Assembly: GCF_001888165.1 (NCBI RefSeq)
Contig: NZ_CP015455.1
Span: 1,730,001 to 1,794,000, forward strand
Origin: Syntrophotalea acetylenica
Lineage (GTDB): Bacteria; Desulfobacterota; Desulfuromonadia; Desulfuromonadales; Syntrophotaleaceae
Direction: 5' to 3'
DNA: 64,000 nucleotides
Below, piece by piece: positions 1 to 64,000 of the stretch; position 1 is the first letter of the stretch, and each line of letters opens with the position of its first letter. Below the pieces are notes generated by a model, which was not told the DNA's origin, ran no database searches, and was given only the letters and a program-made list of their open reading frames with translations. The translations under genes were made by a program, and so were the position numbers.

Positions 1-646
1 GCATCGACTGAGGCAGAGACAGCCGCGCCGCAAGGTCCGACAATTGCCGGAAAAAATCCCGCGACAAGGTATAGGGCGCATGGGGCGCAAGGCCGTACTC
101 CATGGCACCGGGAGCATCTTCCCGAAGCGTCTTTTCGAGAATGTCAAGGCTCGCACGGCAACGATCGCGATCATTCCCCAGACCCTCCAGGAACAGCCGC
201 CCGCGCAGCGGGCTTTTGCGGTAGACACCACGCGCGGAAATGCGAGACAGAATATCCCCGACGGCTCCGGTACCGCAGCGCATGACCGCAGTCATGCCGT
301 CGGCAAGCGAAAATCTGTACTCCTCCAGCGGCACGCCACGCAAAACGCCGATCAGCTTCAACAGCCAATCGGTGAATTCGCAGACGCGCCCTGTTTCTCC
401 CGACGCGTCCCACCGGGGAACATGGGTCAGTTCCAGATGGGTATGGGCGTTGGCCATGGGCGGCATCAGCACCGCCTCGCCGAAATCGACGATTGGCAGG
501 CCCTGGGCATCATTCAGAAGAAGGACCGCCGGACCGACCTCGACAATGCGCCCTTTTGCAACCCGCAAAGCACCGTGTTCGATACAGGGCCCCACCATGG
601 TCAGCAGATATCGCGCCAGAAAAATCGTCGGTGCGTTGGCCGCCAT
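1..646 (-). CDS. Amidohydrolase, deaminase/chlorohydrolase type (3' end cut by window)
   Basis: Translating the minus strand from the ATG at 646 gives at least 215 residues of a metal-dependent amidohydrolase of the cytosine deaminase/chlorohydrolase group (SsnA and MTA/SAH deaminase relatives). The metal-binding HTH signature lies near residues 68-70 in the context NAHTHLE, and a second conserved segment reads GLAPHAPYT. The C-terminal half, with the remaining metal ligands, lies outside the window. The start is 14 bases after the panD stop, so it is probably the last gene of the pan transcript, although its substrate need not be related to pantothenate. The family assignment is firm; the substrate cannot be deduced. 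Confidence 0.8.
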   Translation of the reverse strand, partial: MAANAPTIFLARYLLTMVGPCIEHGALRVAKGRIVEVGPAVLLLNDAQGLPIVDFGEAVLMPPMANAHTHLELTHVPRWDASGETGRVCEFTDWLLKLIGVLRGVPLEEYRFSLADGMTAVMRCGTGAVGDILSRISARGVYRKSPLRGRLFLEGLGNDRDRCRASLDILEKTLREDAPGAMEYGLAPHAPYTLSRDFFRQLSDLAARLSLPQSM

Positions 647-660
647 GGATTCGGCGGCTC

Positions 661-1056
661 TCAGATGGCGTTGCGCAGGTTGCCCTGGCCCGGGCTTTCG
701 CTTTTCTGGGAGGTCGGGACGTTCCTGTCATCGACGAATACCAGCTTCGGCTCGTACAGGGAGGCCTTTTCGGCATCGATCTCCAGCCAGCTGGCGATGA
801 TGACCTTGTCACCCCGGGAGACCAGGCGGGCAGCCGCGCCGTTGATGCAGATCACCCCGCTTCCCGGTTGTCCTTCGATGGCGTAGGTCTGAAAACGGGT
901 TCCGTAGGTGACATTCCAGATATCTACCGCCTCGTACGGCAGGATATCGGCCTGTTTCATCAGCTCGGAATCGATGGTGATGCTGCCTTCATAGTCGAGA
1001 TCGGCACCGGTCACGGTAGCACGATGGATTTTGGATTTGAGCATTTTCCGCTTCAT
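661..1056 (-). CDS. panD: Aspartate 1-decarboxylase (pyruvoyl enzyme)
   Basis: Makes beta-alanine from L-aspartate for pantothenate synthesis in the cytoplasm. With the ATG at 1056 the protein is 131 residues and aligns without gaps to the family N terminus. The self-cleavage site is Gly24-Ser25 (YEGS), where Ser25 becomes the pyruvoyl group. A TTG at 1068 would extend the frame by four codons but sits directly on the GAGGAGG Shine-Dalgarno, so 1056 is preferred. The gene lies immediately after panC, whose stop is at 1065. Together with panC and panB it forms a complete beta-alanine and pantoate branch. Confidence 0.95.
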
Positions 1057-1064
1057 AGGATATG

Positions 1065-1916
1065 TCAAACCTCCTCGAAGATGTAGTTGTTGTCGATCAG
1101 TCGTGTGCGGCCGATATATACAGCCAGCAACAGGACAGAGTTGGTATCCACGCGTTCGACACTTTCCAGGGTGTCGCCGTCGCAGATTTTTATGTAATCG
1201 ATGCGGGCATCCGGCTCCCGTCCGATACGCTCGCGCACCAGTCCCACCAGGCGCCGGACATGCTGCTCCCCGTGGCGAGCGGCCACGCCGGCCTGGCGCA
1301 TGGCATCGATCAGGGCCAGAGCCTGCCGGCGTTCAGCAGGGGACAGATAGATATTGCGCGAACTCATGGCCAGCCCGTCCGGCTCGCGCACCGTCGGCAT
1401 GCCGAGGATCTCGATGGGCATGTTGAGATCCGCAACCATGCGGCGCAGCACGGTCAACTGCTGGAAATCCTTGCGACCGAACAGGGCGACATGGGGCTGG
1501 ACAATATTAAACAGCTTGCAGACCACCGTTGTCACCCCGCGAAAGTGCCCCGGGCGGCTCTCCCCGCAGAGGGTTTTGGTCAGTCCCTCGACGTTGACAT
1601 AGGTTGCAAAGCCGCCGGGATACATACCCTCTACAGTCGGATGCAAGAGAATATCGACACCGGCCTGCCGTGCCAGTTCGGCGTCGCGCTCGAGATCCCG
1701 GGGATAGGCGGCGAAATCTTCCTTGGGTCCGAACTGGGTGGGATTGACAAAGATAGAAGCCACCAGCAGGTCGCCCCGTTCGCGGCCCTCCCGCATCAGC
1801 GACAGGTGGCCTTCATGCAGACACCCCATGGTTGGCACAAACGCAATGCGCTTTCCGCTCCTGCGGACTTCTTCGCAGCGGCTCTGAACCACTTTGATAT
1901 CATAGATAATTTCCAT
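1065..1916 (-). CDS. panC: Pantothenate synthetase
   Basis: ATP-dependent condensation of pantoate and beta-alanine to pantothenate, 283 residues, the usual family length. The nucleotidyltransferase signature near residue 30 reads [11 protein letters not shown] (HxGH type), and the protein continues through the conserved FVNPTQF and FPGxxTVV-like segments. It sits between panB (22 bases upstream) and panD (downstream) in one minus-strand operon. The Shine-Dalgarno is weak, so translation may be partly coupled to panB. Confidence 0.95.
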
Positions 1917-1938
1917 AACAGCTCAGCACATCCTCGTT

Positions 1939-2742
1939 TCAGGAAAAACTGTGTTCAGGGCCGGGAAACACGCCCTGCTTCACTTCGTCGATATAACTTC
2001 TGACCCCCTGCCGGATCAAAGTGGCGGCATCGGCATAGCGCTTGACGAATCGCGGGGAATACTTTTCACACAGACCGAGGATATCGTGAATCACCAGCAC
2101 CTGGCCGTCACAGGCAGCACCCGCGCCGATACCAATGGTCGGGATGTCGAGGGTTGCGGTAATCTGGGCGGCGAGCGCCGCTGGTATGCCTTCGAGAACG
2201 ACAGCGAAAGCACCGGCTTGCTGCACGGCACGCGCGTCATTCAGCAGTTGGCGGGCCTGCTGATCCTGCTTGCCCTGCACCCGATAGCCGCCCATGCGAT
2301 GGATCGACTGGGGAGTGAGCCCGACATGCCCAACCACCGGGATGTCCATATTGACGATAGCCCGTACGATGTCGGCGACATGCTCCCCGCCTTCGATCTT
2401 GACAGCCTGGGCGCCCCCTTCCTTGACCAGGCGTCCGGCATTGAGGCGCGCTTCGCGCAGGTCGACCTGGTAGGACAAAAAGGGCATATCTGCCACCAGA
2501 AAGCCCTGCCCTAACCCGCGCGCCACGGCGCGGCAATGATAGATCATTTCCTCCATGGTCACCGGCAGGGTATGCTCGTAACCGGCAACCGCCACCCCGA
2601 CGGAATCGCCCACCAGCACCATGTCGACCCCCTCCAGGTCCATCAGTCGCGCAAAGGGATAGTCGTAGGCGGTAAGCATGGCGATCTTTTCCCCCTCGGC
2701 CTTCATGCGCTGGATATCGAGAACCGTTTTACGTTTCTGCAT
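1939..2742 (-). CDS. panB: 3-methyl-2-oxobutanoate hydroxymethyltransferase
   Basis: First committed enzyme of pantothenate synthesis; it transfers a hydroxymethyl group from 5,10-methylene-THF to ketoisovalerate. From the ATG at 2742 it is 267 residues, normal for the family, starting MQKRKTVLDIQ and containing the conserved MLTAYDYPFA and VGDSVG segments. The Shine-Dalgarno GGAGA is well placed. The open frame runs further upstream, but that part overlaps the terminator of the leader RNA and does not resemble PanB. It is the first gene of the operon, and its mRNA leader is the structured RNA at 2779-2968. Confidence 0.95.
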   Translation of the reverse strand: MQKRKTVLDIQRMKAEGEKIAMLTAYDYPFARLMDLEGVDMVLVGDSVGVAVAGYEHTLPVTMEEMIYHCRAVARGLGQGFLVADMPFLSYQVDLREARLNAGRLVKEGGAQAVKIEGGEHVADIVRAIVNMDIPVVGHVGLTPQSIHRMGGYRVQGKQDQQARQLLNDARAVQQAGAFAVVLEGIPAALAAQITATLDIPTIGIGAGAACDGQVLVIHDILGLCEKYSPRFVKRYADAATLIRQGVRSYIDEVKQGVFPGPEHSFS

Positions 2743-2778
2743 GGCTCTTCTCCATGACGTGTTGTTCGGATCCCGGCC

Positions 2779-2810
2779 AAAAAAAAAGCCTTTCGGACGC
2801 CGTCCGAAAG
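2779..2810 (-). terminator. Intrinsic terminator just before panB
   Basis: On the minus strand a 9-bp stem (CTTTCGGAC/GTCCGAAAG, 2790-2810) with a 3-nt loop is followed after GG and C by nine T (2787-2779). It ends 37 bases before the panB start codon, so it must be bypassed for panB to be transcribed from the upstream promoter. Confidence 0.85.
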
Positions 2811-2968
2811 ACCTGTGCCTGCAGGAGACATACGAATACCGCTCCCGGTGGTACAACTGCCTTCCGTCCCGGTCCAATGGATCCAGGCGGTATGAAACGT
2901 GCGAAAAAGGCAGACCCCCTGCGGCTCCGGCTCATGTTCCGGGCCTGCATCCACCTCTTTCTCAAAGT
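2779..2968 (-). ncRNA. Structured leader RNA upstream of panB, candidate pan-type attenuator
   Basis: About 190 nt are bounded by a sigma70-like promoter (2975-3003) and an intrinsic terminator. Manual folding gives a closing helix GAAAGA/TCTTTC, GTG/CAC and TGCAGG/CCTGCA, then an internal loop, then an upper arm with CTGCCTT/AAGGCAG and a long hairpin (CCGCCTGG... to ...GGGACGG) with one bulged A on each strand. The 3' strand of the closing helix (TCTTTC) overlaps the 5' arm of the terminator, so the two structures are mutually exclusive, as in an attenuator. A conserved 'pan' RNA motif with bulged adenosines is known upstream of pantothenate genes in deltaproteobacteria. The match is my inference from context and shape. 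A free-standing small RNA is the alternative. Confidence 0.55.
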
Positions 2969-2974
2969 TGGGCA

Positions 2975-3003
2975 TCTATAACACAGGATTGCGGCGCTGT
3001 CCA
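2975..3003 (-). promoter_or_regulatory. Promoter of the pan leader RNA
   Basis: Minus-strand -35 TGGACA (2998-3003), 17-bp spacer, -10 TATAGA (2975-2980) preceded by TG as in an extended -10. The predicted start, near 2968, falls at the base of the closing helix of the leader RNA. Confidence 0.6.
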
Positions 3004-3199
3004 GATTTTTCCCTGATTTCCACATCCGGCAACGGGTTTCCGGCCGAAATCGCATCCTGGAGGCTGCCATGCCGGCCCCGGCCAGCCACGCCACATTTGC
3101 GCCCATGATCTGAAACCTCCCGTCGCCGGCGCGACAAAACCCGACGATACGAGGCTATGCCATAAACCACATTTAATGTTTTTCTCTGTTTCAAATTGT

Positions 3200-3441
3200 T
3201 TTATTCATAAGAAACTTTCCCGTATAATGAATCGAAAATGCTATGTTTCGGGCTGATCAAGCCTGCCACAAAGCGCTAAATCATCCTTTACTGAACGAAC
3301 CGCCTTCGATGCAGGCTTGGAATTACCCGACTGTGGCCGCACGGCATCCGATGAATAAACGGGCTGCATCCCTGGGGGAGGGATCCGGTCCGGCGAGCGG
3401 CAGGTGAGGGACAATCTGCATGATTTGAGGAGAATATCCGC
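3200..3441 (+). promoter_or_regulatory. Promoter and leader of the sensory hydrogenase operon
   Basis: A perfect -10 TATAAT lies at 3223-3228 with only a weak -35 (TTTATT at 3200-3205, 17-bp spacer). The following 210-base leader has no credible gene. It contains a 9-bp inverted repeat CAAGCCTGC/GCAGGCTTG (3258-3266, 3311-3319) and a short hairpin ATCCCT-loop-AGGGAT further down, then the Shine-Dalgarno GAGGAG before 3442. The weak -35 suggests dependence on an activator. The role of the inverted repeat is unknown. Confidence 0.45.
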
Positions 3442-3711
3442 ATGAAAAAACAAATAGTCATCTGCATGGGAAGCTCCTGCTTCAGCCGCGGCAACGATCG
3501 AAATCTTGAAATCATCGAAACTTTTATCGCGGAACACAAAATGGAACATCAGATCGATTTGCGCGGCGCGCGCTGCGAAGACAGTTGTGATCGCGGCCCC
3601 ATCCTCAAGATCGACGACAAAGTGTTTTTCCATGCCAACAAGGCGGATCTTATCAAAATCCTGGAGGAACAGCTGCTCGGCGATGACGGATCCACGCCGG
3701 CCGGGTCGTAA
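3442..3711 (+). CDS. Thioredoxin-like [2Fe-2S] ferredoxin
   Basis: An 89-residue protein with the four-cysteine pattern of thioredoxin-like 2Fe-2S ferredoxins (NuoE C-domain type): Cys8 and Cys13 (CMGSSC), then Cys45 and Cys49 (CEDSC). It has no other domain. It starts at a clear GAGGAG Shine-Dalgarno and precedes the sensory hydrogenase by about 100 bases, the arrangement expected for an electron carrier or redox partner of that sensor. Members of this family commonly accompany bifurcating or sensory [FeFe] hydrogenases; a specific partner role here is inferred. Confidence 0.85.
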   Translation: MKKQIVICMGSSCFSRGNDRNLEIIETFIAEHKMEHQIDLRGARCEDSCDRGPILKIDDKVFFHANKADLIKILEEQLLGDDGSTPAGS

Positions 3712-3814
3712 TCGCCCAGCTCTGCTGCAGGCTTGCAATCCGCCCGTCGCCAACCTGCGAAAAAGACCTCCAAAACTCCGTCCCTGTCGGCACAAAATCT
3801 GAAAAGGTCTTTAC

Positions 3815-5572
3815 ATGAATCAGAACCCGTCTCTTCAACCGGCCATTTTCACCCAGGAAACAGAGTGCCAGGACTGCTCCAAATGCGTCAGGTACTGCCC
3901 GGTCAAAGCTATCAAGGTCGCCGATGGGCAAGCCCGTATCGTTCCGGAAAAATGCGTCAGCTGCGGAACCTGCGTCCGGGTTTGTCCCGCCAATGCCAAG
4001 CGGGTACGTAACGACCTCGACCAGATCCGCCATCTGGTTCGATCCGGCGCGCGGGTTTTCGCCTCCATCGCCCCTTCCTTCGTCAGCGAGTTTCCCGACA
4101 TCCCTTCGACCCACATCATCGCGGCGTTGCGCAAACTTGGCTTTGCCGGCGTAAGCGAGACTGCCCTCGGCGCCCAGGAAGTGTCGGCCCTGGTGGCCAC
4201 GGAACTGGCCAAGGGCGAAAATCGTCTCTATCTTTCCTCCGCCTGCCCGGCAGCGGTGACATTTATCCAGAAATACCTGCCCGAACTCTCGGATTCGATA
4301 ACCAGGGTATATTCCCCCCTGCTGTCGCACTGTACCATGTTGCGGGAACATTTCGGCCACGACGCGAGCATTGTCTTTATCGGACCCTGCGGCGCAAAGA
4401 AAAATGAAGCTGACCGGCATCCGGAACTGCTGGATGCGGCCATCACCTTTGCCGATCTGCGCCAGTGGCTGCTCGACGAACACATCGACCCGGCCGCACT
4501 GCGTCCCGGCGGCGAAGACTGTTTTGTCCCCCAAAACGCCCAGGAAGGCGCCCTCTACCCCGTGGAAGGAGGCATGATCGAGACCATACGCCTGCATGGC
4601 GACTGCGATAATGTGCGCTGCATTACGGTCGCTGGCATCAACGGCATCCGCCACGTGTTGTCGGGATTCAAGCCCAAGACCCTGCCGCAACCGCTGTTCA
4701 TGGAACTGCTGGCCTGCCGCGGGGGCTGCATCAACGGGCCCTGCGCCCAGATGCGGGAAGGCAATCTGGATCAGTGGCAGGAAATCATTGCCCGCGCCGA
4801 AGTGCCGGCCGCGCCACTGCAGCGGATGCCGCGACGCGACATCATGGAAACCATTTTCGACCAACCCCTGCAGACACAGCACTACAGCGATCAGGAGATC
4901 CACCAGGCCCTGCGTCTGATCGACAAGGAAAAAACCGAGGACGAACTCAATTGCGGAGGATGCGGGTACGAAACCTGCCGGGAATTCGCTCACGCCATTC
5001 TCTCGGGACACGCTGAAGTATCCATGTGCCTGTCCTACCTGCGGCGTCAGGCGCAGCGCAAGGCCAATGCGCTGCTGCATTGCATTCCTTCGGCCATTGT
5101 CCTGGTAGACAAGGATCTGCGGGTGGTGGACTGCAACCGGCAGTTCGCCGAACTGTTCAGCAAAGACCTGGCGGAAACCTATGATTACTGCCCGGGACTC
5201 AAGGGCGCGGTACTGGAACACATCCTGCCCTTTCCCCAGCTTTTTCGACAAGCCCTGGACAGCGGCGCGACTCTGCAGCACGATGCCCTGCATGTTGAAG
5301 ATCGCATCTTCCAGATCAACATCTTCCCCATTGAACCGGGGCATGTCACCGGCGGCGTCATCAGCGATATTACGGCGCACGAAATGCCGCGGGAGATGAT
5401 TGCCCGCCGGGCTCGGGAAGTCATCCATAAAAACCTCAAGACGGTTCAGGAAATCGCCTGCAAACTCGGAGAAAACATGGCGGAGACGGAGATTCTCCTG
5501 CGTTCGCTGGCGGAAGGCTTCGCTCCGGCCCGCCCGGTGGTGGACGAAGAACTCCGCGAAGAGGACAGGTAA
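3815..5572 (+). CDS. Sensory [FeFe] hydrogenase with C-terminal PAS domain (HydS type)
   Basis: 585 residues. Two [4Fe-4S] ferredoxin motifs come first (Cys18/21/24/28 and Cys47/50/53/57), then a divergent H-cluster domain: L1 SSACPAA (Cys144), L2 GPCGAKKNE (Cys192), L3 ACRGGC (Cys301, Cys305). A further Fe-S domain follows (about 379-406, CGGCG...C), then a PAS domain (about 420-520). The residue before the L1 cluster cysteine is Ala, where catalytic enzymes have the proton-relay Cys; this and the PAS tail are typical of group C, sensory hydrogenases. It probably reports H2 level or redox state to the phosphatase encoded 6 bases downstream. No HydEFG maturases are in the window. Confidence 0.88.
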   Translation: MNQNPSLQPAIFTQETECQDCSKCVRYCPVKAIKVADGQARIVPEKCVSCGTCVRVCPANAKRVRNDLDQIRHLVRSGARVFASIAPSFVSEFPDIPSTHIIAALRKLGFAGVSETALGAQEVSALVATELAKGENRLYLSSACPAAVTFIQKYLPELSDSITRVYSPLLSHCTMLREHFGHDASIVFIGPCGAKKNEADRHPELLDAAITFADLRQWLLDEHIDPAALRPGGEDCFVPQNAQEGALYPVEGGMIETIRLHGDCDNVRCITVAGINGIRHVLSGFKPKTLPQPLFMELLACRGGCINGPCAQMREGNLDQWQEIIARAEVPAAPLQRMPRRDIMETIFDQPLQTQHYSDQEIHQALRLIDKEKTEDELNCGGCGYETCREFAHAILSGHAEVSMCLSYLRRQAQRKANALLHCIPSAIVLVDKDLRVVDCNRQFAELFSKDLAETYDYCPGLKGAVLEHILPFPQLFRQALDSGATLQHDALHVEDRIFQINIFPIEPGHVTGGVISDITAHEMPREMIARRAREVIHKNLKTVQEIACKLGENMAETEILLRSLAEGFAPARPVVDEELREEDR

Positions 5573-5578
5573 GCAGCG

Positions 5579-6752
5579 ATGAACAACTCACTGTTCGTGG
5601 AAATAGAATCGTTTCAATATAACTGCGTCGGCGAGGATATCTGCGGCGACTGCTTCATGATGGAGAAAACGCCGGGCTTCAATCGCATTATCGCGGTGCT
5701 GTCCGACGGACTGGGACACGGGGTCAAGGCCGGCATCCTTTCCAACATGACGGCGTCCATGGCCCTGAAATTCATCGGCAGCAACCAGGCACTCATTCCC
5801 TCCGCCGAAACCATGATGGACGCCCTGCCCATCTGCCAGAAACGCAAAATCAGTTACGCCACCTTTTCCATCATCGATTACATACCCGGCGAAACCGTAC
5901 GGATCATCGAGATGGACAATCCGCCCTTTATCCTGATCCGCAACGGCAAACTCCTGGACCCGGCCTTCAAGGAAGTATGGTCGCCGCGTCATGAAAACCG
6001 TAAAATGCGGATTTATGAAGTCGATGTAAAACCTCAGGACCGGCTGATTTTCATGTCCGACGGCATCAGCCAGGCAGGCCTTGGGTCCGACCAGCACAAA
6101 CTCGGCTGGCGCCGCCAGGGATGCGCTTCACATGTGATCGATCTGGTGCGCGGGAATCCTTCCATATCCGCCCGGGAACTGGCCCGACAGATCGTCGATA
6201 CGGCGAAAAGTCTCGAGGAAAATCGCCAACCCGGCGATGACATGACAGCCGCCGTATTTTACTTCCGCACCCCGCGACGCACCATTCTGCTGACAGGACC
6301 CCCTTTTCCAAAAATTACGACCGGGAATATGCCTGGATCCTCAATGCATTCCGGGGCAACAAGGTCATTTGCGGAGGAACCTCCGCGGAAATCGTGGCGC
6401 GGGAGCTTGGCAGGGAGATCCACACGGACCTCTCCACGGTCGCCAAAGGCATCCCTCCCCTGGCGACCATGGAAGGCGTCGACCTGATTACGGAAGGCAT
6501 TCTGACTTTGACCCACGCCGCCCAGTATCTGGAACGCGGCGAAGCCCCCAGGAAAGCAACGGTGCCGCCCAATTGACCAACCTTCTGCGTGACAGCGACA
6601 GCATCCAGTTTGTGATCGGCACCAAAATCAACGAGGCGCACCAGTCCCCGCGCCACCCGGAAGACCTGGAGATCCGCCGCAACATAGCCAAGCGCCTGGC
6701 GCGTGTACTGCAAAAAAAGTATCTCAAGGAAGTAAACATCCGCTATATCTGA
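5579..6752 (+). CDS. SpoIIE-family phosphatase, output of the hydrogenase sensor (two frameshifts)
   Basis: PP2C-like SpoIIE serine phosphatase: FYNCVGEDICGD-like start, metal-binding LSDGLGHG (about residues 41-48) and MSDGISQAG (about 160). The frame breaks twice. Near 6299-6307 it moves to -1 (resuming SKNYDREYAWILNAF), and near 6545-6549 to -1 again (resuming QESNGAAQLTNLL, ending VNIRYI at 6752). Adding one C to each C5 run gives a continuous 391-residue protein, so the family C-terminal domain is present but out of frame. The first break also coincides with an in-phase slippery heptamer C CCT TTT. The gene is directly coupled to the sensor gene. Whether it is functional depends on whether the frameshifts are real. 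Confidence 0.8.
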
Positions 6753-6823
6753 CCAGAATGCAAACAGCGCATAGCGAACCGCAAAAATAGAGTACCTTGC
6801 ACACTGCTGACATCGGCACCGTT

Positions 6824-7885
6824 TCAGGCCTGCGCATCGGCCAGCAACGGCAGCAAATTTCCCAGGTCCACCCCCGGCACACCCACCAAGCGTCGCGCAA
6901 TGTCCTTGAAAGCCTCATGCTCGGTGTGCCCGGGATTGTGAACGGCCCGATGTCTGTAGTCCTCCCCTGAAAAAGTCCCCCAGTCAGACAACTGGCTGAA
7001 ATAGGCCGAGAAACCGAAGTCTTTGGCCAGCGCTGCGAAGGCCGGCATTTGGCGGAAATTGTTCCGCTGCACCACGAAACTCAGCCGAATCCGCAAGCCA
7101 AGCGTTGCTATGAAAGCCAGGTTGTGTAACAGACAACCAAAATCACCGCCGCGACGATTCTCCGCATAAGTTGGTGCGCTGGCGGCATCGACGGAGATTT
7201 CCGCCGAACGAATCAGGGCTCGGGCCAAACCCAGCCCCTCCCATGCAGACGCATCCCAGAGTTGCGCGTTGGTATGCAGTCGGAGCGTATGCAGTCGGGG
7301 GAAATCGGAAGTATCCAGATTTTGCAGAAAGGCCAGGTAGGATGGGCTCCCGAAGGGGTCCCCGTAACCGCTCACGGTTATTTCCTCTACGCTCGGTCCG
7401 AAGGCTTGCTTCAGGCGGACTTCTATCTGCCGAATGCGCCCCAGGTAGCGCCCGCCGACCCGAACCAACCCCTTTCGACAACTGGGACAGGCAAGATTGC
7501 AACGCGCATCGTAACAGAGATTGAGCTGACGAGGCCCAAAAGGCAAATGCAGGTCGTTCCGACGCAAGACCTCCCGAAGATATGGCAACGGTACCGCATC
7601 CTGCGGCATCACAGGAGCCTGCCGTCCTGCCAGGCGGGGGCAGCGCACCTGGTCGCACAGGGAAAAACTCCCGTCCAGAACGGATTGACGCAGACGCATG
7701 GCAACCGGGCCGTTCCAGATATAATCGAAAGAATCCCGGAGAAGATTGCCCAGGGGGACATTCACCCAGGATGGGCAGCAGGCAAAGACCGAACCATCGG
7801 CGTGAATCTCGCACCAGACAAACGGTTGGATACACACCAGTTTTTGATGGGATTTGACAGACATACAGCTTGTTGGTGCAGCCAA
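6824..7885 (-). CDS. Radical SAM protein with N-terminal SPASM-like domain
   Basis: About 353 residues from a TTG at 7885 (ATG at 7864 is an alternative, seven codons shorter). The N-terminal 90 residues look like a SPASM auxiliary-cluster domain: CIQPFVWCEIHADGSVFACC, then GNLLRDS...IWN, then CDQVRC. The radical SAM core follows with CNLACPSC binding the SAM [4Fe-4S] cluster. Most SPASM enzymes carry this domain at the C terminus, so the order is permuted. The substrate is unknown. The gene lies 20 bases downstream of a terminator (7906-7944) and after a small lipoprotein gene; its own promoter is not evident. Confidence 0.75.
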   Translation of the reverse strand: MAAPTSCMSVKSHQKLVCIQPFVWCEIHADGSVFACCPSWVNVPLGNLLRDSFDYIWNGPVAMRLRQSVLDGSFSLCDQVRCPRLAGRQAPVMPQDAVPLPYLREVLRRNDLHLPFGPRQLNLCYDARCNLACPSCRKGLVRVGGRYLGRIRQIEVRLKQAFGPSVEEITVSGYGDPFGSPSYLAFLQNLDTSDFPRLHTLRLHTNAQLWDASAWEGLGLARALIRSAEISVDAASAPTYAENRRGGDFGCLLHNLAFIATLGLRIRLSFVVQRNNFRQMPAFAALAKDFGFSAYFSQLSDWGTFSGEDYRHRAVHNPGHTEHEAFKDIARRLVGVPGVDLGNLLPLLADAQA

Positions 7886-7905
7886 AACGAAAATCTCTTC
7901 TCAAG

Positions 7906-7944
7906 AAAAAAGCCTCCATGTGACAAGCACATGGAGGCTTTTTT
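7906..7944. terminator. Bidirectional intrinsic terminator
   Basis: A perfect 12-bp stem (7911-7922 with 7928-7939) and 5-nt loop, flanked by five A on the left and a T run on the right. It can terminate both strands. On the minus strand it separates the lipoprotein gene from the radical SAM gene. Confidence 0.9.
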
Positions 7945-8005
7945 ATGGTGCTGGTTTCCTGCGGAGCAGTGCGTATGCACCGACCAGGGAAGCCATCCGT
8001 CCGAA

Positions 8006-8266
8006 TTACTCGGCAGCGGGCTTCTCTTCGGCCATGGCATCGGCAGCGGCTTCGGTAGCTTCAGCAGCTTCGTCGGCAACGGCTTCAGCAGCTTCGTCGA
8101 CCACGGCTTCAGCGGTCTCGGCAGCTTCTTCAACAGCCTGATCCATAGCCGGAGCAACTTCCTGGGCCTGCTCAACGGCAGCGGGAGCTTCTTCTTTTTT
8201 CTGACAGGCAACCGTCATACCAGCCATAAGAAGGACGCAAAGAAACACAACAACTTTCTTCATCAT
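8006..8266 (-). CDS. Small Ala/Glu-rich lipoprotein
   Basis: 86 residues from the ATG at 8266, with AGGAG seven bases upstream. The signal peptide MMKKVVVFLCVLLMAGMTVAC ends in a lipobox whose Cys would be lipidated. The mature part is almost entirely Ala, Glu, Val and Asp in degenerate repeats such as EAAEAVADEAAEA, predicted to form a single charged helix. There is no catalytic motif. It probably sits on the outer or inner membrane facing the periplasm; function unknown. It has its own terminator just downstream (7906-7944). Confidence 0.8.
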   Translation of the reverse strand: MMKKVVVFLCVLLMAGMTVACQKKEEAPAAVEQAQEVAPAMDQAVEEAAETAEAVVDEAAEAVADEAAEATEAAADAMAEEKPAAE

Positions 8267-8490
8267 GACAAATCTCCTAAACCCCGTGAATGTTGTACTT
8301 GAAAATCGTCTGTCCCTGTGACAGACGGCCAAAAAATACTCCTTTTTACAACAAAATCAACAGAAATTTTGCAAAGCGGCAATTTTTTTTTGCGGCCTGA
8401 AAAGCCTGTTTTTTTATCAATGTTTTCAATATGTTACAAATGGGAACAAAATAATTTTTTATTACTGTTCGCCCCATCGACAGCCAGCAG

Positions 8491-8769
8491 TCAGGTCAAA
8501 AACATCGAAATCCCAAAATTCCTCGCCCGCTGGTATCCCGCCATCTCGTTTTCAGACCAGGCATGCATGGCCGCGCCGGCAGGAATTGCCGGCTGTTCGA
8601 CACCGATGGCAACATAACCCTTGCATTTCAGAAAATACAGAGCACGATGCAGAGCCCCTGATGAACTCTGCTCCATGACCCAGAACCTGGCGCTGACTCC
8701 CGGCACTACGCGATAATTCGGATTGCCGGGAACCGGCCTGGCTCGAATAACAAGAAAGTAAATCTTCAT
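8491..8769 (-). CDS. Hypothetical protein, 92 residues
   Basis: I do not recognise this protein. From the ATG at 8769 it reads MKIYFLVIRARPVPGNP and ends NFGISMFLT; the frame stays open upstream to 8916, but the segment before 8769 does not look like protein. It is compact and mixed alpha/beta in composition, with no signal peptide, cysteine cluster or known motif. The Shine-Dalgarno is weak. It stands alone between the lipoprotein gene and the focA promoter region, and could be spurious, although the protein composition is normal. Confidence 0.5.
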   Translation of the reverse strand: MKIYFLVIRARPVPGNPNYRVVPGVSARFWVMEQSSSGALHRALYFLKCKGYVAIGVEQPAIPAGAAMHAWSENEMAGYQRARNFGISMFLT

Positions 8770-8832
8770 ATCGCGAGACCTGACTATACCACCCCCTATG
8801 TGAACATGCAAACATTGACCGGCATTATGGGC

Positions 8833-8870
8833 CTCAATTCGTAAGTGTCGTGCAACTGCGACACATTGAG
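8833..8870. repeat. Imperfect inverted repeat upstream of focA
   Basis: CTCAAT and GTGTCG (8833-8838, 8845-8850) pair with CGACAC and ATTGAG (8859-8864, 8865-8870) around a short loop. It lies about 140 bp before the focA promoter. It may be an operator or the base of a transcript hairpin; nothing identifies the ligand. Confidence 0.35.
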
Positions 8871-9010
8871 ACCAGAAAAAATGCCCGTCACCGCTTCCAC
8901 AAAATCCGTGGTGCACTACGACCCAGGCGGAGGACTAAAAAGGCATTCTAATGCTACCATCACAGTTTTCCTAAGTATAGGGAAAAGTCACGATCTGCAG
9001 CAATTTTGGG

Positions 9011-9040
9011 TTGACAGTCGGGTTTTTTCAACTCTATACT
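9011..9040 (+). promoter_or_regulatory. focA promoter
   Basis: TTGACA (9011-9016), 18-bp spacer, TATACT (9035-9040): a strong sigma70 promoter. The transcript would have a leader of about 210 nt before the focA start. The stretch 8770-9257 otherwise holds no gene that I can support. Confidence 0.75.
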
Positions 9041-9167
9041 GCCGACGCTTTTGCTGTGAATTTTCAAGATTCGTTTTTGTCACAAATAACCATTTGGGTT
9101 GGGGTAACGCTGCCGGATTTTTGAACTGGTTGGAGGGGTGTTCTGCGCGCAGCTTCAGACAGGATTA

Positions 9168-9189
9168 AAACATTTTTTCAAAAAAGTTT
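9168..9189. repeat. AT-rich palindrome in the focA leader
   Basis: AAAC-A-TTTTTT, one central C, AAAAAA-GTTT: a near-perfect 22-bp palindrome 68 bp before the focA start codon and 130 bp after the promoter. It could be a protein-binding site or a weak leader hairpin. Confidence 0.4.
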
Positions 9190-9257
9190 AAAACCTGCTG
9201 AAATCCCATTATTCTTGGGCCTGATCGATACAAACACATCTCATGAGGAGGGGAACA

Positions 9258-10133
9258 ATGTCTAACTTCGTACCGCCTGCGGAACTTAGCAAATCCTTTA
9301 TCGCCATTGGCAAAGCCAAGGCAACCAACACCGCCATCAAACTTTTCGTGCTGGGTATTCTCGCAGGGGTCTTCATCGGGTTTGCAGCACACCTCGCCAC
9401 GACTGTCGCTACCGGCGAATGGGGCATCTTCGGTCTGCAGAAATTCTTCATTGGCGCGGTCTTCAGCGTAGGACTTATGCTGGTCGTGATTCCGGGTTCG
9501 GAACTCTTCACCGGCAACAACATGATGACCATCGCCCTGTGCAACAAGGACATCACCCTGGCACAGCTGCTGCGCAACTGGATCATCGTTTATGCCGGCA
9601 ACCTCGTCGGCTCCATTGCCCTGGCATGGATGATCGCCATGGGCAGCGGCCTGCTGGACGGCGCAGTCGGCGCTACCGCGATCAACATTGCCTACGGCAA
9701 GGTTACAGCGGGTGCCGATGCTCACACGGCCATGTACTTCTGGCGCGCCATTGGCTGTAACTGGCTGGTATGCCTCGCCGTCATGATGGCAATCTCCGCC
9801 AAAGACATCGCCGGTAAAGTTCTGGGTATTTTCTTCCCCATCATGGCGTTCGTCACCTCCGGGTTTGAGCACTGCGTTGCCAACATGTACTTCATTCCGG
9901 CCGGCATCTTCGCCAAAGCGTCCACGGCAGCCGTCACCGCTTCCGGCAAATCCCTCGAAGCCCTGACCGCCCTCAACTGGACCACCCTGTGGACCCAGAA
10001 CCTGATCATCGTAACCCTGGGCAACATCGTTGGCGGCGCCATTCTCTGCGGCGTGGTTTACTGGTGGGCCTTCGTTCGCGGCACCTCGCAGAAAGCTGAA
10101 GCCGCCGCGGCACCGACTGCCAAAGCTGCCTAA
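9258..10133 (+). CDS. focA: Formate/nitrite transporter family channel
   Basis: 291 residues from the ATG at 9258 behind a strong GAGGAGGGG Shine-Dalgarno. It is an integral membrane protein of the FNT family with six hydrophobic segments and the family signatures (GAVFSVGLMLVVIPGSELFTGNN and GFEHCVANMYF), which form the pore of the pentameric channel. It moves formate across the cytoplasmic membrane. It is monocistronic with its own terminator, and divergent from or adjacent to the mobA-fdhD and formate dehydrogenase genes, so formate rather than nitrite is the expected substrate. Confidence 0.93.
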   Translation: MSNFVPPAELSKSFIAIGKAKATNTAIKLFVLGILAGVFIGFAAHLATTVATGEWGIFGLQKFFIGAVFSVGLMLVVIPGSELFTGNNMMTIALCNKDITLAQLLRNWIIVYAGNLVGSIALAWMIAMGSGLLDGAVGATAINIAYGKVTAGADAHTAMYFWRAIGCNWLVCLAVMMAISAKDIAGKVLGIFFPIMAFVTSGFEHCVANMYFIPAGIFAKASTAAVTASGKSLEALTALNWTTLWTQNLIIVTLGNIVGGAILCGVVYWWAFVRGTSQKAEAAAAPTAKAA

Positions 10134-10159
10134 CAAATAATCCTTCAATCGATCGGGAC

Positions 10160-10197
10160 AGGCATAGGGAAGAACGTTTTCCCTATGCCTTTTTTTA
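10160..10197 (+). terminator. focA terminator
   Basis: A 12-bp stem (AGGCATAGGGAA/TTCCCTATGCCT, 10160-10171 and 10179-10190) followed by a run of T. It starts 27 bp after the focA stop codon. Confidence 0.9.
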
Positions 10198-10303
10198 TTT
10201 TCAGCCCCGTTTTGGGGTATGGCGTAATGGAATGTACCGGATTTATTAATAAAAGGCCTGGCGGACGAGAAAATTCCCGGTTTTGTCGGGTTGAATCGAG
10301 AGG

Positions 10304-10942
10304 TTATCTTCGGCAGGATTTGCCGCAAGCGGCATTATCGAAACCATGGGCAAGACTGAGACTGCGCCACTTTTCAAAATCTTCCCGGGTATTGAGGTTG
10401 AGAAACATCTTCCAGTCCGGACTGTACTGCCTGGCCTCCGCTTCCGGAATATAAAAGGTTTCACAGGTTTCCAGAAAATCGAACAGGGAGTGGCGTCCGG
10501 TGGCAAGGTAAGCTTCGATAGCCGAGATCAAAACGCGGGAATAAAAGGCATTGAACGGCTCGATCCAGTCACCATATCTCGTTACGCAGGCAGGGGCGTG
10601 ACTTTGGCTGACGCATTGCTGCATGCGCCGGATATAGTCCAGATTGATATTGGGCATATCGCAGGCCAGGAAATACACGTTCTGAGACAGTGCGGTCTTA
10701 AGCCCGATGTGTATGCCGCCCAGCGGTCCCTGGTGCCTGAGTTCGTCGCTCACTACGACGAAGGGCGTTCCCCGGTACAATTCGGGGGTGTTGCTGACGA
10801 CAATGATCTGATCAAACATGGTGGCAAGCTGTTCACCATGCCAGCAAAGAAGATAGTGGTCCTTGATCTGCAAAAATTGTTTGTCGAATCCCATGCGGCG
10901 GCTTTTGCCGCCGGCAAGGATTACCGCACTGCCGAACTTCAT
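10304..10942 (-). CDS. mobA: Molybdenum cofactor guanylyltransferase
   Basis: 212 residues with the GTP-binding signature LAGGKSRRMGFDK at residues 9-21 and later ACDMPN, typical of MobA. It attaches GMP to molybdopterin, making the MGD form of the cofactor that the formate dehydrogenase downstream of this cluster needs. It starts at 10942 after AGGA and lies 25 bases behind fdhD, so the two are cotranscribed. The last 20 residues are basic and Cys-containing, slightly longer than usual. Confidence 0.92.
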   Translation of the reverse strand: MKFGSAVILAGGKSRRMGFDKQFLQIKDHYLLCWHGEQLATMFDQIIVVSNTPELYRGTPFVVVSDELRHQGPLGGIHIGLKTALSQNVYFLACDMPNINLDYIRRMQQCVSQSHAPACVTRYGDWIEPFNAFYSRVLISAIEAYLATGRHSLFDFLETCETFYIPEAEARQYSPDWKMFLNLNTREDFEKWRSLSLAHGFDNAACGKSCRR

Positions 10943-10967
10943 GTCCAGTTTCCTTTATGTGCGTATT

Positions 10968-11774
10968 TCAATCCATATCGAGACAGGAAAAGTTGGTGTA
11001 GACATTGAAATTTTGGCCCCGGGCAAAACCGATCAGAGTCATATTGAGAGTGCGGGCCTGATCGATAGCCGCACTGGTCGGCGCGGAACGGGAGATAATG
11101 GCCGGGATTCCGCGGCGAGCCACTTTGGCGAGAATTTCCGTCGATATCCTGCCGCTGGTAAGCACGACCTTGTCGTTAAGCGCTATGCCGCGCATCATGG
11201 CCTCTCCCAGGACTTTATCCAGAGCGTTGTGCCTGCCGATATCGTCTTCAAAGAGCAAAATCTGCTCGCCGTCGGACAGGGCACAGCTGTGCACCCCGCC
11301 GGTATCGGCAAACAGTTGAGACATTTTGCCGAACCGATCCATCAGTTCCGGCACCCTTGCCGCTCTGATTGTGATGCGGCCATCATACCCTTCGGTCAAA
11401 GACTGCAGAACCGCGGCATCAAGCGTGGAATGGCCTTTACCACCGGCGGTGGGTACGGTTTGGCGTATATGCGATCTTTGGGCAGCCAGGGCAAAATCGT
11501 CACTACCTCTCAAGGTAACTCGCGCCCGTTGCTGATCCACATCAATTTGAATTTCCTGCAGATCCCCGGGCCCGCGGATAACCCCCTCCGAGAACAGGAA
11601 GCCTGCTACCAGATTCTCCAGGGATCGGGGGGTACAAAGCAAAATGACGAACGGTTGGCCGTTAACCTCGATCTCCAGGTTGTATTCGGCAACCACCACA
11701 TCCATTACTTTTCTGAAATCTCCCTGCCGACACTGCAGAATTTCGTACTGCCGCCGATCCCTGACTGATTCCAT
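10968..11774 (-). CDS. fdhD: Formate dehydrogenase sulfurtransferase FdhD
   Basis: 268 residues. FdhD moves sulfur from a cysteine desulfurase to the Mo-bisMGD cofactor of formate dehydrogenase. Recognisable family segments are ENLVAGFLFSEG, MSQLFADTGGVHSCAL, FEDDIGRHNALDKV and LTSGRIS. The position where related proteins have CxxC or a GCGKG loop here reads TAGGKGHS, with no cysteine; the only nearby cysteine is in GGVHSCAL. The protein may be functional with an altered mechanism. It lies upstream of mobA in the same operon, beside the selenoprotein FdhA it should serve. Confidence 0.9.
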   Translation of the reverse strand: MESVRDRRQYEILQCRQGDFRKVMDVVVAEYNLEIEVNGQPFVILLCTPRSLENLVAGFLFSEGVIRGPGDLQEIQIDVDQQRARVTLRGSDDFALAAQRSHIRQTVPTAGGKGHSTLDAAVLQSLTEGYDGRITIRAARVPELMDRFGKMSQLFADTGGVHSCALSDGEQILLFEDDIGRHNALDKVLGEAMMRGIALNDKVVLTSGRISTEILAKVARRGIPAIISRSAPTSAAIDQARTLNMTLIGFARGQNFNVYTNFSCLDMD

Positions 11775-11810
11775 GCTGTCTTCCCGCGCTGATTAACCAT
11801 AAACTTTTTT

Positions 11811-11871
11811 CATCCGGAGTTTCCGGATGGACACCAGATAGCCAAAACGGGAAACCTCAAGTGCTTCCCGT
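11811..11871. repeat. Two inverted repeats between fdhD and the carbonic anhydrase gene
   Basis: CATCCGGA/TCCGGATG (11811-11829, 3-nt loop) and ACGGGAA/TTCCCGT (11847-11871, 11-nt loop). On the minus strand the second is followed by TTTT and could be a weak terminator of the carbonic anhydrase transcript. The first has no T run in that direction and may belong to the fdhD leader. Confidence 0.45.
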
Positions 11872-11901
11872 CTGGATATAATCATATTTTTATGTACATA
11901 T

Positions 11902-12519
11902 CTATCCTTTATGTGATGCCAGGTACTGTCGGGCCAGCGCAGTGTTGACATGCACGACACCCTTGTTCATGTCCTTGAAAGGATAGTCGTCGGTGATTTT
12001 CGGCAGAGCATCGGCTTCTTCCTGGCTACGAATGATCGAGCCGGCCGGGACATACCGGCCATCCTCCACCGTAACGCCCATGATAATAGCGCCGGGTTCA
12101 ATCACACATTTTTTACCGACAAAGGATTTAAATACAAGTGATTTCATCCCGACGAAGGTATCATCCAAAACCACGGCGGGGCCGTGGATCTGAACCTGAT
12201 GAGCCAGCGAAACACGGCATCCGACATACGCAGCGTAGGAACGGCCATCGACCTCGTAGAGGTTCTTGGCAACCGGCGCGCCATTCAATTCGGTTTCCAG
12301 AGCATGAATGACAACCCCATCCTGGATATTGGAATCATCGCCAACGAAGAGAGGTTGCCCTTCGTCGCCCCTTACAGCCGCCGTTGGTGATACCATGATA
12401 TTCCTTCCAAGAATAACATTTCCGATAACGGCAGCCAAGGGGTGAACATAGGTTCCCGAACCGATCTCAGGTTCGGAGACCTGGCTGCAAAAATCGGTAA
12501 CCACGTTTTTTTCAATCAT
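11902..12519 (-). CDS. Gamma-class carbonic anhydrase, Cam type
   Basis: 205 residues of left-handed beta-helix hexapeptide repeats. The zinc/iron-binding histidines are in VVIHALETE and in VSLAHQVQIHGP, with the downstream DTFVGMKSLVFKS segment. The HALE context and the insertion before the next strand match the true carbonic anhydrase Cam rather than the catalytically uncertain CamH or YrdA relatives. There is no signal peptide, so it acts in the cytoplasm. It follows the formate dehydrogenase operon by 215 bases on the same strand. It could supply CO2, the real product or substrate of that enzyme, from bicarbonate. Confidence 0.85.
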   Translation of the reverse strand: MIEKNVVTDFCSQVSEPEIGSGTYVHPLAAVIGNVILGRNIMVSPTAAVRGDEGQPLFVGDDSNIQDGVVIHALETELNGAPVAKNLYEVDGRSYAAYVGCRVSLAHQVQIHGPAVVLDDTFVGMKSLVFKSFVGKKCVIEPGAIIMGVTVEDGRYVPAGSIIRSQEEADALPKITDDYPFKDMNKGVVHVNTALARQYLASHKG

Positions 12520-12562
12520 GAATCAATCCTCCCTCGCCGAAAAGTGGGATATGCCAATGATA

Positions 12563-12604
12563 ACATCGCCCCCGTGCCGAACAATGTCGGTACGGGGGCG
12601 ATGT
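12563..12604. repeat. Long hairpin between fdhA and the carbonic anhydrase gene
   Basis: An 18-bp stem (12563-12580 with 12587-12604, one G-T pair) and 6-nt loop. There is no T run on either side, so it is more likely an RNA-stability or processing element than a terminator. Confidence 0.7.
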
Positions 12605-12694
12605 CAGATTTATACTCTTTGCGAAGACCCTTTCGTATATAACTTACGGGCCTTCTATCTGGCCGGACAAAACTCTACCATAAATAACATGGCT

Positions 12695-12726
12695 GTTGCA
12701 AGGACGGCAAAGACCGTCCTTGCAAC
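12695..12726. repeat. Perfect hairpin just after fdhA
   Basis: A 13-bp perfect stem (12695-12707 with 12714-12726), 6-nt loop, starting 8 bases after the fdhA stop codon on the minus strand. No T run follows. It would protect the fdhA mRNA 3' end or attenuate read-through into the carbonic anhydrase gene. Confidence 0.7.
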
Positions 12727-12734
12727 AATGAGGT

Positions 12735-15464
12735 TTATCGGATTCCGTCAGCCTCTTCCGACCAGTCCCAGGCCACTTTTTCAAGCTTGGCTGCACAGGA
12801 CTTGTACTCAGGAATCTTGGCAATAGGATCGACTACCGGGTTAGTCAAGACGTTGGCCGCGCCCTCGGCAAAGTGGAACGGAATGAAGATGACGTTCTCC
12901 TTCAATTTAGGCGTTACCTTGGCCTTTGCCACGATAGAACCGCGGCGGGTGCTGATCTTGACCTTGTCTCCTTCGGCAATGCTCAATTTGCGAGCAGCTT
13001 CGGGATTGATCTCCACAAAAGACTCGGGAGACATGGCGTTCAGCCCGTCAACTTTACCGGTCATGGTGCGGGTGTGATAGTGATAAAGCACACGACCGGT
13101 GGTCATGATCACGGGGTATTCGTCATCAGGCAACTCAGCACTGGGCTTGAACGCAGCGGGTTTGAACAAACCAAGGCCCCGAGCGAACTTGCCGACATGC
13201 AGGAATTTGGTGCCGGCGTGATCTTCGGTCGGACAGGGCCACTGCAGGCTGCCCAGTTCATTGAGACGATCATAGCTGATACCGGCATAGGAAGGCGTTA
13301 CCTCGCGGATCTCAGCAAACACGTCCTCAGGGCTGGCATAATTTTTCCCGATTCCAAGACGCTTCAGGACCTCCGACAGGATCTGCCAGTCAGGCTTGCA
13401 ATCTCCGATCGGATTGATGGCTTTGCGCACCATCTGTACGCGCCGTTCGGTATTGGAGAAGGTACCGTCCTTTTCAGCAAAAGTAGCGGCCGGCAGAACC
13501 ACGTCGGCCAACTGAGCCGTCTCGGTCAGGAAAATGTCCTGCACCACCAGGAATCCGGTGTTTTTCAGTGCTTCTTCAACATGGGTCAGATCCGGGTCGG
13601 AAACCATCGGGTTTTCACCCATGATGTACAGGAACTTGATATCGCCATGACCAGCACCATGCACGATTTCAGTCAGGGTGAGGCCGACCTTGTCGGACAA
13701 CGCAACACCCCAGGCCTTTTCGAACTTGGCCTTGACGTCGGCATTCGCCACACTCTGGTACGCAGGATAGGTCCCGGGCAAGGCCCCCATATCGCAGGCA
13801 CCCTGAACGTTGTTCTGACCACGCAGCGGGTTGACCCCGCCCGATTCGATACCGATATTGCCACACAACATGGCCAGGTTAGCCATGCTCATAACGCCTT
13901 CGGTACCGGTGGAATGCTGGGTAACGCCCATGCAGTAAACGATGGAGGCTTTTTCGCCTTCGGCGTAGATGCGAGCTGCCTTCTTGATATCTTCGGCACT
14001 CACACCGCAGATTTCAGCAGCTTTTTCGGGGGTGTAATCCGCCACGGTCGCTACCAGTTCATCGAAGCCCTCGGTGCGCTCTTTGACATACTCGGCAGCA
14101 TCCAGGCCTTCACTGATGATGTAGTTCATCATGGCGTTGGCCAGAGCGATGTTGGTGCCGGGATTGACCTGCAGGAAAACATCGGCATCGGCGGCAATGT
14201 CGATATTTCGCGGATCGACAACGATGATTTTCGCGCCTTTAGCCTTTGCCTGACGGATCTTGGCACCGATAACCGGATGGTTTTCGGTGGTGTTGGACCC
14301 GCTGATAAAAATAACGTTACTATCGATCAACTCGTTGATGGAGTTGGTCATTGCGCCACTACCAAGCGTAGTTGCCAGACCGGCAACGGTGGAGCTGTGT
14401 CAAAGTCGAGCGCAGTGATCGACACTGTTTGTGCCGAACCCCGCGCGCACCATTTTCTGAAAGAGGTAGTTTTCTTCGTTCGTAACACGTGCGGAACTCA
14501 AACCGGCGAAAGCTTCGCTACCGAATTCAGCTTTGATGGCCTTAGCTTTGGAAGCCACCAGATCAAGGGCTTCATCCCAGGTTGCCTTGACCAGTTCGCC
14601 ATCTTTGCGGATCAACGGCGTCGTCAGGCGATCCGGATGGTTGATGAAATTGAAGCCGAATTTGCCCTTTACGCACAGAAGACCATCATTGGAGGCACCG
14701 CTGAGCGGCTCTACGCCGACCACCTTGTTGCCTTTGCTGAGCAGGTTCATCTGGCAGCCGACACCGCAGTAGGAGCAGGTCGTCTGGGTCTTTTTCACTT
14801 CCCAGCTGCGATATTTCTCCTTGTTTTTCGGCAGCAGGGCCCCTACCGGGCAGACCGACACGCAGTTGCCACAGGAGACGCAGTCGGAGGCATCCATGCC
14901 CCTGTCGAAGGGAGCCACGGGATGGGTGGTGAAGCCGCGATTGCCGAAGCCGATGGCGTTGGTGGACTGGAATTTGGTGCAGACCTGCACGCAACGGCGG
15001 CATGCCACGCACTTGTTCAGATCACGGACATAGAACTCGTTGGTGTCATCCAGCGGAAAATCGTTGCGCAGACCCGGGAAGCGGGTTTCCTCGATGCCGT
15101 ACTGGTAACAGAGATCCTGCAGCTTGCAGTTACCGGCCTTTTCGCAGGTCAGACAATCCAGGGGGTGGTCGGACAGCATCAGGTGAAGAACCGTCTTGCG
15201 CGCTTCGATAACGCGGGGGGTATCGGTCTTGATCACCATATTGTTCATAAGAGGAGTAGCGCAGGCCGGAGCCAGGTTGCGCCGATTTTCCACTTCAACC
15301 ACGCAGATGCGGCAGGCCGCGGCCTGCTGGTTGAACTGCTTTTCCATATCGAGATGGCACAGCGTCGGAATCTCGATCCCGACTTTTTTAGCTGCCTCAA
15401 GAATCGTACTGCCGACAGGCATTTCGACCGCCTGCCCGTCTATCGTTATATTCAGCATAGACAT
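12735..15464 (-). CDS. fdhA: Formate dehydrogenase catalytic subunit, selenoprotein
   Basis: A single 909-residue protein read through UGA at 14400-14402 as selenocysteine 355. The sequence around it, [29 protein letters not shown], matches the active site of Mo/W-bisMGD formate dehydrogenases. The N terminus is NuoG-like: 2Fe-2S domain, His-Cys cluster (HPLDCLTCEKAGNC), two [4Fe-4S] motifs (CVACRRCVQVC, CVSCGNCVSVC), then CSYCGVGC...CVKGK of the catalytic domain. There is no signal peptide, so it is cytoplasmic. It starts at 15464 behind AAAGGAG and is preceded by NuoF- and NuoE-like subunits, making an NAD-linked enzyme. A plain reading gives two false open frames split at the UGA. Confidence 0.95.
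14371..14402 (-). promoter_or_regulatory. Selenocysteine UGA and SECIS hairpin
   Basis: Eleven to twelve bases after the in-frame UGA (14402-14400) the mRNA forms a perfect 6-bp stem GTTGCC/GGCAAC closing the loop GGTCT. The loop and spacing match the bacterial SECIS of E. coli fdhF, which is bound by SelB. Confidence 0.92.
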
Positions 15465-15482
15465 GTGACGCGTCTCCTTTCG

Positions 15483-16943
15483 TTATTTTTTGATGATGGC
15501 GTCGAACTTGCACTTGTCCAGACAGGCGCCGCACTTGATACAGGCGGACTGGTCGATGACATGGACTTCCTTCGGCTTGCCGCTGATGCAGTTGACCGGG
15601 CAAACCTTGGCACACAGGGTACAACCCACGCACTTCTCCGCCACCACCGTGAACTCGAGCAGTTCGGTACAGACCCCGGCAGGACACTTCTTGTCCTGCA
15701 CGTGGGCGCGGTATTCGTCTTCGAACACGCGCAGGGTCGACAGTACCGGGTTGGGCATGGTCTGGCCAAGGCCGCACAGGGCGGTGTCCTTGATGTTCAC
15801 CGCCAGGCTGCGCAGCTTCTCGATGTCTTCCTCGGTGCCCAGGCCCTTGGTGATCTTGTCCAGCATTTCGTAAAGACGCTTGGAACCGATGCGGCAGGGG
15901 GTGCATTTGCCGCAGGTTTCGTCCATGGTGAAGTCCAGGAAGAACTTGGACACCGCCACCATGCAGTCGTCTTCGTCCATCACGATCATGCCGCCGGAAC
16001 CCATCATCGACTGGCAGGCGATCAGGTTCTCGTAGTCGATGGGAACATCGAGGTCCTTGTAGGTCAGCGCGCCGCCGGAGGGGCCGCCGGTCTGCACCGC
16101 CTTGAACTGCTTGCCGTTCGGAATACCGCCGCCAATCTCAAAAATGACATCCCTCAGCGGGGTTCCCATGGGAATTTCGATCAGGCCGACGTTGTTGATC
16201 TTGCCAACGACACAGAAAACCTTGGTACCCTTGGAGGTCTCGGTGCCGATCTTGCTGAACCAGTCGCCGCCCTTCATGATGATGGCCGGAATGTTGGCCA
16301 GGGTCTCGACGTTGTTGACGATGGTCGGCTTATCCCAGTAACCGGCTTCGGCGGGGAACGGCGGCTTGGTGTACGGCTCGCCGCGGTTGCCTTCCATGGA
16401 GTTGATCAGGGCGGTTTCCTCGCCGCAGACAAAGGCGCCGGCGCCGTATTTCAGTTCCAGGTCGAAGCTGAAGTCGGTGCCCATGATGTTGTCACCCAGC
16501 AGACCCATTTCCTTGGCCTGTTCGATGGCCATTTTCAGGCGTTTGATGGCCAGCGGATATTCGGCGCGGATGTAAATGGTGCCCTTGTTGCCGCCGATGG
16601 CATATGCGCCAATGGCCATGGCTTCCAAGATGCTGTGCGGGTCGCCTTCGAGCACCGCGCGGTCCATGAACGCGCCCGGGTCGCCTTCGTCGGCGTTGCA
16701 GACGACATATTTGGTGTCGGAGGCGTACTTGGCGGCAAAACCCCATTTGACGCCGGTGGGAAAACCCGCGCCGCCACGACCGCGCAGGCCGCTGTTTTTA
16801 ACCAATTCGATAACATCGGCGGGCTTCATCTCGGCCAGGCATTTGCCCAGGGCCTGATAGCCGCCGACGGTGATGTAGGATTCAATGGATTCCGGATCGA
16901 TGAACCCGCTGTTGCGAGTGGCTATTCTAAGCTGATTTGCCAT
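15483..16943 (-). CDS. NuoF/HndC-like NAD(P)H- and FMN-binding subunit of formate dehydrogenase
   Basis: 486 residues. FMN/NADH-binding segments GRGGAGFPTGVKW (about 55-67) and CNADEGDPGAFMDR are followed by the [4Fe-4S] motif CGKCTPCRIG, then a C-terminal two-cluster ferredoxin domain (CVGCTLCAKVC, CIKCGACLDKC). This arrangement is that of HndC/HydB-type subunits rather than complex I NuoF. It passes electrons between NAD(H) and the iron-sulfur chain of FdhA. It has a good Shine-Dalgarno (GGAGAGAAC) and lies 18 bases before fdhA, so stoichiometric expression is expected. Confidence 0.92.
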   Translation of the reverse strand: MANQLRIATRNSGFIDPESIESYITVGGYQALGKCLAEMKPADVIELVKNSGLRGRGGAGFPTGVKWGFAAKYASDTKYVVCNADEGDPGAFMDRAVLEGDPHSILEAMAIGAYAIGGNKGTIYIRAEYPLAIKRLKMAIEQAKEMGLLGDNIMGTDFSFDLELKYGAGAFVCGEETALINSMEGNRGEPYTKPPFPAEAGYWDKPTIVNNVETLANIPAIIMKGGDWFSKIGTETSKGTKVFCVVGKINNVGLIEIPMGTPLRDVIFEIGGGIPNGKQFKAVQTGGPSGGALTYKDLDVPIDYENLIACQSMMGSGGMIVMDEDDCMVAVSKFFLDFTMDETCGKCTPCRIGSKRLYEMLDKITKGLGTEEDIEKLRSLAVNIKDTALCGLGQTMPNPVLSTLRVFEDEYRAHVQDKKCPAGVCTELLEFTVVAEKCVGCTLCAKVCPVNCISGKPKEVHVIDQSACIKCGACLDKCKFDAIIKK

Positions 16944-16961
16944 AGCTGTTCTCTCCCCGTA

Positions 16962-17345
16962 TTAAAAAACAACGCGCTCATAGTTGACCGGAATCACGCC
17001 CCCGACCAACTCGCCGTCTTTGATGTATTTCTGCACCAGTTCCTTGGCCTTGTCACCCTTGACATAACCGAACACCACCGGCTGTTTGCCGGGCAGGATG
17101 ATTTCCACGGTCGGCTCGGCATAGCAGTAGGTATGGCAGCCGACCTGACCGAATTCCACGTTGTCGATGCCCTGCGCGGCGCATTCCTGCTTCATGGCTT
17201 CCAGCGTTTCCTTGCCGCCGGAGGCGATGCTGCAGGTCGCCAGGGAAACGTTGACGATGATTTTTTCGCTTTTGGATTTATTTGCGGCAGCCTGCAGGTC
17301 TTCGCGCTTTTTCTGCAGTTCCGCCAGAGAATTGATCTTGGCCAT
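16962..17345 (-). CDS. Thioredoxin-like [2Fe-2S] subunit (HndB-like)
   Basis: 127 residues: a short N-terminal helix (LAELQKKREDLQAAANK), then a thioredoxin-like 2Fe-2S fold with cysteines in SLATCSIASGG and VGCHTYCYAEP. Such subunits sit beside NuoF-like subunits in NADP-reducing hydrogenases and NAD-linked formate dehydrogenases. It is flanked by the NuoE- and NuoF-like genes with gaps of about 19 bases, in one operon. Confidence 0.88.
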   Translation of the reverse strand: MAKINSLAELQKKREDLQAAANKSKSEKIIVNVSLATCSIASGGKETLEAMKQECAAQGIDNVEFGQVGCHTYCYAEPTVEIILPGKQPVVFGYVKGDKAKELVQKYIKDGELVGGVIPVNYERVVF

Positions 17346-17364
17346 ATCGCATTATCTCCCCGTG

Positions 17365-17877
17365 TTAAGCAAAGTCGGCAATGATGCTCTTCACCTGGTC
17401 GGTGGTCACGTTGCCGTAGACCTTCTCACCGACAATAACCACCGGCGCCAGCGCACAGGCACCGACGCAGCGCAGACAGTCGAGGGAGAATTTGCCGTCC
17501 GATGTCACTTCACCGACCTCCAGGTTCAGCTGCTGCTTGAGCGCCTCGACAACCTTGTCGGCGCCCTTGACGAAGCAGGCGGTACCCATGCACACGGCAA
17601 TGGGATGCTTGCCTTTGGGTTTCATGGTGAAGAAGGTGTAGAAGCTCACCACCCCGAACACATGCACGACCGGTACATCCATGTGCTCGGCGACATACTC
17701 CTGAATCTCCACGGGCAGAAACCCGAACAGGCTCTGGGCCTTGTGCAGCACCGTGACAAGGTGACCTTTCTTGGTCGGCAAACTGTCGATGAACGCATCG
17801 AGCTCGCGGAACAGGTTTTCCGGCAGCTCGTAAGCCTGCTGGGTTCCGCATTCCTTTTTTTCCTGACAACTGGACAT
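17365..17877 (-). CDS. NuoE/HndA-like [2Fe-2S] subunit
   Basis: 170 residues from the ATG at 17877 (Shine-Dalgarno GGGGAGG). The open frame reaches 18165, but the upstream part is Cys/Arg-rich noise. It has a NuoE helical domain (LPENLFRELDAFIDSLPTKKG, HVFGVVSFYTFF) then 2Fe-2S ligands in CMGTACFVKGA and CLRCVGACALAP. It is the first gene of the formate dehydrogenase operon and takes part in electron transfer with the NuoF-like subunit. Confidence 0.92.
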   Translation of the reverse strand: MSSCQEKKECGTQQAYELPENLFRELDAFIDSLPTKKGHLVTVLHKAQSLFGFLPVEIQEYVAEHMDVPVVHVFGVVSFYTFFTMKPKGKHPIAVCMGTACFVKGADKVVEALKQQLNLEVGEVTSDGKFSLDCLRCVGACALAPVVIVGEKVYGNVTTDQVKSIIADFA

Positions 17878-18419
17878 GAGTCCTCCCCTGAATGATGTTT
17901 GGAATCCGAACAGAAACGACAGCGGGGGCTGTCCGAAGATGCATGAAAAACTGCTGCCTGGTGACGGGAATGCGGCATCCTGCGGGATGGGAGAAAAAAC
18001 GCTGGGGCCTCTTCGGGCGCAATACAGCACGCCAAGGCGCGAAACGTCCCGGCAGCAACTCGAGATGGCACATCCTGAGCGACAGCAGCATGGTTTCCGT
18101 GCATTTACATCCGGACATGAACATACCCGCAGAACCGCGCAGCCCGGTTTTTCAGCCGGACGCACCCCATTCTGCCGTTCGGGACACCCGGATCCCGGTT
18201 GACATGCTACATGAAACGACGCGCGATGCAGGACAACGCACGCTTATGCTGGTTTTTGATAAAAAATGCAGGTTTGCGGGGAAATAGCCAAGCCGTGCGA
18301 CCTGGCTATTTCTCCTCCTCTCCAAAACACAATGCAAACGTGGCCGGCAGAAAGCGAAACAAAACATCCAATTCTTTGAATTGTTCAATGCATGATTCCG
18401 CCAAATAACGGCCAAGAGA
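17878..18419 (-). promoter_or_regulatory. Long leader of the formate dehydrogenase operon
   Basis: About 540 bases between the likely transcription start and the first gene, with no convincing coding frame. On the minus strand it contains a palindrome CAATTC-TTT-GAATTG (18369-18383) and a perfect 10-bp hairpin GAAATAGCCA/TGGCTATTTC with a 12-nt loop (18281-18312), followed further down by a T run. A regulatory RNA responding to molybdenum cofactor, tungstate or selenium status is possible, but I cannot match it to a known class. Confidence 0.35.
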
Positions 18420-18448
18420 TAGATACCACCGATAAAATATCATTTCAA
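18420..18448 (-). promoter_or_regulatory. Promoter of the formate dehydrogenase operon
   Basis: Minus-strand TTGAAA (18443-18448), 17-bp spacer, TATCTA (18420-18425). It is the best sigma70 match in the region between the hpt gene and the NuoE-like gene. I searched for a sigma54 GG-N10-GC site and found none with correct spacing. Confidence 0.5.
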
Positions 18449-18671
18449 TCTCTTTTTTACCGATATCGGAAAAAATAAATCCAGGGGTAACGGTCTTTAA
18501 GAATTTTCAATAGGTTGGCAAAAGCGACAGGCTGCGCGAAAAACCCGGAAACGGCTTTTCGTAAACAGGATCGGAGGCGATCCACTGCGATGTTTCCGGA
18601 TATTTATCAGGCATTTAAAAACATCGTTATGACAAAAGATGATCTTCCGGGACGGAGGGTGCTCCACGGCA

Positions 18672-19214
18672 TCAGAGCGTCTCGCATTCATCGGATGAAA
18701 GTTGCGCAATGTAGGGCAAGGCCCGGAATTTATCCGCAAAATCCAGTCCATAACCGACCGTCCAGACGTCGGGGATATCGAACCCGACATAATCAACGGG
18801 CACCTGCACCTGCATGGTGCCGGCCTTGCGTAGCAGTGTACAGGTTTTCAGCGAGGCGGGTTTTCGCGCCCGGAACAATCGCAGCAGATAATCAAGCGTA
18901 TGCCCGGTGTCGACGATATCCTCCACGATCAGCACGTGTCTTTGCGTGATATCGGTTCGCACATCCATGATCAGACGCACGGCGCCGCTGACGGCTCCTT
19001 TGCCATAAGACGAAAGAGCTATAAAATCGATGCGCCGCGGTATCTTCAGGGCGCGGGACAGATCGGCCAGAAAAATATAGCTGCCCCGCAGCACGCCGAC
19101 CATAAAAAGCTCTTCAACCGCGGCATAATCGCTTGAAATCCGCGCCGCGAGCTCAGCAACGCGCCGATGAATGGCCTCTTCACCGATCAATATCCTGCGT
19201 GGAGATCCCGGCAT
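18672..19214 (-). CDS. hpt: Hypoxanthine phosphoribosyltransferase
   Basis: 180 residues from the ATG at 19214 (GAGGAGGAAGG ahead). The PRPP-binding loop reads VLIVEDIVDTGHTLDYLL and the flexible-loop SSYG segment precedes it; the C terminus has the VGYGLDFADKFRALPYI signature. It salvages hypoxanthine (and guanine) to nucleotides in the cytoplasm. It lies 11 bases after the adenine deaminase gene, which makes hypoxanthine, so the two form a purine salvage pair. Confidence 0.93.
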   Translation of the reverse strand: MPGSPRRILIGEEAIHRRVAELAARISSDYAAVEELFMVGVLRGSYIFLADLSRALKIPRRIDFIALSSYGKGAVSGAVRLIMDVRTDITQRHVLIVEDIVDTGHTLDYLLRLFRARKPASLKTCTLLRKAGTMQVQVPVDYVGFDIPDVWTVGYGLDFADKFRALPYIAQLSSDECETL

Positions 19215-19224
19215 GCCTTCCTCC

Positions 19225-20991
19225 TCAGTCTTCGAGAAACAGTGGCACCAGCTGCCGCGACAGCACATGCACCAGGCCGAAGTCGGTCAATTTCAACTCC
19301 GGAATGACCTCGAGCCCCAGAAAACTCAGCGTCATGAATGGCCCCGGAATCGCACAACCCACCTCTTTCAGGGCTTGATTCAGAAACTTTTGGCAAGACA
19401 CCAGTTCTTCGGCGGCGGCCAAGGACATCAACCCGCCGACAGGCAACGGCAGCTGCCAAAGCAGCCGCTCGCCCACTGCCAGCGCCTGGCCGCCACCGGA
19501 TTCGGCCACGGCCCGGGCGGCGGTCATCATAGACATATCGTCCATCCCAGCCACGATCAGGTTATGGTGGTCATGCGCCACGCTTGAAGCCATTGCACCG
19601 CGCCGCAGGGTCAGCCCCTGGACGAATCCCTTGCCACATCGCCCAGTGGCGCGATGTCTTTCGATCACCGCAAGCTTGGCAAGATCCCGTTCGGGGTCAG
19701 CCACCATCTCCCCTTCCCGGCTCAAGCCGTGAAGAATCCGCTGTTCGGTTACCAGTTGTCCGGGCACCACACCGATTACCCGCATCTTGCAACCCGGACC
19801 GGATATACGAAAATCGACCCTTGACCAGTCGACATGCATGGTATTTTTCAGCCAGGGCGCAACTTCGTCGCCTGTGCCGCCGGATTTTTCGTCGACACAT
19901 TGCCCGCCCACAGCCACCAGTCGGCCGGCATGCCAGACCCGTTCCGGACGGAAATTGTCGAGGCTGGAAAACGCTACAAGATCGGCCCTGCGGCCGGGGG
20001 CAATCAGACCGCGATCGAGCAGGCCGTAGTGCACCGCCGGATTGAGACAGGCCATGCGCAGCGCCGTCAGCGGCGAAACCCCGGCTGCAACCATGGTACG
20101 CACCATCTGATCTATGGAGCCGCGGGACAGCAGATCCGCCGCATCCCGGTCATCGGTACATAGCGCCAGAAAACGCTCGGTTACGCAGGAAACTGTCGGC
20201 AAAAGGGTCTGCAGATTACGAGCCGCGCTGCCTTCCCGAAGAAAAACGCACATCCCCCGTTGCAGCCTGTCCCTCACTTCGGCCTCGGTACAGCATTCGT
20301 GATCGGAAGTTATGCCGGCGGCCGCATAGGCATCCAGATTGCCACCTTCGACCGCCGGAGCATGGCCGTCGACGGGAAACCCGCGAACGGCGTCGAGTTC
20401 CGCCAGCAGCCGGGGCTCGCCTGTGATGACCCCCTGGAAATCCATCACTTCGCCAAGAGCCACCACATCCGGACAAGCCAGAAGCCGGCTGTAATCCTCC
20501 GGCCCCAGGCTGGCGCCGGAGCCTGCCAGCAAGGTCGCCGGCACGCAGGAAGGTATGGTCATGAATATGTCGACGGGGGTCTGCCGTGCATCGTCCTGCA
20601 TGAAACGAATCCCTGAAAGCCCGCAGACATTGGCGATTTCATGAGGATTGGCAACCACTGTCGTTACCCCCCGCGAAACGACCAGACGGGCGAATTCACG
20701 GGGGCGCAACATGGAACTTTCGATGTGCACATGCGCATCCACCAGGCCAGGTGCCACAAACAGGCCCTTGAGATCATAACTTTCAATACCGTCAAGTTTC
20801 TTGCCGACCGCGGCGATATAGGCACCGACCATGGCAATATCCGCTTCAGCAATGTCACCCGTTGCCAGATCGATGACTTTTCCGTTACGCAACAGCATGT
20901 CGGCCGGACTTTGCCGACGCGCAACCGCCAGCAGTCGGGTCAATACGGCCGCCTTATGGTCTGCCGCCTTGCGAATGAAAAGACTCACCAC
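19225..20991 (-). CDS. ade: Adenine deaminase
   Basis: 588 residues from a GTG at 20991 behind GGAGAG. It is an amidohydrolase with DAHVHIESS metal-binding motif near residue 90, PHEIANVCG, DHECCTEAEV and the C-terminal AdeC domain (VAHDHHNLIVAG, GGGQALA). It converts adenine to hypoxanthine, the substrate of the downstream hpt product. The first 25 residues are an extra helix before the usual family start. A TATAAT box on the minus strand (21020-21025) lies about 30 bases upstream and may drive both genes. Confidence 0.93.
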   Translation of the reverse strand: MVSLFIRKAADHKAAVLTRLLAVARRQSPADMLLRNGKVIDLATGDIAEADIAMVGAYIAAVGKKLDGIESYDLKGLFVAPGLVDAHVHIESSMLRPREFARLVVSRGVTTVVANPHEIANVCGLSGIRFMQDDARQTPVDIFMTIPSCVPATLLAGSGASLGPEDYSRLLACPDVVALGEVMDFQGVITGEPRLLAELDAVRGFPVDGHAPAVEGGNLDAYAAAGITSDHECCTEAEVRDRLQRGMCVFLREGSAARNLQTLLPTVSCVTERFLALCTDDRDAADLLSRGSIDQMVRTMVAAGVSPLTALRMACLNPAVHYGLLDRGLIAPGRRADLVAFSSLDNFRPERVWHAGRLVAVGGQCVDEKSGGTGDEVAPWLKNTMHVDWSRVDFRISGPGCKMRVIGVVPGQLVTEQRILHGLSREGEMVADPERDLAKLAVIERHRATGRCGKGFVQGLTLRRGAMASSVAHDHHNLIVAGMDDMSMMTAARAVAESGGGQALAVGERLLWQLPLPVGGLMSLAAAEELVSCQKFLNQALKEVGCAIPGPFMTLSFLGLEVIPELKLTDFGLVHVLSRQLVPLFLED

Positions 20992-21061
20992 AAACTCTCC
21001 CTGGACTATATTTGCCTCTATTATACATCACGCCGTCCCTGCCCTGCCGAAGACACACCAT

Positions 21062-21092
21062 AAAAAAAACCCTTCCGGAGCGGAAGGGGTTT
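21062..21092 (-). terminator. Terminator after ksgA
   Basis: Minus-strand stem AACCCCTTCCG/CGGAAGGGTT with a 3-nt loop followed by eight T (21069-21062). It closes the phoH-tsaD-DUF2062-ksgA block before the adenine deaminase promoter. Confidence 0.88.
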
Positions 21093-21151
21093 TGCGTCGT
21101 GTAAACAAGTCAGGCATTTGTTGTGGCGACTGGTAGGCCGGTTGCGGGTTT

Positions 21152-21952
21152 TCAGGCAGGGGAAACATGCCGTGCCAGCACCTGTGCAAGCCGGCCGAAT
21201 TCTTCGAGCGAAAGGGTCTCGGCGCGACGACCCGAATCGATCCCGACCTCGCGCAGCGCATCCTCGAGCCCGTCGAAACCGAGACCGCCTCCGGCAAGAC
21301 TGTTGCGCAGAGTTTTGCGGCGCTGACCAAATGCCGCCTTGACCGTGCGCCGGAAAAACCGCTCATCTGCAATCTCGATCCGGGGACGGGCAAGTGCTTC
21401 GAAGCACAGCACTGAGGAATATACTTTCGGCGGTGGATAAAAGGCTCCGGGTGCCACTCGCAAAACCCGACGGATATCGAACCATACCTGGCACAGTACG
21501 GAAAGAATGCCGTAATCCCTGCCGCCGGGCGCGGCGCACAACCGGTCCCCGACTTCCTGTTGGAACATCAGCACCAGTCGCGAAAAAAGGTGCCGGTGAT
21601 CGAGAATCTTGAAAAGGATCTGGCTGGAGATATTGTACGGCAGGTTGGCTACAAGTTTGTACGGAGGTTCGCACAGAATCGCTTCCCAGTCCAGCGCCAG
21701 CGCGTCCCCCACATGCACCGTCAGGTGCGGCGCGGTACGTGCCTGCAGGCCTTCGACAAGATCCCGGTCGATCTCGATGACGTGCAGTCGCGCCACCGAC
21801 GGCAGCAGACGGTCGGTCAGAACACCGAGTCCCGGACCGATTTCCAGTACCCGGTCCCGGGGTTCCAGCGCGGCAGCCGCAAGGATGCCGTCGATAATGT
21901 GGCGATCCTGCAGAAAATTCTGACCAAAACGTTTTTTGGGACGGTGATTCAC
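21152..21952 (-). CDS. ksgA: 16S rRNA dimethyladenosine transferase
   Basis: 266 residues from a GTG at 21952, preceded by GGGGAGAGAGCT. It has FGQNFLQD, the SAM motif VLEIGPGLGVLT, and NLPYNISSQILFK with the NxPY catalytic motif. It dimethylates two adjacent adenines at the 3' end of 16S rRNA late in 30S assembly. The gene overlaps the end of the DUF2062 gene by four bases (GTGA), suggesting translational coupling. The frame is open farther upstream but there encodes the overlapping neighbour. Confidence 0.94.
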   Translation of the reverse strand: MNHRPKKRFGQNFLQDRHIIDGILAAAALEPRDRVLEIGPGLGVLTDRLLPSVARLHVIEIDRDLVEGLQARTAPHLTVHVGDALALDWEAILCEPPYKLVANLPYNISSQILFKILDHRHLFSRLVLMFQQEVGDRLCAAPGGRDYGILSVLCQVWFDIRRVLRVAPGAFYPPPKVYSSVLCFEALARPRIEIADERFFRRTVKAAFGQRRKTLRNSLAGGGLGFDGLEDALREVGIDSGRRAETLSLEEFGRLAQVLARHVSPA

Positions 21953-22434
21953 AGCTCTCTCCCCTGCCCGCGCCGGGGGCGTCTCGGCCAGCGGGAAATT
22001 TTCCACTTCTGCGCCAGCGGAATGATACGAATCGCAGCCAGGTAAACCGCCACGGAACACAATATCGCCCACAGCAGACTGCCAAAAGTCAGAGGAAGCA
22101 TGACTTCCCAGCCAAGACTTTTAAGGGCGGAAAAGCTCAGGGATTCGGGCATGCGCACATAATCCATGCCGAGCAGAATGCGCCCCGATTCGTATTCGAG
22201 GGCATAAATGAAAGGCGCGGTAAAAGGGTTGGTCACCCAGACGCCCAGTACGGCGGCGAACTTGTTTTCGTTGAGAATCACCGCCAGAAACACGGCCAGC
22301 AGCATCTGAAAGCCAAATGTCGGGGTCAATCCGATAAAAATACCGAGCGCCAACCCCTTGGCGACTTCTTCGGGGTACCGCGAAGCCGCATGAATTTCAG
22401 AACCAACAATTTGAGCTGCCTGGCCAAAGGCCAT
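21949..22434 (-). CDS. DUF2062 integral membrane protein
   Basis: 161 residues with about three hydrophobic segments (GLALGIFIGLTPTFGFQMLLAVFLAVIL, NPFTAPFIYALEY, LWAILCSVAVYLAAI) and the DUF2062 signature GIFIGLTPTFGFQ...NPFT. It ends in a strongly basic tail (RWPRRPRRGQGR) that would stay cytoplasmic. Its function is not known. It is overlapped by ksgA and follows tsaD closely, in one minus-strand block. Confidence 0.85.
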   Translation of the reverse strand: MAFGQAAQIVGSEIHAASRYPEEVAKGLALGIFIGLTPTFGFQMLLAVFLAVILNENKFAAVLGVWVTNPFTAPFIYALEYESGRILLGMDYVRMPESLSFSALKSLGWEVMLPLTFGSLLWAILCSVAVYLAAIRIIPLAQKWKISRWPRRPRRGQGREL

Positions 22435-22466
22435 CGCCGGTACATACGATGTTATCCATTTCGCGG

Positions 22467-23492
22467 TTACGGCTGTTGCGCCCAGCCAGCCTGGTCAAGG
22501 GGCCAGCTGGCCTTGGCATTGAGGTCCTGGTCGGCGGCGCACCCTCCCGCCAGGTAGGCATCCCCGGCCACGCCAAGCATGGCCGCATTGTCGGCACAAA
22601 GAGACGGACTGGGGAAAAACACCTGGAATCCGTCCAGCGCGGCCCGTTCTCCCATCAGGCGTCGCAGCCCCTTGTTACAGGCCACACCGCCGGCCACGAC
22701 GATGCGGTTCAATCCGGTATCCCGTGCCGCCCGGAGGGTCTTTTCACAAAGCACCTCGATCACCGCCTGCTGAAAACTGGCCGCGACGTCGCACAGGTGC
22801 GTCCCCTCGATGGGGCCATTCTGGCCCTGCACATAGTACAGCAGTGCCGTTTTGATGCCGCTGAAGCTGAAATCGTAATTCGGCTTTTTCAGCAATGGAC
22901 GGGGAAAATCAAAGGCGCGGGGATTGCCCTCGGCAGCCAACCGGTCGATGACCGCGCCGCCGGGATAACCGAGCCCGAGCAGCTTCGAAACCTTGTCGAA
23001 GGCTTCTCCCGCCGCATCGTCAAGGGTGCGGCCCAGTGTTCGGTAACGGCCAATGCCATCCACCCGGTACAGATGCGTGTGCCCGCCGGAAACAGCCAGC
23101 GCCAGATAGGGAAAGGCAATGTCGTTTTCCAGCAGCGGCGCGAGGATGTGGCCTTCCATGTGATGCACCCCGACCAGGGGGATTTCCAGAGCCACGGCCA
23201 TGGCCTTGGCTACGGAAAGGCCCACCAGCAGGGCGCCAATCAAGCCCGGCCCGCGGGTGACGGCCATGCCTTCGATGGCTTCAAGACCAACGCCTGCCTG
23301 ACGCAGGGCATCGTCAATCACCACGGTCACGGCCTCCAGATGCTTGCGGGAAGCCAGCTCCGGCACAACGCCGCCATACAGTGCATGCACATCGACCTGG
23401 GAAGCGATGACGTTCGACAGAACCTGGCGACCGTCGCGCACCACCGCCGCCGAGGTCTCGTCACAAGATGATTCTATGGTCAGCAACAACAT
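22467..23492 (-). CDS. tsaD: tRNA threonylcarbamoyladenosine transferase subunit TsaD
   Basis: 341 residues from the ATG at 23492. It starts MLLLTIESSCDETSAAV, with the metal-binding HHMEGH motif near residue 110 and the ASKH/ASNH ATPase-fold phosphate motifs (SGGHTHL, GGVACNKGLR). It transfers the threonylcarbamoyl group onto A37 of ANN-decoding tRNAs with TsaB and TsaE, which are not in this window. Between phoH and the DUF2062 gene. Confidence 0.95.
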   Translation of the reverse strand: MLLLTIESSCDETSAAVVRDGRQVLSNVIASQVDVHALYGGVVPELASRKHLEAVTVVIDDALRQAGVGLEAIEGMAVTRGPGLIGALLVGLSVAKAMAVALEIPLVGVHHMEGHILAPLLENDIAFPYLALAVSGGHTHLYRVDGIGRYRTLGRTLDDAAGEAFDKVSKLLGLGYPGGAVIDRLAAEGNPRAFDFPRPLLKKPNYDFSFSGIKTALLYYVQGQNGPIEGTHLCDVAASFQQAVIEVLCEKTLRAARDTGLNRIVVAGGVACNKGLRRLMGERAALDGFQVFFPSPSLCADNAAMLGVAGDAYLAGGCAADQDLNAKASWPLDQAGWAQQP

Positions 23493-23544
23493 GCAAAAAA
23501 TTCTACTTTCCGAGAGGGTCTGTTTAACGGGAGCCGGCGGCCGG

Positions 23545-24861
23545 TCAGAGCAGATTGGCCGCCAGTTCCGCCAGTGGCGAGCGCTCTCCACGCATCAGGG
23601 TTACGTGTCCGGCGATGGACTGGCTCTTGAATTTCTCAACGGTGTAGGTCAGGCCGTTGCTCGAAGAATCGATATAAGGGTTATCGATCTGGTAAGGATC
23701 GCCGGTCAGTACGATTTTGGTTCCCTCCCCCGCCCGTGTGATGATGGTCTTGATCTCATGGGGAGTCAGGTTCTGTGCTTCGTCGACAATCATGAACTGT
23801 TTGGGGATCGACCGTCCCCGAATGTAGGTCAAAGGTTCGATCTGCAACAACCCCATTTCGACCAGTTCCTTGTAACCGCGCTTGCGCTTGCCATGCTCGT
23901 CCACCATGCCAAGCAGCAGTTCGACATTATCGAAAATGGGCTGCATCCAGGGCGCCAGTTTCTCCTCGACGTCACCAGGCAAAAAACCCAGATCCCTGCC
24001 CAAAGGAAAGATGGGACGTGAAACCAGCAGCCGGCTGTAACCGCCCTCGTCCGCCGACTTGGCAAGACCGGCGGCAATGGCGAGCAGGGTTTTGCCGGTA
24101 CCGGCCTTGCCCACCAGCGTCACGAGCTGAATATCGTCGTTGAGCAGCAGATCGAAGGCGAATTGCTGCTCCCGGTTGCGCGGGGTGATGCCCCACAAAC
24201 CTTCCTTGGGAAGCCGGATCAGGGGTACCACCCGCCCCAGAGCCGCCTCGTAACGTCCAAGGGCGGTATGCGAGGTATTGCTTTCGTCGACCAGGGTCAG
24301 ACACTGGTTTTCGCGATAATCGCCATCAATGTCGACATGCCCCTGGCCGTAAAAGCGATCGACCTGCTCGCGGGGCAGAACCACTTCGGCCATGCCGGTG
24401 TAGAGTTCCTCGATGGAGACTTTGTCGGACTCGTAATCCTGGGCATTGAGCCCCACCGCATCGGCTTTGATACGCAGATTCGTATCCTTGGTGACAAACA
24501 CCACGGGGCAATGGCACTCTTCCTTCATTTGCAGGGCGACGGCCAGGATACGGTTGTCGCCCCGGTCCACCCGCAATTCCGGGGGCATGCGCCGCATGGC
24601 CTGCTCGGTATAGATAAAAACCTTCAGCATCCCGCCGTCGTCCAGCCGCACGCCGTCGACCAGGTGCGCTTTGGCACGAAAACTGTCAAGCAGGCGGGAA
24701 ACTTCACGGGCATTGCGCCCGGTCTCGTTGAGATCCTTTTTAAAGGTATCGATTTCCTCGACCACCGTAATGGGTATGACCACGTCGTTGTCCTTGAATC
24801 GAAGCAAGGCCTGAGGGTCGTGCAGCAAAACGTTGGTATCGAGAACAAAAACCTTTTTCAT
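23545..24861 (-). CDS. PIN domain-PhoH family ATPase
   Basis: 438 residues. The N-terminal PIN nuclease domain (VLDTNVLLHDP, then acidic residues E35, D100-like and D125-like) is followed by a PhoH ATPase with Walker A GKAGTGKTLLA near residue 245 and Walker B FMIVDEAQN. This PIN-PhoH (PhoH2-like/YlaK) family is linked to RNA unwinding and cleavage. It starts at 24861 after GAGGGAG. It appears monocistronic or the head of the tsaD-ksgA block. Confidence 0.9.
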   Translation of the reverse strand: MKKVFVLDTNVLLHDPQALLRFKDNDVVIPITVVEEIDTFKKDLNETGRNAREVSRLLDSFRAKAHLVDGVRLDDGGMLKVFIYTEQAMRRMPPELRVDRGDNRILAVALQMKEECHCPVVFVTKDTNLRIKADAVGLNAQDYESDKVSIEELYTGMAEVVLPREQVDRFYGQGHVDIDGDYRENQCLTLVDESNTSHTALGRYEAALGRVVPLIRLPKEGLWGITPRNREQQFAFDLLLNDDIQLVTLVGKAGTGKTLLAIAAGLAKSADEGGYSRLLVSRPIFPLGRDLGFLPGDVEEKLAPWMQPIFDNVELLLGMVDEHGKRKRGYKELVEMGLLQIEPLTYIRGRSIPKQFMIVDEAQNLTPHEIKTIITRAGEGTKIVLTGDPYQIDNPYIDSSSNGLTYTVEKFKSQSIAGHVTLMRGERSPLAELAANLL

Positions 24862-25055
24862 GACGCTCCCTCACAAGAGTGAATACAAGAATTTTGGGTG
24901 ACGCAGCAATTCGGCGAGATCAGAGGACATGGCGTACGCAGCGCGAAAAAAACTGTGTGAAACTACCATTGGACAGCAGGTTTGGCAACCCCTTTCCGGT
25001 TGGCGAAAGCTCCGGACCGGCAGGATGTGCATGCCGCCCGTTCGACTGCCGGCGT

Positions 25056-25085
25056 ATTGTACAACAACCCTTCTTTCCGGGTAAA
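25056..25085 (-). promoter_or_regulatory. Candidate promoter for the PIN-PhoH gene
   Basis: Minus-strand TTTACC (25080-25085), 18-bp spacer, TACAAT (25056-25061), about 190 bases before the start codon. The remaining stretch 24862-25055 shows nothing I can assign. Confidence 0.4.
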
Positions 25086-25161
25086 ATTCATTTTGTACAT
25101 ATTGGCATTGGGCATGCCCCTCCGGATTGCCGGTGCCCGGCAAACAGCCCTCACGCATATC

Positions 25162-25190
25162 TTGACAGACCCAACATATTGTGGTTTATA
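25162..25190 (+). promoter_or_regulatory. nrdJ promoter
   Basis: TTGACA (25162-25167), 17-bp spacer, TTTATA (25185-25190), 60 bases before the nrdJ start. The spacer is occupied by the first NrdR-like box. Confidence 0.65.
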
Positions 25191-25215
25191 GATGGCCTGC
25201 CACAGGATATTGGCG
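25169..25215 (+). promoter_or_regulatory. Tandem NrdR-box-like sites
   Basis: Box 1, ACCCAACATATTGTGG (25169-25184), matches 13 of 16 positions of the NrdR consensus acaCwAtATaTwGtgt as I remember it. Box 2 (25200-25215, central ATATTG) matches about 10 of 16. The ATAT cores are 31 bp apart, the spacing typical of NrdR pairs. Repression of nrdJ by NrdR is expected. The nrdR gene is not in the window. Confidence 0.5.
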
Positions 25216-25249
25216 GCACACATCTTAACTAATTAAAAGGACTGCATCC

Positions 25250-27487
25250 ATGTTGACCACTGCGGATCTGGAATCCCGTCTCAGCAATAATGCCATCACT
25301 GTTCTTGAGCGCCGCTATCTCAAGCGGAGCCCCGAGGGCCGCATCCTCGAACAGCCGGCGGACATGTTCCGGCGCGTTGCTGCAGCCATAGCCGCGGCCG
25401 AAGATCAATTCGGACATGGGGAAGAAGCCGCCGCCCTGGCTGATCGCTTCTATGACGCCATGACCCGCCTGGAGTTTCTGCCGAACTCACCCACTCTGAT
25501 GAATGCCGGACGGGAACTCGGCCAGCTTGCCGCCTGTTTCGTGCTGCCGGTCGGGGATTCCATGGAGAGCATTTTTGAAGCCATCAAGCAAACCGCTCTG
25601 ATTCACAAAAGCGGCGGCGGCACCGGGTTCTCCTTCTCGCGCATCCGCCCGGCCAACGACGTTGTGTTGTCCACCAAGGGCGTTTCATCCGGACCGATTT
25701 CGTTTATGAAGGTTTTTGACGCCGCCACTGAAACCATCAAGCAGGGCGGCACACGGCGCGGCGCCAATATGGGAATTTTGCGGGTCGACCACCCGGACAT
25801 CATGGATTTCATCATGGTCAAAAAAGACCTGACGGTTTTAACCAATTTCAACCTCTCCGTCGGCCTGACAGAGGAATTCATGAAGGCCGTGGAGGATGGC
25901 CGCGAATATGACCTGATCAATCCGCGCACCGGCGAGCCGATCAAAAAACTCGATGCCCGCAAGGTGTTTGATCGCATCGTCGATATGGCCTGGAACAGTG
26001 GAGAGCCGGGCATTATCTTTCTCGACCGTCTCAACCGTGACAATCCCACTCCCCATGTGGGCGATATTGAAGCGACCAATCCCTGTGGAGAACAGCCGCT
26101 GTTGCCCTACGAATCCTGCAACCTCGGTTCGATAAACCTGTCGCGCATGGTTACTGACGACAGCCAGGTCGACTGGCAAAAGCTCGGCGATACGGTAGCG
26201 ATGGCGGTACGTTTTCTCGACAATGTCATTCAGATCAATCGCTATCCGTTGCCGCAGATTGCCGAAATGACCCGCGCCAACCGCAAAATAGGGCTCGGCA
26301 TCATGGGCTGGGCCGACATGCTTATCCTGCTTGGCATGCCTTACAACAGCGACCAGGCCATCGAGCTTGCCGACAGGGTGATGAGCTTCATCGCCGACCA
26401 GGCGCGCGATGCGTCCCGCAAGCTGGCCGAACAACGCGGCGCCTTTCCTAATTTTCCCGGCAGCCGTTTCGACGAGGACGGCGAGGCTGAGTTGCGCAAT
26501 GCCACCTGCACCACCATCGCGCCGACCGGCACCATCTCTATCATTGCCAATACTTCGAGCGGCATCGAACCGGTGTTTGCCGTCTCCTACCTGCGGCAGG
26601 TGCTTGACCAGGATATCCTTGTCGAAGTGCATCCGCTTTTTGAAGCGATGGCCCGTGCAGAGGGCTTTTACAGCCCGGAACTGATGAAAGCCATCGCGCA
26701 AAAAGGCACCATCCAGAGTTTTGAGGAAATCCCGGAAAAGGTGCGGAAGCTGTTCGTCACGGCGCATGACATCACCCCGGAAGACCATATACGGATGCAG
26801 GCGGCATTTCAGAAACACACCGACAACGCCGTCTCCAAAACCGTCAACTTCCCTCACTCGGCAACACGCGACGAGGTTGCCAAGGTGTACCGCCTCGCTT
26901 ACATGCAAGGCTGCAAGGGAGTAACCATCTACCGGGACGGATCGCGCGACATGCAGGTGCTTTCGGTGGCCAGAAGTTCCGAACCGACGGAGCAGCCCAA
27001 CATGCCCGTCGAATCTGGCAAAACCGGCCACAAACGTGAACGGCCCCGTGCCCTGACCGGCAAAACCTACCAGATGACCACCGGTTGCGGTCCGCTATAT
27101 GTGACCATCAACCAGGACGACAAGGGCCTGTTCGAACTGTTCACCACCATGGGTAAAGCCGGGGGCTGCGCCGCCAGCCAGTGCGAGGCCATCGGCCGGC
27201 TGGTTTCCCTGGCCTGGCGCAGCGGCGTGCAGGCCCGCCAGGTGATCAAACAGCTGATCGGCATCACCTGTCACAAGCCGGCCGGCTTCGGAGAAAACCG
27301 CGTCACCAGCTGTGCCGACGCCGTCGCCCGGGCGATTATAATGCACATGCAAACGGAAACCGAGGAGGGGGCCGCCGTCGCCAATCCCGTCAACCATGGT
27401 GGCGCCTGCCCGGAATGTGGCGGACCGGTGGAGCATGAAGGGGGCTGCTGCGTGTGTCACGCCTGCGGCTACTCGGAATGCGCCTGA
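25250..27487 (+). CDS. nrdJ: Adenosylcobalamin-dependent ribonucleotide reductase (class II)
   Basis: 745 residues. It makes deoxyribonucleotides without oxygen. It carries the NrdJ core: PNSPTLMNAG, LAACFVLPVGDSMESI, KSGGGTGFSFSRIRP, NPCGEQPLLPYESCNLGSINL and the finger-loop NATCTTIAPTGTISIIANTSSGIEP. The C-terminal domain (TEVD family, from about residue 620) ends with a Cys-rich zinc-finger-like tail CPECGG...CCVCHACGYSEC. It starts at 25250 after AAAGGA. It depends on vitamin B12; no cobalamin riboswitch was recognised upstream, but NrdR-like boxes are. Confidence 0.96.
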   Translation: MLTTADLESRLSNNAITVLERRYLKRSPEGRILEQPADMFRRVAAAIAAAEDQFGHGEEAAALADRFYDAMTRLEFLPNSPTLMNAGRELGQLAACFVLPVGDSMESIFEAIKQTALIHKSGGGTGFSFSRIRPANDVVLSTKGVSSGPISFMKVFDAATETIKQGGTRRGANMGILRVDHPDIMDFIMVKKDLTVLTNFNLSVGLTEEFMKAVEDGREYDLINPRTGEPIKKLDARKVFDRIVDMAWNSGEPGIIFLDRLNRDNPTPHVGDIEATNPCGEQPLLPYESCNLGSINLSRMVTDDSQVDWQKLGDTVAMAVRFLDNVIQINRYPLPQIAEMTRANRKIGLGIMGWADMLILLGMPYNSDQAIELADRVMSFIADQARDASRKLAEQRGAFPNFPGSRFDEDGEAELRNATCTTIAPTGTISIIANTSSGIEPVFAVSYLRQVLDQDILVEVHPLFEAMARAEGFYSPELMKAIAQKGTIQSFEEIPEKVRKLFVTAHDITPEDHIRMQAAFQKHTDNAVSKTVNFPHSATRDEVAKVYRLAYMQGCKGVTIYRDGSRDMQVLSVARSSEPTEQPNMPVESGKTGHKRERPRALTGKTYQMTTGCGPLYVTINQDDKGLFELFTTMGKAGGCAASQCEAIGRLVSLAWRSGVQARQVIKQLIGITCHKPAGFGENRVTSCADAVARAIIMHMQTETEEGAAVANPVNHGGACPECGGPVEHEGGCCVCHACGYSECA

Positions 27488-27783
27488 CGAAATGGGAAGC
27501 TATCTGCCGGCAATGCGGTGCCTGCTGTTTTGAGAAGGTGGTTGACAGACATGGGCGCTGGCACACCTCCGACATCGCCTGCCGTTTCCTCGATGTGGTG
27601 AGCCGGCGTTGCAAGGTCTACCATAAAAGGTTCGAGGTTGGCGAAGGGTGCATCAAACTGACCCCGGAAATCGTCAGGGACGCGGACTGGCTGCCGGAAG
27701 ATTGCGCCTACGTGCAGTACATGCGCGGCAACAGCATGTGCCAGGACGAGCCTGCGGAACCTGAAAATCCCGCAGGCCCCTGA
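27478..27783 (+). CDS. YkgJ/UPF0260-like cysteine-cluster protein
   Basis: 101 residues from an ATG at 27478 that overlaps the last 10 bases of nrdJ, so translation is coupled. Cysteines at CRQCGACC, ACRFLD, RCKVYHKRF and later CIKL and DCAYV match the zinc- or iron-chelating YkgJ/YcgN family pattern. The biochemical role is unknown. The overlap with nrdJ suggests a link to metal or radical-enzyme supply, which is inference. Confidence 0.8.
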   Translation: MRLTKWEAICRQCGACCFEKVVDRHGRWHTSDIACRFLDVVSRRCKVYHKRFEVGEGCIKLTPEIVRDADWLPEDCAYVQYMRGNSMCQDEPAEPENPAGP

Positions 27784-27831
27784 AACGACCTTTTGTGACA
27801 AAGATCCACACCCAATCAGGACAACGCTGAC

Positions 27832-29154
27832 ATGCACGATTCCGTGGAAAAAAGATCCCCCTCATCGCTGCGCCGGGCGCGGTTTGGCTGGTGCATGTAC
27901 GATTGGGCCAACTCGGCTTTTGCAACCGTTATTTTAGCGGCGGTACTGCCGGTCTATTTCGTATCGCTGGTGCCGCCGCAGGGGGTTGTGCTACCGATTA
28001 TCGGCGGACCTCTGACCCCCACCGCGCTGTGGAGTTACGCCGTAGCCGGGTCCATGATACTGGTGGCCCTCGCCGCCCCCGGCCTCGGCGCCCTGGCGGA
28101 CCGCACCGGACGGCGCAAACTGTGGCTGGCCCTTCTCAGCGTCGCGGGAAGCTTCGCCACCTGCCTGCTGGCTTTGGCCGGGCCTGAACGCTACCTGCTG
28201 GCGGCTGGTCTGTTCATGCTCGCCAATGCCTGTTTTGCCGCCGCCAACGTTTTCTATAACGCTTTCCTTCCGGCGCTGGCGCAGGGACGGGAGATGGACC
28301 GCCTGTCCGCGCAGGGCTTCGCCCTGGGCTATATCGGCGGCGGACTGATGCTGCTTCTGACCTTTGTTCTGATCCGTTCTCCCGGCCTGGTCGGACTGAC
28401 ATCCCCGGCCCAGGCCACACGGCTGGGGTTCTTCCTGACAGGTTTGTGGTGGCTGCTTTTTTCCCTGCCGACTTTTCTGTTCCTGCGGGAAGATATGGTC
28501 CCCCCGACCAGAAGCAATGCAGGTTTTCAGCTGGGTTTGCGCAGTTGGTGGAACGTCTGGAAAGAACTGCTGAACTATCCGGACCTGCTGCGCTTTCTGT
28601 TGGCTTATCTGTTTTTTAACGACGGCATTCAGACCATTATCGCGGTGGCCGCGATCTTCGGCAAGGACGAGTTGGGTCTGGGAACCACCACCATCCTCGC
28701 CTGTTTTCTCATGATTCAGTTTATCGCCATGCCCGGATCCCTGCTGTTCAGCCGGATAGCGAACCGCCACGGCGCCAAAAATGCCGTGCTGCTGTCGCTG
28801 CTCTGCTTTCTGGGGATAACACTTTATGCGTTTCGCATGCAGCAAGCCTGGCAATTCTGGGTGATGGGAGTGGCGGTTGCTCTGATACTCGGCGGTAGCC
28901 AGGCCATCAGCCGCTCTCTGTACGGCAGCCTGCTTCCTGCAGGCAAATACGCGGAATTTTACAGTTTTTATGCCGTAAGCGGTAAATTTGCCTCGATCCT
29001 CGGACCTTTTTCCTTCGGACTGCTGGCGCAGTTGACCGGATCAAACCGCCTGGCGATTCTCGGTCTGGGACTTTTCTTCCTGGCGGGCATCGTCCTGTTG
29101 CTTACCGTCAACGTCTCTCGCGGACGTCAGGCCGCTTTGGAGGCAAGAATATGA
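27832..29154 (+). CDS. MFS transporter, UMF1/BtlA-like
   Basis: 440 residues with about 12 membrane segments. The N terminus FGWCMYDWANSAFATVILAAVLPVYF and the GALADRTGRRK loop are diagnostic of the UMF1 (Atg22-like) branch of the major facilitator superfamily. The substrate is unknown. Its stop overlaps the start of the glycerophosphodiester phosphodiesterase gene, so it may export or import a glycerol- or phospholipid-derived compound; that is inference. Confidence 0.85.
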   Translation: MHDSVEKRSPSSLRRARFGWCMYDWANSAFATVILAAVLPVYFVSLVPPQGVVLPIIGGPLTPTALWSYAVAGSMILVALAAPGLGALADRTGRRKLWLALLSVAGSFATCLLALAGPERYLLAAGLFMLANACFAAANVFYNAFLPALAQGREMDRLSAQGFALGYIGGGLMLLLTFVLIRSPGLVGLTSPAQATRLGFFLTGLWWLLFSLPTFLFLREDMVPPTRSNAGFQLGLRSWWNVWKELLNYPDLLRFLLAYLFFNDGIQTIIAVAAIFGKDELGLGTTTILACFLMIQFIAMPGSLLFSRIANRHGAKNAVLLSLLCFLGITLYAFRMQQAWQFWVMGVAVALILGGSQAISRSLYGSLLPAGKYAEFYSFYAVSGKFASILGPFSFGLLAQLTGSNRLAILGLGLFFLAGIVLLLTVNVSRGRQAALEARI

Positions 29155-29966
29155 ATACCCGCTATTTCGATGCCCCTCTGCCCCGCCTCTTCGGCCACCG
29201 GGGCAGCTGTGCCGAATTCCCCGAGAACACCCTGCCCGCTTTCGCCGATGCCGTCGCCGCAGGCATGCCCTACCTGGAACTCGATATTCACGCCACGGCC
29301 GACGCACAGGCTGTGGTTCTGCACGATGCCTCGCTGCTGCGCACCTGCGGCGTGGATCGCAACGTCGCCGAGCTGACGCTGGCCGAGGTGCAAAGCTGCG
29401 ATGCCGGCGCCACTTTCAGCCCGGACGGTGGCCGCAGTTTTCCACATCGCGACCGGGGAATCCGTATTTCCACCCTGGAAGAAATCCTGCGCACTTTTCC
29501 CGATGCTCTGTTCAACATCGAACTGAAGCAGGATTCCGACACCCTGGTGAAGGCAGCTCTGGAGATTATCCGCCGCACGGGGATGGAAGACCGGGTTTTA
29601 CTGGCGGCGGAAAAGGATGCGGTCATGTGCCGCCTGCGACCTTCATGCACTGCTCGGGGCATTCCCACCAGTTTCTGTTACGGGGAACTGGTCGCCTTTT
29701 TCGACTGGCTGCAGGGCGGCTGCAAAACGGATTATGCTCCCCCGGCCGAGGCGCTGCAGATCCCCGAAACCTACCAGGGCCTGCGGCTGGTCACGCCACA
29801 GACCGTTGCGGCCGCCCATGCTCTCGGCATCGAGGTCCACGTATGGACCGTCAACGAGGCCGCCGATATGCTGCGCCTGCTCGGGCTGGGCGTGGATGGA
29901 TTGATGAGCGACCGTCCCTGGTTGTTGCGAAAGACCTGCATGAACAACCTCACAGGTGGCGATTAA
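29151..29966 (+). CDS. Glycerophosphodiester phosphodiesterase
   Basis: 271 residues starting at an ATG that overlaps the MFS stop (ATGA), behind GGAGG. It is a TIM barrel with the catalytic FGHRGSCAEFPENTLPAF (His and Arg near residues 16-17), ELDIHATADAQAVVLHD (metal Glu/Asp and catalytic His) and NIELKQD. No signal peptide, so cytoplasmic. It hydrolyses glycerophosphodiesters to glycerol 3-phosphate. Confidence 0.92.
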   Translation: MNTRYFDAPLPRLFGHRGSCAEFPENTLPAFADAVAAGMPYLELDIHATADAQAVVLHDASLLRTCGVDRNVAELTLAEVQSCDAGATFSPDGGRSFPHRDRGIRISTLEEILRTFPDALFNIELKQDSDTLVKAALEIIRRTGMEDRVLLAAEKDAVMCRLRPSCTARGIPTSFCYGELVAFFDWLQGGCKTDYAPPAEALQIPETYQGLRLVTPQTVAAAHALGIEVHVWTVNEAADMLRLLGLGVDGLMSDRPWLLRKTCMNNLTGGD

Positions 29967-29991
29967 ATTCGGCAGGGTTACAGGATTTGCC

Positions 29992-30020
29992 TTGACAATT
30001 ATAACTTTTTTGGTTACATA
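29992..30020 (+). promoter_or_regulatory. Promoter of the rubredoxin-like gene
   Basis: TTGACA (29992-29997), 17-bp spacer, TACATA (30015-30020), 59 bases before the start codon: a near-consensus sigma70 promoter. Confidence 0.75.
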
Positions 30021-30078
30021 TGGGGAAATTTCGGAGTTATATCTCAACCCTGTTCAATTTCAGCCAAAGGAGTGAATC

Positions 30079-30195
30079 ATGCCTGCAAAAACCTGGCAAT
30101 GCACCGTCTGTGGCCTCAAGCACGAGGGTGAAGCGGCCCCCAAATACTGTCCCAAATGCGGCGTTGACAGCAGCAAATTCATTCGTTCCAAATAG
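30079..30195 (+). CDS. Mini rubredoxin-like protein, 38 residues
   Basis: MPAKTWQCTVCGLKHEGEAA to CPKCG... to FIRSK: two CxxCG knuckles (Cys8/11 and Cys25/28) as in the rubredoxin-like C-terminal domain of rubrerythrin, here alone. The strong Shine-Dalgarno AAAGGAG, near-consensus promoter and 20-bp terminator make a complete single-gene transcription unit, so it is very likely expressed despite its size. It should bind one Fe (FeS4) and carry electrons, for example to peroxide- or superoxide-detoxifying enzymes. Confidence 0.85.
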   Translation: MPAKTWQCTVCGLKHEGEAAPKYCPKCGVDSSKFIRSK

Positions 30196-30214
30196 CCAAC
30201 CACGATTTGCAAAA

Positions 30215-30257
30215 CAGCACAAGAAAAGCCCCGTGATACGGGGCTTTTCTTGTGCTG
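30215..30257. terminator. 20-bp bidirectional terminator
   Basis: Perfect 20-bp stem (30215-30234 with 30238-30257) with a 3-nt loop; an internal AAAAG/CTTTT tract gives a U run in both directions. It ends the rubredoxin-like gene and, on the other strand, the mtaB transcript. Confidence 0.9.
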
Positions 30258-30265
30258 CAACCAGG

Positions 30266-31549
30266 TCAATCCGGCAGGGCGGCCAGCAGCACCCCGCCGC
30301 GGCTTGCGTCAATACGCAGGGTCAGGCACCTTTCTCCGCCGCTGCCGCCGGTGAACGAAACCGGCAGATAGTGCGGGCTCAGTCCGTTGCGCACCCCGTC
30401 ATTGCACCCTTCCAGAACCACCTCCAGATGTCGGCCAACAAAGCCTTGAGCGAACCGGCTCTGTTTTTCCTCGCCAAGCTCACGCAACAGCGCGGCACGC
30501 TGCCGGGCCACGGCACCGGATACCTGAGCTTTCATGCTGGCGGCCGGCGTGCCGGGACGGCGGCTGAAGGGGAACACATGCAGATGGGTTACCGGCAGTT
30601 CCTCTACCAGTGCCAGTGTACGGCCGAAGGCGCCTGCGCTCTCGCCGGGAAAGCCGGTAATCACATCCAGACCGACAGCCGCGTCGGGAATCCGCGTTTT
30701 AAGCCGCCGGATCAATTCACGGAAAAATGCCACGGAGTAATGACGGTTCATGGCCTTCAGGACACCGTCATCACCGGCCTGCAAGGGAATATGAAAATGC
30801 GGGCACAGCCTGTCGCAGTCCGCGACCAGGCCGATCAGATTATCCGAAACCTCCTGAGGTTCGATGGATCCAAGGCGCAAACGCCGCACCGGCGTCTCGT
30901 CGAGCAAGCGCCGGACCAGGTCGGCAAGAGTCATGGGTCGGCGCAGATCCCGTCCGTATCCACCTATGTGAATGCCGGTCAGCACAACCTCCGGGAAACC
31001 GGCGGCACAGAATCTGGAGACCTGCCCAACCACCTGTTCGGGGCTGGCGGAGCGGCTGGAGCCGCGGGCATGCGGAATGATGCAATAGGAACAGAAGGCG
31101 TCACAACCGTTCTGAATCTGCACAAAGGCGCGGCTGCGGCTACCGAAGGAGTCCAGATCAAGGGGTACGCCTCGCGCCTGGCGGATATCCCCAACCTGCA
31201 CCCTTGGTCCCGGAACGTCGATCCTGCGGACCAGATCGACCTTCTCCTCGTTGCCCAGCACCAGATCGACACCTGGCAGATTTTCCAGGTCACCGGGAGC
31301 GACCTGGGCATAACAGCCGGTGACCACGACCCGGCATGCCGGATTGAGGCGCCGCGCCCGCCGGATCAGATTACGCGACTGGCTGTCGGTAGCCGCGGTT
31401 ACAGTACAGGTGTTGACGATCACCAGCTGCGCGCCGGCAGCAAAATCGATCCTCCGGTAGCCTGCCCGCTCCAACTGCTCGGCCATGGCCGCGGATTCGA
31501 ACTGGTTGGTCTTGCACCCCAGGGTGACAATGGCGAAACTGTCGTTCAT
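30266..31549 (-). CDS. mtaB: tRNA t6A37 methylthiotransferase, MtaB type
   Basis: 427 residues. It has an N-terminal UPF0004 domain with cluster cysteines (LGCKTNQFES, VNTCTVT, VTGCYAQV), then a radical SAM motif CDAFCSYCIIPHARG, then a TRAM domain. Adds a methylthio group to t6A at position 37 of tRNA, acting after the TsaD pathway. Its start overlaps the mnmA stop (ATGA). It is the last gene of the sulfur-trafficking operon, consistent with a supply of sulfur from IscS. Confidence 0.92.
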   Translation of the reverse strand: MNDSFAIVTLGCKTNQFESAAMAEQLERAGYRRIDFAAGAQLVIVNTCTVTAATDSQSRNLIRRARRLNPACRVVVTGCYAQVAPGDLENLPGVDLVLGNEEKVDLVRRIDVPGPRVQVGDIRQARGVPLDLDSFGSRSRAFVQIQNGCDAFCSYCIIPHARGSSRSASPEQVVGQVSRFCAAGFPEVVLTGIHIGGYGRDLRRPMTLADLVRRLLDETPVRRLRLGSIEPQEVSDNLIGLVADCDRLCPHFHIPLQAGDDGVLKAMNRHYSVAFFRELIRRLKTRIPDAAVGLDVITGFPGESAGAFGRTLALVEELPVTHLHVFPFSRRPGTPAASMKAQVSGAVARQRAALLRELGEEKQSRFAQGFVGRHLEVVLEGCNDGVRNGLSPHYLPVSFTGGSGGERCLTLRIDASRGGVLLAALPD

Positions 31550-32604
31550 ACAATCCAGCCCCCGCCTAACACCCTGTCGCTATCGTAAAACACGGCGGCC
31601 TGTCCGGGCGCAACGCCGGTCTGAGGCGCATCGAACCGCACTTCCACCTGTCCGCCGCCCAGCACAACCAGGGTGCAGGGCGCCTCCTGATGCCGATAAC
31701 GGATGCGGCAGCGGGCCCGCAGCGGCCGTGGTGGCTCGGCAACGATCCAGTTGGTTCCCTCGGTTATGAGCCGGTCGACCTCGAGACATTCCCTTTCGCC
31801 AACGAAAACCCGGTGCTGCGCGGCGTCGATGGCGATTACGTAGAGAGGCTGCGGCCAGGCGACACCGAGTCCACGGCGCTGTCCGACGGTAAAGCGGCAG
31901 GTTCCGCCATGCCTGCCAAGCACCTTGCCGGAGACATGCACAATGTCCCCGCCGACGAAGGGCATTCCGGCCTCGCGTTCCAGAAAGGCGGCGTAATCCC
32001 CGTCCGGGATGAAGCAGATGTCCTGGCTGTCACCTTTTTGCGCCACATGCAGACCAAGCCGGTCGGCATGGGCCCGCACTTCGTTCTTGTCCATCCCTCC
32101 GAGCGGAAAAACAACCTTTTCCAGCTGCGATTGGGTCAAGGTAAAAAGAAAGTAGCTCTGGTCCTTTGGCAGGCTGGTACCCTTGGCCAGAAGGCGGGCT
32201 CCGCCATCATCAAGGATGCGGGCGTAATGCCCGGTCGCCAGCGCGTCGGCACCGATACGGTCCGCTTCGTCGATCAGGCGGCGGAACTTGAAAACCCGAT
32301 TGCAAAGCACGCAGGGATTGGGGGTGCGTCCGGCATGGTAAGCATCGCAGAAAGGTCCGACCACCTGCTGGCGGAAGGCATCCCGCAGATCGATGACATG
32401 CAGCGGGATATCGAGATGGGCCGCGGCCCTGCGTGCATCCGTGACATGAGGCGGGTCTTGACCATCGGCCAGCGGGCTGACGTCCCAAACCCGCATTGTC
32501 AGGCCGGAAACCTGGTAACCCTGCTCCTGCAGCAGGGCAGCGACAACGGTCGAGTCGACGCCACCACTCATCGCCACCGCGATATGTTTTGCTTGCTTCG
32601 GCAT
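31546..32604 (-). CDS. mnmA: tRNA 2-thiouridylase
   Basis: 352 residues from the ATG at 32604. It has the PP-loop MSGGVDSTV (about residues 12-20), the catalytic Cys pair in NPCVLCNRVFKF and the sulfur-accepting CFIPDGDY-like segment. It thiolates U34 of Glu, Gln and Lys tRNAs using persulfide from IscS. It directly follows iscU in the operon and is coupled to mtaB. Confidence 0.94.
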   Translation of the reverse strand: MPKQAKHIAVAMSGGVDSTVVAALLQEQGYQVSGLTMRVWDVSPLADGQDPPHVTDARRAAAHLDIPLHVIDLRDAFRQQVVGPFCDAYHAGRTPNPCVLCNRVFKFRRLIDEADRIGADALATGHYARILDDGGARLLAKGTSLPKDQSYFLFTLTQSQLEKVVFPLGGMDKNEVRAHADRLGLHVAQKGDSQDICFIPDGDYAAFLEREAGMPFVGGDIVHVSGKVLGRHGGTCRFTVGQRRGLGVAWPQPLYVIAIDAAQHRVFVGERECLEVDRLITEGTNWIVAEPPRPLRARCRIRYRHQEAPCTLVVLGGGQVEVRFDAPQTGVAPGQAAVFYDSDRVLGGGWIV

Positions 32605-32627
32605 ATCCGGCCTTATGGGATACCCAA

Positions 32628-32655
32628 GGGGCCATTCACATGTGCGAATGGCCCC
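32628..32655. repeat. Hairpin between iscU and mnmA
   Basis: A 10-bp stem GGGGCCATTC/GAATGGCCCC with an 8-nt loop. No T run, so probably a stability or processing element tuning expression between iscU and mnmA. Confidence 0.6.
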
Positions 32656-32683
32656 CGGATTCATTCAACATAAAACGAAAATA

Positions 32684-33052
32684 TCAGACCTTGGCGGCAC
32701 GATAGTTCTTGATGGCCTCATGCAGGGCGTCAGCCGCCAGGTTCGAACAGTGCAGTTTGGGCGCTGGCAGCCCTCCAAGAGCGTCGGCAACCTGATCGTT
32801 GGTCAGATCAAGCGCCTCCTGCAGGGTTTTTCCCAGCACCAGTTCCGACATCATGGAAGAGGAAGCGATGGCCGCGCCACAACCATAAGTCTGGAACTTG
32901 ATGTCCTTGATGATATCATCCTCGACCTTGAGAAACACTTTCATGCGGTCACCGCAGGAAGAACTTACTTTTTCGCCGATGCCGTCGGCATTTTCGATTT
33001 CACCGACATTCCGGGGATTGGTAAAATGGTCGATGACCTTCTCCGAATACAT
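32684..33052 (-). CDS. iscU: IscU/NifU-type iron-sulfur cluster scaffold
   Basis: 122 residues beginning MYSEKVIDHFTNPRNVGEIENADG. The three scaffold cysteines are in SSSCGDRM, TYGCGAA and LHCSNLA, and the CGD Asp is present. It assembles [2Fe-2S] and [4Fe-4S] clusters with sulfur from IscS, whose gene is 66 bases upstream. No HscA, HscB or ferredoxin genes follow, so this is the short Isc form common in anaerobes. Confidence 0.93.
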   Translation of the reverse strand: MYSEKVIDHFTNPRNVGEIENADGIGEKVSSSCGDRMKVFLKVEDDIIKDIKFQTYGCGAAIASSSMMSELVLGKTLQEALDLTNDQVADALGGLPAPKLHCSNLAADALHEAIKNYRAAKV

Positions 33053-33118
33053 AGGGTCTCCTTTTCATGAAATCCGGTCCTGCCCGCCCCGGGACAGAGA
33101 CAAACTGGGCTATCAGTT

Positions 33119-34303
33119 TCAGGCTGTAACGCTGGCGGCATCCCGCTCATGGTAAAATGGGCTCATGTCGCGAAGTTTTTTGACGATTGCCGGCAGGATC
33201 TCCAGCACCCGGTCGACATCCTCGCAGGTATTGTCATAACCGAGGCCAAACCGGATCGCCGAATTAGCCATCATCGGATCGACGCCCATGGCGTCGATGA
33301 CGTGGGACTGCCCGAAAGCATCGGACATGCAGGCGGATCCGGAAGATGCTGCGATTCCCTGCATATCGAGAAACAGCAGCACCGCTTCGCCTTCGATATA
33401 ATTAAAGCTTACATTCAAGGTATTGGGCAACCGTTCGCTAGGATGACCGTTGACCTGGCTTTCCGGGATCGCGGCAAGCAGTCCCTGTTCCAGACGATCA
33501 CGCAGGCGGCGCAACCTCTGCGACACTTCCGGCAGATCGCGACCGGCCAGGTCGCAGGCGACGCCAAGCCCGACAATGCCGGGCAGGTTATGGGTGCCGC
33601 CGCGACGGTTGCGTTCCTGATGTCCCCCGTGAATCAGCGGAACAAGGCGGATGCCCTTGCGCACATACAGGGCCCCCACCCCTTTGGGAGCGCCGATCTT
33701 GTGACCGGAAATGCTCAGCAGATCGACCTTGGCCGCCTCCACGTCGACCGGTACCCGACCGACAGCCTGCACGGCGTCGGTGTGAAAACAGATACCGTGG
33801 TTGCGGGCCACGGCGCCGATTTTATCGACGGGGAACAGTGTGCCGGTTTCGTTGTTGGCCCACATGGCGGAAACCAGAATGGTTTTTTCAGTGATAGCAG
33901 CCTCGAGAGCGACGATATCCAGCATGCCATCGCCGTCCACGGGCAGATAAGTCACCTCATAGCCATGCTTTTCCAGGTATTTGCAGGTGCTCAATACGGC
34001 AGGATGCTCCACAGCGGTAGTGATGATGTGGTTGCCGCGTTCCCGCAGGGCTTCTGCCGCACCTTTGATGGCAAGATTGTTGCCCTCGCTGCCACAGGAG
34101 GTAAAAACAATCTCCGCCGGGCTGCAATTGATAAGCTTTGCCACCTTTTCGCGGGCCGCTTCGAGCGCAGCGCCGGTTTCCCGCCCCGCCCAGTGGATGC
34201 TCGAAGGATTGCCGAAATGCTCCCGGTAAAAAGGCAGCATGGCGTCCAGAACTTCCGGCCTCACGGCGGTGGTGGCATTGTTGTCCATGTAGATCCGTTT
34301 CAC
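33119..34303 (-). CDS. iscS: Cysteine desulfurase, NifS/IscS type
   Basis: 394 residues from a GTG at 34303 (GGAGGATC ahead). PLP enzyme: EGNNLAIKG, AVEHPAVL (substrate His), HTDAVQAVG, and the PLP lysine in SISGHKIGAPKG. The catalytic cysteine lies in ASSGSACMS, as in the NifS branch. It supplies sulfur to IscU, MnmA and possibly FdhD. It lies between the Rrf2/IscR regulator and iscU. Confidence 0.94.
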   Translation of the reverse strand: MKRIYMDNNATTAVRPEVLDAMLPFYREHFGNPSSIHWAGRETGAALEAAREKVAKLINCSPAEIVFTSCGSEGNNLAIKGAAEALRERGNHIITTAVEHPAVLSTCKYLEKHGYEVTYLPVDGDGMLDIVALEAAITEKTILVSAMWANNETGTLFPVDKIGAVARNHGICFHTDAVQAVGRVPVDVEAAKVDLLSISGHKIGAPKGVGALYVRKGIRLVPLIHGGHQERNRRGGTHNLPGIVGLGVACDLAGRDLPEVSQRLRRLRDRLEQGLLAAIPESQVNGHPSERLPNTLNVSFNYIEGEAVLLFLDMQGIAASSGSACMSDAFGQSHVIDAMGVDPMMANSAIRFGLGYDNTCEDVDRVLEILPAIVKKLRDMSPFYHERDAASVTA

Positions 34304-34325
34304 TGCTGATCCTCCCAGTCCAATC

Positions 34326-34769
34326 TCATATATCCCGCTGCTCGCGGGTTTCTCCCTGGAGCAGCGATGCCTCGCGAGTCAGTTCCGCAAGGGTGATCGA
34401 TGCCAGAAAATTCTTGATGCGCCGCCCCAGACCGGCCCAGACCTTATGGGTAAAACACAGCTCCTCGCAAAGGCATGCCCCTTCCTCGTCCATGCAGGCA
34501 ACCGGCATCAGGGGCTCTTCGACGCACTCGATGATTTCATCCACGCGAATTTTTTCAGCGGGACGCGCAAGCACAAAGCCCCCGCCGGGGCCGCGCACGC
34601 TTCTGACAATCCGGCCGCGTCGCAATTTGGAAAAAATCTGTTCCAGAAAGGTCAGGGATATACCTTCGAGGTCTGCTATGGTCTTGCTGGACACCGGAAC
34701 ATCCGTGCCTTCGAGGCTGAGGCGCACCATGGCTCGCACGGCATACTGGGCTTTGCTGGACAAACGCAT
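34326..34769 (-). CDS. iscR: Rrf2-family regulator, IscR-like
   Basis: 147 residues from the ATG at 34769. It has a winged-helix domain (MRLSSKAQYAVRAM, GISLTFLEQIFSKLRRGRIVRSVRGPGGGF), followed by cysteines 92, 99, 101 and 105 and His108. The classical IscR pattern is Cys92-98-104 plus His107, so cluster ligation is likely but the extra Cys101 is unusual. It probably senses Fe-S status and represses the cysE-isc operon from the promoter upstream of cysE. Confidence 0.88.
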   Translation of the reverse strand: MRLSSKAQYAVRAMVRLSLEGTDVPVSSKTIADLEGISLTFLEQIFSKLRRGRIVRSVRGPGGGFVLARPAEKIRVDEIIECVEEPLMPVACMDEEGACLCEELCFTHKVWAGLGRRIKNFLASITLAELTREASLLQGETREQRDI

Positions 34770-34773
34770 GGAT

Positions 34774-35457
34774 TCAGATAACCTTCTGCTCCCGGGGGTC
34801 CGACTTGTCCACCCCGGCACCCTCAAGCTCGCGCACCCGCCGTTCCAGAGCCCGCAGCTGGTCAAACATGCAAGAAAGTGCTTTACCTTCCGGGTCGGGT
34901 AACTGACCATGTTCAAGATCGATCTGTGCTCCGATTTTTTCCCCGTTGGCATAAACAATGCGGCCGGGAACGCCAACGACGGTGGAATTGTCCGGCACCT
35001 CCCGCACCACGACGGAATTGGCTCCGATCTTGCTGTTGTCGCCGACCCGGAAAGGACCCAGCACCTTTGCTCCGGCACCCACGACGATATTGTTGCCAAG
35101 AGTCGGATGCCGCTTCTCTTTCGCCCAGGAGGTCCCGCCGAGCGTCACCCCGTGGTAAAGGGTACAGTCATCACCGATTTCAGCCGTTTCGCCGATAACC
35201 ACGCCCATGCCGTGATCAATGAAAAACCGGCGTCCGATGCGGGCCCCGGGATGGATTTCTATGCCGGTAAACATGCGCCCAAGATGGGACACAAAGCGCG
35301 CCAGAAAACGCACCTTGCGCACCCACAGGGCGTGCGCGAGACGATAAAAAAACAGCGCGTGAAACCCCGGATAACAAAACAGGATTTCCGGCACGCTGCG
35401 TACCGCCGGATCACGATCGAAAACAGTCCGGATATCTTCCTTGAGCGTTTTAATCAC
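34774..35457 (-). CDS. cysE: Serine O-acetyltransferase
   Basis: 227 residues from a GTG at 35457, giving the standard family start [21 protein letters not shown]. The open frame continues to a TTG at 35529, but that codon is inside the -35 element of the operon promoter. Catalytic segment [17 protein letters not shown] and hexapeptide repeats are followed by the C-terminal tail. It makes O-acetylserine for cysteine synthesis, so it feeds IscS, encoded two genes downstream. The reading frame abuts iscR by 4 bases. Confidence 0.92.
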
Positions 35458-35500
35458 CAAAGCCCCCCGCAGCGGTTCAAACAGGATCAATTCTGGCCTA

Positions 35501-35529
35501 GGGATAACATGCCTGATCAATTTTGTCAA
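35501..35529 (-). promoter_or_regulatory. Promoter of the cysE-isc-mnmA-mtaB operon
   Basis: Minus-strand TTGACA (35524-35529), 17-bp spacer, TATCCC (35501-35506). Perfect -35, poor -10, consistent with regulation by an activator or IscR. Confidence 0.55.
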
Positions 35530-35647
35530 CTATTAAGGGGTCGCCGCCGCCAGTGCCTTCCCGACCGGAATTCTTTAAAATTCGCGAAGCGCCCGTCACG
35601 AGCGCAATAGCCTGGTATCCCTACGGAAACTCCGAATGAAAACGGCT

Positions 35648-36091
35648 CTATTTTCCCGTGTCATTATCCGTTGGAGCGCCCATCAGCGGTTCAAACGACA
35701 GCACGGCGTCACGAAAACCGGACGGCAGGCGACAGGGGCGGCGCTTGCCATAATCAAACGCGACCAGGGCCGTGTTCCCCTCCGCGGTCAGAACTCCGTC
35801 CCTTTCGATGCGATAATCCATGATAAAGGATGAATTTTTCAGTTCCTTGACCCGAACTCCGATAGTCAGTTGATCCTGGAGAAACATTTCGGCGCGATAC
35901 AGAACATGGGCTTCGGGCAGAATGAGGCCGCACCCTCCGATATCCATTTCGCTGAAAGCGCCGAGCGTGCCGAGATAACCGATGCGCGCGTCCTGAAAAA
36001 AACTCAGAACGGCGGCGTTGGACACATGACCGCCGTAATTGATATCGGCAATGCGCACCCTGTAAGGCATGGTAAAGCGGAAATCCTTCAA
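35648..36091 (-). CDS. Hotdog-fold acyl-CoA thioesterase (4HBT family)
   Basis: 147 residues from a TTG at 36091 that has an ideal AGGAGG spacing; GTG at 36097 overlaps that site and ATG at 36070 is seven codons later. The hotdog signature is YRVRIADINYGGHVSNAAVLSFFQDAR. The Asp-containing helix of 4-hydroxybenzoyl-CoA-like thioesterases is present. The physiological acyl group is unknown. It follows mutM by about 56 bases on the same strand. Confidence 0.8.
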   Translation of the reverse strand: MKDFRFTMPYRVRIADINYGGHVSNAAVLSFFQDARIGYLGTLGAFSEMDIGGCGLILPEAHVLYRAEMFLQDQLTIGVRVKELKNSSFIMDYRIERDGVLTAEGNTALVAFDYGKRRPCRLPSGFRDAVLSFEPLMGAPTDNDTGK

Positions 36092-36147
36092 ACTCACCTC
36101 CTGTGGCCCGGGAACACGACAATCTTGCCATGCGATTGCCGAAAGAA

Positions 36148-36963
36148 TCAGCGCTGACAATGAGGGCAGAAATAACTGCTGCGCTGGCCGATGACTTCAC
36201 AACGTATGACGGCGCCGCATTGCACGCACGCCTGTCCTTTTTTACCGTAAACCAGCAGTTGCTGGCTGAAATACCCCGGTCGGCCGTGCTCGTTGGTAAA
36301 ATCGCGCAAGCTGGTGCCTCCAGCCTCGATGGCGGCGGACAGCACTTCCCGCACCGCCACGGCCAGCGCGTCATAGCGAGCACGGGAGATCCGGCCGGCC
36401 GGCCGGGCGGGATGGATGCCTGCACGAAACAGCGCTTCGCTGGCGTAGATATTGCCGACGCCAACCACGATGCGCTGGTCCATAATGAAATTCTTGACGG
36501 CCAGCGCGCGACCCCGCGAGCGGGCATACAGCAGCGCTCCGTCAAAAGCCTCCGAAAAAGGTTCGGGTCCGAGATGAGCCAGCAGCGGGTGCTCTTCGGG
36601 GCTGCCATCGACCCACAATACCGCACCGAAACGCCGGGGATCATTTAACCGCAGGCAGCGCCGGTTATCCAGCAGCAGATCGACATGATCGTGAAGCGTC
36701 ACGCCCGCCGTCGACTCCAGGATACGCAATGTACCGCTCATGCCCAGGTGAATCAACAGCCAGCCTGCGGCATTTTTCAACAGCAGATACTTGGCCCGGC
36801 GCATAACGGCGGTAAAAGGCCGGCCGATCAGGCAGCTTTCCAGGTCGGGGGGTACCGGCCAGCGCAGCCGGTCCTGACGCACAATGACCTGGGTTACCGT
36901 CCGGTTCAGCAGCCAGGGACTGATCCCCCGCCGTATGGTTTCGACTTCAGGCAACTCAGGCAT
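36148..36963 (-). CDS. mutM: Formamidopyrimidine-DNA glycosylase
   Basis: 271 residues from the ATG at 36963. The catalytic N terminus after Met removal is PELPEVE (Pro1 and Glu2), with the H2TH region VGVGNIYASEALF and a C-terminal zinc finger CVQCG...CPHC. It excises oxidised purines such as 8-oxoguanine. The downstream stop is 57 bases before the thioesterase start. Confidence 0.95.
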   Translation of the reverse strand: MPELPEVETIRRGISPWLLNRTVTQVIVRQDRLRWPVPPDLESCLIGRPFTAVMRRAKYLLLKNAAGWLLIHLGMSGTLRILESTAGVTLHDHVDLLLDNRRCLRLNDPRRFGAVLWVDGSPEEHPLLAHLGPEPFSEAFDGALLYARSRGRALAVKNFIMDQRIVVGVGNIYASEALFRAGIHPARPAGRISRARYDALAVAVREVLSAAIEAGGTSLRDFTNEHGRPGYFSQQLLVYGKKGQACVQCGAVIRCEVIGQRSSYFCPHCQR

Positions 36964-36965
36964 GT

Positions 36966-38326
36966 TCAGCCCAGCCATCCGGCTTCATTGAAAAGTATGA
37001 TCAAAACCGCAGCGGGGGCGAAATAGCGCAGCACAAATCGCCAGGCTGCAAACAGCCGGCCTTCCGGATGCAGATTAACGAAGGCCGAGCACTGCCTGTC
37101 ACGGGTCCACCGCCATCCGACATAAACGGCCACCATCAGCCCCCAAGGGGCAGCATGTAGGAGGACACGAGCAGATCGAGAGATTCGAACACCGTGTGCC
37201 CTGGCAACAAGGCGAATCCTTTGAGAACGTTGAATGACAATCCGCAGGGGATACCGAGGAAAAACGCCGCCAGACCAACGACGCCGGTAGCGCGTCCTCT
37301 GGGCCAGCACCATTCATCGACCGCATAGGCGACAACTACTTCCAGCATGGAAATGGCCGAAGTCAGAGCGGCAAAAGCCAGCAGCAGAAAAAACAGCAGT
37401 GCAAGCAGTTTGCCGAAAGGAAGCTGCAGAAAAAGAATGGGCAGGGTCTTGAACACCAGTCCCGGTCCCCCGTCAATGGGCATCCCGGCGGAAAACACGA
37501 CGGAAAAAATGGTCAGCGAGGCCAGCAGGGCCACCAGCGTGTCGAGCGCGGCAATACGAAAGGAAAGACCGAACAGGTCGGCTTCGGCATCGAGATAGGA
37601 ACCGTAGGTGATCATCACCCCCGCCCCGAGCGACAGGGTGAAAAAAGCGTGACCCAAAGCACCGAGCAGGGCTCGGGGAGTGAGCAAGGAAAAATCCGGC
37701 GTAAACAGAAACCGCAGCGCCAACATCCCGCCCGGCGAAAACATACTATGCAGAAACAACAGAATCAGCAACCCGAACAGGGCGGGCATGAGAATCTTGC
37801 TCCAGCGCTCGATGCCGCCCCGTATGCCGCCGATCACAATGCCGGCGGTCGCTGCAAGAAACAGCGCCTGCCAGAACAGCCCCCGAAAAGCGGAGGCGGT
37901 GAGCTTCAGGAACAGGCCGCCGATCTGTTCCGTTCCCCCTTTTGAAAACTCGCCGCTGGCGGCCTTGAAGACATAATCAAAACTCCATCCCGCCACCACG
38001 GAATAGAACGCCAGCAGCAAAAACGCAGCCACCACACTGACAGCGCCAACCCATTTCCAGCGACTGTCCGGTCCCTCGAGAACCAGAAAAGAACCGATGG
38101 CGTCACGTTGACCGCAGCGACCAATGATCAACTCGGCAACCATGATCGGCAATCCCAGCAACAGGATACACCCAAGGTAAACCAGGACAAATGCGCCGCC
38201 GCCATAAGTACCTGTTATGTAAGGGAACTTCCATATATTTCCAAGACCGACCGCGCTGCCGGCCGCGGCCAGAACGAAACCCGCCCGACTGGCCCACCCT
38301 TTACGAGTCGAGGAACGAGCGTCCAT
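36966..38326 (-). CDS. Sodium-dependent (NSS/SNF) transporter, frameshifted near the C terminus
   Basis: Starts at the ATG at 38326 (AAGGA ahead): RAGFVLAAAGSAVGLGNIWKFPYITGTYGGGAF is diagnostic of the neurotransmitter:sodium symporter family. It has at least 11 membrane segments. The zero frame stops at 37136 after YMLPLGG. The frame resumes in -1 as LMVAVYVGW... and ends FNEAGWLG at 36966, the normal family tail. One extra base in the five-C run at 37140-37144 restores a 453-residue protein. If the break is real, only the last segment is lost and the 11-segment product could still work. The substrate is probably an amino acid. Confidence 0.85.
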
Positions 38327-38371
38327 AGAGTTTTCCTTCACCTAGCGAATGGGTGTGACAGCCCCTGATTT

Positions 38372-38836
38372 TCAGAAAAAAAGCAGCGAATCGGAATCCA
38401 GGAAATCCTCGAATGTAATGTTCTCGACCCGACCGGAGAATTCCGACAGATTGCGCTTGGCCCCCGAATGATAATGCAACTTTTCTCCTACGCGCCTGAT
38501 GCAGGCCAGTTCCACGGTGCTCTGCACCACGCCGCTGCAGGCAACCTCCAGACAGAACAGCACCTGGGCTTCATCGCCAGCAACACTCCGCATTCCTATC
38601 ACCCGGCAGGAAAGGATCCGGAAAGCCCCCTGCAAATGCTGCCTTGCATATTGGAGATATTCCTCACAAGTGGCGAAGGCCTGCAAAAAAGGGGCGTCTT
38701 TGTGATAAGTTGAAAAAATAAACCTGAAGTCATTTCTACGAAATGCCTCGCATCGGTTCAGTACCAGTTGCGCGGCTTCCTGAAGCATGTGAGCATTTTT
38801 TCCGCTGTTGTCCGCCATACCTGCCCTATCGATCAT
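38372..38836 (-). CDS. Small NTF2-like/YchJ-like protein
   Basis: 154 residues; the ATG at 38836 overlaps the stop of the upstream ABC permease gene, with another start possible at 38818. The segment NRCEAFRRNDFRFIFSTYHKDAPFLQAFATCEEYLQYA resembles NTF2-like or YchJ-type helical-barrel domains. It has no signal peptide and no catalytic motif I can defend. Location at the end of a peptide-transporter operon suggests a linked role, but the function is unknown. Confidence 0.6.
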   Translation of the reverse strand: MIDRAGMADNSGKNAHMLQEAAQLVLNRCEAFRRNDFRFIFSTYHKDAPFLQAFATCEEYLQYARQHLQGAFRILSCRVIGMRSVAGDEAQVLFCLEVACSGVVQSTVELACIRRVGEKLHYHSGAKRNLSEFSGRVENITFEDFLDSDSLLFF

Positions 38837-39696
38837 TGCTTGAGGCGCGGGTCGAGAGCATCACGTATGCCCTCCCCCAAAAGATTGTATCCCAGCACCG
38901 TAACCAGAATGGCCAGCCCCGGAAACACCGACAGCCACCAGGCCGTCCCGAGGGTCTGCTTGCCGGCTATAAGCATGTTGCCCCATGAAGGTGTCGGCGG
39001 CTGTACCCCGATGCCGAGAAACGACAGTGCGCTCTCGACGAGAATCGCCCCGGCCACGCCGAGCGTGGCGGACACCAGAATGGGCGACAGGGCGTTGGGC
39101 AGAATATGCCGGAAAATAATCCGTCCGTCGCGGGCGCCCAGAGCCTTTGCCGCCAGGACATAGTCCCGTTCGCGCAAGGAAAGAAACTCGGCCCTGACCA
39201 GCCTGGCGATCCCCATCCAGCTGGTAAGACCAATGACGATCATAATATTCCAGATGGAAGGCTCAAGAAAAGCCACCACCGCCAGGATCAGGAAAAAGCT
39301 GGGAAAGCACAACATGATATCGACAAAACGCATGATCACGCCATCGATCCAGCCACCGTAATAGCCGGACAGCGCACCAATCACAATACCGATGCAGGTC
39401 GATATGCCAACGGCCACAAAACCTACCAGCAGGGAAATGCGCGCACCATGGAGAATACGCGCCAGCACATCGCGCCCCAGATCATCGGTTCCCAGGGGGT
39501 ATTCCGGGCAAGGCGCCAGCAATTGATGCCCCACATCGATGGCACCGGGATCCCGTCCGACGAAGGAAGCCAGCAGAGCCAGTACAAACATCAACACGAC
39601 AATAGCAGCTCCCGCCAATGCCAGTCGGTTGCTTCTCAGCTGTCCCCAAAAAATCCCGGGGCCGCTTGCAACGTTCGTAAAAGTGTCCATGATCAT
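38833..39696 (-). CDS. Peptide/nickel ABC transporter permease, OppC/DppC type
   Basis: 287 residues, about six membrane segments, with the BPD inner-membrane EAA loop (AKALGARDGRIIFRHILPNALSPILVSA) and N-terminal PLGTDDLGRDVLARILHGAR. It forms the inner-membrane channel with the OppB-type partner encoded at 40373-41347. Start codon at 39696 overlaps the stop of the preceding MshEN gene. No ATPase (OppD, OppF) genes are present in this cluster, so they must be elsewhere. Confidence 0.9.
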   Translation of the reverse strand: MIMDTFTNVASGPGIFWGQLRSNRLALAGAAIVVLMFVLALLASFVGRDPGAIDVGHQLLAPCPEYPLGTDDLGRDVLARILHGARISLLVGFVAVGISTCIGIVIGALSGYYGGWIDGVIMRFVDIMLCFPSFFLILAVVAFLEPSIWNIMIVIGLTSWMGIARLVRAEFLSLRERDYVLAAKALGARDGRIIFRHILPNALSPILVSATLGVAGAILVESALSFLGIGVQPPTPSWGNMLIAGKQTLGTAWWLSVFPGLAILVTVLGYNLLGEGIRDALDPRLKQ

Positions 39697-40292
39697 TCCC
39701 GACCAAGACGTTGAATTTCTTCGGGGGACAATATTCCCTTGTTTTCCAAAAGTTCAATCAATTTATCAAGCTTATCACGATAAACATCTGTTTCCTGGCT
39801 ACTTTCATTGCATGCTTGTTTTTTAAAACCAGCCCCGGCGGGATGATTTTGAACATAATTTCTCTGGATGGCGCCATAAATGGCGGATTCGGATGCGAGC
39901 ACTGGCAAAATGCTGAAACCCGTCATAAACTCAAGAGCATCAATAACTGTCAGGTTGCAGGGATCGGCCATTGCCACGCGCAGCACCGGCCCGCTACTGG
40001 ACTGGAGTCGCGCCAGTGGAAAAACCGTAAAGGCGAAAGCACGCTCCATGGGCACACAATCAAGCACCTCCGGAGGGGAAAAAAAACCGTCAAGGTTTAT
40101 CCGTGGCAACTGCAGATTCTCCGCCAGGAAATCGAGCAGTTTATCCTCGGAGAGAAAACCCAGCTTCACCAGGGATGCACCCAAAAGACATCGCTGATTT
40201 TTCTGGTAGCACAGCGCCGCCTTCAACTCCTGCTCGCCAACCAGTCCGGCATCCAGCAATAACCGTCCCAGCTTCGCTCTCTTGTCACGCAT
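39693..40292 (-). CDS. Stand-alone MshEN (GspE N-terminal) domain protein
   Basis: 199 residues from the ATG at 40292. The part LGRLLLDAGLVGEQELKAALCYQKNQ...LGASLVKLGFLSEDKLLDFLAENLQLPRINLDGF is an MshEN domain, which in GspE/PilB/MshE ATPases binds cyclic di-GMP through its RLGxxL and LGxxLVxxG loops. No ATPase domain follows; instead there is a second domain (about 90-145, PRINLDGFF...VMADPCNLTVIDALEF) as in PilB, then an acidic-helical tail. It lies between the two ABC permease genes and overlaps oppC by four bases, so it is translated with the transporter. Confidence 0.78.
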   Translation of the reverse strand: MRDKRAKLGRLLLDAGLVGEQELKAALCYQKNQRCLLGASLVKLGFLSEDKLLDFLAENLQLPRINLDGFFSPPEVLDCVPMERAFAFTVFPLARLQSSSGPVLRVAMADPCNLTVIDALEFMTGFSILPVLASESAIYGAIQRNYVQNHPAGAGFKKQACNESSQETDVYRDKLDKLIELLENKGILSPEEIQRLGRE

Positions 40293-40372
40293 CGAGCACC
40301 TCTCGATCTGGATCCGGGGGGGCATGGCCCTCATCCCATGTCAAGCTCTTAAGCGGCAAACCATTGAACCTT

Positions 40373-41347
40373 TCAACGTTTCCGGATGCGTGGATCGGCC
40401 AGGGCATAGGCAACATCGGCAATCAGATTGCCGAACAGGGTCAATACCGCACCAATCACCAGAACTCCCATAATCAGGGGATAATCCCGCATCATAACGC
40501 CATCGTAGAACATCTTGCCCATTCCGGGGATGGCGAAAATGGTTTCAAAAATCACACTGCCGCCGATCAGGCCCGGCACCGAAAGACCAAGTATGGTGAT
40601 GACCGGCAACAGGGCATTGCGCAAGGCATGTCTGAAGATGACGGCTTTCTCCGACAATCCCTTGGCACGCGCCGTGAGAATATAATCCTGGCGGATCACC
40701 TCCAGCATATTGCCGCGCATATAGCGGGAAAACCCTGCAAGCCCTCCAAATGCCGAAACAAATACCGGTAAAACCAGATGATGCAGAACATCGGCCACCT
40801 GCCGCCAGGCACTGAAATATTCATGGCCAAGGGATTTAAGGCCAGCAATGGGAAACAGTCCGAGACGCACGCCAAAAAAATCCATCAGCAGCAACGCCAG
40901 CCAGAACGACGGCGTGGCAAACCCCAGGAAAACAAAAACGGTGGTAAACCGATCGAACAGGGAATTGCGGCGCACTGCGGAAATCACTCCCAGCGGCACG
41001 GAAACCAGCAGTATAAGGCTGATGGAAAGCAGATTGATCATGATGGTGACCGGCAGCCGCTCGACAATCTTTTCGGCAACGGGGCGGCGGTCCTGCACAA
41101 AGGATTCGCCGAAATCGAAACGGGCCAGCCGTCCCAACCATTTGCCGTACTGCACCAGCAACGGTTTGTCCAGATCGTACTGAGCGCGCAGCCGCTCACG
41201 CAATTCGGCGCTGACCTCGGGATTGAGCTGGGTCTGCAAATCGGTCGGCTCCCCCGGTGCGAGATGAATCACGACAAAGGATATCAGCGTGATGCCCAGC
41301 AGCAAGGGGACCATCAACAGCAGACGTTTTACGATCGGAACAATCAT
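40373..41347 (-). CDS. Peptide/nickel ABC transporter permease, OppB/DppB type
   Basis: 324 residues with six membrane segments, the typical [20 protein letters not shown] start and the permease EAA loop ([27 protein letters not shown]). Cytoplasmic membrane, partner of the OppC-type subunit. Unusually, the MshEN gene separates the two permease genes. Thirteen bases after the solute-binding-protein gene. Confidence 0.92.
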
Positions 41348-41360
41348 GACGACATCTCAA

Positions 41361-43004
41361 TCAGCGCTGGTACTTCTGCTGGTCTTGGGGCACGTACCAA
41401 CGGATAAAATTATGCATGATGCCGGCCGGGGCCGGCTCAATGCCCTGGAAGCGCCGGGCGACCACGGGCAAGGCTTCGGGAACATAAAGGAAAACATACG
41501 GCTGCTGGTCGGCCAGAATCTCCTGAAACCGGTCATAAATACGCTTGCGTCGACCCTGGTCGAAGGTATGTCTGCCCTCTTCCAGCAAACGGTCCGCTTC
41601 GTCGTTTTGGAAACCGATGAAATTGAGTTCTCCGGCGCGGGTTTTACTCGAATGCCAGACATCGTAGGCATCCGGGTCGAGGGTGATGTTCCAGGCGAGA
41701 ATGGTGGCATCAAAATTCCCGGGATTGATAAATTCCTTCAGAAAGGATGCCCATTCAATGACCCGCAATTTAACGGAGATCCCAACCTCCAGCAGACGGC
41801 GCTGAATGATCTCCCCTGCCTTGACCCGGGTGTCGTTGCCCTGGTTGGTCACAATGGTAAAAGCAAACGCCTTGCCGTCCCGGTCGAGAATGCCGTCACC
41901 ATCGGTATCGACCCAGCCGGCCTCGGCCAGCATGCGACGTGCCAGGTCAGGATCGTAGGCGTAGCGGCGGACTTTGGAGTTGTGTGGCCAGGTACCCGGC
42001 TTGTAGGGACCCGTGGCCTGCGTGCCGAGGCCGAACAACACACCCTCAACCAGTTCTTCCTTGTTGATGGCGTGAGCTACGGCGCGACGTACCCGCACGT
42101 CCTGAAAAAGCGGCCGCCGCAGATTGAAGCCGAGATAGGTATAGGAGAAATCGGGATAACGGAATTTTTCAAAACGCCTGCGGAAGGCGGGGGATTCCGT
42201 CTGCCGGACATACTGCAAAGGCGTCAGCCCCATGTAATCGATGCCACCGGATCGCAATTCGAGGAACATGGTGGATGGATCGGGAATGATGCGGTACACC
42301 ACGCGGTGAATGTTGGGGCGTCCTTCAAAATAATCGGGATTGGCCTCCAGAACGACTTTTTCCCCCGATTTCCATTCCACGAAGCGATAGGGTCCGGTGC
42401 CGATTGGAGCCCGCGTGAGGGGACTTCTGGTCACATCCCTGTTTGTCAGAAGATGTTTCGGGTGAATGGGGAAACCCCAGCTGATCAGGGCGCTGGCCAG
42501 AGGCTTGCCGTAACGGACGCGAAAGGTGTACGGATCGACAACCTGTGCCTGCACCACCTGCCGGTAGCGTTCGGCATAAGCCGTGGGAACGGTGGGATCG
42601 ACAAGCAGCCGATAGGTGAACAGCACATCCTCTGCGGTAAATGGGTGGCCGTCGTGCCAGCGCACATCCTGTCGCAAATGAAAGGTGATGGTGAGATTGT
42701 CCGGAGAGATCTCCCATGCGCGGGCGAGTTCCCCCTCGAGCTGCAGATTTTTGTCGTAACGGACCAGACCGTTGTAGACCAGCCCGTTGATGTCGCTCGA
42801 AGCCGAGTCGGAAGCCAGTACCGGCAACAGGTTGCTCGGTTCGCCGATACTGCCCATTAACAGAGTATCGCCATAAGCCGGTGATCCGGTCGGGTCAGAC
42901 GATGAGACACCAGGCTGGTGCGTATCGCAAGCGGCGACCAGACCAAGAGTTGCGGCCAGAACACAAAGCAGACAAATGAACCGACAGCGTTCGATGCATT
43001 TCAC
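41361..43004 (-). CDS. Peptide-binding lipoprotein of ABC transporter (SBP family 5)
   Basis: 547 residues from a GTG at 43004 overlapping the preceding stop. Signal peptide with lipobox GLVAAC (Cys26), then family-5 landmarks: EPSNLLPVLASDSAS, ARAWEISPDNLTITFHLRQDVRWHDGHPFTAEDV, GTGPYRFVEWK and a C-terminal FQEILADQQPYVFL. It should deliver peptides, dipeptides or nickel to the permeases downstream. The substrate cannot be decided from sequence. Confidence 0.92.
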   Translation of the reverse strand: MKCIERCRFICLLCVLAATLGLVAACDTHQPGVSSSDPTGSPAYGDTLLMGSIGEPSNLLPVLASDSASSDINGLVYNGLVRYDKNLQLEGELARAWEISPDNLTITFHLRQDVRWHDGHPFTAEDVLFTYRLLVDPTVPTAYAERYRQVVQAQVVDPYTFRVRYGKPLASALISWGFPIHPKHLLTNRDVTRSPLTRAPIGTGPYRFVEWKSGEKVVLEANPDYFEGRPNIHRVVYRIIPDPSTMFLELRSGGIDYMGLTPLQYVRQTESPAFRRRFEKFRYPDFSYTYLGFNLRRPLFQDVRVRRAVAHAINKEELVEGVLFGLGTQATGPYKPGTWPHNSKVRRYAYDPDLARRMLAEAGWVDTDGDGILDRDGKAFAFTIVTNQGNDTRVKAGEIIQRRLLEVGISVKLRVIEWASFLKEFINPGNFDATILAWNITLDPDAYDVWHSSKTRAGELNFIGFQNDEADRLLEEGRHTFDQGRRKRIYDRFQEILADQQPYVFLYVPEALPVVARRFQGIEPAPAGIMHNFIRWYVPQDQQKYQR

Positions 43005-43825
43005 GGCAAGTTCCTGATCTGCACGCCGGCCGGGGGCGTCAGGCGAAAGCGGATCGCGGGAATCTCGGCGTTAACCCGCACATCCCTCCAGATCAGCTCA
43101 AGTTCCATGTCAACCGCAGGCAGGCTCATATATATCTGCTGAGGCAACCCGTCTTCCGGGCGAACGGTTCTGTATTCAACCCTTAACAGCTCCATGCCGT
43201 CGCTGCTATAAGACACCTGGCGCAACTGTTTCTGTCGGTCAAAATACAATCGCTGCTCGCGTCCATCCTGGGCGTGGCGGCGCATGCTGTAAAGACCTTC
43301 ATCAACCTCCACAAGGCCGCTGTATCCCGGCAACAAAGGGACATCACAGAACACAAACTGGAGCAACTCCCTCAGTTCAAGAGGGAACCGCACCAGTCGA
43401 TAAAGATTCTCGGGCGTGGCCGGCCCCGTATAGAAGGCGGATTCGCCGGGAACCAGGGCCGACAACCGATCATCGGCCGCGGCAACGGTCACCACCGGCT
43501 GCCCGAACAACCCGAGCACCTCGGCCCGGAAAAGATCCGGCCGCTGGATGAGCAGGACCTGCTTGACATTCTGCTCTTCCTCGCCGCTGACAACGCGCAG
43601 GGAAGCCGTTCCCTGCAGGGAATGAAAGCGGCGACCTTGCACCTCAAGGTTTTTCATCAAGGTCAACGCATCGACGGCAGGCAAACCTTCAACGGGAGGT
43701 CGCAGGGGCGCGCAGCCCCCTGCCAATAACAGGCCCAGCGCCAGAAGGCCAGCAACCAGCCTGCCCCATCCGGGCTCACAGGTGCGATTGAGCGCCACGC
43801 AGCTTTTTTTCCAGATCCCCATCAT
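43001..43825 (-). CDS. LolB-like/DUF4292 outer-membrane lipoprotein
   Basis: 274 residues, a signal peptide with lipobox LLLAGGC and a beta-rich mature domain (TASLRVVSGEEEQNVKQVLLIQRPDLFRAEVLGLFGQPVVTVAA) of the LolB/LppX fold. It probably binds lipid or lipoprotein acyl chains at the outer membrane. Stop and start overlap with the downstream binding-protein gene (GTGA), and its beginning overlaps the TPR gene end by about 50 bases. Confidence 0.75.
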   Translation of the reverse strand: MMGIWKKSCVALNRTCEPGWGRLVAGLLALGLLLAGGCAPLRPPVEGLPAVDALTLMKNLEVQGRRFHSLQGTASLRVVSGEEEQNVKQVLLIQRPDLFRAEVLGLFGQPVVTVAAADDRLSALVPGESAFYTGPATPENLYRLVRFPLELRELLQFVFCDVPLLPGYSGLVEVDEGLYSMRRHAQDGREQRLYFDRQKQLRQVSYSSDGMELLRVEYRTVRPEDGLPQQIYMSLPAVDMELELIWRDVRVNAEIPAIRFRLTPPAGVQIRNLP

Positions 43826-45497
43826 CCGGCCTCAACTTCCATGCACGCTCGTAAACGGCGGCGGCTTTCTCCCAGATTTCCATTGCTCCATACAGATCCG
43901 CAAGATGCTCAAGAACCAGTGCATCCTCGGGCAGCAGGGCCGCTGCAGCCTCCAGTTCCCTGCGAGCTTCACTGAAACGTCCCATTTTGAAAAGGACCCA
44001 ACCCAGGGTATCGATGATATGAGCTTCATTGTTCAGGTCAAGGGCCTTGCGTGCCAGAGTAAGGGCCTCCTCCAGGTTCTCGCCCTGTTCGGCAAAACTG
44101 TAAGCGATGAAATTCATCGCTTCATAATGCTTGTGGTCCAGCTCGATAGCCCTCCGCATGTCCTGGATGGCGCCTTTACGGTTGTCCTGTTTTTCCAGAA
44201 GCAACCCGCGTTGGTAATGCAGTTCGGCGGAGTCGGGAAACTTTTCCATCCCCCGCTTCAGCCATGGACCGGCACTGGTATCGTCTCCCCGCTCATGATA
44301 CAGGCTGATCAGAAAAGTGTACAGCTGAGGAGTCCCGTCATTGTCCCGCAGGCGGTCTTCAAGCAGTCGGATGGCCTTATCGCGCTGTCCGTCCCTGTAA
44401 TACAGGTAGCCCAGATGGCTGGTGGCATCGAGAAAAAATTCCGATTCCGGGGGAAGCCTGAGAAAAGCGGCGATGGCGTCGGACCATTGTTCCTGGTTTT
44501 CGCGAACCACCCCCAGATAGAAGAGACCCTGCTCATGCATCGGTTCGGCAGCCAGTAGCAATTCGAAGGCTTCACCCGCCTCCTTCCAGGCCTTTTTTTC
44601 CATCAGCAGCAGACCGAGCATGCGGCGCGCCTCGAGACGGTCGGGCTGTTCCCTGAGCATGGCATGCAATATATCGAGTGCCTGATCGGGCTGCCCCGAT
44701 TCCACCAGAACCCGCACAAGCTGATAACGAAAATCATCCGCGGAGGGGTTGGCGGCCATGCCCTGCTTCAATACGGCCAAAGCCTGTTCCTTTTGCCCCA
44801 GATCCTGGAAAATCCGGGCCAGCTCGACATATCCCTGAACCTCCTGGGGATGCCGCTGAAGAAATTCGCGGTAGGTACGTTCGGCCATCGATGTCAGCCC
44901 GAGCTGTCGATAAAGTCGCGACAGAGCAAGCCCCCCGGCAACGGAATCGGGATTTTTCTGAAGCATTTTCTTCAGAACCCGGATGGCACCCTCACTGTCC
45001 TCAAGACGCACATGAGCCGCGGTAAGCTGCAGATACACTTTTTCAAGAGAGGGATCGAGTGCCAGCACCCGGTTCAGGTGCACGATCGCCTCGCTGAATG
45101 CCTGCCGATTGTATAGAAGGTTCCCCAGCAGCAAGTGCGCATCGACATAATCCGGATCTTGAACAAGCGCGTCACCGAGGGACTTCTCGGCCTGTTTCTG
45201 GTCGCCCCGCGCCAGCATGATTTCCGCCATCATCATCCGCAGATATGCCGAACGTGGATCGTAGTGAATCGCCTTGCGAAGCGCTTCTTCAGCCTCCGGC
45301 AAGCGGTTTGCCAGGGCCAGCAGCCGGGCCCGGGCAAACTCATAGAGAGCCTTGCTCGAAAAAGTGGACTGCTTCGATCCGCCCTGTTGCGAGCTGACTG
45401 TTTTCTCATCAAGAGGGGGCTGTCCCGACCAGGACGCGGACAGACATCCGACCAACGCAATACCAACCAGTAAAAACGTCAAACCCTGCTTGAACAT
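43776..45497 (-). CDS. TPR-repeat lipoprotein
   Basis: 573 residues from the ATG at 45497; the frame is open to 45632 but the start of that stretch lies over the promoter. Signal peptide FKQGLTFLLVGIALVGC ends in a lipobox. The rest is about 14 tetratricopeptide repeats (for example AEEALRKAIHYDPRSAYLRMMMAEIMLARGDQ), a protein-interaction scaffold on the periplasmic side. It heads the transcript with the LolB-like and peptide-transporter genes, which suggests an envelope assembly or sorting function. Confidence 0.85.
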   Translation of the reverse strand: MFKQGLTFLLVGIALVGCLSASWSGQPPLDEKTVSSQQGGSKQSTFSSKALYEFARARLLALANRLPEAEEALRKAIHYDPRSAYLRMMMAEIMLARGDQKQAEKSLGDALVQDPDYVDAHLLLGNLLYNRQAFSEAIVHLNRVLALDPSLEKVYLQLTAAHVRLEDSEGAIRVLKKMLQKNPDSVAGGLALSRLYRQLGLTSMAERTYREFLQRHPQEVQGYVELARIFQDLGQKEQALAVLKQGMAANPSADDFRYQLVRVLVESGQPDQALDILHAMLREQPDRLEARRMLGLLLMEKKAWKEAGEAFELLLAAEPMHEQGLFYLGVVRENQEQWSDAIAAFLRLPPESEFFLDATSHLGYLYYRDGQRDKAIRLLEDRLRDNDGTPQLYTFLISLYHERGDDTSAGPWLKRGMEKFPDSAELHYQRGLLLEKQDNRKGAIQDMRRAIELDHKHYEAMNFIAYSFAEQGENLEEALTLARKALDLNNEAHIIDTLGWVLFKMGRFSEARRELEAAAALLPEDALVLEHLADLYGAMEIWEKAAAVYERAWKLRPDDGDLEKKLRGAQSHL

Positions 45498-45603
45498 CCG
45501 GAGCCCCCACGGGCAGAGGGAATAAAGAAGGCTTTTAGGTAAACGAGAAAACGGCGACGGAAGTAATCGATGCAAAGACGCCGGCCACGAGAAAACGAGA
45601 ATG

Positions 45604-45632
45604 AAACTAGCATACCATACCGATACCGTCAA
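45604..45632 (-). promoter_or_regulatory. Promoter of the TPR-LolB-opp operon
   Basis: Minus-strand TTGACG (45627-45632), 17-bp spacer, TAGTTT (45604-45609). It diverges from the plus-strand promoter at 45659. Confidence 0.45.
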
Positions 45633-45658
45633 TCACTTTACCCCCGGCACAAAACCTC

Positions 45659-45686
45659 TTTACAGGAATCGTCCTTATGTTAAAAT
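45659..45686 (+). promoter_or_regulatory. Promoter of the APH-AAA gene
   Basis: TTTACA (45659-45664), 16-bp spacer, TAAAAT (45681-45686), 36 bases before the start codon. Confidence 0.5.
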
Positions 45687-45721
45687 CACAGCGATATCGT
45701 ATATTTATACCGGGAGACAAA

Positions 45722-47287
45722 ATGGATTCACAAACCCTTCACAAGGCCCTTCTCGCACCTCGTACCTTTGATTCCGAGGTGGCCGGCATCGACTTCAAAG
45801 AGACCCATATTTCACGTTTGTATTTTGTCGGCGACCGCGTCTACAAAATCAAAAAACCGGTCGATTTCGGATTTCTTGATTTCACGACCCTCGAAAAACG
45901 CGCCTTTTTCTGCCAGGAAGAGCTACGCCTCAACCAGCGCTTCTGCGACGGGATTTATCTGGAGGTTGCGGAGATCCGCGAACAAAACGGCACAATCACG
46001 ATCAACGGACCGGGGCATACCATCGAATATGCCGTGGTCATGAAACGCCTTCCCGAAGACAACATGCTGCCGCGCCTGCTGGCCCGCAATGACCCCGCCC
46101 TGCCCCGGCGCGTCGCCGAACTGGCACGTCATGTGGCGCGGCTTTACCAGCAACTGCAAAGTATCGGCCCCGCAACAGACATCAGCCATCTCGATGTGGT
46201 GCGAAACAACTGGCAGGAAAATTTTCTTCAGACCGAGCCCTTCATCGCCAAAACCATCTCTTCGGAATGCTTCGATCTGCTCAAAAGGCATATCCTGGAC
46301 TTTGAGAACCGCCAGGCCGAATTGTTCCGGCGGCGCGAGCGACAGGGCTGGGTTCGCGATGGACATGGCGATCTCCACTGCGAGCATATCTGCTTCATGG
46401 ACGACAAGATCGCCATTTACGACTGCATCGAATTCAACAGGCGCTTCCGCATCGCCGATATCCTGGCCGATCTGGCCTTTTTGGTCATGGATCTCGAAAT
46501 GCGTAATCACTATGATCTGGCGACCATCGTTCGAGAAAATTACTTCGCAATCGTCGGTCAAACGGCGGATACCGACCTGCTGCTGCCTTTCTACCAGATT
46601 TACCGGGCTTATGTGCGCGGCAAGGTCGAATCCTTCCTGAGCGCAGACGCCGGCGCCGATGCCTCCACCCGCGAAGCCGCCGCGGCACGGGCAAAACAAT
46701 ACTTCAATCAGGCCCTCGGCTATCTTTGCCGCACTCCGCAACTGGTGCTCACCTGCGGTCTGATGGGAACCGGCAAAACAACGCTCGCCCGCAAACTGGC
46801 CATTCCCATGGGCGCCCGGTTGCTGCGATCCGACGTAATTCGCAAGGAACTCGCGGGACTGTCTCCCGAACAGCGCCGCGCCGAGGATTACGGCAAGGGA
46901 CTCTACAGCAGCGAGACCAGCCAGGCCACCTACGATGCCCTGCGGGAACGAGCCCTTGAGACTCTGAAGACAGGCCGCCCGGTGATCGTTGACGCGAGTT
47001 TCCATGCCCGCCGGGATCGGGAACGTTTTCGCCTGGAGGCAAAAAACGCAGGGTACCGGGTGTGGACAGTGGAAGTGACCTGTGATCGTGCGGTGGCCCT
47101 GCAACGCCTCGACCACCGGCAAAAGCACGAAACAGATGCCTCCGACGGGCGGTGTGCGCTGTACGATCAGCAGGCGGCCTGTTTCGAGGCAACCGGAAAC
47201 GAGCCAGGCGTGTTACGCGTAGACGGCCAGGCTGAAATACATGCCACCATTGATCATCTGTTGCGCCGTTTTCTCCGGGAAGAATAA
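45722..47287 (+). CDS. Fusion of aminoglycoside phosphotransferase-like kinase and AAA/zeta-like P-loop kinase
   Basis: 521 residues from the ATG at 45722 (GGGAG ahead). N-terminal kinase-like domain with the Brenner motif HGDLHCEHICFMDD near residue 214 and IYDCIEFNRRFR; C-terminal P-loop domain with Walker A GLMGTGKTTLARKLA near 347 and a DASFHARRDRERF segment. This APH-AAA fusion is widespread and uncharacterised. The APH part need not act on antibiotics. It is followed by an anti-sigma antagonist/kinase pair, but with a gap of 130 bases, so a link is not proven. Confidence 0.8.
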   Translation: MDSQTLHKALLAPRTFDSEVAGIDFKETHISRLYFVGDRVYKIKKPVDFGFLDFTTLEKRAFFCQEELRLNQRFCDGIYLEVAEIREQNGTITINGPGHTIEYAVVMKRLPEDNMLPRLLARNDPALPRRVAELARHVARLYQQLQSIGPATDISHLDVVRNNWQENFLQTEPFIAKTISSECFDLLKRHILDFENRQAELFRRRERQGWVRDGHGDLHCEHICFMDDKIAIYDCIEFNRRFRIADILADLAFLVMDLEMRNHYDLATIVRENYFAIVGQTADTDLLLPFYQIYRAYVRGKVESFLSADAGADASTREAAAARAKQYFNQALGYLCRTPQLVLTCGLMGTGKTTLARKLAIPMGARLLRSDVIRKELAGLSPEQRRAEDYGKGLYSSETSQATYDALRERALETLKTGRPVIVDASFHARRDRERFRLEAKNAGYRVWTVEVTCDRAVALQRLDHRQKHETDASDGRCALYDQQAACFEATGNEPGVLRVDGQAEIHATIDHLLRRFLREE

Positions 47288-47419
47288 AACCCGGCACCAA
47301 ACGTCGGTGCTGACGTCCTGATAACGCGTGATGGAAACGTGGTAATATTGAGGGTAGCGAACCGCGGCGGAAAAGGGCCGTTTCCAGATTCAGTGCAAGG
47401 TTATTTTCAGGAGCATGCC

Positions 47420-47761
47420 ATGAACATTCAAATCAATGAGCAGGGCGCCGTGGTGTTGATCTCCGTCGGGGAAGAACGTCTCGACGCCCACAACAGCGGC
47501 GATTTGAAAACCCGCCTGCTGTCATTGTTCGAAGGCGGGAAAAACAACATGGTCATCAACCTGCAAGGGGTTCGCTTCGTCGATTCCTCCGGGTTGGGGG
47601 CTCTGGTGTCGGGATTTAAAAATGCCAGCGCCCGCAACGGCAGCCTCAAACTCGCAGGGTTGCAGCCCCAGGTCCAGTCCATGTTCGAACTGACCCGCCT
47701 TCATCGTGTTTTTGAAATATTTCCCAGCCCCGAAGAAGCCATTGCCAGCTTTCAGGTCTGA
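47420..47761 (+). CDS. STAS-domain anti-anti-sigma factor (SpoIIAA/RsbV-like)
   Basis: 113 residues from the ATG at 47420 (CAGGAG). The phosphorylatable segment VRFVDSSGLGALVSG is intact. In partner switching the unphosphorylated STAS protein binds the kinase and frees its target. The upstream open frame starting at 47339 is not supported. The kinase gene follows 16 bases later. A SpoIIE-type phosphatase that could dephosphorylate such a protein is encoded at 5579-6752, but a pairing is inference. Confidence 0.92.
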   Translation: MNIQINEQGAVVLISVGEERLDAHNSGDLKTRLLSLFEGGKNNMVINLQGVRFVDSSGLGALVSGFKNASARNGSLKLAGLQPQVQSMFELTRLHRVFEIFPSPEEAIASFQV

Positions 47762-47776
47762 CCCTGTGGAGGCTCG

Positions 47777-48196
47777 ATGAGCGAAAGGATAGAGCTCGAC
47801 ATCACGCTTCCCAAGGAAACCCGCTATCTAGGCCTCGTAGGCCAGATCGGCGAGTCCATGGCCCGCGCTCTTGAACGCTTTTCGGGAGATCGGGAGGAAC
47901 TGGCGTATCACATCAACCTGGTTCTCACCGAGGCCATGGCCAATGCCATCAAGCATGCCGATCAGCCGACCTCGACGGAAGTACGTATCACCATCACCCT
48001 GGCCCGGCACAAACTGACCATAAGAGTCTACGATCAGGGCCAAGGCTTCGACCTCCACACCGTGAGCCCGCCCGACACCGCGTCCCTGCAGGAACGGGGA
48101 CGCGGAATTTTCATCATTCGCGCCATTATGGACCGGGTATCTTATCGCAAACTCAAAAGCGGACATGTCCTCGAAATGGAGAAAACGCTTCACTGA
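47777..48196 (+). CDS. Anti-sigma serine kinase (SpoIIAB/RsbW-like HATPase)
   Basis: 139 residues. GHKL ATPase motifs: N-box LVLTEAMANAIKHAD (about residues 50-64), G1 DQGQGFD and G2 ERGRGIFIIRAIMD. It starts after GGAGG and is coupled to the STAS gene. Phosphorylates the STAS partner and would otherwise bind a sigma factor or other target; no sigma factor gene is next to it, so the controlled process is unknown. Confidence 0.93.
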   Translation: MSERIELDITLPKETRYLGLVGQIGESMARALERFSGDREELAYHINLVLTEAMANAIKHADQPTSTEVRITITLARHKLTIRVYDQGQGFDLHTVSPPDTASLQERGRGIFIIRAIMDRVSYRKLKSGHVLEMEKTLH

Positions 48197-48328
48197 CGGA
48201 TCCGTTGGTTCTGCACCTCGCCCTCTGGCAACACAGCGTTCCCTTCTTGACCGCCAGTTTCCAATGACGCACCGGATGATCGGCGAAAGCTCCCTGTCGA
48301 CATCAGAATAAACGGCCAACTGCAGGCG

Positions 48329-49114
48329 TTATCGACCCAGCCCCCGCCGCCGGCAATACAGAATCCCGGCAAGCCCAACCATAACCATGGGCAGGGACAA
48401 CATCTGCCCCATGGAGACGCTGCTCCAAAACAACCCGATATGCGCATCGGGCTCCCGCACCAATTCCAGCATGAAACGCAGAGCTCCATAACCGGCCAGA
48501 AAAGTGAAAAGCGGCACACCTTTCGCTACCTGCCGGACATGCAGGAGCCACAATAGTAAAAACAGAACAATTCCCTCGAAAAAGGCCTCATAGAGCTGAC
48601 TGGGATGCCTGGGCAGCGGCCCGGCCCCCGGAAAAACCATCCCCCAGGGCAAGGTCGTGACGCGACCCCAGAGTTCACCATTGATGAAATTGCCGATACG
48701 CCCCAATCCGAGTCCGATGGTTGCCGCGGTGACGAGGATATCTCCCAGAAGCAAACTATCGATGCCTGTGCGCCGGCACCACCACAGCGCGGCCACAATA
48801 ACGCCCAACAGACCGCCATGAAAACTCATGCCGCCCTGCCAGACCGCAAAAGCCTGCAGTGGATGCTGCAGATAAAACCCCGGATCATAAAACAGCACGT
48901 AACCGAGACGGCCCCCGGCGATGACGCCAATCACGCAATAAAACAGCAAATCGGCAACCTTTTCCGAACTCAGATCAAGTCGGCGGTAGCGGGCCAGATA
49001 ATTGATAATCAGGTAAGCCGCAAGAAAGCCGAGCAGATACATCATGCCATACCAGCGTACGGCAAAAGGCCCGAGACGAAAAATAACCGGGTCGATATGG
49101 GGATATGACAGCAT
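48329..49114 (-). CDS. lgt: Prolipoprotein diacylglyceryl transferase
   Basis: 261 residues from the ATG at 49114 (GAGGAC). Seven-helix inner-membrane enzyme with the signature GLGLGRIGNFINGELWGR and GGLLG, HPSQLYEA. It attaches the diacylglyceryl group to lipobox cysteines, and so serves the several lipoproteins encoded in this window. It lies 38 bases after the RluA-family gene. Confidence 0.95.
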   Translation of the reverse strand: MLSYPHIDPVIFRLGPFAVRWYGMMYLLGFLAAYLIINYLARYRRLDLSSEKVADLLFYCVIGVIAGGRLGYVLFYDPGFYLQHPLQAFAVWQGGMSFHGGLLGVIVAALWWCRRTGIDSLLLGDILVTAATIGLGLGRIGNFINGELWGRVTTLPWGMVFPGAGPLPRHPSQLYEAFFEGIVLFLLLWLLHVRQVAKGVPLFTFLAGYGALRFMLELVREPDAHIGLFWSSVSMGQMLSLPMVMVGLAGILYCRRRGLGR

Positions 49115-49152
49115 GGAGTCCTCGATCGATGACAAAAATATCAGTGAAAATT

Positions 49153-50106
49153 TCAACCTTGCTTGTCTGGGCCGCCAGGACCCGATTCCGGATGGCGAGC
49201 ACACTCGAGCCATCGTAAAAAGTCCATTGGCAAGGGAGCCTCAAAAACCACGGGGGTCTTCGTAATCGGGTGCTCCAGCTCGATTCTCCAGGCATGCAGC
49301 ATCTGCCTGGGTACCGCCTGCCCGCACCGGTTGGCCGGACCTCCATACCGGATGTCGCCGAGCAACGGATGGCCGGCTTCGGAAAAATGCACCCTGATCT
49401 GATGAGAGCGCCCGGTGGGAATTTCAACTCTCACCAGCGTAGCCTCGGCAAACCGCTCAACCACGCTATACTGGGTCAAGGCCTCCTTCCCCCCGCGATC
49501 GACCGATTTCATGAGATTGGTACGATGTTGCCGGGCGATTTCGGAATGGAAGACGCCCTGCTCGCAGGCCAGGCATCCGTCGACCAGAGCCAGATAGATT
49601 TTCCGAACGCTGCGATTCGAAAAACTAGCGGACAAAGGCTTGTGAGATCCAGGATGCGTGGAAAAAACCAAAACCCCCGAGGTGTCCCGGTCGAGACGCT
49701 GTACCATCCCCAATGAGGGCCTTGTCCCGCGGCGGAAAGGGTTGTCGAGATGCCGTATGAGCGCTTCGTAAAGTGTGCCTTTATAACGGGCGGGCGTAGG
49801 CTGGGTATTGATTCCCGCAGGTTTATTGACAGCGATAAGATAAGAATCCTGATACAGGATATTCTCTTCGCCAATGGAAAAAATATCTTGTGGCTCACCG
49901 TCAACGAAAATTTCCAGTGCCGCTCCCTGCCCCACAACCTGGGAACTGCGCCGCAGGCGCCGGCCATCCATGTGCACCCCCCCAAGGTCTATGATTTTTC
50001 GAGCCATGCCTCGGGAAAAACCCGGGACCGCCTGGGCAAGGTACTGATCAAGGCGCATGCCGTGGCATGCAGCAGGAACCGTAATCCGGAAAACACTTCC
50101 GGCCAT
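49153..50106 (-). CDS. RluA-family pseudouridine synthase
   Basis: 317 residues from the ATG at 50106 (AAAGGG). S4-like RNA-binding domain (MRLDQYLAQAVPGFSRGMARKIIDLGGVHMDGRR) precedes the catalytic domain with the catalytic Asp in GMVQRLDRDTSGVLVF. C-terminal motif RSHQIRVHFSEAGHPLLGDIRYGG. It isomerises uridine to pseudouridine in rRNA or tRNA; the exact site (RluD versus RluC-like) cannot be fixed. Upstream of lgt. Confidence 0.9.
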   Translation of the reverse strand: MAGSVFRITVPAACHGMRLDQYLAQAVPGFSRGMARKIIDLGGVHMDGRRLRRSSQVVGQGAALEIFVDGEPQDIFSIGEENILYQDSYLIAVNKPAGINTQPTPARYKGTLYEALIRHLDNPFRRGTRPSLGMVQRLDRDTSGVLVFSTHPGSHKPLSASFSNRSVRKIYLALVDGCLACEQGVFHSEIARQHRTNLMKSVDRGGKEALTQYSVVERFAEATLVRVEIPTGRSHQIRVHFSEAGHPLLGDIRYGGPANRCGQAVPRQMLHAWRIELEHPITKTPVVFEAPLPMDFLRWLECARHPESGPGGPDKQG

Positions 50107-50289
50107 TTTCAACCCTTTCGATAACGCCCCGACGAATTCGGAATCTTCTGCCTGGATCACCGGTCTGGCAACAAAGTCGTCACCCGGGGAACACGGGTTC
50201 CACGCTGGATCGGTTTCATGCTAACACAGGCCATTTCCATTGTCGCCGCAAAACAGATTGTCAATCCAGTCGATAATGTCACCAGGCCA

Positions 50290-50317
50290 TTGACAGGCCG
50301 TCGTACTGTGCTAGCAT
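50290..50317 (+). promoter_or_regulatory. 6S RNA promoter
   Basis: TTGACA (50290-50295), 16-bp spacer, TAGCAT (50312-50317). Predicted start about 50324. Confidence 0.65.
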
Positions 50318-50323
50318 TTGCTT

Positions 50324-50520
50324 CGCAGGTGGCACGATGTTGTCTCTGAGATGCGCGAGTATCCTGGATAAGCTGACCAACATAATGATCGAGATGTCTT
50401 TCACCCGTTGCCATGGTGAGCCAGCCTACCTTGCAGTGGGACGCCTGAAATGGCCGGTGAAGACCAAGCTTTTGGTCCGGTCCTATTTTCCGGAGCAATC
50501 GGCATCTCGGAGACGCAACA
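50324..50520 (+). ncRNA. ssrS: 6S RNA
   Basis: The 5' arm GTTGTCTCTGAGATGC (50339-50354) pairs with the 3' arm GCATCTCGGAGACGCAAC (50502-50519), a 16-bp closing helix with a 2-nt bulge. The E. coli 6S RNA ends in the same CTCTGAGATG.../GCATCTCGGAGA. Total length is about 181-197 nt, and the 3' half contains a small hairpin GACCAA-loop-TTGGTC that corresponds to the hairpin beside the central bubble. It mimics an open promoter and binds sigma70 RNA polymerase in stationary phase. Promoter and terminator both fit. Confidence 0.9.
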
Positions 50521-50538
50521 GCAAGCCCCACGCAGAAA

Positions 50539-50566
50539 AGCCCCGCACACCGTGCGGGGCTTTGTT
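50539..50566 (+). terminator. 6S RNA terminator
   Basis: A 9-bp GC stem (50540-50548 with 50552-50560), 3-nt loop, then TTTGTTGT. It lies 20 bases after the mature 3' end. Confidence 0.85.
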
Positions 50567-50609
50567 GTGTCACAAACGAGTTGGAGGAAAACCCTGGTGC
50601 ATCAACCGT

Positions 50610-50993
50610 TCAGCCCAACACTGGCTTATCCAGCACAAAGCAGATAAAGGATCCTTCAAAGACGCGCTTTTCACCACTTGCAACGTAGCAGTGAACGCGA
50701 TGCTTTCGGCCTTCATGGTTCTCAAGGCGCGCCGTGGCCTCCATCACCTCGCCGCAGCGAACAGGCGCAAGAAATTTTACATCGGCGCTGCCCAGAACGA
50801 CATGGGGATCATTGACCGCGAGCATCGCAGCATAGTCTGCAAGCCCGAATGTGAACCCTCCATGTACCAGGCCGTGCTCATCGGCAGCCATAGCCGCCGT
50901 GGTCTGCAGACGGGCAACGGCCTCGCCCTCCTGCAGAGCCACCAATTCACCAACCAACGTCGACGAGATAGCTAAATGGGTTCTGGCTTTCAT
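50610..50993 (-). CDS. PaaI-like thioesterase
   Basis: 127 residues from the ATG at 50993 (GGAGGGATC). Hotdog fold with the PaaI-type HGGFTFGLADYAAMLAVN segment and VKFLAPVRCGEVMEATAR. Probably hydrolyses acyl-CoA esters; substrate unknown. It stands between the 6S RNA terminator and ihfB, on the opposite strand to the 6S RNA. Confidence 0.85.
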   Translation of the reverse strand: MKARTHLAISSTLVGELVALQEGEAVARLQTTAAMAADEHGLVHGGFTFGLADYAAMLAVNDPHVVLGSADVKFLAPVRCGEVMEATARLENHEGRKHRVHCYVASGEKRVFEGSFICFVLDKPVLG

Positions 50994-51029
50994 GATCCCT
51001 CCTGCAAGGCGTGTAAAAAGGGAACCGGG

Positions 51030-51314
51030 TTACTCCCCGCTATCGACCCGTTCACGAAGCTGCTTGCCGGTTTTGAAAAAAGCAGTTTTCTTTGCCGGAA
51101 TGGAAACCACCTCACCGCTCTTGGGGTTTCTGGCCTCACGCGCCTCACGTGTGCGCACGGTGAAAGACCCAAACCCGCGAATCTCAACGCGGTCGCCATC
51201 GACCAGAGCGTCGCGAATGCTATCGAGTACGGTATTGATTACCAGTTCCGATTCCTTTTTGCTGAGCATTCCGTTCACACAGGAAAGCTCCTCGATCAAC
51301 TCACTTTTGGTCAT
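51030..51314 (-). CDS. ihfB: Integration host factor beta subunit
   Basis: 94 residues of HU/IHF family: MTKSELIEEL, RVEIRGFGSFTV and RNPKSGEVVSIPAKKTAFFKTGKQLRE. The MTKSELIE start and neighbour rpsA/sppA favour IHF beta over HU. It bends DNA in recombination and sigma54-type transcription. Good Shine-Dalgarno GGAGGG. The IHF alpha gene is not in the window. Confidence 0.9.
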   Translation of the reverse strand: MTKSELIEELSCVNGMLSKKESELVINTVLDSIRDALVDGDRVEIRGFGSFTVRTREAREARNPKSGEVVSIPAKKTAFFKTGKQLRERVDSGE

Positions 51315-51332
51315 GAACTCAAACCCTCCTGG

Positions 51333-52225
51333 TCATTGGCCCGTCCACAGATATTGCATGACCGGAGTGCCCTCCTGCCTTTGCTCCAGCACGCGACCCA
51401 CCTGCGAGGCGGATTCTTCTATAAAATATTTCAACAGGCTTTCTTTGGGCTTCGATGGATAAACCAGCTTCGGCTCACCGCGAATCCCTGCAAGTTCGGA
51501 AGCAACCCTGACAGCGTCCTGCAATCCACCAAGCTGATCGACAAGCCCGGCTTCCTTGGCCTGCCTCCCGGTAAATATACGCCCGTCGGCCAACTGTTTG
51601 ACATTGGCAACAGGCATTTTTCGACCTTCGCTGACCGCATGGACAAACTGATCGTAAACATCATCGATGATACTTTGCAGAATATGACGATCGGCAGCCG
51701 TCATCGGCCTCAGCGGCGACCCCATATCCTTATGTTCCCCGCTTTTGACGACCTGGTTTTTCAATCCAAGCTTGTGATAAAGATCCTCAAAATTGGTGAC
51801 CTGCATAATTACCCCGATACTTCCGGTGATGGTGCCGGGGTTGGCCAGTATGCGATGCGCAGGGATGCTGACATAGTACCCCCCGAAGCAGCAACGGATG
51901 CCATGGATGCGACAACTGGCTTGACTGCCGCGAGGCGCGCCACTTCGTCGTGTATCTCCTGAGAAGGCGCTACGGCTCCGCCCGGGGAGTTGACCCTCAG
52001 AATGACGGCCTTGATCGAAGTATCATCCCTGAAGGAAAGCAATTGCGTAACGGTCTCCTCGGATTCCGTAAGCATGCCTTCGATTTCAATAACCCCGATG
52101 CGTTCACCCAGGGGTAGTCCCTGAAAATCTCTACCGCAGCGCGACAGCAACAGGGTCAGAACCACGAATAAAAGAAAGATGGCCCCGAGCGTCAGCAGGG
52201 CCATCAAAAAAGGTCGTTTCTTCAT
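51333..52225 (-). CDS. sppA: Signal peptide peptidase SppA, frameshifted
   Basis: From the ATG at 52225 there is one N-terminal membrane segment, then the S49 protease core: RVNSPGGAVAPSQEI and PVVASMASVAASGG (catalytic Ser). The frame then shifts by -1 at the run of six C at 51879-51884. Downstream, the expected continuation (YYVSIPAHRILANPGTITGS, then IMQVTNFEDLYHKLGL, with the lysine segment KSGEHKDMGSPLRPMT) is in another frame to 51333. One extra G restores 297 residues. It degrades cleaved signal peptides in the membrane. Located between rpsA and ihfB. Confidence 0.88.
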
Positions 52226-52285
52226 GAAAGCATCAAGCGTACCGGCCGGCAATGACAATCCGACCGGTACGATCCCGTAAAAGGA

Positions 52286-54007
52286 TTAATCTTTGTCACC
52301 GGCCTTATCGAGAGCGCCCTTGAAGATATCCCCAAGATTGGACGTGGCGCTTTTCTGCGAGCCGAGGAACGCATCGACTTCAGCTTTCTCCTTCTGCTGC
52401 GCAACATGCTTGATGGACAACGCGATTTTCTTGTCGTCGGTGTCCACATGCAGAACCACGGCTTCAAGGAGATCACCCACCTTGGCGAAATCCTTCGGTG
52501 AATCGATTTTTTCCTTGCTGATTTCAGAAACGTGGATCAATCCCTCGATCCCCTCCTCGACTTCCAGGAAAATGCCGAAATCGGTAACGGAGGTAACTCT
52601 CCCCTGGATCATGGTGCCGGGAGCGTAACGGGTGGCGATGGTCTGCCAGGGATCGGATGCCAACTGTTTGATGCCAAGCGAGAACCGCTCGTTGTCCTGA
52701 TCGATATTGAGGACCACGGCCTTGACCACATCACCTTTTTTGTACAACTCGGAGGGATGCTTGATGCGCTTGGTCCACGAAAGATCGGAAATGTGCACCA
52801 GACCGTCAATGCCATCATCAACGCCAACGAAGATACCGAAGTCGGTGATGTTCTTCACCTGACCCTCGATAATGGTGCCGATGGGGAATTTCTCGCCGAT
52901 GACTTCCCAGGGGTTGCGCTCGGTCTGCTTCAGTCCCAGGGAAATGCGACGGTTGGCCACGTCGACGGCAAGCACCACCGATTCGATTTCGTCGCCGATA
53001 TTGAGAATCTTGCTGGGATGCTTGATCCGCTTGGTCCAGCTCATTTCGCTGACATGAATCAGCCCTTCGACACCTTCGTCCAGTTCGACAAATGCGCCGT
53101 AGTCGGTCAGACTGACCACCTTGCCGGATACCCGGTTACCGATGGGGTATTTATCGGCGACGCTCAGCCAGGGATCCGAAGTCAGTTGTTTCAGACCAAG
53201 AGACACACGTTCCTTCTCGCGGTCGAACTTGAGAACCTTGACCTTGATCTTGTCTCCCACGGCCAGGACATCGGAGGGATGCGCCACGCGTCCCCAGGAC
53301 ATATCGGTGATGTGCAACAGGCCATCGATGCCGCCAAGATCGATAAACGCGCCGTAATCGGTGAGATTCTTGACCACGCCGACCACTTCCTGGTCCTCCG
53401 CCAGGGTTTCGAGAGTATCCTGGCGCAGCGTCTCGCGCTGCTCTTCCAGCAGGACGCGACGCGACAGAACAATATTGCCGCGCCGTTTATTGAGCTTGAT
53501 GATCTTGAATTCGAAGGATTCGCCAAGCAGTTTATCCAGATTGCGCACCGGGCGCAGATCAACCTGGGAGCCAGGCAAAAACGCATTGACGCCGATATCG
53601 ACAGACAGGCCGCCTTTGATGCGGGCGGCAATACGGCCTTCGACGACGGCGCCTTCTTCGAGATTGTTCCAGATTTTCTGACGGTCGGCTTTCTCCTTCG
53701 ACAGGCTGATCAGACCGTTCTCATTCTCACGGCGCTCGAAAAGCACATCGATTTTGTCGCCGACCTTGACATCCACCTGGCCGCTCTCGTCACTGAACTC
53801 AGAAAGAGGAATGATGCCTTCGGACTTGTATCCGACATCGACCACGACCATGTCGCCGTTGATCTGCAGAACCGTGCCCTCGACAACGTCACCTACATTG
53901 AGCTCCTTGATGCTGCTCTCAAAAAGCTCGCTGAAGCTCTGTTCCATGTCCTCGAATTCATCATCCATGAATTCATCAGTGTTTTTGTTTTCTTTAGCAT
54001 CTACCAT
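52286..54007 (-). CDS. rpsA: 30S ribosomal protein S1
   Basis: 573 residues from the ATG at 54007 (a TTG six bases earlier has better Shine-Dalgarno spacing, adding MLMV). Six S1/OB-fold repeats, recognised by VGDVVEGTV-, GVVKNLTDYGAFIDLGG- and RVTSVTDFGIFLEVEEG-type starts about every 85 residues. The acidic N-terminal 30 residues are typical. Binds mRNA on the 30S subunit for initiation. Precedes sppA and ihfB as in related deltaproteobacteria. Confidence 0.95.
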   Translation of the reverse strand: MVDAKENKNTDEFMDDEFEDMEQSFSELFESSIKELNVGDVVEGTVLQINGDMVVVDVGYKSEGIIPLSEFSDESGQVDVKVGDKIDVLFERRENENGLISLSKEKADRQKIWNNLEEGAVVEGRIAARIKGGLSVDIGVNAFLPGSQVDLRPVRNLDKLLGESFEFKIIKLNKRRGNIVLSRRVLLEEQRETLRQDTLETLAEDQEVVGVVKNLTDYGAFIDLGGIDGLLHITDMSWGRVAHPSDVLAVGDKIKVKVLKFDREKERVSLGLKQLTSDPWLSVADKYPIGNRVSGKVVSLTDYGAFVELDEGVEGLIHVSEMSWTKRIKHPSKILNIGDEIESVVLAVDVANRRISLGLKQTERNPWEVIGEKFPIGTIIEGQVKNITDFGIFVGVDDGIDGLVHISDLSWTKRIKHPSELYKKGDVVKAVVLNIDQDNERFSLGIKQLASDPWQTIATRYAPGTMIQGRVTSVTDFGIFLEVEEGIEGLIHVSEISKEKIDSPKDFAKVGDLLEAVVLHVDTDDKKIALSIKHVAQQKEKAEVDAFLGSQKSATSNLGDIFKGALDKAGDKD

Positions 54008-54110
54008 TAACAAACTAACCCCCTAAGCGATAATCCTGCCGACCCGCGACAGCGATGCCCCCGAGGACATCGGAGCGACCTTAGCATGATAACACTAAAA
54101 AAACAAACAT

Positions 54111-54950
54111 TTATTTGGACACACCCGCGACCCGTTCCACGACCTGATCGATAATCCAGCGGGGGGTGGATGCACCGGCGGTGATACCGACACATTCGAC
54201 GCCATCAAACCAGCTGTCCTGGATCTTTTCAGCGGTTTCCACATAAAAAGTCCGTGGTTGAATATCCTGGCAGATCTGCGCCAGGCGGGTGGTGTTGGCG
54301 CTGTTGAATCCGCCGACAACCAGCATCAGATCCGCCTCCCTCGCAATTTTCCGCGCCTCGTTCTGGCGTACCGAGGTCGCATCGCAAATGGTGTTGAAGA
54401 TCCGCACCTCCTTGCTTTTCTCAAGGCAGGTTTCGGCTACCTGCTGGAGGTTTTTGAAAGACTGGGTGGTCTGGGCGACGAGGCCCAGTTTGGGACGGTT
54501 CGGCACCCGCTCGGCTTCCTTGCAGTCGGCCACCACGAAGACTTCCCCGCCACGGGTATAGGAAATGATACCCTGCACCTCGGGATGATCTTTTTCACCG
54601 ACCAGGACTACCGAATATCCCTCGTTGCACAGCATCGTGGCATAATCCTGGGCTTTTTTCACAAACGGACAGGTTGCGTCGACAATTCTGAGATCCCGCT
54701 GGTGTATCATATCGAGTTCCTCGGCGGTAATGCCGTGGGATCGGATGATAACCGCACCGTGATCGATATCCTCCACTTTACCGATAACCTTGACCCCCTT
54801 TTCCTCCAGTTTTTTAACAACTTGCGGGCTATGAATGATCGGCCCCAGGGAGCAGATATGGGGATATTCGTCGGCGGCTTCGAAAGCAAGGTTGGTAGCG
54901 CGCTTGACGCCAAAACAGAACCCGGCACTGGCGGCCAGAATGATCTTCAT
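54111..54950 (-). CDS. ispH: 4-hydroxy-3-methylbut-2-enyl diphosphate reductase
   Basis: 279 residues: MKIILAASAGFCFGVKRA (first cluster Cys), RSHG and VDATCPFVKKAQ (second Cys), and NTICDATSVRQNEA (third Cys). The three cysteines hold a [4Fe-4S] cluster used in the last MEP-pathway step to make IPP and DMAPP. Start overlaps the cmk stop by four bases; followed by rpsA. Confidence 0.95.
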   Translation of the reverse strand: MKIILAASAGFCFGVKRATNLAFEAADEYPHICSLGPIIHSPQVVKKLEEKGVKVIGKVEDIDHGAVIIRSHGITAEELDMIHQRDLRIVDATCPFVKKAQDYATMLCNEGYSVVLVGEKDHPEVQGIISYTRGGEVFVVADCKEAERVPNRPKLGLVAQTTQSFKNLQQVAETCLEKSKEVRIFNTICDATSVRQNEARKIAREADLMLVVGGFNSANTTRLAQICQDIQPRTFYVETAEKIQDSWFDGVECVGITAGASTPRWIIDQVVERVAGVSK

Positions 54951-55654
54951 GACGCGGGGGTCTCCTTCAGATTAACGTCCTGCAAGCGGCTCTGGGCAAC
55001 CACCTCAAGCATGCGCTCCAGAACCTGGTCGATGTCAAGGTGAGTGGTGTCGATGCACACCGCATCCTGCGCCTGGCGCAACGGCGCGTGGGTGCGTTGG
55101 GTATCGGCGGCGTCCCGGGCCTCGACTTCCTCGATGGTGCGCTCGAGATCGACGTCAAGCCCCTTGTCCCTGAGTTCGAGCCAACGGCGTCTGCCTCGCT
55201 CGGCGGCGCTTGCGGCCAGGAAAAATTTGACATCGGCTCCGGGAAACACCACCGTGCCGATATCGCGCCCCTCCAGCACGACGCCACCGTTGCGACCCAG
55301 TTCGCGCTGCAATTCGACAAGTGCCCGGCGCACCACGGGATGCGCGGAGACCCTGGATGACAAGAGGCTGATTTCCGGAGTCCGGATGGCTTCGGAGACA
55401 TCCTCGCCATTGAGCAATACCCGCTCCATCTCGTCCTGACGAACGAAGCGGATCTCGATCCGCAGGCACAATGCTGAAAGGGATGCTTCGTCATCCGGTG
55501 CGATGCCGGCCCTGTGGGCGGCAAGGGCCACCGAGCGGTACATGGCGCCGGTGTCGATGTTAACATAATTGAGCTTTTTGGCCAGACGACGGCTCAGGGT
55601 ACTTTTGCCGACACCGGAAGGACCGTCGATAGCGATGATAAGAGCTTGTTTCAA
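54947..55654 (-). CDS. cmk: Cytidylate kinase
   Basis: 235 residues, P-loop IDGPSGVGKSTLSRRLA at 9-26, DTGAMYRSVAL, and LEGRDIGTVVFPGADVKFFL. Phosphorylates CMP and dCMP. It lies between aroA and ispH in the conserved aroA-cmk-ispH-rpsA order; aroA ends 29 bases upstream. Confidence 0.94.
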   Translation of the reverse strand: MKQALIIAIDGPSGVGKSTLSRRLAKKLNYVNIDTGAMYRSVALAAHRAGIAPDDEASLSALCLRIEIRFVRQDEMERVLLNGEDVSEAIRTPEISLLSSRVSAHPVVRRALVELQRELGRNGGVVLEGRDIGTVVFPGADVKFFLAASAAERGRRRWLELRDKGLDVDLERTIEEVEARDAADTQRTHAPLRQAQDAVCIDTTHLDIDQVLERMLEVVAQSRLQDVNLKETPAS

Positions 55655-55682
55655 AAGATCGGCCTTTCTCGATCAGAATTGG

Positions 55683-56977
55683 TCAAACCTCGCGGGACGC
55701 ATCGAAAAGCTCCCAGAAACCGGGAAAGGATGTCGCGGTGCACGCCGTTTCAGAAATGGTTACCGACCCCCGGGCCCGCAGGGCGGCCACGGCCATGCTC
55801 ATGCCGATGCGGTGATCGCCAAGAGCGGACACCTGCGCTGCGCCGAGTTCGCTGCCGCCGTCAATCACCATGCCGTCATCCCGCGCCTCGACCTGGGCAC
55901 CGAGAGCTTCGAGCTGGGAGCACATGGAAGCAATGCGGTCGGTTTCCTTGACCCGTAATTCCCGGGCATCGCGGATCACCGTCCGGCCTTCGGCAAAACA
56001 GGCGGCAACGCTGATCACCGGAAATTCGTCGATGGCGCGCGGCACCAGGGCACCGCCGATTTCCACGCCCTTCAGATCACTGGCCCGCACCAGGATATCC
56101 GCCACCGGCTCTCCCGAACATTCCCGCTGATCGAGCAACTCGATTTGTCCGCCCATCGCACGCAGAATATCGATAATGCCGCTGCGGGTCGGATTCACGC
56201 CCACCTGCCGGATAATAAGTTCCGAACCGGGCACGATCAGAGCGGCCACCATGAAAAAGGCGGCTGAGGAGATATCGCCGGGCACCGTCACCTCGCGCCC
56301 CTGCAAAGCTCTGCCGGGATACAGGGTTACGCCTCCGTCAAAAGGCCTGACGTCGGCTCCGAACCAGCGCAGCATGCGTTCGCTGTGATCCCTGGACACA
56401 TGGGGCTCACGAATGGTGGTCGGCCCGTCGGCATACAGCCCGGCCAGCATCAGCGCGGACTTTACCTGCGCGCTGGCGACCGCCGACTGGTGAGTTATCC
56501 CCGTGAGTGGACTGCCCTTAAGAGCCAGGGGAGCGAATTCACCACCGGCGCGGCCCAGAATTCTGGCCCCCATGCCGGTCAGCGGCACGACGACGCGTTT
56601 CATGGGACGCTTGCGCAGAAACCGGTCGCCGGTCAATACGGAGAAAAACCTCTGTCCCGCCAGCAGGCCGGTCATCAGCCGCATGGTGGTTCCGGAGTTT
56701 CCGCAATCGATAACATCCTGGGGCTCCTGCAGACCGTTCAGACCCCGCCCTCTGATACGCAGAACATCACCGGGTTCATCCAGGACCTCAACCCCATGCC
56801 GCGAAAAGCCTCCAGGGTTGCAAGGTTGTCTTCACCGCGCAACAACCCCCGAACTACCGTCTCCCCCTTGCCCAGCGCGCCAAGCATGACAGCCCGATGG
56901 GAAATCGACTTGTCGCCGGGAACCTGAATTTCACCGCGCAACCGGCCCCCGGGCCGGATAACCTGTAGATCACGCAT
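55683..56977 (-). CDS. aroA: 5-enolpyruvylshikimate-3-phosphate synthase, frameshifted
   Basis: From the ATG at 56977 (AGGGG): [22 protein letters not shown], then the frame breaks at 56792-56795. The zero frame goes to a stop at 56738; in the -1 frame the protein continues [45 protein letters not shown] and runs to 55683. One extra G in the run of four restores 431 residues, normal for AroA. It makes EPSP in aromatic amino acid synthesis, with the downstream catalytic Arg/Lys segments ([21 protein letters not shown]) intact. Confidence 0.92.
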
Positions 56978-57018
56978 ATTTTCCCCTGTTTCTTGCATCG
57001 GGCGGCGCCCGAAAATTC

Positions 57019-57885
57019 TCAAACGATGGCGTCACGCCTTTGTTTGGACCGCTGGAAAAAGTCGAACAGCGCATCGGCATTGCCGGCAGCGATGTCGCTC
57101 TTCACTGTTGCCAGGCTTTTTTCGAAGATCCCGATCACCTCCAGCAGCGCTTCACGGTTGCTCAGCGCGATATCACGCCACATGGTCGGATCGGACGAGG
57201 CAATGCGTGTAAAGTCCCTGAATCCGCCCGCCGAATAGCTGAGAATGTCCTCGTCCTGGTCTCCGCAGCCGACCACGGCATTGACCAGCGCATAGGCAAC
57301 CATGTGCGGCAGATGGCTGATGGCCGCCAGGATGTGGTCGTGTTTTTCCGGCGTCATGTCAACCACTTCACTGCCAGCGGCCCGCCACAACTGCCGGATC
57401 AGCTCCAGGGCGCCGCGATCGGTACGCGAGGTCGGCGTGAGGATGCAGCGCCGCCCCCGGTACAGCGTGGCAAAGGCCGCCTCCGCGCCGCTGCGTTCGG
57501 TACCGGCCACGGGATGTCCGGGCACAAAATGCACGCCTTCGGGGAGCAACGGCTCGATCGCCGCGACCACCTCGGCCTTGACACTGCCGCCATCGGTCAG
57601 AACCGCGCCCTTTTTCATATACGGCAGGGCCTCCGCGGCCACCCGCGCCAGGGTCCGGACCGGCGTGGCCAGGAATACCACATCGGCCTCCGCCACTCCT
57701 TCTACGAGGGAATGAGTGAAACTGTCGATTATGCCTCTCTCGCAGGCCGTTTCAAGGTTTGCCCGCCCGCGGCCGATACCGACCACCTCGCCGACGAGAC
57801 CAGCTTGCTTGAGGGCCAGCGCAAAGGATCCTCCGATGAGACCGACACCCACCACGGCCAGCTTGGAAACATAGAAATCCGACAT
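57019..57885 (-). CDS. tyrA: Prephenate dehydrogenase
   Basis: 288 residues from the ATG at 57885 (an ATG at 57900 is also possible; neither has a strong Shine-Dalgarno). NAD-binding [14 protein letters not shown], then [15 protein letters not shown] and the catalytic [10 protein letters not shown] segment. Oxidatively decarboxylates prephenate for tyrosine. It lies between pheA and aroA. Confidence 0.93.
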
Positions 57886-57922
57886 ATCTATTGAATGCAT
57901 CCTGACAGAAAAGAAGATTGAT

Positions 57923-59002
57923 TTAACGGCAACGCGGATAGGACCCCAGGATCTTGAAGGAGCGGCAGCAGGACTGAAGGTCCGCCAGCGCCTCACTGAC
58001 CGCGGCATCCTCGGCATGCCCTTCCAGATCAAGGAAAAACACATACTCCCAGGCCTTGGATTTGATCGGCCGGCTTTCGATCTTGGTGAGATTGATGTTC
58101 CGGCGACTGAACGGTTCAAGCATCCTGCAGAGAATGCCAGGTTGATCGGCGACAATAAACATGACGGAGGTCTTGTCCTGTCCGGTCCGCGGGGAGAGGG
58201 TCCGGCCGACCACCAGAAAACGGGTAAGGTTGTTGGTATTGTCCTGAATTTTCGACTTGATGATGCGCAGTCCGTAAAGGGAGGCGGCGATTTCACTGGC
58301 AATGGCTGCGATGCCCGGATCTTCCGACGCCTGGCGCGCGGCCATGGCGGTGCTGGGCGCATCGACAAGGGGAACATCGGCAAGGTTTTCTTCAAGCCAG
58401 TGGCGGCACTGGGCAAGGGCCTGGGGATGGGACAGAACCCTGCCGACATCCTCCATCCTGCCGCTGACGGAAAGCAGATCATGGGAGATTTCCATCAGGA
58501 TTTCCGCATTGATTACCAGATCCGACTCGACGAACATGTCCAGGGTATGGGAGACGATTCCTTCGGTGGTGTTCTCCACCGGCACCACGCCAAAATCGGC
58601 CCGGCCCCGACGCACTTCCTCAAACACCGCGGGGATACTTTTCAGAGCCACAAGCTGAGCGGAAAAACCGAACTGCTTCTGTGCCGCCTGGTGGGTGAAA
58701 GTCGCCGACGGCCCGAGAAAGGCCACCTTCATGGGCTGTTCAAGGGACAGGGAAGCGGAAATAATCTCCCGAAAAACGCGTTTCACCGCATCCGCGGGGA
58801 AAGGCCCGCAATTCTGGGCAACAAGCCGTTCGAACACGGCAAGTTCCCGCCCCGGGTTGTAAAAATCGAGCCCCTGGCCGGCCTTGGCCTGCCCGATCTG
58901 CTGGGCCACAAGCGCCCGCTGGTTCAGCAGGGACAGGATCTGATCATCGATCCCATCGATTTTCCGTCGCAATTCGGCCAATACTTTTTCCACTGTCTCC
59001 AT
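57923..59002 (-). CDS. pheA: Bifunctional chorismate mutase/prephenate dehydratase (P-protein)
   Basis: 359 residues from the ATG at 59002. An N-terminal AroQ chorismate mutase domain (LRRKIDGIDDQILSLLNQRALVAQQIGQAK, 1-90) precedes prephenate dehydratase (FLGPSATFTHQAA, PVENTTEGIVSHTLD) and an ACT domain with ESRPIKSKAWEYVFFLD for Phe feedback. First gene of the aromatic pheA-tyrA-aroA block. Confidence 0.95.
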   Translation of the reverse strand: METVEKVLAELRRKIDGIDDQILSLLNQRALVAQQIGQAKAGQGLDFYNPGRELAVFERLVAQNCGPFPADAVKRVFREIISASLSLEQPMKVAFLGPSATFTHQAAQKQFGFSAQLVALKSIPAVFEEVRRGRADFGVVPVENTTEGIVSHTLDMFVESDLVINAEILMEISHDLLSVSGRMEDVGRVLSHPQALAQCRHWLEENLADVPLVDAPSTAMAARQASEDPGIAAIASEIAASLYGLRIIKSKIQDNTNNLTRFLVVGRTLSPRTGQDKTSVMFIVADQPGILCRMLEPFSRRNINLTKIESRPIKSKAWEYVFFLDLEGHAEDAAVSEALADLQSCCRSFKILGSYPRCR

Positions 59003-59175
59003 ACACGTTCCACCCCGCTGAAATATGGGCTGCAAGATTAGCCTATCCTTGCGCAAAAAGCAAACGAAAGCCGGGCACCGGCCTGCACTCCAGCATAATT
59101 CTTGACCCCCCGCACGCAAGACATTACACTGCGACCGGAAGCACCCGGCATGTATTCTTTTACCAGGGAGGGGCC

Positions 59176-60363
59176 ATGGCTATTTCCACGAAAGTTTCCG
59201 CGTTTATCGAACGGGCATCATGGATTCGAAAGATGTTCGAGGAGGGTACGCGCCTGAAAGCCATACACGGCGATGACAACGTCTTCGATTTTACCCTCGG
59301 CAATCCTTCGACGGAACCGCCCGAAGCCTTCAACAAGGCACTTCTTCAACTGGCCAGCCATCCGCAACCAGGCATGCACCGCTATATGAACAACGCCGGT
59401 TATCCGGAGACGCGCGAGGCTGTGGCGCGGCATCTCTCCCGAACCGCTTCATCGCCGGTCGAAGCCCGCCATATCGTCATGACCTGCGGCGCCGGAGGGG
59501 CGCTGAACGTGGCCCTCAAGACCATTCTCGACCCCGGCGACGAAGTTCTGATCCTGGCCCCCTACTTCGTCGAATATATCTTTTACGTCGACAACCACGG
59601 CGGCACCACCAGATCCGTTGCAACCCGCAAGGACAGCTTTCAACTCGACATCGATGCCATCGAAGCCGCCATCGGCCCCAGAACCCGGGCCATCATCATC
59701 AATTCCCCCAACAACCCCACCGGCGTCATTTACCCGGCGGCGGACCTGCAAGCCCTCGGCAATATGCTGGCGCGCAAGGAGCGGGAATCGGGCCGTACCC
59801 TTTTTGTGCTATCCGACGAACCCTACGCCCGCCTGGCCTATGACGATGCAACGGTCCCCTGCATTTTCGAGCACATTCGCAACGCCGTCATCATAACCTC
59901 CCATAGCAAGGACCTGGCCCTGCCGGGAGAGCGTATCGGCTACCTTGCCGCCAACCCGGCCATGGACGACGTTCAGCAATTCATCGAGGGTGCCGTTTTC
60001 TGCAACCGGGTGCTGGGATTCGTCAACGCGCCGGCCATGATGCAGCGTCTGGTTGCCGGCCTGCAGGAGGAAAGCGTCGACATTGCGGATTACCAGGTCA
60101 AACGGGACATGCTCTTCGAGCACCTGACCCGCCTCGGCTTTCGGACCGTCAAGCCGCAGGGAGGTTTTTACCTTTTCCCGGAATCACCCATCGAGGATGA
60201 TGTGGCCTTCACCCGCATGGCGCTGGAACACCGCGTGCTGGTGGTGCCCGGGCAGGGATTCGGCGCTCCCGGCTACTTCCGTATCGCTTACTGCATTCCC
60301 ATGCAGACCATCGAGGCAAGCCTGCCAGCCTGGGAAAAAATCGCCCGGGACGCCGGGCTGTAA
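59176..60363 (+). CDS. Class I/II PLP-dependent aminotransferase
   Basis: 395 residues. Fold-type I aminotransferase with GNPSTEPPEA, MTCGAGGALNVALK, NSPNNPTGV and the PLP lysine in SHSKDLALPGERIGYLA. Divergent from pheA, whose pathway yields phenylpyruvate and hydroxyphenylpyruvate, so an aromatic aminotransferase role is plausible but not shown. It has its own terminator. Confidence 0.88.
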   Translation: MAISTKVSAFIERASWIRKMFEEGTRLKAIHGDDNVFDFTLGNPSTEPPEAFNKALLQLASHPQPGMHRYMNNAGYPETREAVARHLSRTASSPVEARHIVMTCGAGGALNVALKTILDPGDEVLILAPYFVEYIFYVDNHGGTTRSVATRKDSFQLDIDAIEAAIGPRTRAIIINSPNNPTGVIYPAADLQALGNMLARKERESGRTLFVLSDEPYARLAYDDATVPCIFEHIRNAVIITSHSKDLALPGERIGYLAANPAMDDVQQFIEGAVFCNRVLGFVNAPAMMQRLVAGLQEESVDIADYQVKRDMLFEHLTRLGFRTVKPQGGFYLFPESPIEDDVAFTRMALEHRVLVVPGQGFGAPGYFRIAYCIPMQTIEASLPAWEKIARDAGL

Positions 60364-60380
60364 ACATCCCCGCACAAACA

Positions 60381-60420
60381 GCAACGCCCGGGGCTTATGT
60401 TCCCGGGCGTTGCTGATTTT
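60381..60420 (+). terminator. Terminator of the aminotransferase gene
   Basis: Perfect 12-bp stem (60381-60392 with 60402-60413), 9-nt loop, followed by TGATTTT. Confidence 0.75.
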
Positions 60421-60559
60421 CACTTCTCCACACTATGCCGCCCGTTCATCACTGCCGCCGTTTGAAAAAGCAGAGCGTGGACGCTGAATGCCGTGCGGTC
60501 CGTAGGCAAAAGCCACCCTGCCCCAAAGAGCGCCGTCCGATGCAGCCTGAGCAGGGCGA

Positions 60560-62287
60560 TCATTCATGGAGGGCGGGGCGGATGTGTTTGACCTGCAACT
60601 GAATGGAGACCTTGCCGCGCCAGTCATTCAAGCTGGGAATGAAGAGGATATCCTGGGGGCCGTCAAGCTGATGCCGCCGATCCGCCATGCCGAAGGCAAT
60701 GGCGGACAAACCGCATCCTCCCTGACAGGCGAGAAACCGCAAATGGCTTTCACCGGCAACCTGAATGCATTGCAGGTGCACACCACGAGCCAGAAATAAC
60801 GGCTGGGGGTTTCCCGGACCGTAGGGAGCAAGACGTTCCAGAGCCAGCAGGTCAGCGGCGTCGATCTCCTCCAGGGTAATTTCCCCGTCGTGAAATTGCC
60901 GGGGCAAAAGATCGTCCGGGCTCAACCGCTGCCGGGCCACCGCTTCAAAGCGCCGGGCGAATTCCGGAATCTTCTCCGCCCCGATGCTGAGTCCGGCAGC
61001 AAATTCATGACCGCCAAACCCCTGCAGGCAAGCATGGCAGTCCTGCAAGGCCTGATACAGGTGCAACCCCTTGATCGAACGTGCGGAACCTTTGCCGGCC
61101 CCCTCGTTCAGCGCGATCAACACTGTCGGGCGATGGTACTTTTCGACCAGCCGGCTGGCGACAATGCCGATCACGCCGGGGTGCCACCGCGCATCGGCGA
61201 GCACGATGCTGTGCGTCGCCCCGGAAGTTTCCCGCTGCCAGCGTTCATCGGCCTCCTCCAGGGTCTGCTGCTCGAGAACCTGGCGCTGTCGATTGACCCG
61301 GTCGAGCAACTCGGCCGCGGGCATGGCATCCTCGACGGACCTTTTCAGCAGCAGCTCAACGCCAACGGAGGCATCTTCGAGGCGGCCGGCGGCATTGATG
61401 CGCGGGGCCAGGCGAAACCCGACCGTGCCGCAGGTAACCTTGTCGACCGCGGCAACCTGTTTTAGCGCCTGCAGACCGGGCCGTCCGGAGTGGGACAGCA
61501 ATTCGAGACCCGCCTTGGTCAAAGCGCGGTTTAGTCCCTTGAGAGGAACAATGTCCGCGATGCTGCCCAGTGCTACCAGATCAAGACCGTAGCGCAGATC
61601 CGGTTCGGCACTTTTGGTCCAGTATCCCGACTCGCGCAGATACCTGCGCAATGCGACCAGCAGCAAAAACACCACGCCGACGCCGGCAAGGTGCTTGTAG
61701 GGAAAGGAGCAATCGCGACGGGCGGGATTCACAATCGCCAAGGCTTGCGGAAGAATTTCCGGCGGCTGATGATGGTCGGTGATGATCAGATCAAGGCCCA
61801 GTTCGGCAGCCCTTTGCGCCTGCCGATGCGCGGAGATGCCACAGTCGACGGAGACCGCCACACGGGCGCCGGCTGCCGCGCAGGATTCGAGCGCCTCCAG
61901 GCACAGCCCGTAACCATCTTTCAGGCGCATGGGGATGTGGTAACTGACCCGTCCGCCAATGGCGCGCAGGGTTTCGACCATCAACGCCGTGCCCGTAACG
62001 CCATCGACGTCGTAATCCCCGTGCACCGCGATCCCCTCCCCTTGACGCAGGGCCTGCGCCAGGCGCTCCACGGCGCGCTGCATGTCCGCCATCTGAAAAG
62101 GATCGGGCATGGCGGACAGCCGGGCTTCGAGAAACTCGCGAACTTCTTCGAGAGAGGGAAGGTCGCGGCGGCGCAGCACTTCCTCGGCCAGATGCGAAAC
62201 ACCCAAACACCGTTGCAGATCCACTCCCTGCAGAGCCTCGCTGCGAGGGCGTTCAATCCAGAGCGTATCCAGATGCGGCGTTACCAT
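60560..62287 (-). CDS. recJ: Single-stranded-DNA-specific exonuclease RecJ
   Basis: 575 residues from the ATG at 62287 (AAGGGGGAAC). DHH phosphoesterase motifs: VHGDYDVDGVTGTAL, VDCGIS, TDHHQPPE (DHH) and later GGHEFAAG of the DHHA1 domain. A 5'-3' ssDNA exonuclease in recombination and mismatch repair. Upstream of it are secF and secD on the same strand, about 90 bases away. Confidence 0.94.
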   Translation of the reverse strand: MVTPHLDTLWIERPRSEALQGVDLQRCLGVSHLAEEVLRRRDLPSLEEVREFLEARLSAMPDPFQMADMQRAVERLAQALRQGEGIAVHGDYDVDGVTGTALMVETLRAIGGRVSYHIPMRLKDGYGLCLEALESCAAAGARVAVSVDCGISAHRQAQRAAELGLDLIITDHHQPPEILPQALAIVNPARRDCSFPYKHLAGVGVVFLLLVALRRYLRESGYWTKSAEPDLRYGLDLVALGSIADIVPLKGLNRALTKAGLELLSHSGRPGLQALKQVAAVDKVTCGTVGFRLAPRINAAGRLEDASVGVELLLKRSVEDAMPAAELLDRVNRQRQVLEQQTLEEADERWQRETSGATHSIVLADARWHPGVIGIVASRLVEKYHRPTVLIALNEGAGKGSARSIKGLHLYQALQDCHACLQGFGGHEFAAGLSIGAEKIPEFARRFEAVARQRLSPDDLLPRQFHDGEITLEEIDAADLLALERLAPYGPGNPQPLFLARGVHLQCIQVAGESHLRFLACQGGCGLSAIAFGMADRRHQLDGPQDILFIPSLNDWRGKVSIQLQVKHIRPALHE

Positions 62288-62376
62288 GTTCCCCCTTGTG
62301 TTTTGTCCTTCCAATGTGATCGGGCCAGGAGGTTTCCCTTCCCGGCCCGATCACGTCAGTTGCTTAAAGCCTTGAA

Positions 62377-63294
62377 TCAGGAAGCCGTGGCATTGCGCCG
62401 TTTCTTCATATCGTCCCAGACCAGAAGAACCGGGCTGGCGACGAAAATAGAGGAATAGGTGCCAATCAGAATCCCGACCAGCATGGCGAAGGCGAAATTG
62501 TGAATGACCCCGCCGCCGAACAGAAACAAAGCCAACACGACAAGCAACGTGGTGCCCGAGGTGAGAATCGTGCGGGACAGAGTTTCATTGATGCTGCCAT
62601 TGACCGTCTGATCGAAGGACTGCTTCGGATGCCGCCCGATATTTTCGCGAATCCGATCGTACACGATGATGGTGTCGTTCAGTGAATATCCGATGATGGC
62701 CAGGAACGCGGCAATGATCGGCAGGTCGATCTCCTTGCCGAACAGGGAGAACGCTCCGAGGGTAATGAGCACATCGTGCGCCAGGGCAATGACAGCGCCG
62801 ACGGCGAATTTGAATTCGAAGCGAATGGTAATGTAGATCAGTACCCCGATCATGGCAAACAGGATAGCCATAAGCCCTTTTTTGCGCAGATCCTTGCCCA
62901 CCTGTGGTCCGACCATTTCAACGCGCCGGATATCCACCGTTCCTTTACCGTAAGCCTGTTCAAGATGCGCGCCGACCTGCTGCGCCATCCCCTCGAGTTC
63001 GGAACTGGTGTCCTGCAGGCGAAGCATGAACTCCTGCGAGTCCCCCTCGAATTTCTGCACCAACAGACCTTTCAGGTGCATGCCCTTGAGGGCGGATTTG
63101 ATATCGGCGGCCCGGGTGGCTTCGGAGAATTTGACCTGGATCAGGGTACCACCGGCAAAATCAATGCCGTATTCAGGTCCGCCTCTGGCAATCAGGGAAA
63201 CAAGCCCGGCAACCACCAGCAACAGAGAAAAGATCAGCGCCAGCTTGCGCCGGCCGACAAAGTTGATATTGATATCGTGCTTGACGATTTGCAT
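62377..63294 (-). CDS. secF: Protein translocase subunit SecF
   Basis: 305 residues with six membrane segments; the first (LALIFSLLLVVAGLVSLIARG) is followed by a periplasmic domain starting YGIDFAGGTLIQV. Family motifs are SLNDTIIVYDRIREN and the GVLIYITIRFEFKFAVGAV segment. RND-like partner of SecD that uses the proton motive force to assist Sec export. Follows secD after 10 bases. Confidence 0.95.
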   Translation of the reverse strand: MQIVKHDININFVGRRKLALIFSLLLVVAGLVSLIARGGPEYGIDFAGGTLIQVKFSEATRAADIKSALKGMHLKGLLVQKFEGDSQEFMLRLQDTSSELEGMAQQVGAHLEQAYGKGTVDIRRVEMVGPQVGKDLRKKGLMAILFAMIGVLIYITIRFEFKFAVGAVIALAHDVLITLGAFSLFGKEIDLPIIAAFLAIIGYSLNDTIIVYDRIRENIGRHPKQSFDQTVNGSINETLSRTILTSGTTLLVVLALFLFGGGVIHNFAFAMLVGILIGTYSSIFVASPVLLVWDDMKKRRNATAS

Positions 63295-63304
63295 GCCACC
63301 CTCC

Positions 63305-64000
63305 CTAGATACTCAACCGCTTGACCTGGTAACGTTCCAGGAAAAAGTCGAAAACTACGCGCGAAACAAAGATGGCCGTAAAAAGGGAAGATACAATCCC
63401 CACCGACAGGGTCACGGCGAATCCTTTGACCGGGCCGGTGCCGAACTGGAACAGCACCAAAGCGGCGATCAAGGTTGTAATATTGGCATCCATAATCGTC
63501 AAAAAAGCCTTGCTGTAACCAGCCTCAAGCGCATTTCGGACCGTTTTTCCAAGACGCAGTTCCTCGCGGATACGTTCGTAAATCAGCACGTTGGCGTCGA
63601 CGGCCATTCCCAGAGTCAGCACAATACCGCCGATCCCCGGCAGGGTGAGACTGGCCTTGAAGAGGCTGAGCAGCGCCAGAATGAATATCAGATTGAGCAC
63701 CAGCGCCAGGTTTGCCACCAGTCCGGCGAGATTGTAATAGATTGCCATGGCAACCACCACAGCGACGCTGCCGATAATGACCGACAAAATCCCCTGATTG
63801 ATGGAATCGAGACCGAGGGACGGACCCACTGTACGATTTTCGAGAATGGTAACCGGCGCGGGCAGCGAACCGGCACGCAGAACAATCGCCAGGTCGGTGG
63901 CCTCCTGCTCGTCAAAGGAACCGGAGATCTGTGCACTGCCGCCGGAGATCCTCTCGCGTATGACCGGTGCCGAGTAGACAGTATCGTCCAGCACGATGGC
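63305..64000 (-). CDS. secD: Protein translocase subunit SecD (5' end cut by window)
   Basis: The C-terminal 231 residues of Sec[26 protein letters not shown], five membrane segments, and [37 protein letters not shown], the motif shared with SecF. The N terminus with the first membrane segment and periplasmic P1 domain lies beyond position 64000. Operon order secD-secF on the minus strand. Confidence 0.95.

Follow-up and report, generated by a model that had tools for sequence, protein, structure and literature searches.

Introduction

In riboswitches that terminate transcription, the sensor helix, the antiterminator and the terminator share strands. The panB leader described here resembles them in this sharing of strands between its three structures and differs from them in that its sensing part, a pan element, is small and hairpin-like and its ligand putative. 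The pan motif (Rfam RF01749) was described by Weinberg et al. (2010; PMC2864571), who reported it from three phyla and suggested a dimeric protein as its partner; the passages of that paper devoted to the motif describe no expression platform. Pan elements ahead of panBCD are also listed among 5′ UTRs mapped by RNA-seq in two Bacillota (PMC4342826, PMC5670726), and Table 2 of PMC2700814 includes, among possible promoters or riboswitches, a conserved stretch ahead of Geobacter panBC labelled 'coenzyme A (panBC)'. The latter occupies the same place as the leader studied here, to which we liken it by position, the table entry giving neither structure nor mechanism. According to the relevant passage of a 2022 review, a riboswitch class for CoA is notably absent (PMC9971707). 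In the open-licence texts published since 2010, we found no later account of what pan senses or how it acts, and in such texts, supplements excluded, no prior description of a pan antiterminator, of kinase targets or of a pan operon in PanB-less genomes.

The panB leader is a member of the pan family

The window analysed here, a 64,000-nt stretch of the Syntrophotalea acetylenica genome (contig NZ_CP015455.1), carries on its minus strand panB, followed by panC and panD (Table 1). An earlier note, made from the letters alone, had proposed an attenuator RNA in the span 2779–3003, which runs from a promoter-like site through a terminator with the pan hairpins in between. This observation of a panB leader RNA is partly confirmed and largely real. 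The note had equated the leader with the pan motif by inference and had asked for a run of the Rfam model; that run gave a match to RF01749 at 2945–2860 (minus strand) over the whole length of the model (positions 1–92), with 40.1 bits against a curated gathering score of 36.2, so that the equation was right. The E-value is 1.5e-5 when 2700–3200 is searched on its own, and the match is the sole one to RF01749 in the genome at E up to 0.001. The window element is thus a member of a known family.

Table 1. Features of the panB leader and operon (window coordinates).
Feature	Position	Strand	Details	Basis
Promoter-like site	3003-2975	-	-35 TGGACA 3003-2998, 17-nt spacer, -10 TATAGA 2980-2975	sequence
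Pan hairpin 1 (H1)	2945-2923	-	P1 GGC/GCC, P2 CCGG/CCGG	Rfam alignment, MFE
Pan hairpin 2 (H2)	2890-2864	-		Rfam match, MFE
Antiterminator 5′ strand (tail ACGGAAGGC)	2867-2859	-	pairing part 2866-2859	covariation, nascent-RNA folding
Antiterminator 3′ strand GUCUUUCG	2812-2805	-	within terminator 5′ arm; 8 bp with tail	
Intrinsic terminator	2814-2779	-	stem 2814-2786, 12-13 bp, U-run to 2779	terminator scan, MFE
panB, ketopantoate hydroxymethyltransferase	2742-1939	-	start 2742	PF02548 E 7.5e-117
panC, pantothenate synthetase	1916-1065	-		ORF; PF02569 E 1.4e-106 in own genome
panD, aspartate decarboxylase	1068-661	-		ORF; named by eye

The leader resembles the pan motif of PMC2864571, as presented there, in its score above the cut-off, its stem with two bulged As, its tandem arrangement, typical of most members, and its location upstream of panB, where other members precede panB, panC or panD. 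H2, the upper hairpin with bulged As of the earlier note, consists of P1 (CCG/CGG, 2890–2888/2866–2864), P2 (CCUGG/CCGGG, 2887–2883/2872–2868) and P3 (UCC/GGA), the two conserved As bulging from opposite strands (A2882, A2867); the panB start codon lies 121 nt 3′ of it. Both hairpins align to the model. H1, in which A2926 is clearly bulged and A2938 sits at the loop edge, inside the MFE loop, shows the two-bulge pattern in part and is less regular than H2, with two non-standard pairs in the Rfam alignment. The fold-energy z-score of the leader is −2.76 with the terminator and −0.93 without it; since fold energy alone is weak evidence, the case rests on the covariance-model score and on covariation. 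The leader is not simply a 6S RNA, as the note had rightly said: the 6S RNA matches RF00013 with 56.5 bits at 50340–50517 (plus strand) and shares with the leader nothing beyond a rod-like look, while an Rfam search of 2700–3200 at E up to 1 returned no 6S match, only pan and a chance mir-488.

Related leaders share the terminator and, in part, the promoter arrangement

We assembled three sets of leaders. Set 1 comprises 109 leaders from the order and phylum of the window (109 of 110 were kept, L081 having no pattern match). Set 2 derives from the 120 matches listed for a DNA pattern of H2, of which 109 were left after removal of duplicates and short stretches; this pattern excludes the tail, and exact copies of set 1 were dropped from the covariation test, but set 2 is unable to test P1 because the pattern fixes CCG/CGG. 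Set 3 consists of Bacillota (our name for the phylum to which the Clostridia MAG G428 belongs) and comprised 45 leaders, later 62: the first pattern had missed 22 Bacillota loci, of which 17 distinct ones were added for a re-test in which two leaders (L299 and L301) were re-parsed; the best-site test, the blind alignment of arms and the folding across leaders used the earlier parse of these two.

After exclusion of exact duplicates and of stretches with fewer than 60 nt downstream, a script placed a terminator in 109/109 leaders of set 1, of which at least three (L007, L060, L098) are misplaced, in 91/109 of set 2 and in 44/45 of set 3, and found none in 19 of the 263. Among the 17 added Bacillota loci, the terminators of L244, L295 and L297, which lie inside a gene, and that of L241, a second one, are doubtful. 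In the window, the intrinsic terminator that the note had placed directly 5′ of panB is borne out, its end lying 36 nt from the start codon. An H1-type hairpin was present in 71 of the 109 set-1 leaders against 13.5% of shuffles with a looser detector, and in 10 only with a stricter one that requires a closing pair above the bulge; the remaining 38 may be single-hairpin pans or may have been missed.

At the upstream end, the −10 element is extended by TGt (TGtTATAGA), and a transcript start near 2970–2967 would be expected from its position. A generic sigma-70 scan of 1500–4500 listed no site (mean of 1.5 in shuffles), missing the promoter-like site because its rule demands a T at the last −10 position. 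As this strict scan was empty, we used conservation across leaders instead: a GGACx-N15-20-TAYN arrangement was found upstream in 45 of the 109 related leaders, compared with 7.6 in mononucleotide shuffles, which agrees with the sigma70-like promoter of the note. Downstream, tblastn with the window panD found homologues 3′ of panC in set-1 and set-2 loci.

The H2 tail and the terminator arm can form a covarying antiterminator

The earlier note had proposed that folding decides termination through a long closing helix, the 3′ strand of which shares sequence with the terminator 5′ arm. A strand overlapping the arm is supported, but it is the 3′ side and tail of H2, not the closing helix. The long helix of the MFE structure encloses H1 (2961–2947/2922–2903) and misses the terminator. 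In ten leaders chosen from the 109, pairing between the 5′ leader and the terminator arm amounts to 3–8 bp only and is erratic, which led us to reject the closing helix, whereas the H2 tail pairs with the arm over 7–8 bp in all ten. Likewise, across panB leaders H2 P1 covaries, while the closing helix differs from leader to leader. The pairing part of the tail comprises the CGG of P1 and the adjoining AAGG, the CGG being common to P1 and the antiterminator; in the window, the duplex of CGGAAGGC and GUCUUUCG has 8 bp. The RF01749 model ends in a conserved GAaGG, the last four positions of which are unpaired in Rfam and which is complementary here to the terminator 5′ arm. Pairing with the arm as an antiterminator explains this conserved unpaired end, and thus assigns it to an expression platform of the kind that the pan passages of PMC2864571 leave undescribed.

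Covariation was assessed by comparing the cognate tail–arm duplex with permuted arms (5000 permutations), taking one representative per distinct tail, kinship being handled by distinct tails alone. No permutation equalled the cognate pairs in set 1 (n = 29, z = −5.6, 0/5000) or, among the matches listed, in set 2 (n = 60, z = −5.1, 0/5000). In set 3, significance was not reached with the loci of the first pattern (n = 32, 355/5000); with the missed loci added and the two leaders re-parsed, the result was n = 39, z = −2.9, 15/5000, and hinges on that choice. Pooling all sets gave z = −8.1 for 108 distinct tails (0/5000). The tail–arm pairing hence covaries in each of the three sets, in Bacillota only after the loci were added. 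Examples of replaced pairs (tail/arm) are GGCAGU/ACUGCC (L008), ACGAAAGG/CCUUUCGU (L035), ACAGAGGG/CCUUCUGU (L036), ACCAGAA/UUCUGGU (L037), CGGACGG/CCGUCCG (L054), ACGGGAG/CUCCCGU (L207) and ACAGAGGGA/UCCUUCUGU (L252).

When arms were aligned blind to the tail, each distinct tail being represented by two leaders at most, covariation in set 1 lay mostly on one antidiagonal (tail 3×16, 4×15, 5×14, 6×13 and 8×11), the top score (7×20) being off it. For all sets together, the antidiagonal pairs were 4×27, 5×26, 6×25 and 7×24, with some off-diagonal scores alongside; in set 2 alone, just 5×26 and 7×24 of the top 14 scores fell on the antidiagonal. The best site for the cognate tail was on the terminator 5′ arm in 106 of the 109 leaders of set 1 (42 expected by position; 53–61 with scrambled tails) and in 78/91 of set 2 (39 expected by position; 56–59 scrambled); in Bacillota the figure, 34/44, equals that for scrambled tails (30–34). 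Poorly fitting leaders include L030, L101, L160, L168, L176 and L190. The consensus tail of the window does no better with its own arm than with the arms of other leaders (−9.7 versus a mean of −10.0, rank 0.55): the window pair is of the consensus type, and the covariation signal is therefore carried by its relatives. As a side observation, a GCGAUAGC stretch, perhaps a GC-GAUA-GC mini-hairpin, follows the tail in L006, L012, L015, L018, L020 and L023 (by eye).

P1 itself is fully paired in 108 of the 109 set-1 leaders. Seven leaders carry a 3′ triplet other than CGG, and in six of them pairing is restored by a change on the 5′ side (UCG/CGA four times, CUG/CAG once, UGG/CCA once). Since both P1 and the tail–arm duplex covary, a single strand keeps two partners in step.

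These results support the earlier view of a transcription attenuator before panB, through the script-placed terminators of set 1 and the covariation of the antiterminator. A constitutive terminator that merely frees a non-regulatory small RNA is also conceivable, as the promoter and the terminator alone would yield an RNA of about 190 nt; the covarying antiterminator, the placement of pan ahead of genes for pantothenate and CoA in several phyla and its listing in the RNA-seq-mapped panBCD 5′ UTRs of two Bacillota (PMC4342826, PMC5670726) all count against it, and we regard it as extremely improbable.

Predicted folding of the growing RNA suggests kinetic attenuation

Folding of the window RNA from 2972, at lengths of 170–177 nt, where the terminator 5′ arm has been made and the 3′ arm is absent, predicts the tail–arm duplex with a probability of 0.71–0.77 and P1 with 0.24–0.37; at full length these values become 0 and 0.99. 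The same arm-made stage was computed for the three sets, excluding leaders in which the tail and the start of the terminator are more than 130 nt apart. The mean tail–arm probability was 0.72 in set 1 (above 0.5 in 89 of 108 leaders; scrambled tails, 0.30 and 18 of 108), 0.46 in set 2 among the matches listed (43 of 87; scrambled, 0.27 and 15) and 0.37 in set 3 (16 of 43; scrambled, 0.25 and 4). In full-length leaders the terminator wins, with mean tail–arm probabilities of 0.14, 0.04 and 0.07 in sets 1, 2 and 3; we infer from this that antitermination must be kinetic. Covariation and predicted folding thus reveal, by computation, an alternative pairing that couples the sensor to expression.

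Taken as a whole, the data make it probable that the pan leader controls panBCD by transcription attenuation through three competing structures, the most likely effector being CoA or a close late intermediate. The tandem bulged-A hairpins would be the sensing part. The antiterminator would be formed by the 3′ strand of H2 (CGG of P1) and AAGG paired to the terminator 5′ arm, so that P1 and the antiterminator would compete for the CGG, and the antiterminator and the terminator for the 5′ arm. In the absence of effector, the arm would invade P1 using AAGG as a toehold, terminator formation would be delayed and panBCD would be read; bound effector would hold the basal helix P1 closed, preventing the antiterminator and letting the terminator form. 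With CoA or a closely coupled late intermediate as the effector, the outcome would be end-product feedback. The opposite polarity, in which effector binding leads to read-through, is very unlikely in our view: P1 and the antiterminator are mutually exclusive in the predicted folds, binding to a hairpin normally stabilises it, and a product usually represses its biosynthetic genes.

The hairpin abuts the start codon or the ribosome site in L132, L137 and L295 (by eye), and in such leaders the same closing of P1 could exert translational control. In L295, by eye, no terminator was seen ahead of the gene, a GGGAGG beside P1 resembles a ribosome site, and translation may begin at an in-frame AUA.

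The proposed switch could be read by the RNA itself or by a protein. We give a little less than an even chance to a protein acting in trans, perhaps as a dimer, that would sense the effector and bind to the bulged-A hairpins. A protein partner was suggested by Weinberg et al. (PMC2864571), and the hairpins are small, conserved in sequence and often in tandem. The GGA at the bulges is reminiscent of protein sites. The candidates tested, however, fail as general partners. Genome G668 (a 2.31-Mb contig, about a whole genome) carries a pan of 38.2 bits before an ECF S component and no match for PanB or PanC, so that neither enzyme can be an obligatory partner, and both were rejected as the general bound protein. 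CsrA, considered because of the GGA at the bulges, is missing from 15 of 42 pan carriers; of the 17 carriers with a completeness rating of 90% or more, six lack it.

Target genes favour a CoA-level signal

In set 1, panB or panC follows the leader in 107 of 109 cases; neither was found within the available stretch of L043 and L083. Among the 120 set-2 matches listed, the first gene is panB in 72, panC in 18, panD in 2 and another gene in 23, the remaining 5 being classed as short. By judgement, and again among the matches listed, these 23 comprise 18 Rossmann/DUF2520-type genes, which stand before panB or panC, four SIS genes and L130, where pan precedes two ECF S components and a type III pantothenate kinase. 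Among 40 Bacillota regions, four contain pantothenate kinases, of type III in L274, L278 and L297 and of type II in L285 (NF009842, 278.8 versus 234 bits), with an OPT transporter alongside in the latter; the identities rest on profiles for L278 and L285 and on BLAST for L274 and L297. At 31.7 bits, the pan of L278 falls short of the family cut-off, which the other three kinase-linked pans exceed. PanS-like transporters lie ahead of panC in L275, L287, L296 and L306, called by eye in L275 and L306 and matching PF01758 in L287 and L296; the best NCBIfam match of L296 is PanS, below its cut-off. Seen together, L130, L274, L278, L285, L295 and L297 place pan ahead of ECF S components (one of the BioY family), type III or II kinases and an OPT transporter, which suggests that the ECF S and OPT transporters under pan take up pantothenate or a relative.

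The same switch might instead respond to pantothenate (or to pantoate or beta-alanine), a reading compatible with a protein partner and with the predominance of panB and panC as first genes, as well as with the uptake genes under pan. The occurrence of pan ahead of pantothenate-consuming kinases of two unrelated families argues against it, since it would be odd for a sensor of pantothenate to turn off the enzyme that consumes it just when the supply is ample, and we hold this choice of effector to be rather unlikely. Other vitamin riboswitches respond to the finished cofactor, and the pantothenate kinase types found under pan are not known to be inhibited by CoA. Because kinases use up pantothenate, a signal from CoA or a near-CoA end product fits better, and the target genes favour a CoA-level effector.

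Proteins of the DUF2520/Rossmann type head many pan operons (L276, L116, L136, L150 and others), with profile support for one relative, L276 (PF10728); such a protein may perhaps be an alternative ketopantoate reductase. Transketolase halves are present 3′ of DUF2520–panB in the pan-led clusters L276 and L288 (PF00456 for the first).

Distribution of pan and a pan-led operon in genomes without a PanB match

At E up to 0.001, pan matches occur in 28 of 58 relatives and in 32 of 297 genomes of the window's phylum; at E up to 0.01, its order yields 82 carriers among 136 genomes. These three samples overlap. In the Bacillota set, 138 of 348 genomes carry pan (E up to 0.003). The H2 DNA pattern, with the tail left free, matched at least 120 stretches; among the 80 match titles listed are Nitrospinota, Acidobacteria, Chloroflexi, Clostridia, Myxococcales, Methylomirabilis and Dadabacteria. 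Of 16 genomes drawn from the pattern matches, only 8 were matched by RF01749, an indication that the Rfam model tends to miss members with a single hairpin.

At three loci (L117, L122, at 2704–5587, and L196), pan stands ahead of an SIS gene and a HUMPS/RraA fusion, followed by PanE in L122 and L196, the L117 stretch ending inside the fusion. No PanB match was found in the genomes of these loci (G437, G435 and G436) or in G438, where an SIS-like start runs into an assembly gap and the fusion is not in view; all four have PanC, and the same search did find PanB in two pan carriers from other phyla. Since G435–G438 are MAGs, the absence of PanB is uncertain. A search for the fusion matched 31 of 297 genomes of the phylum, and in 19 loci (L312–L330) the fusion is present in full or for the most part; three of these are identical with L117, L122 and L196, and PanB was checked in the genomes of those three only. 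An SIS gene lies upstream in all 19, the H2 pattern precedes it in 14 (poorly in L314) and not in five, and PanE lies 3′ of the fusion in two. We propose, from sequence and gene order, that the SIS and HUMPS-RraA genes might make ketopantoate from formaldehyde and 2-oxoisovalerate, replacing PanB; we recognised no report of such a replacement in the open-licence literature.

Implications

The most far-reaching reading of these data would be that pan is the missing CoA riboswitch, a minimal RNA binding CoA, dephospho-CoA or phosphopantetheine by itself, that it controls the whole CoA supply, that is synthesis, uptake and the kinase types not inhibited by CoA, and that it marks a hitherto unrecognised, PanB-free route to ketopantoate made of SIS and the HUMPS-RraA fusion; taken in full, this is unlikely. 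The window leader is a regular new member of a known, unexplained family, and its value is that the mechanism is now open to test: an antiterminator with defined bases allows it to be tested by a single transcription assay, and the choice of effector is narrowed by the kinase and transporter targets. Since pan is a marker of genes for CoA supply, its location can also help to assign functions, for example to the operon found in PanB-less genomes.
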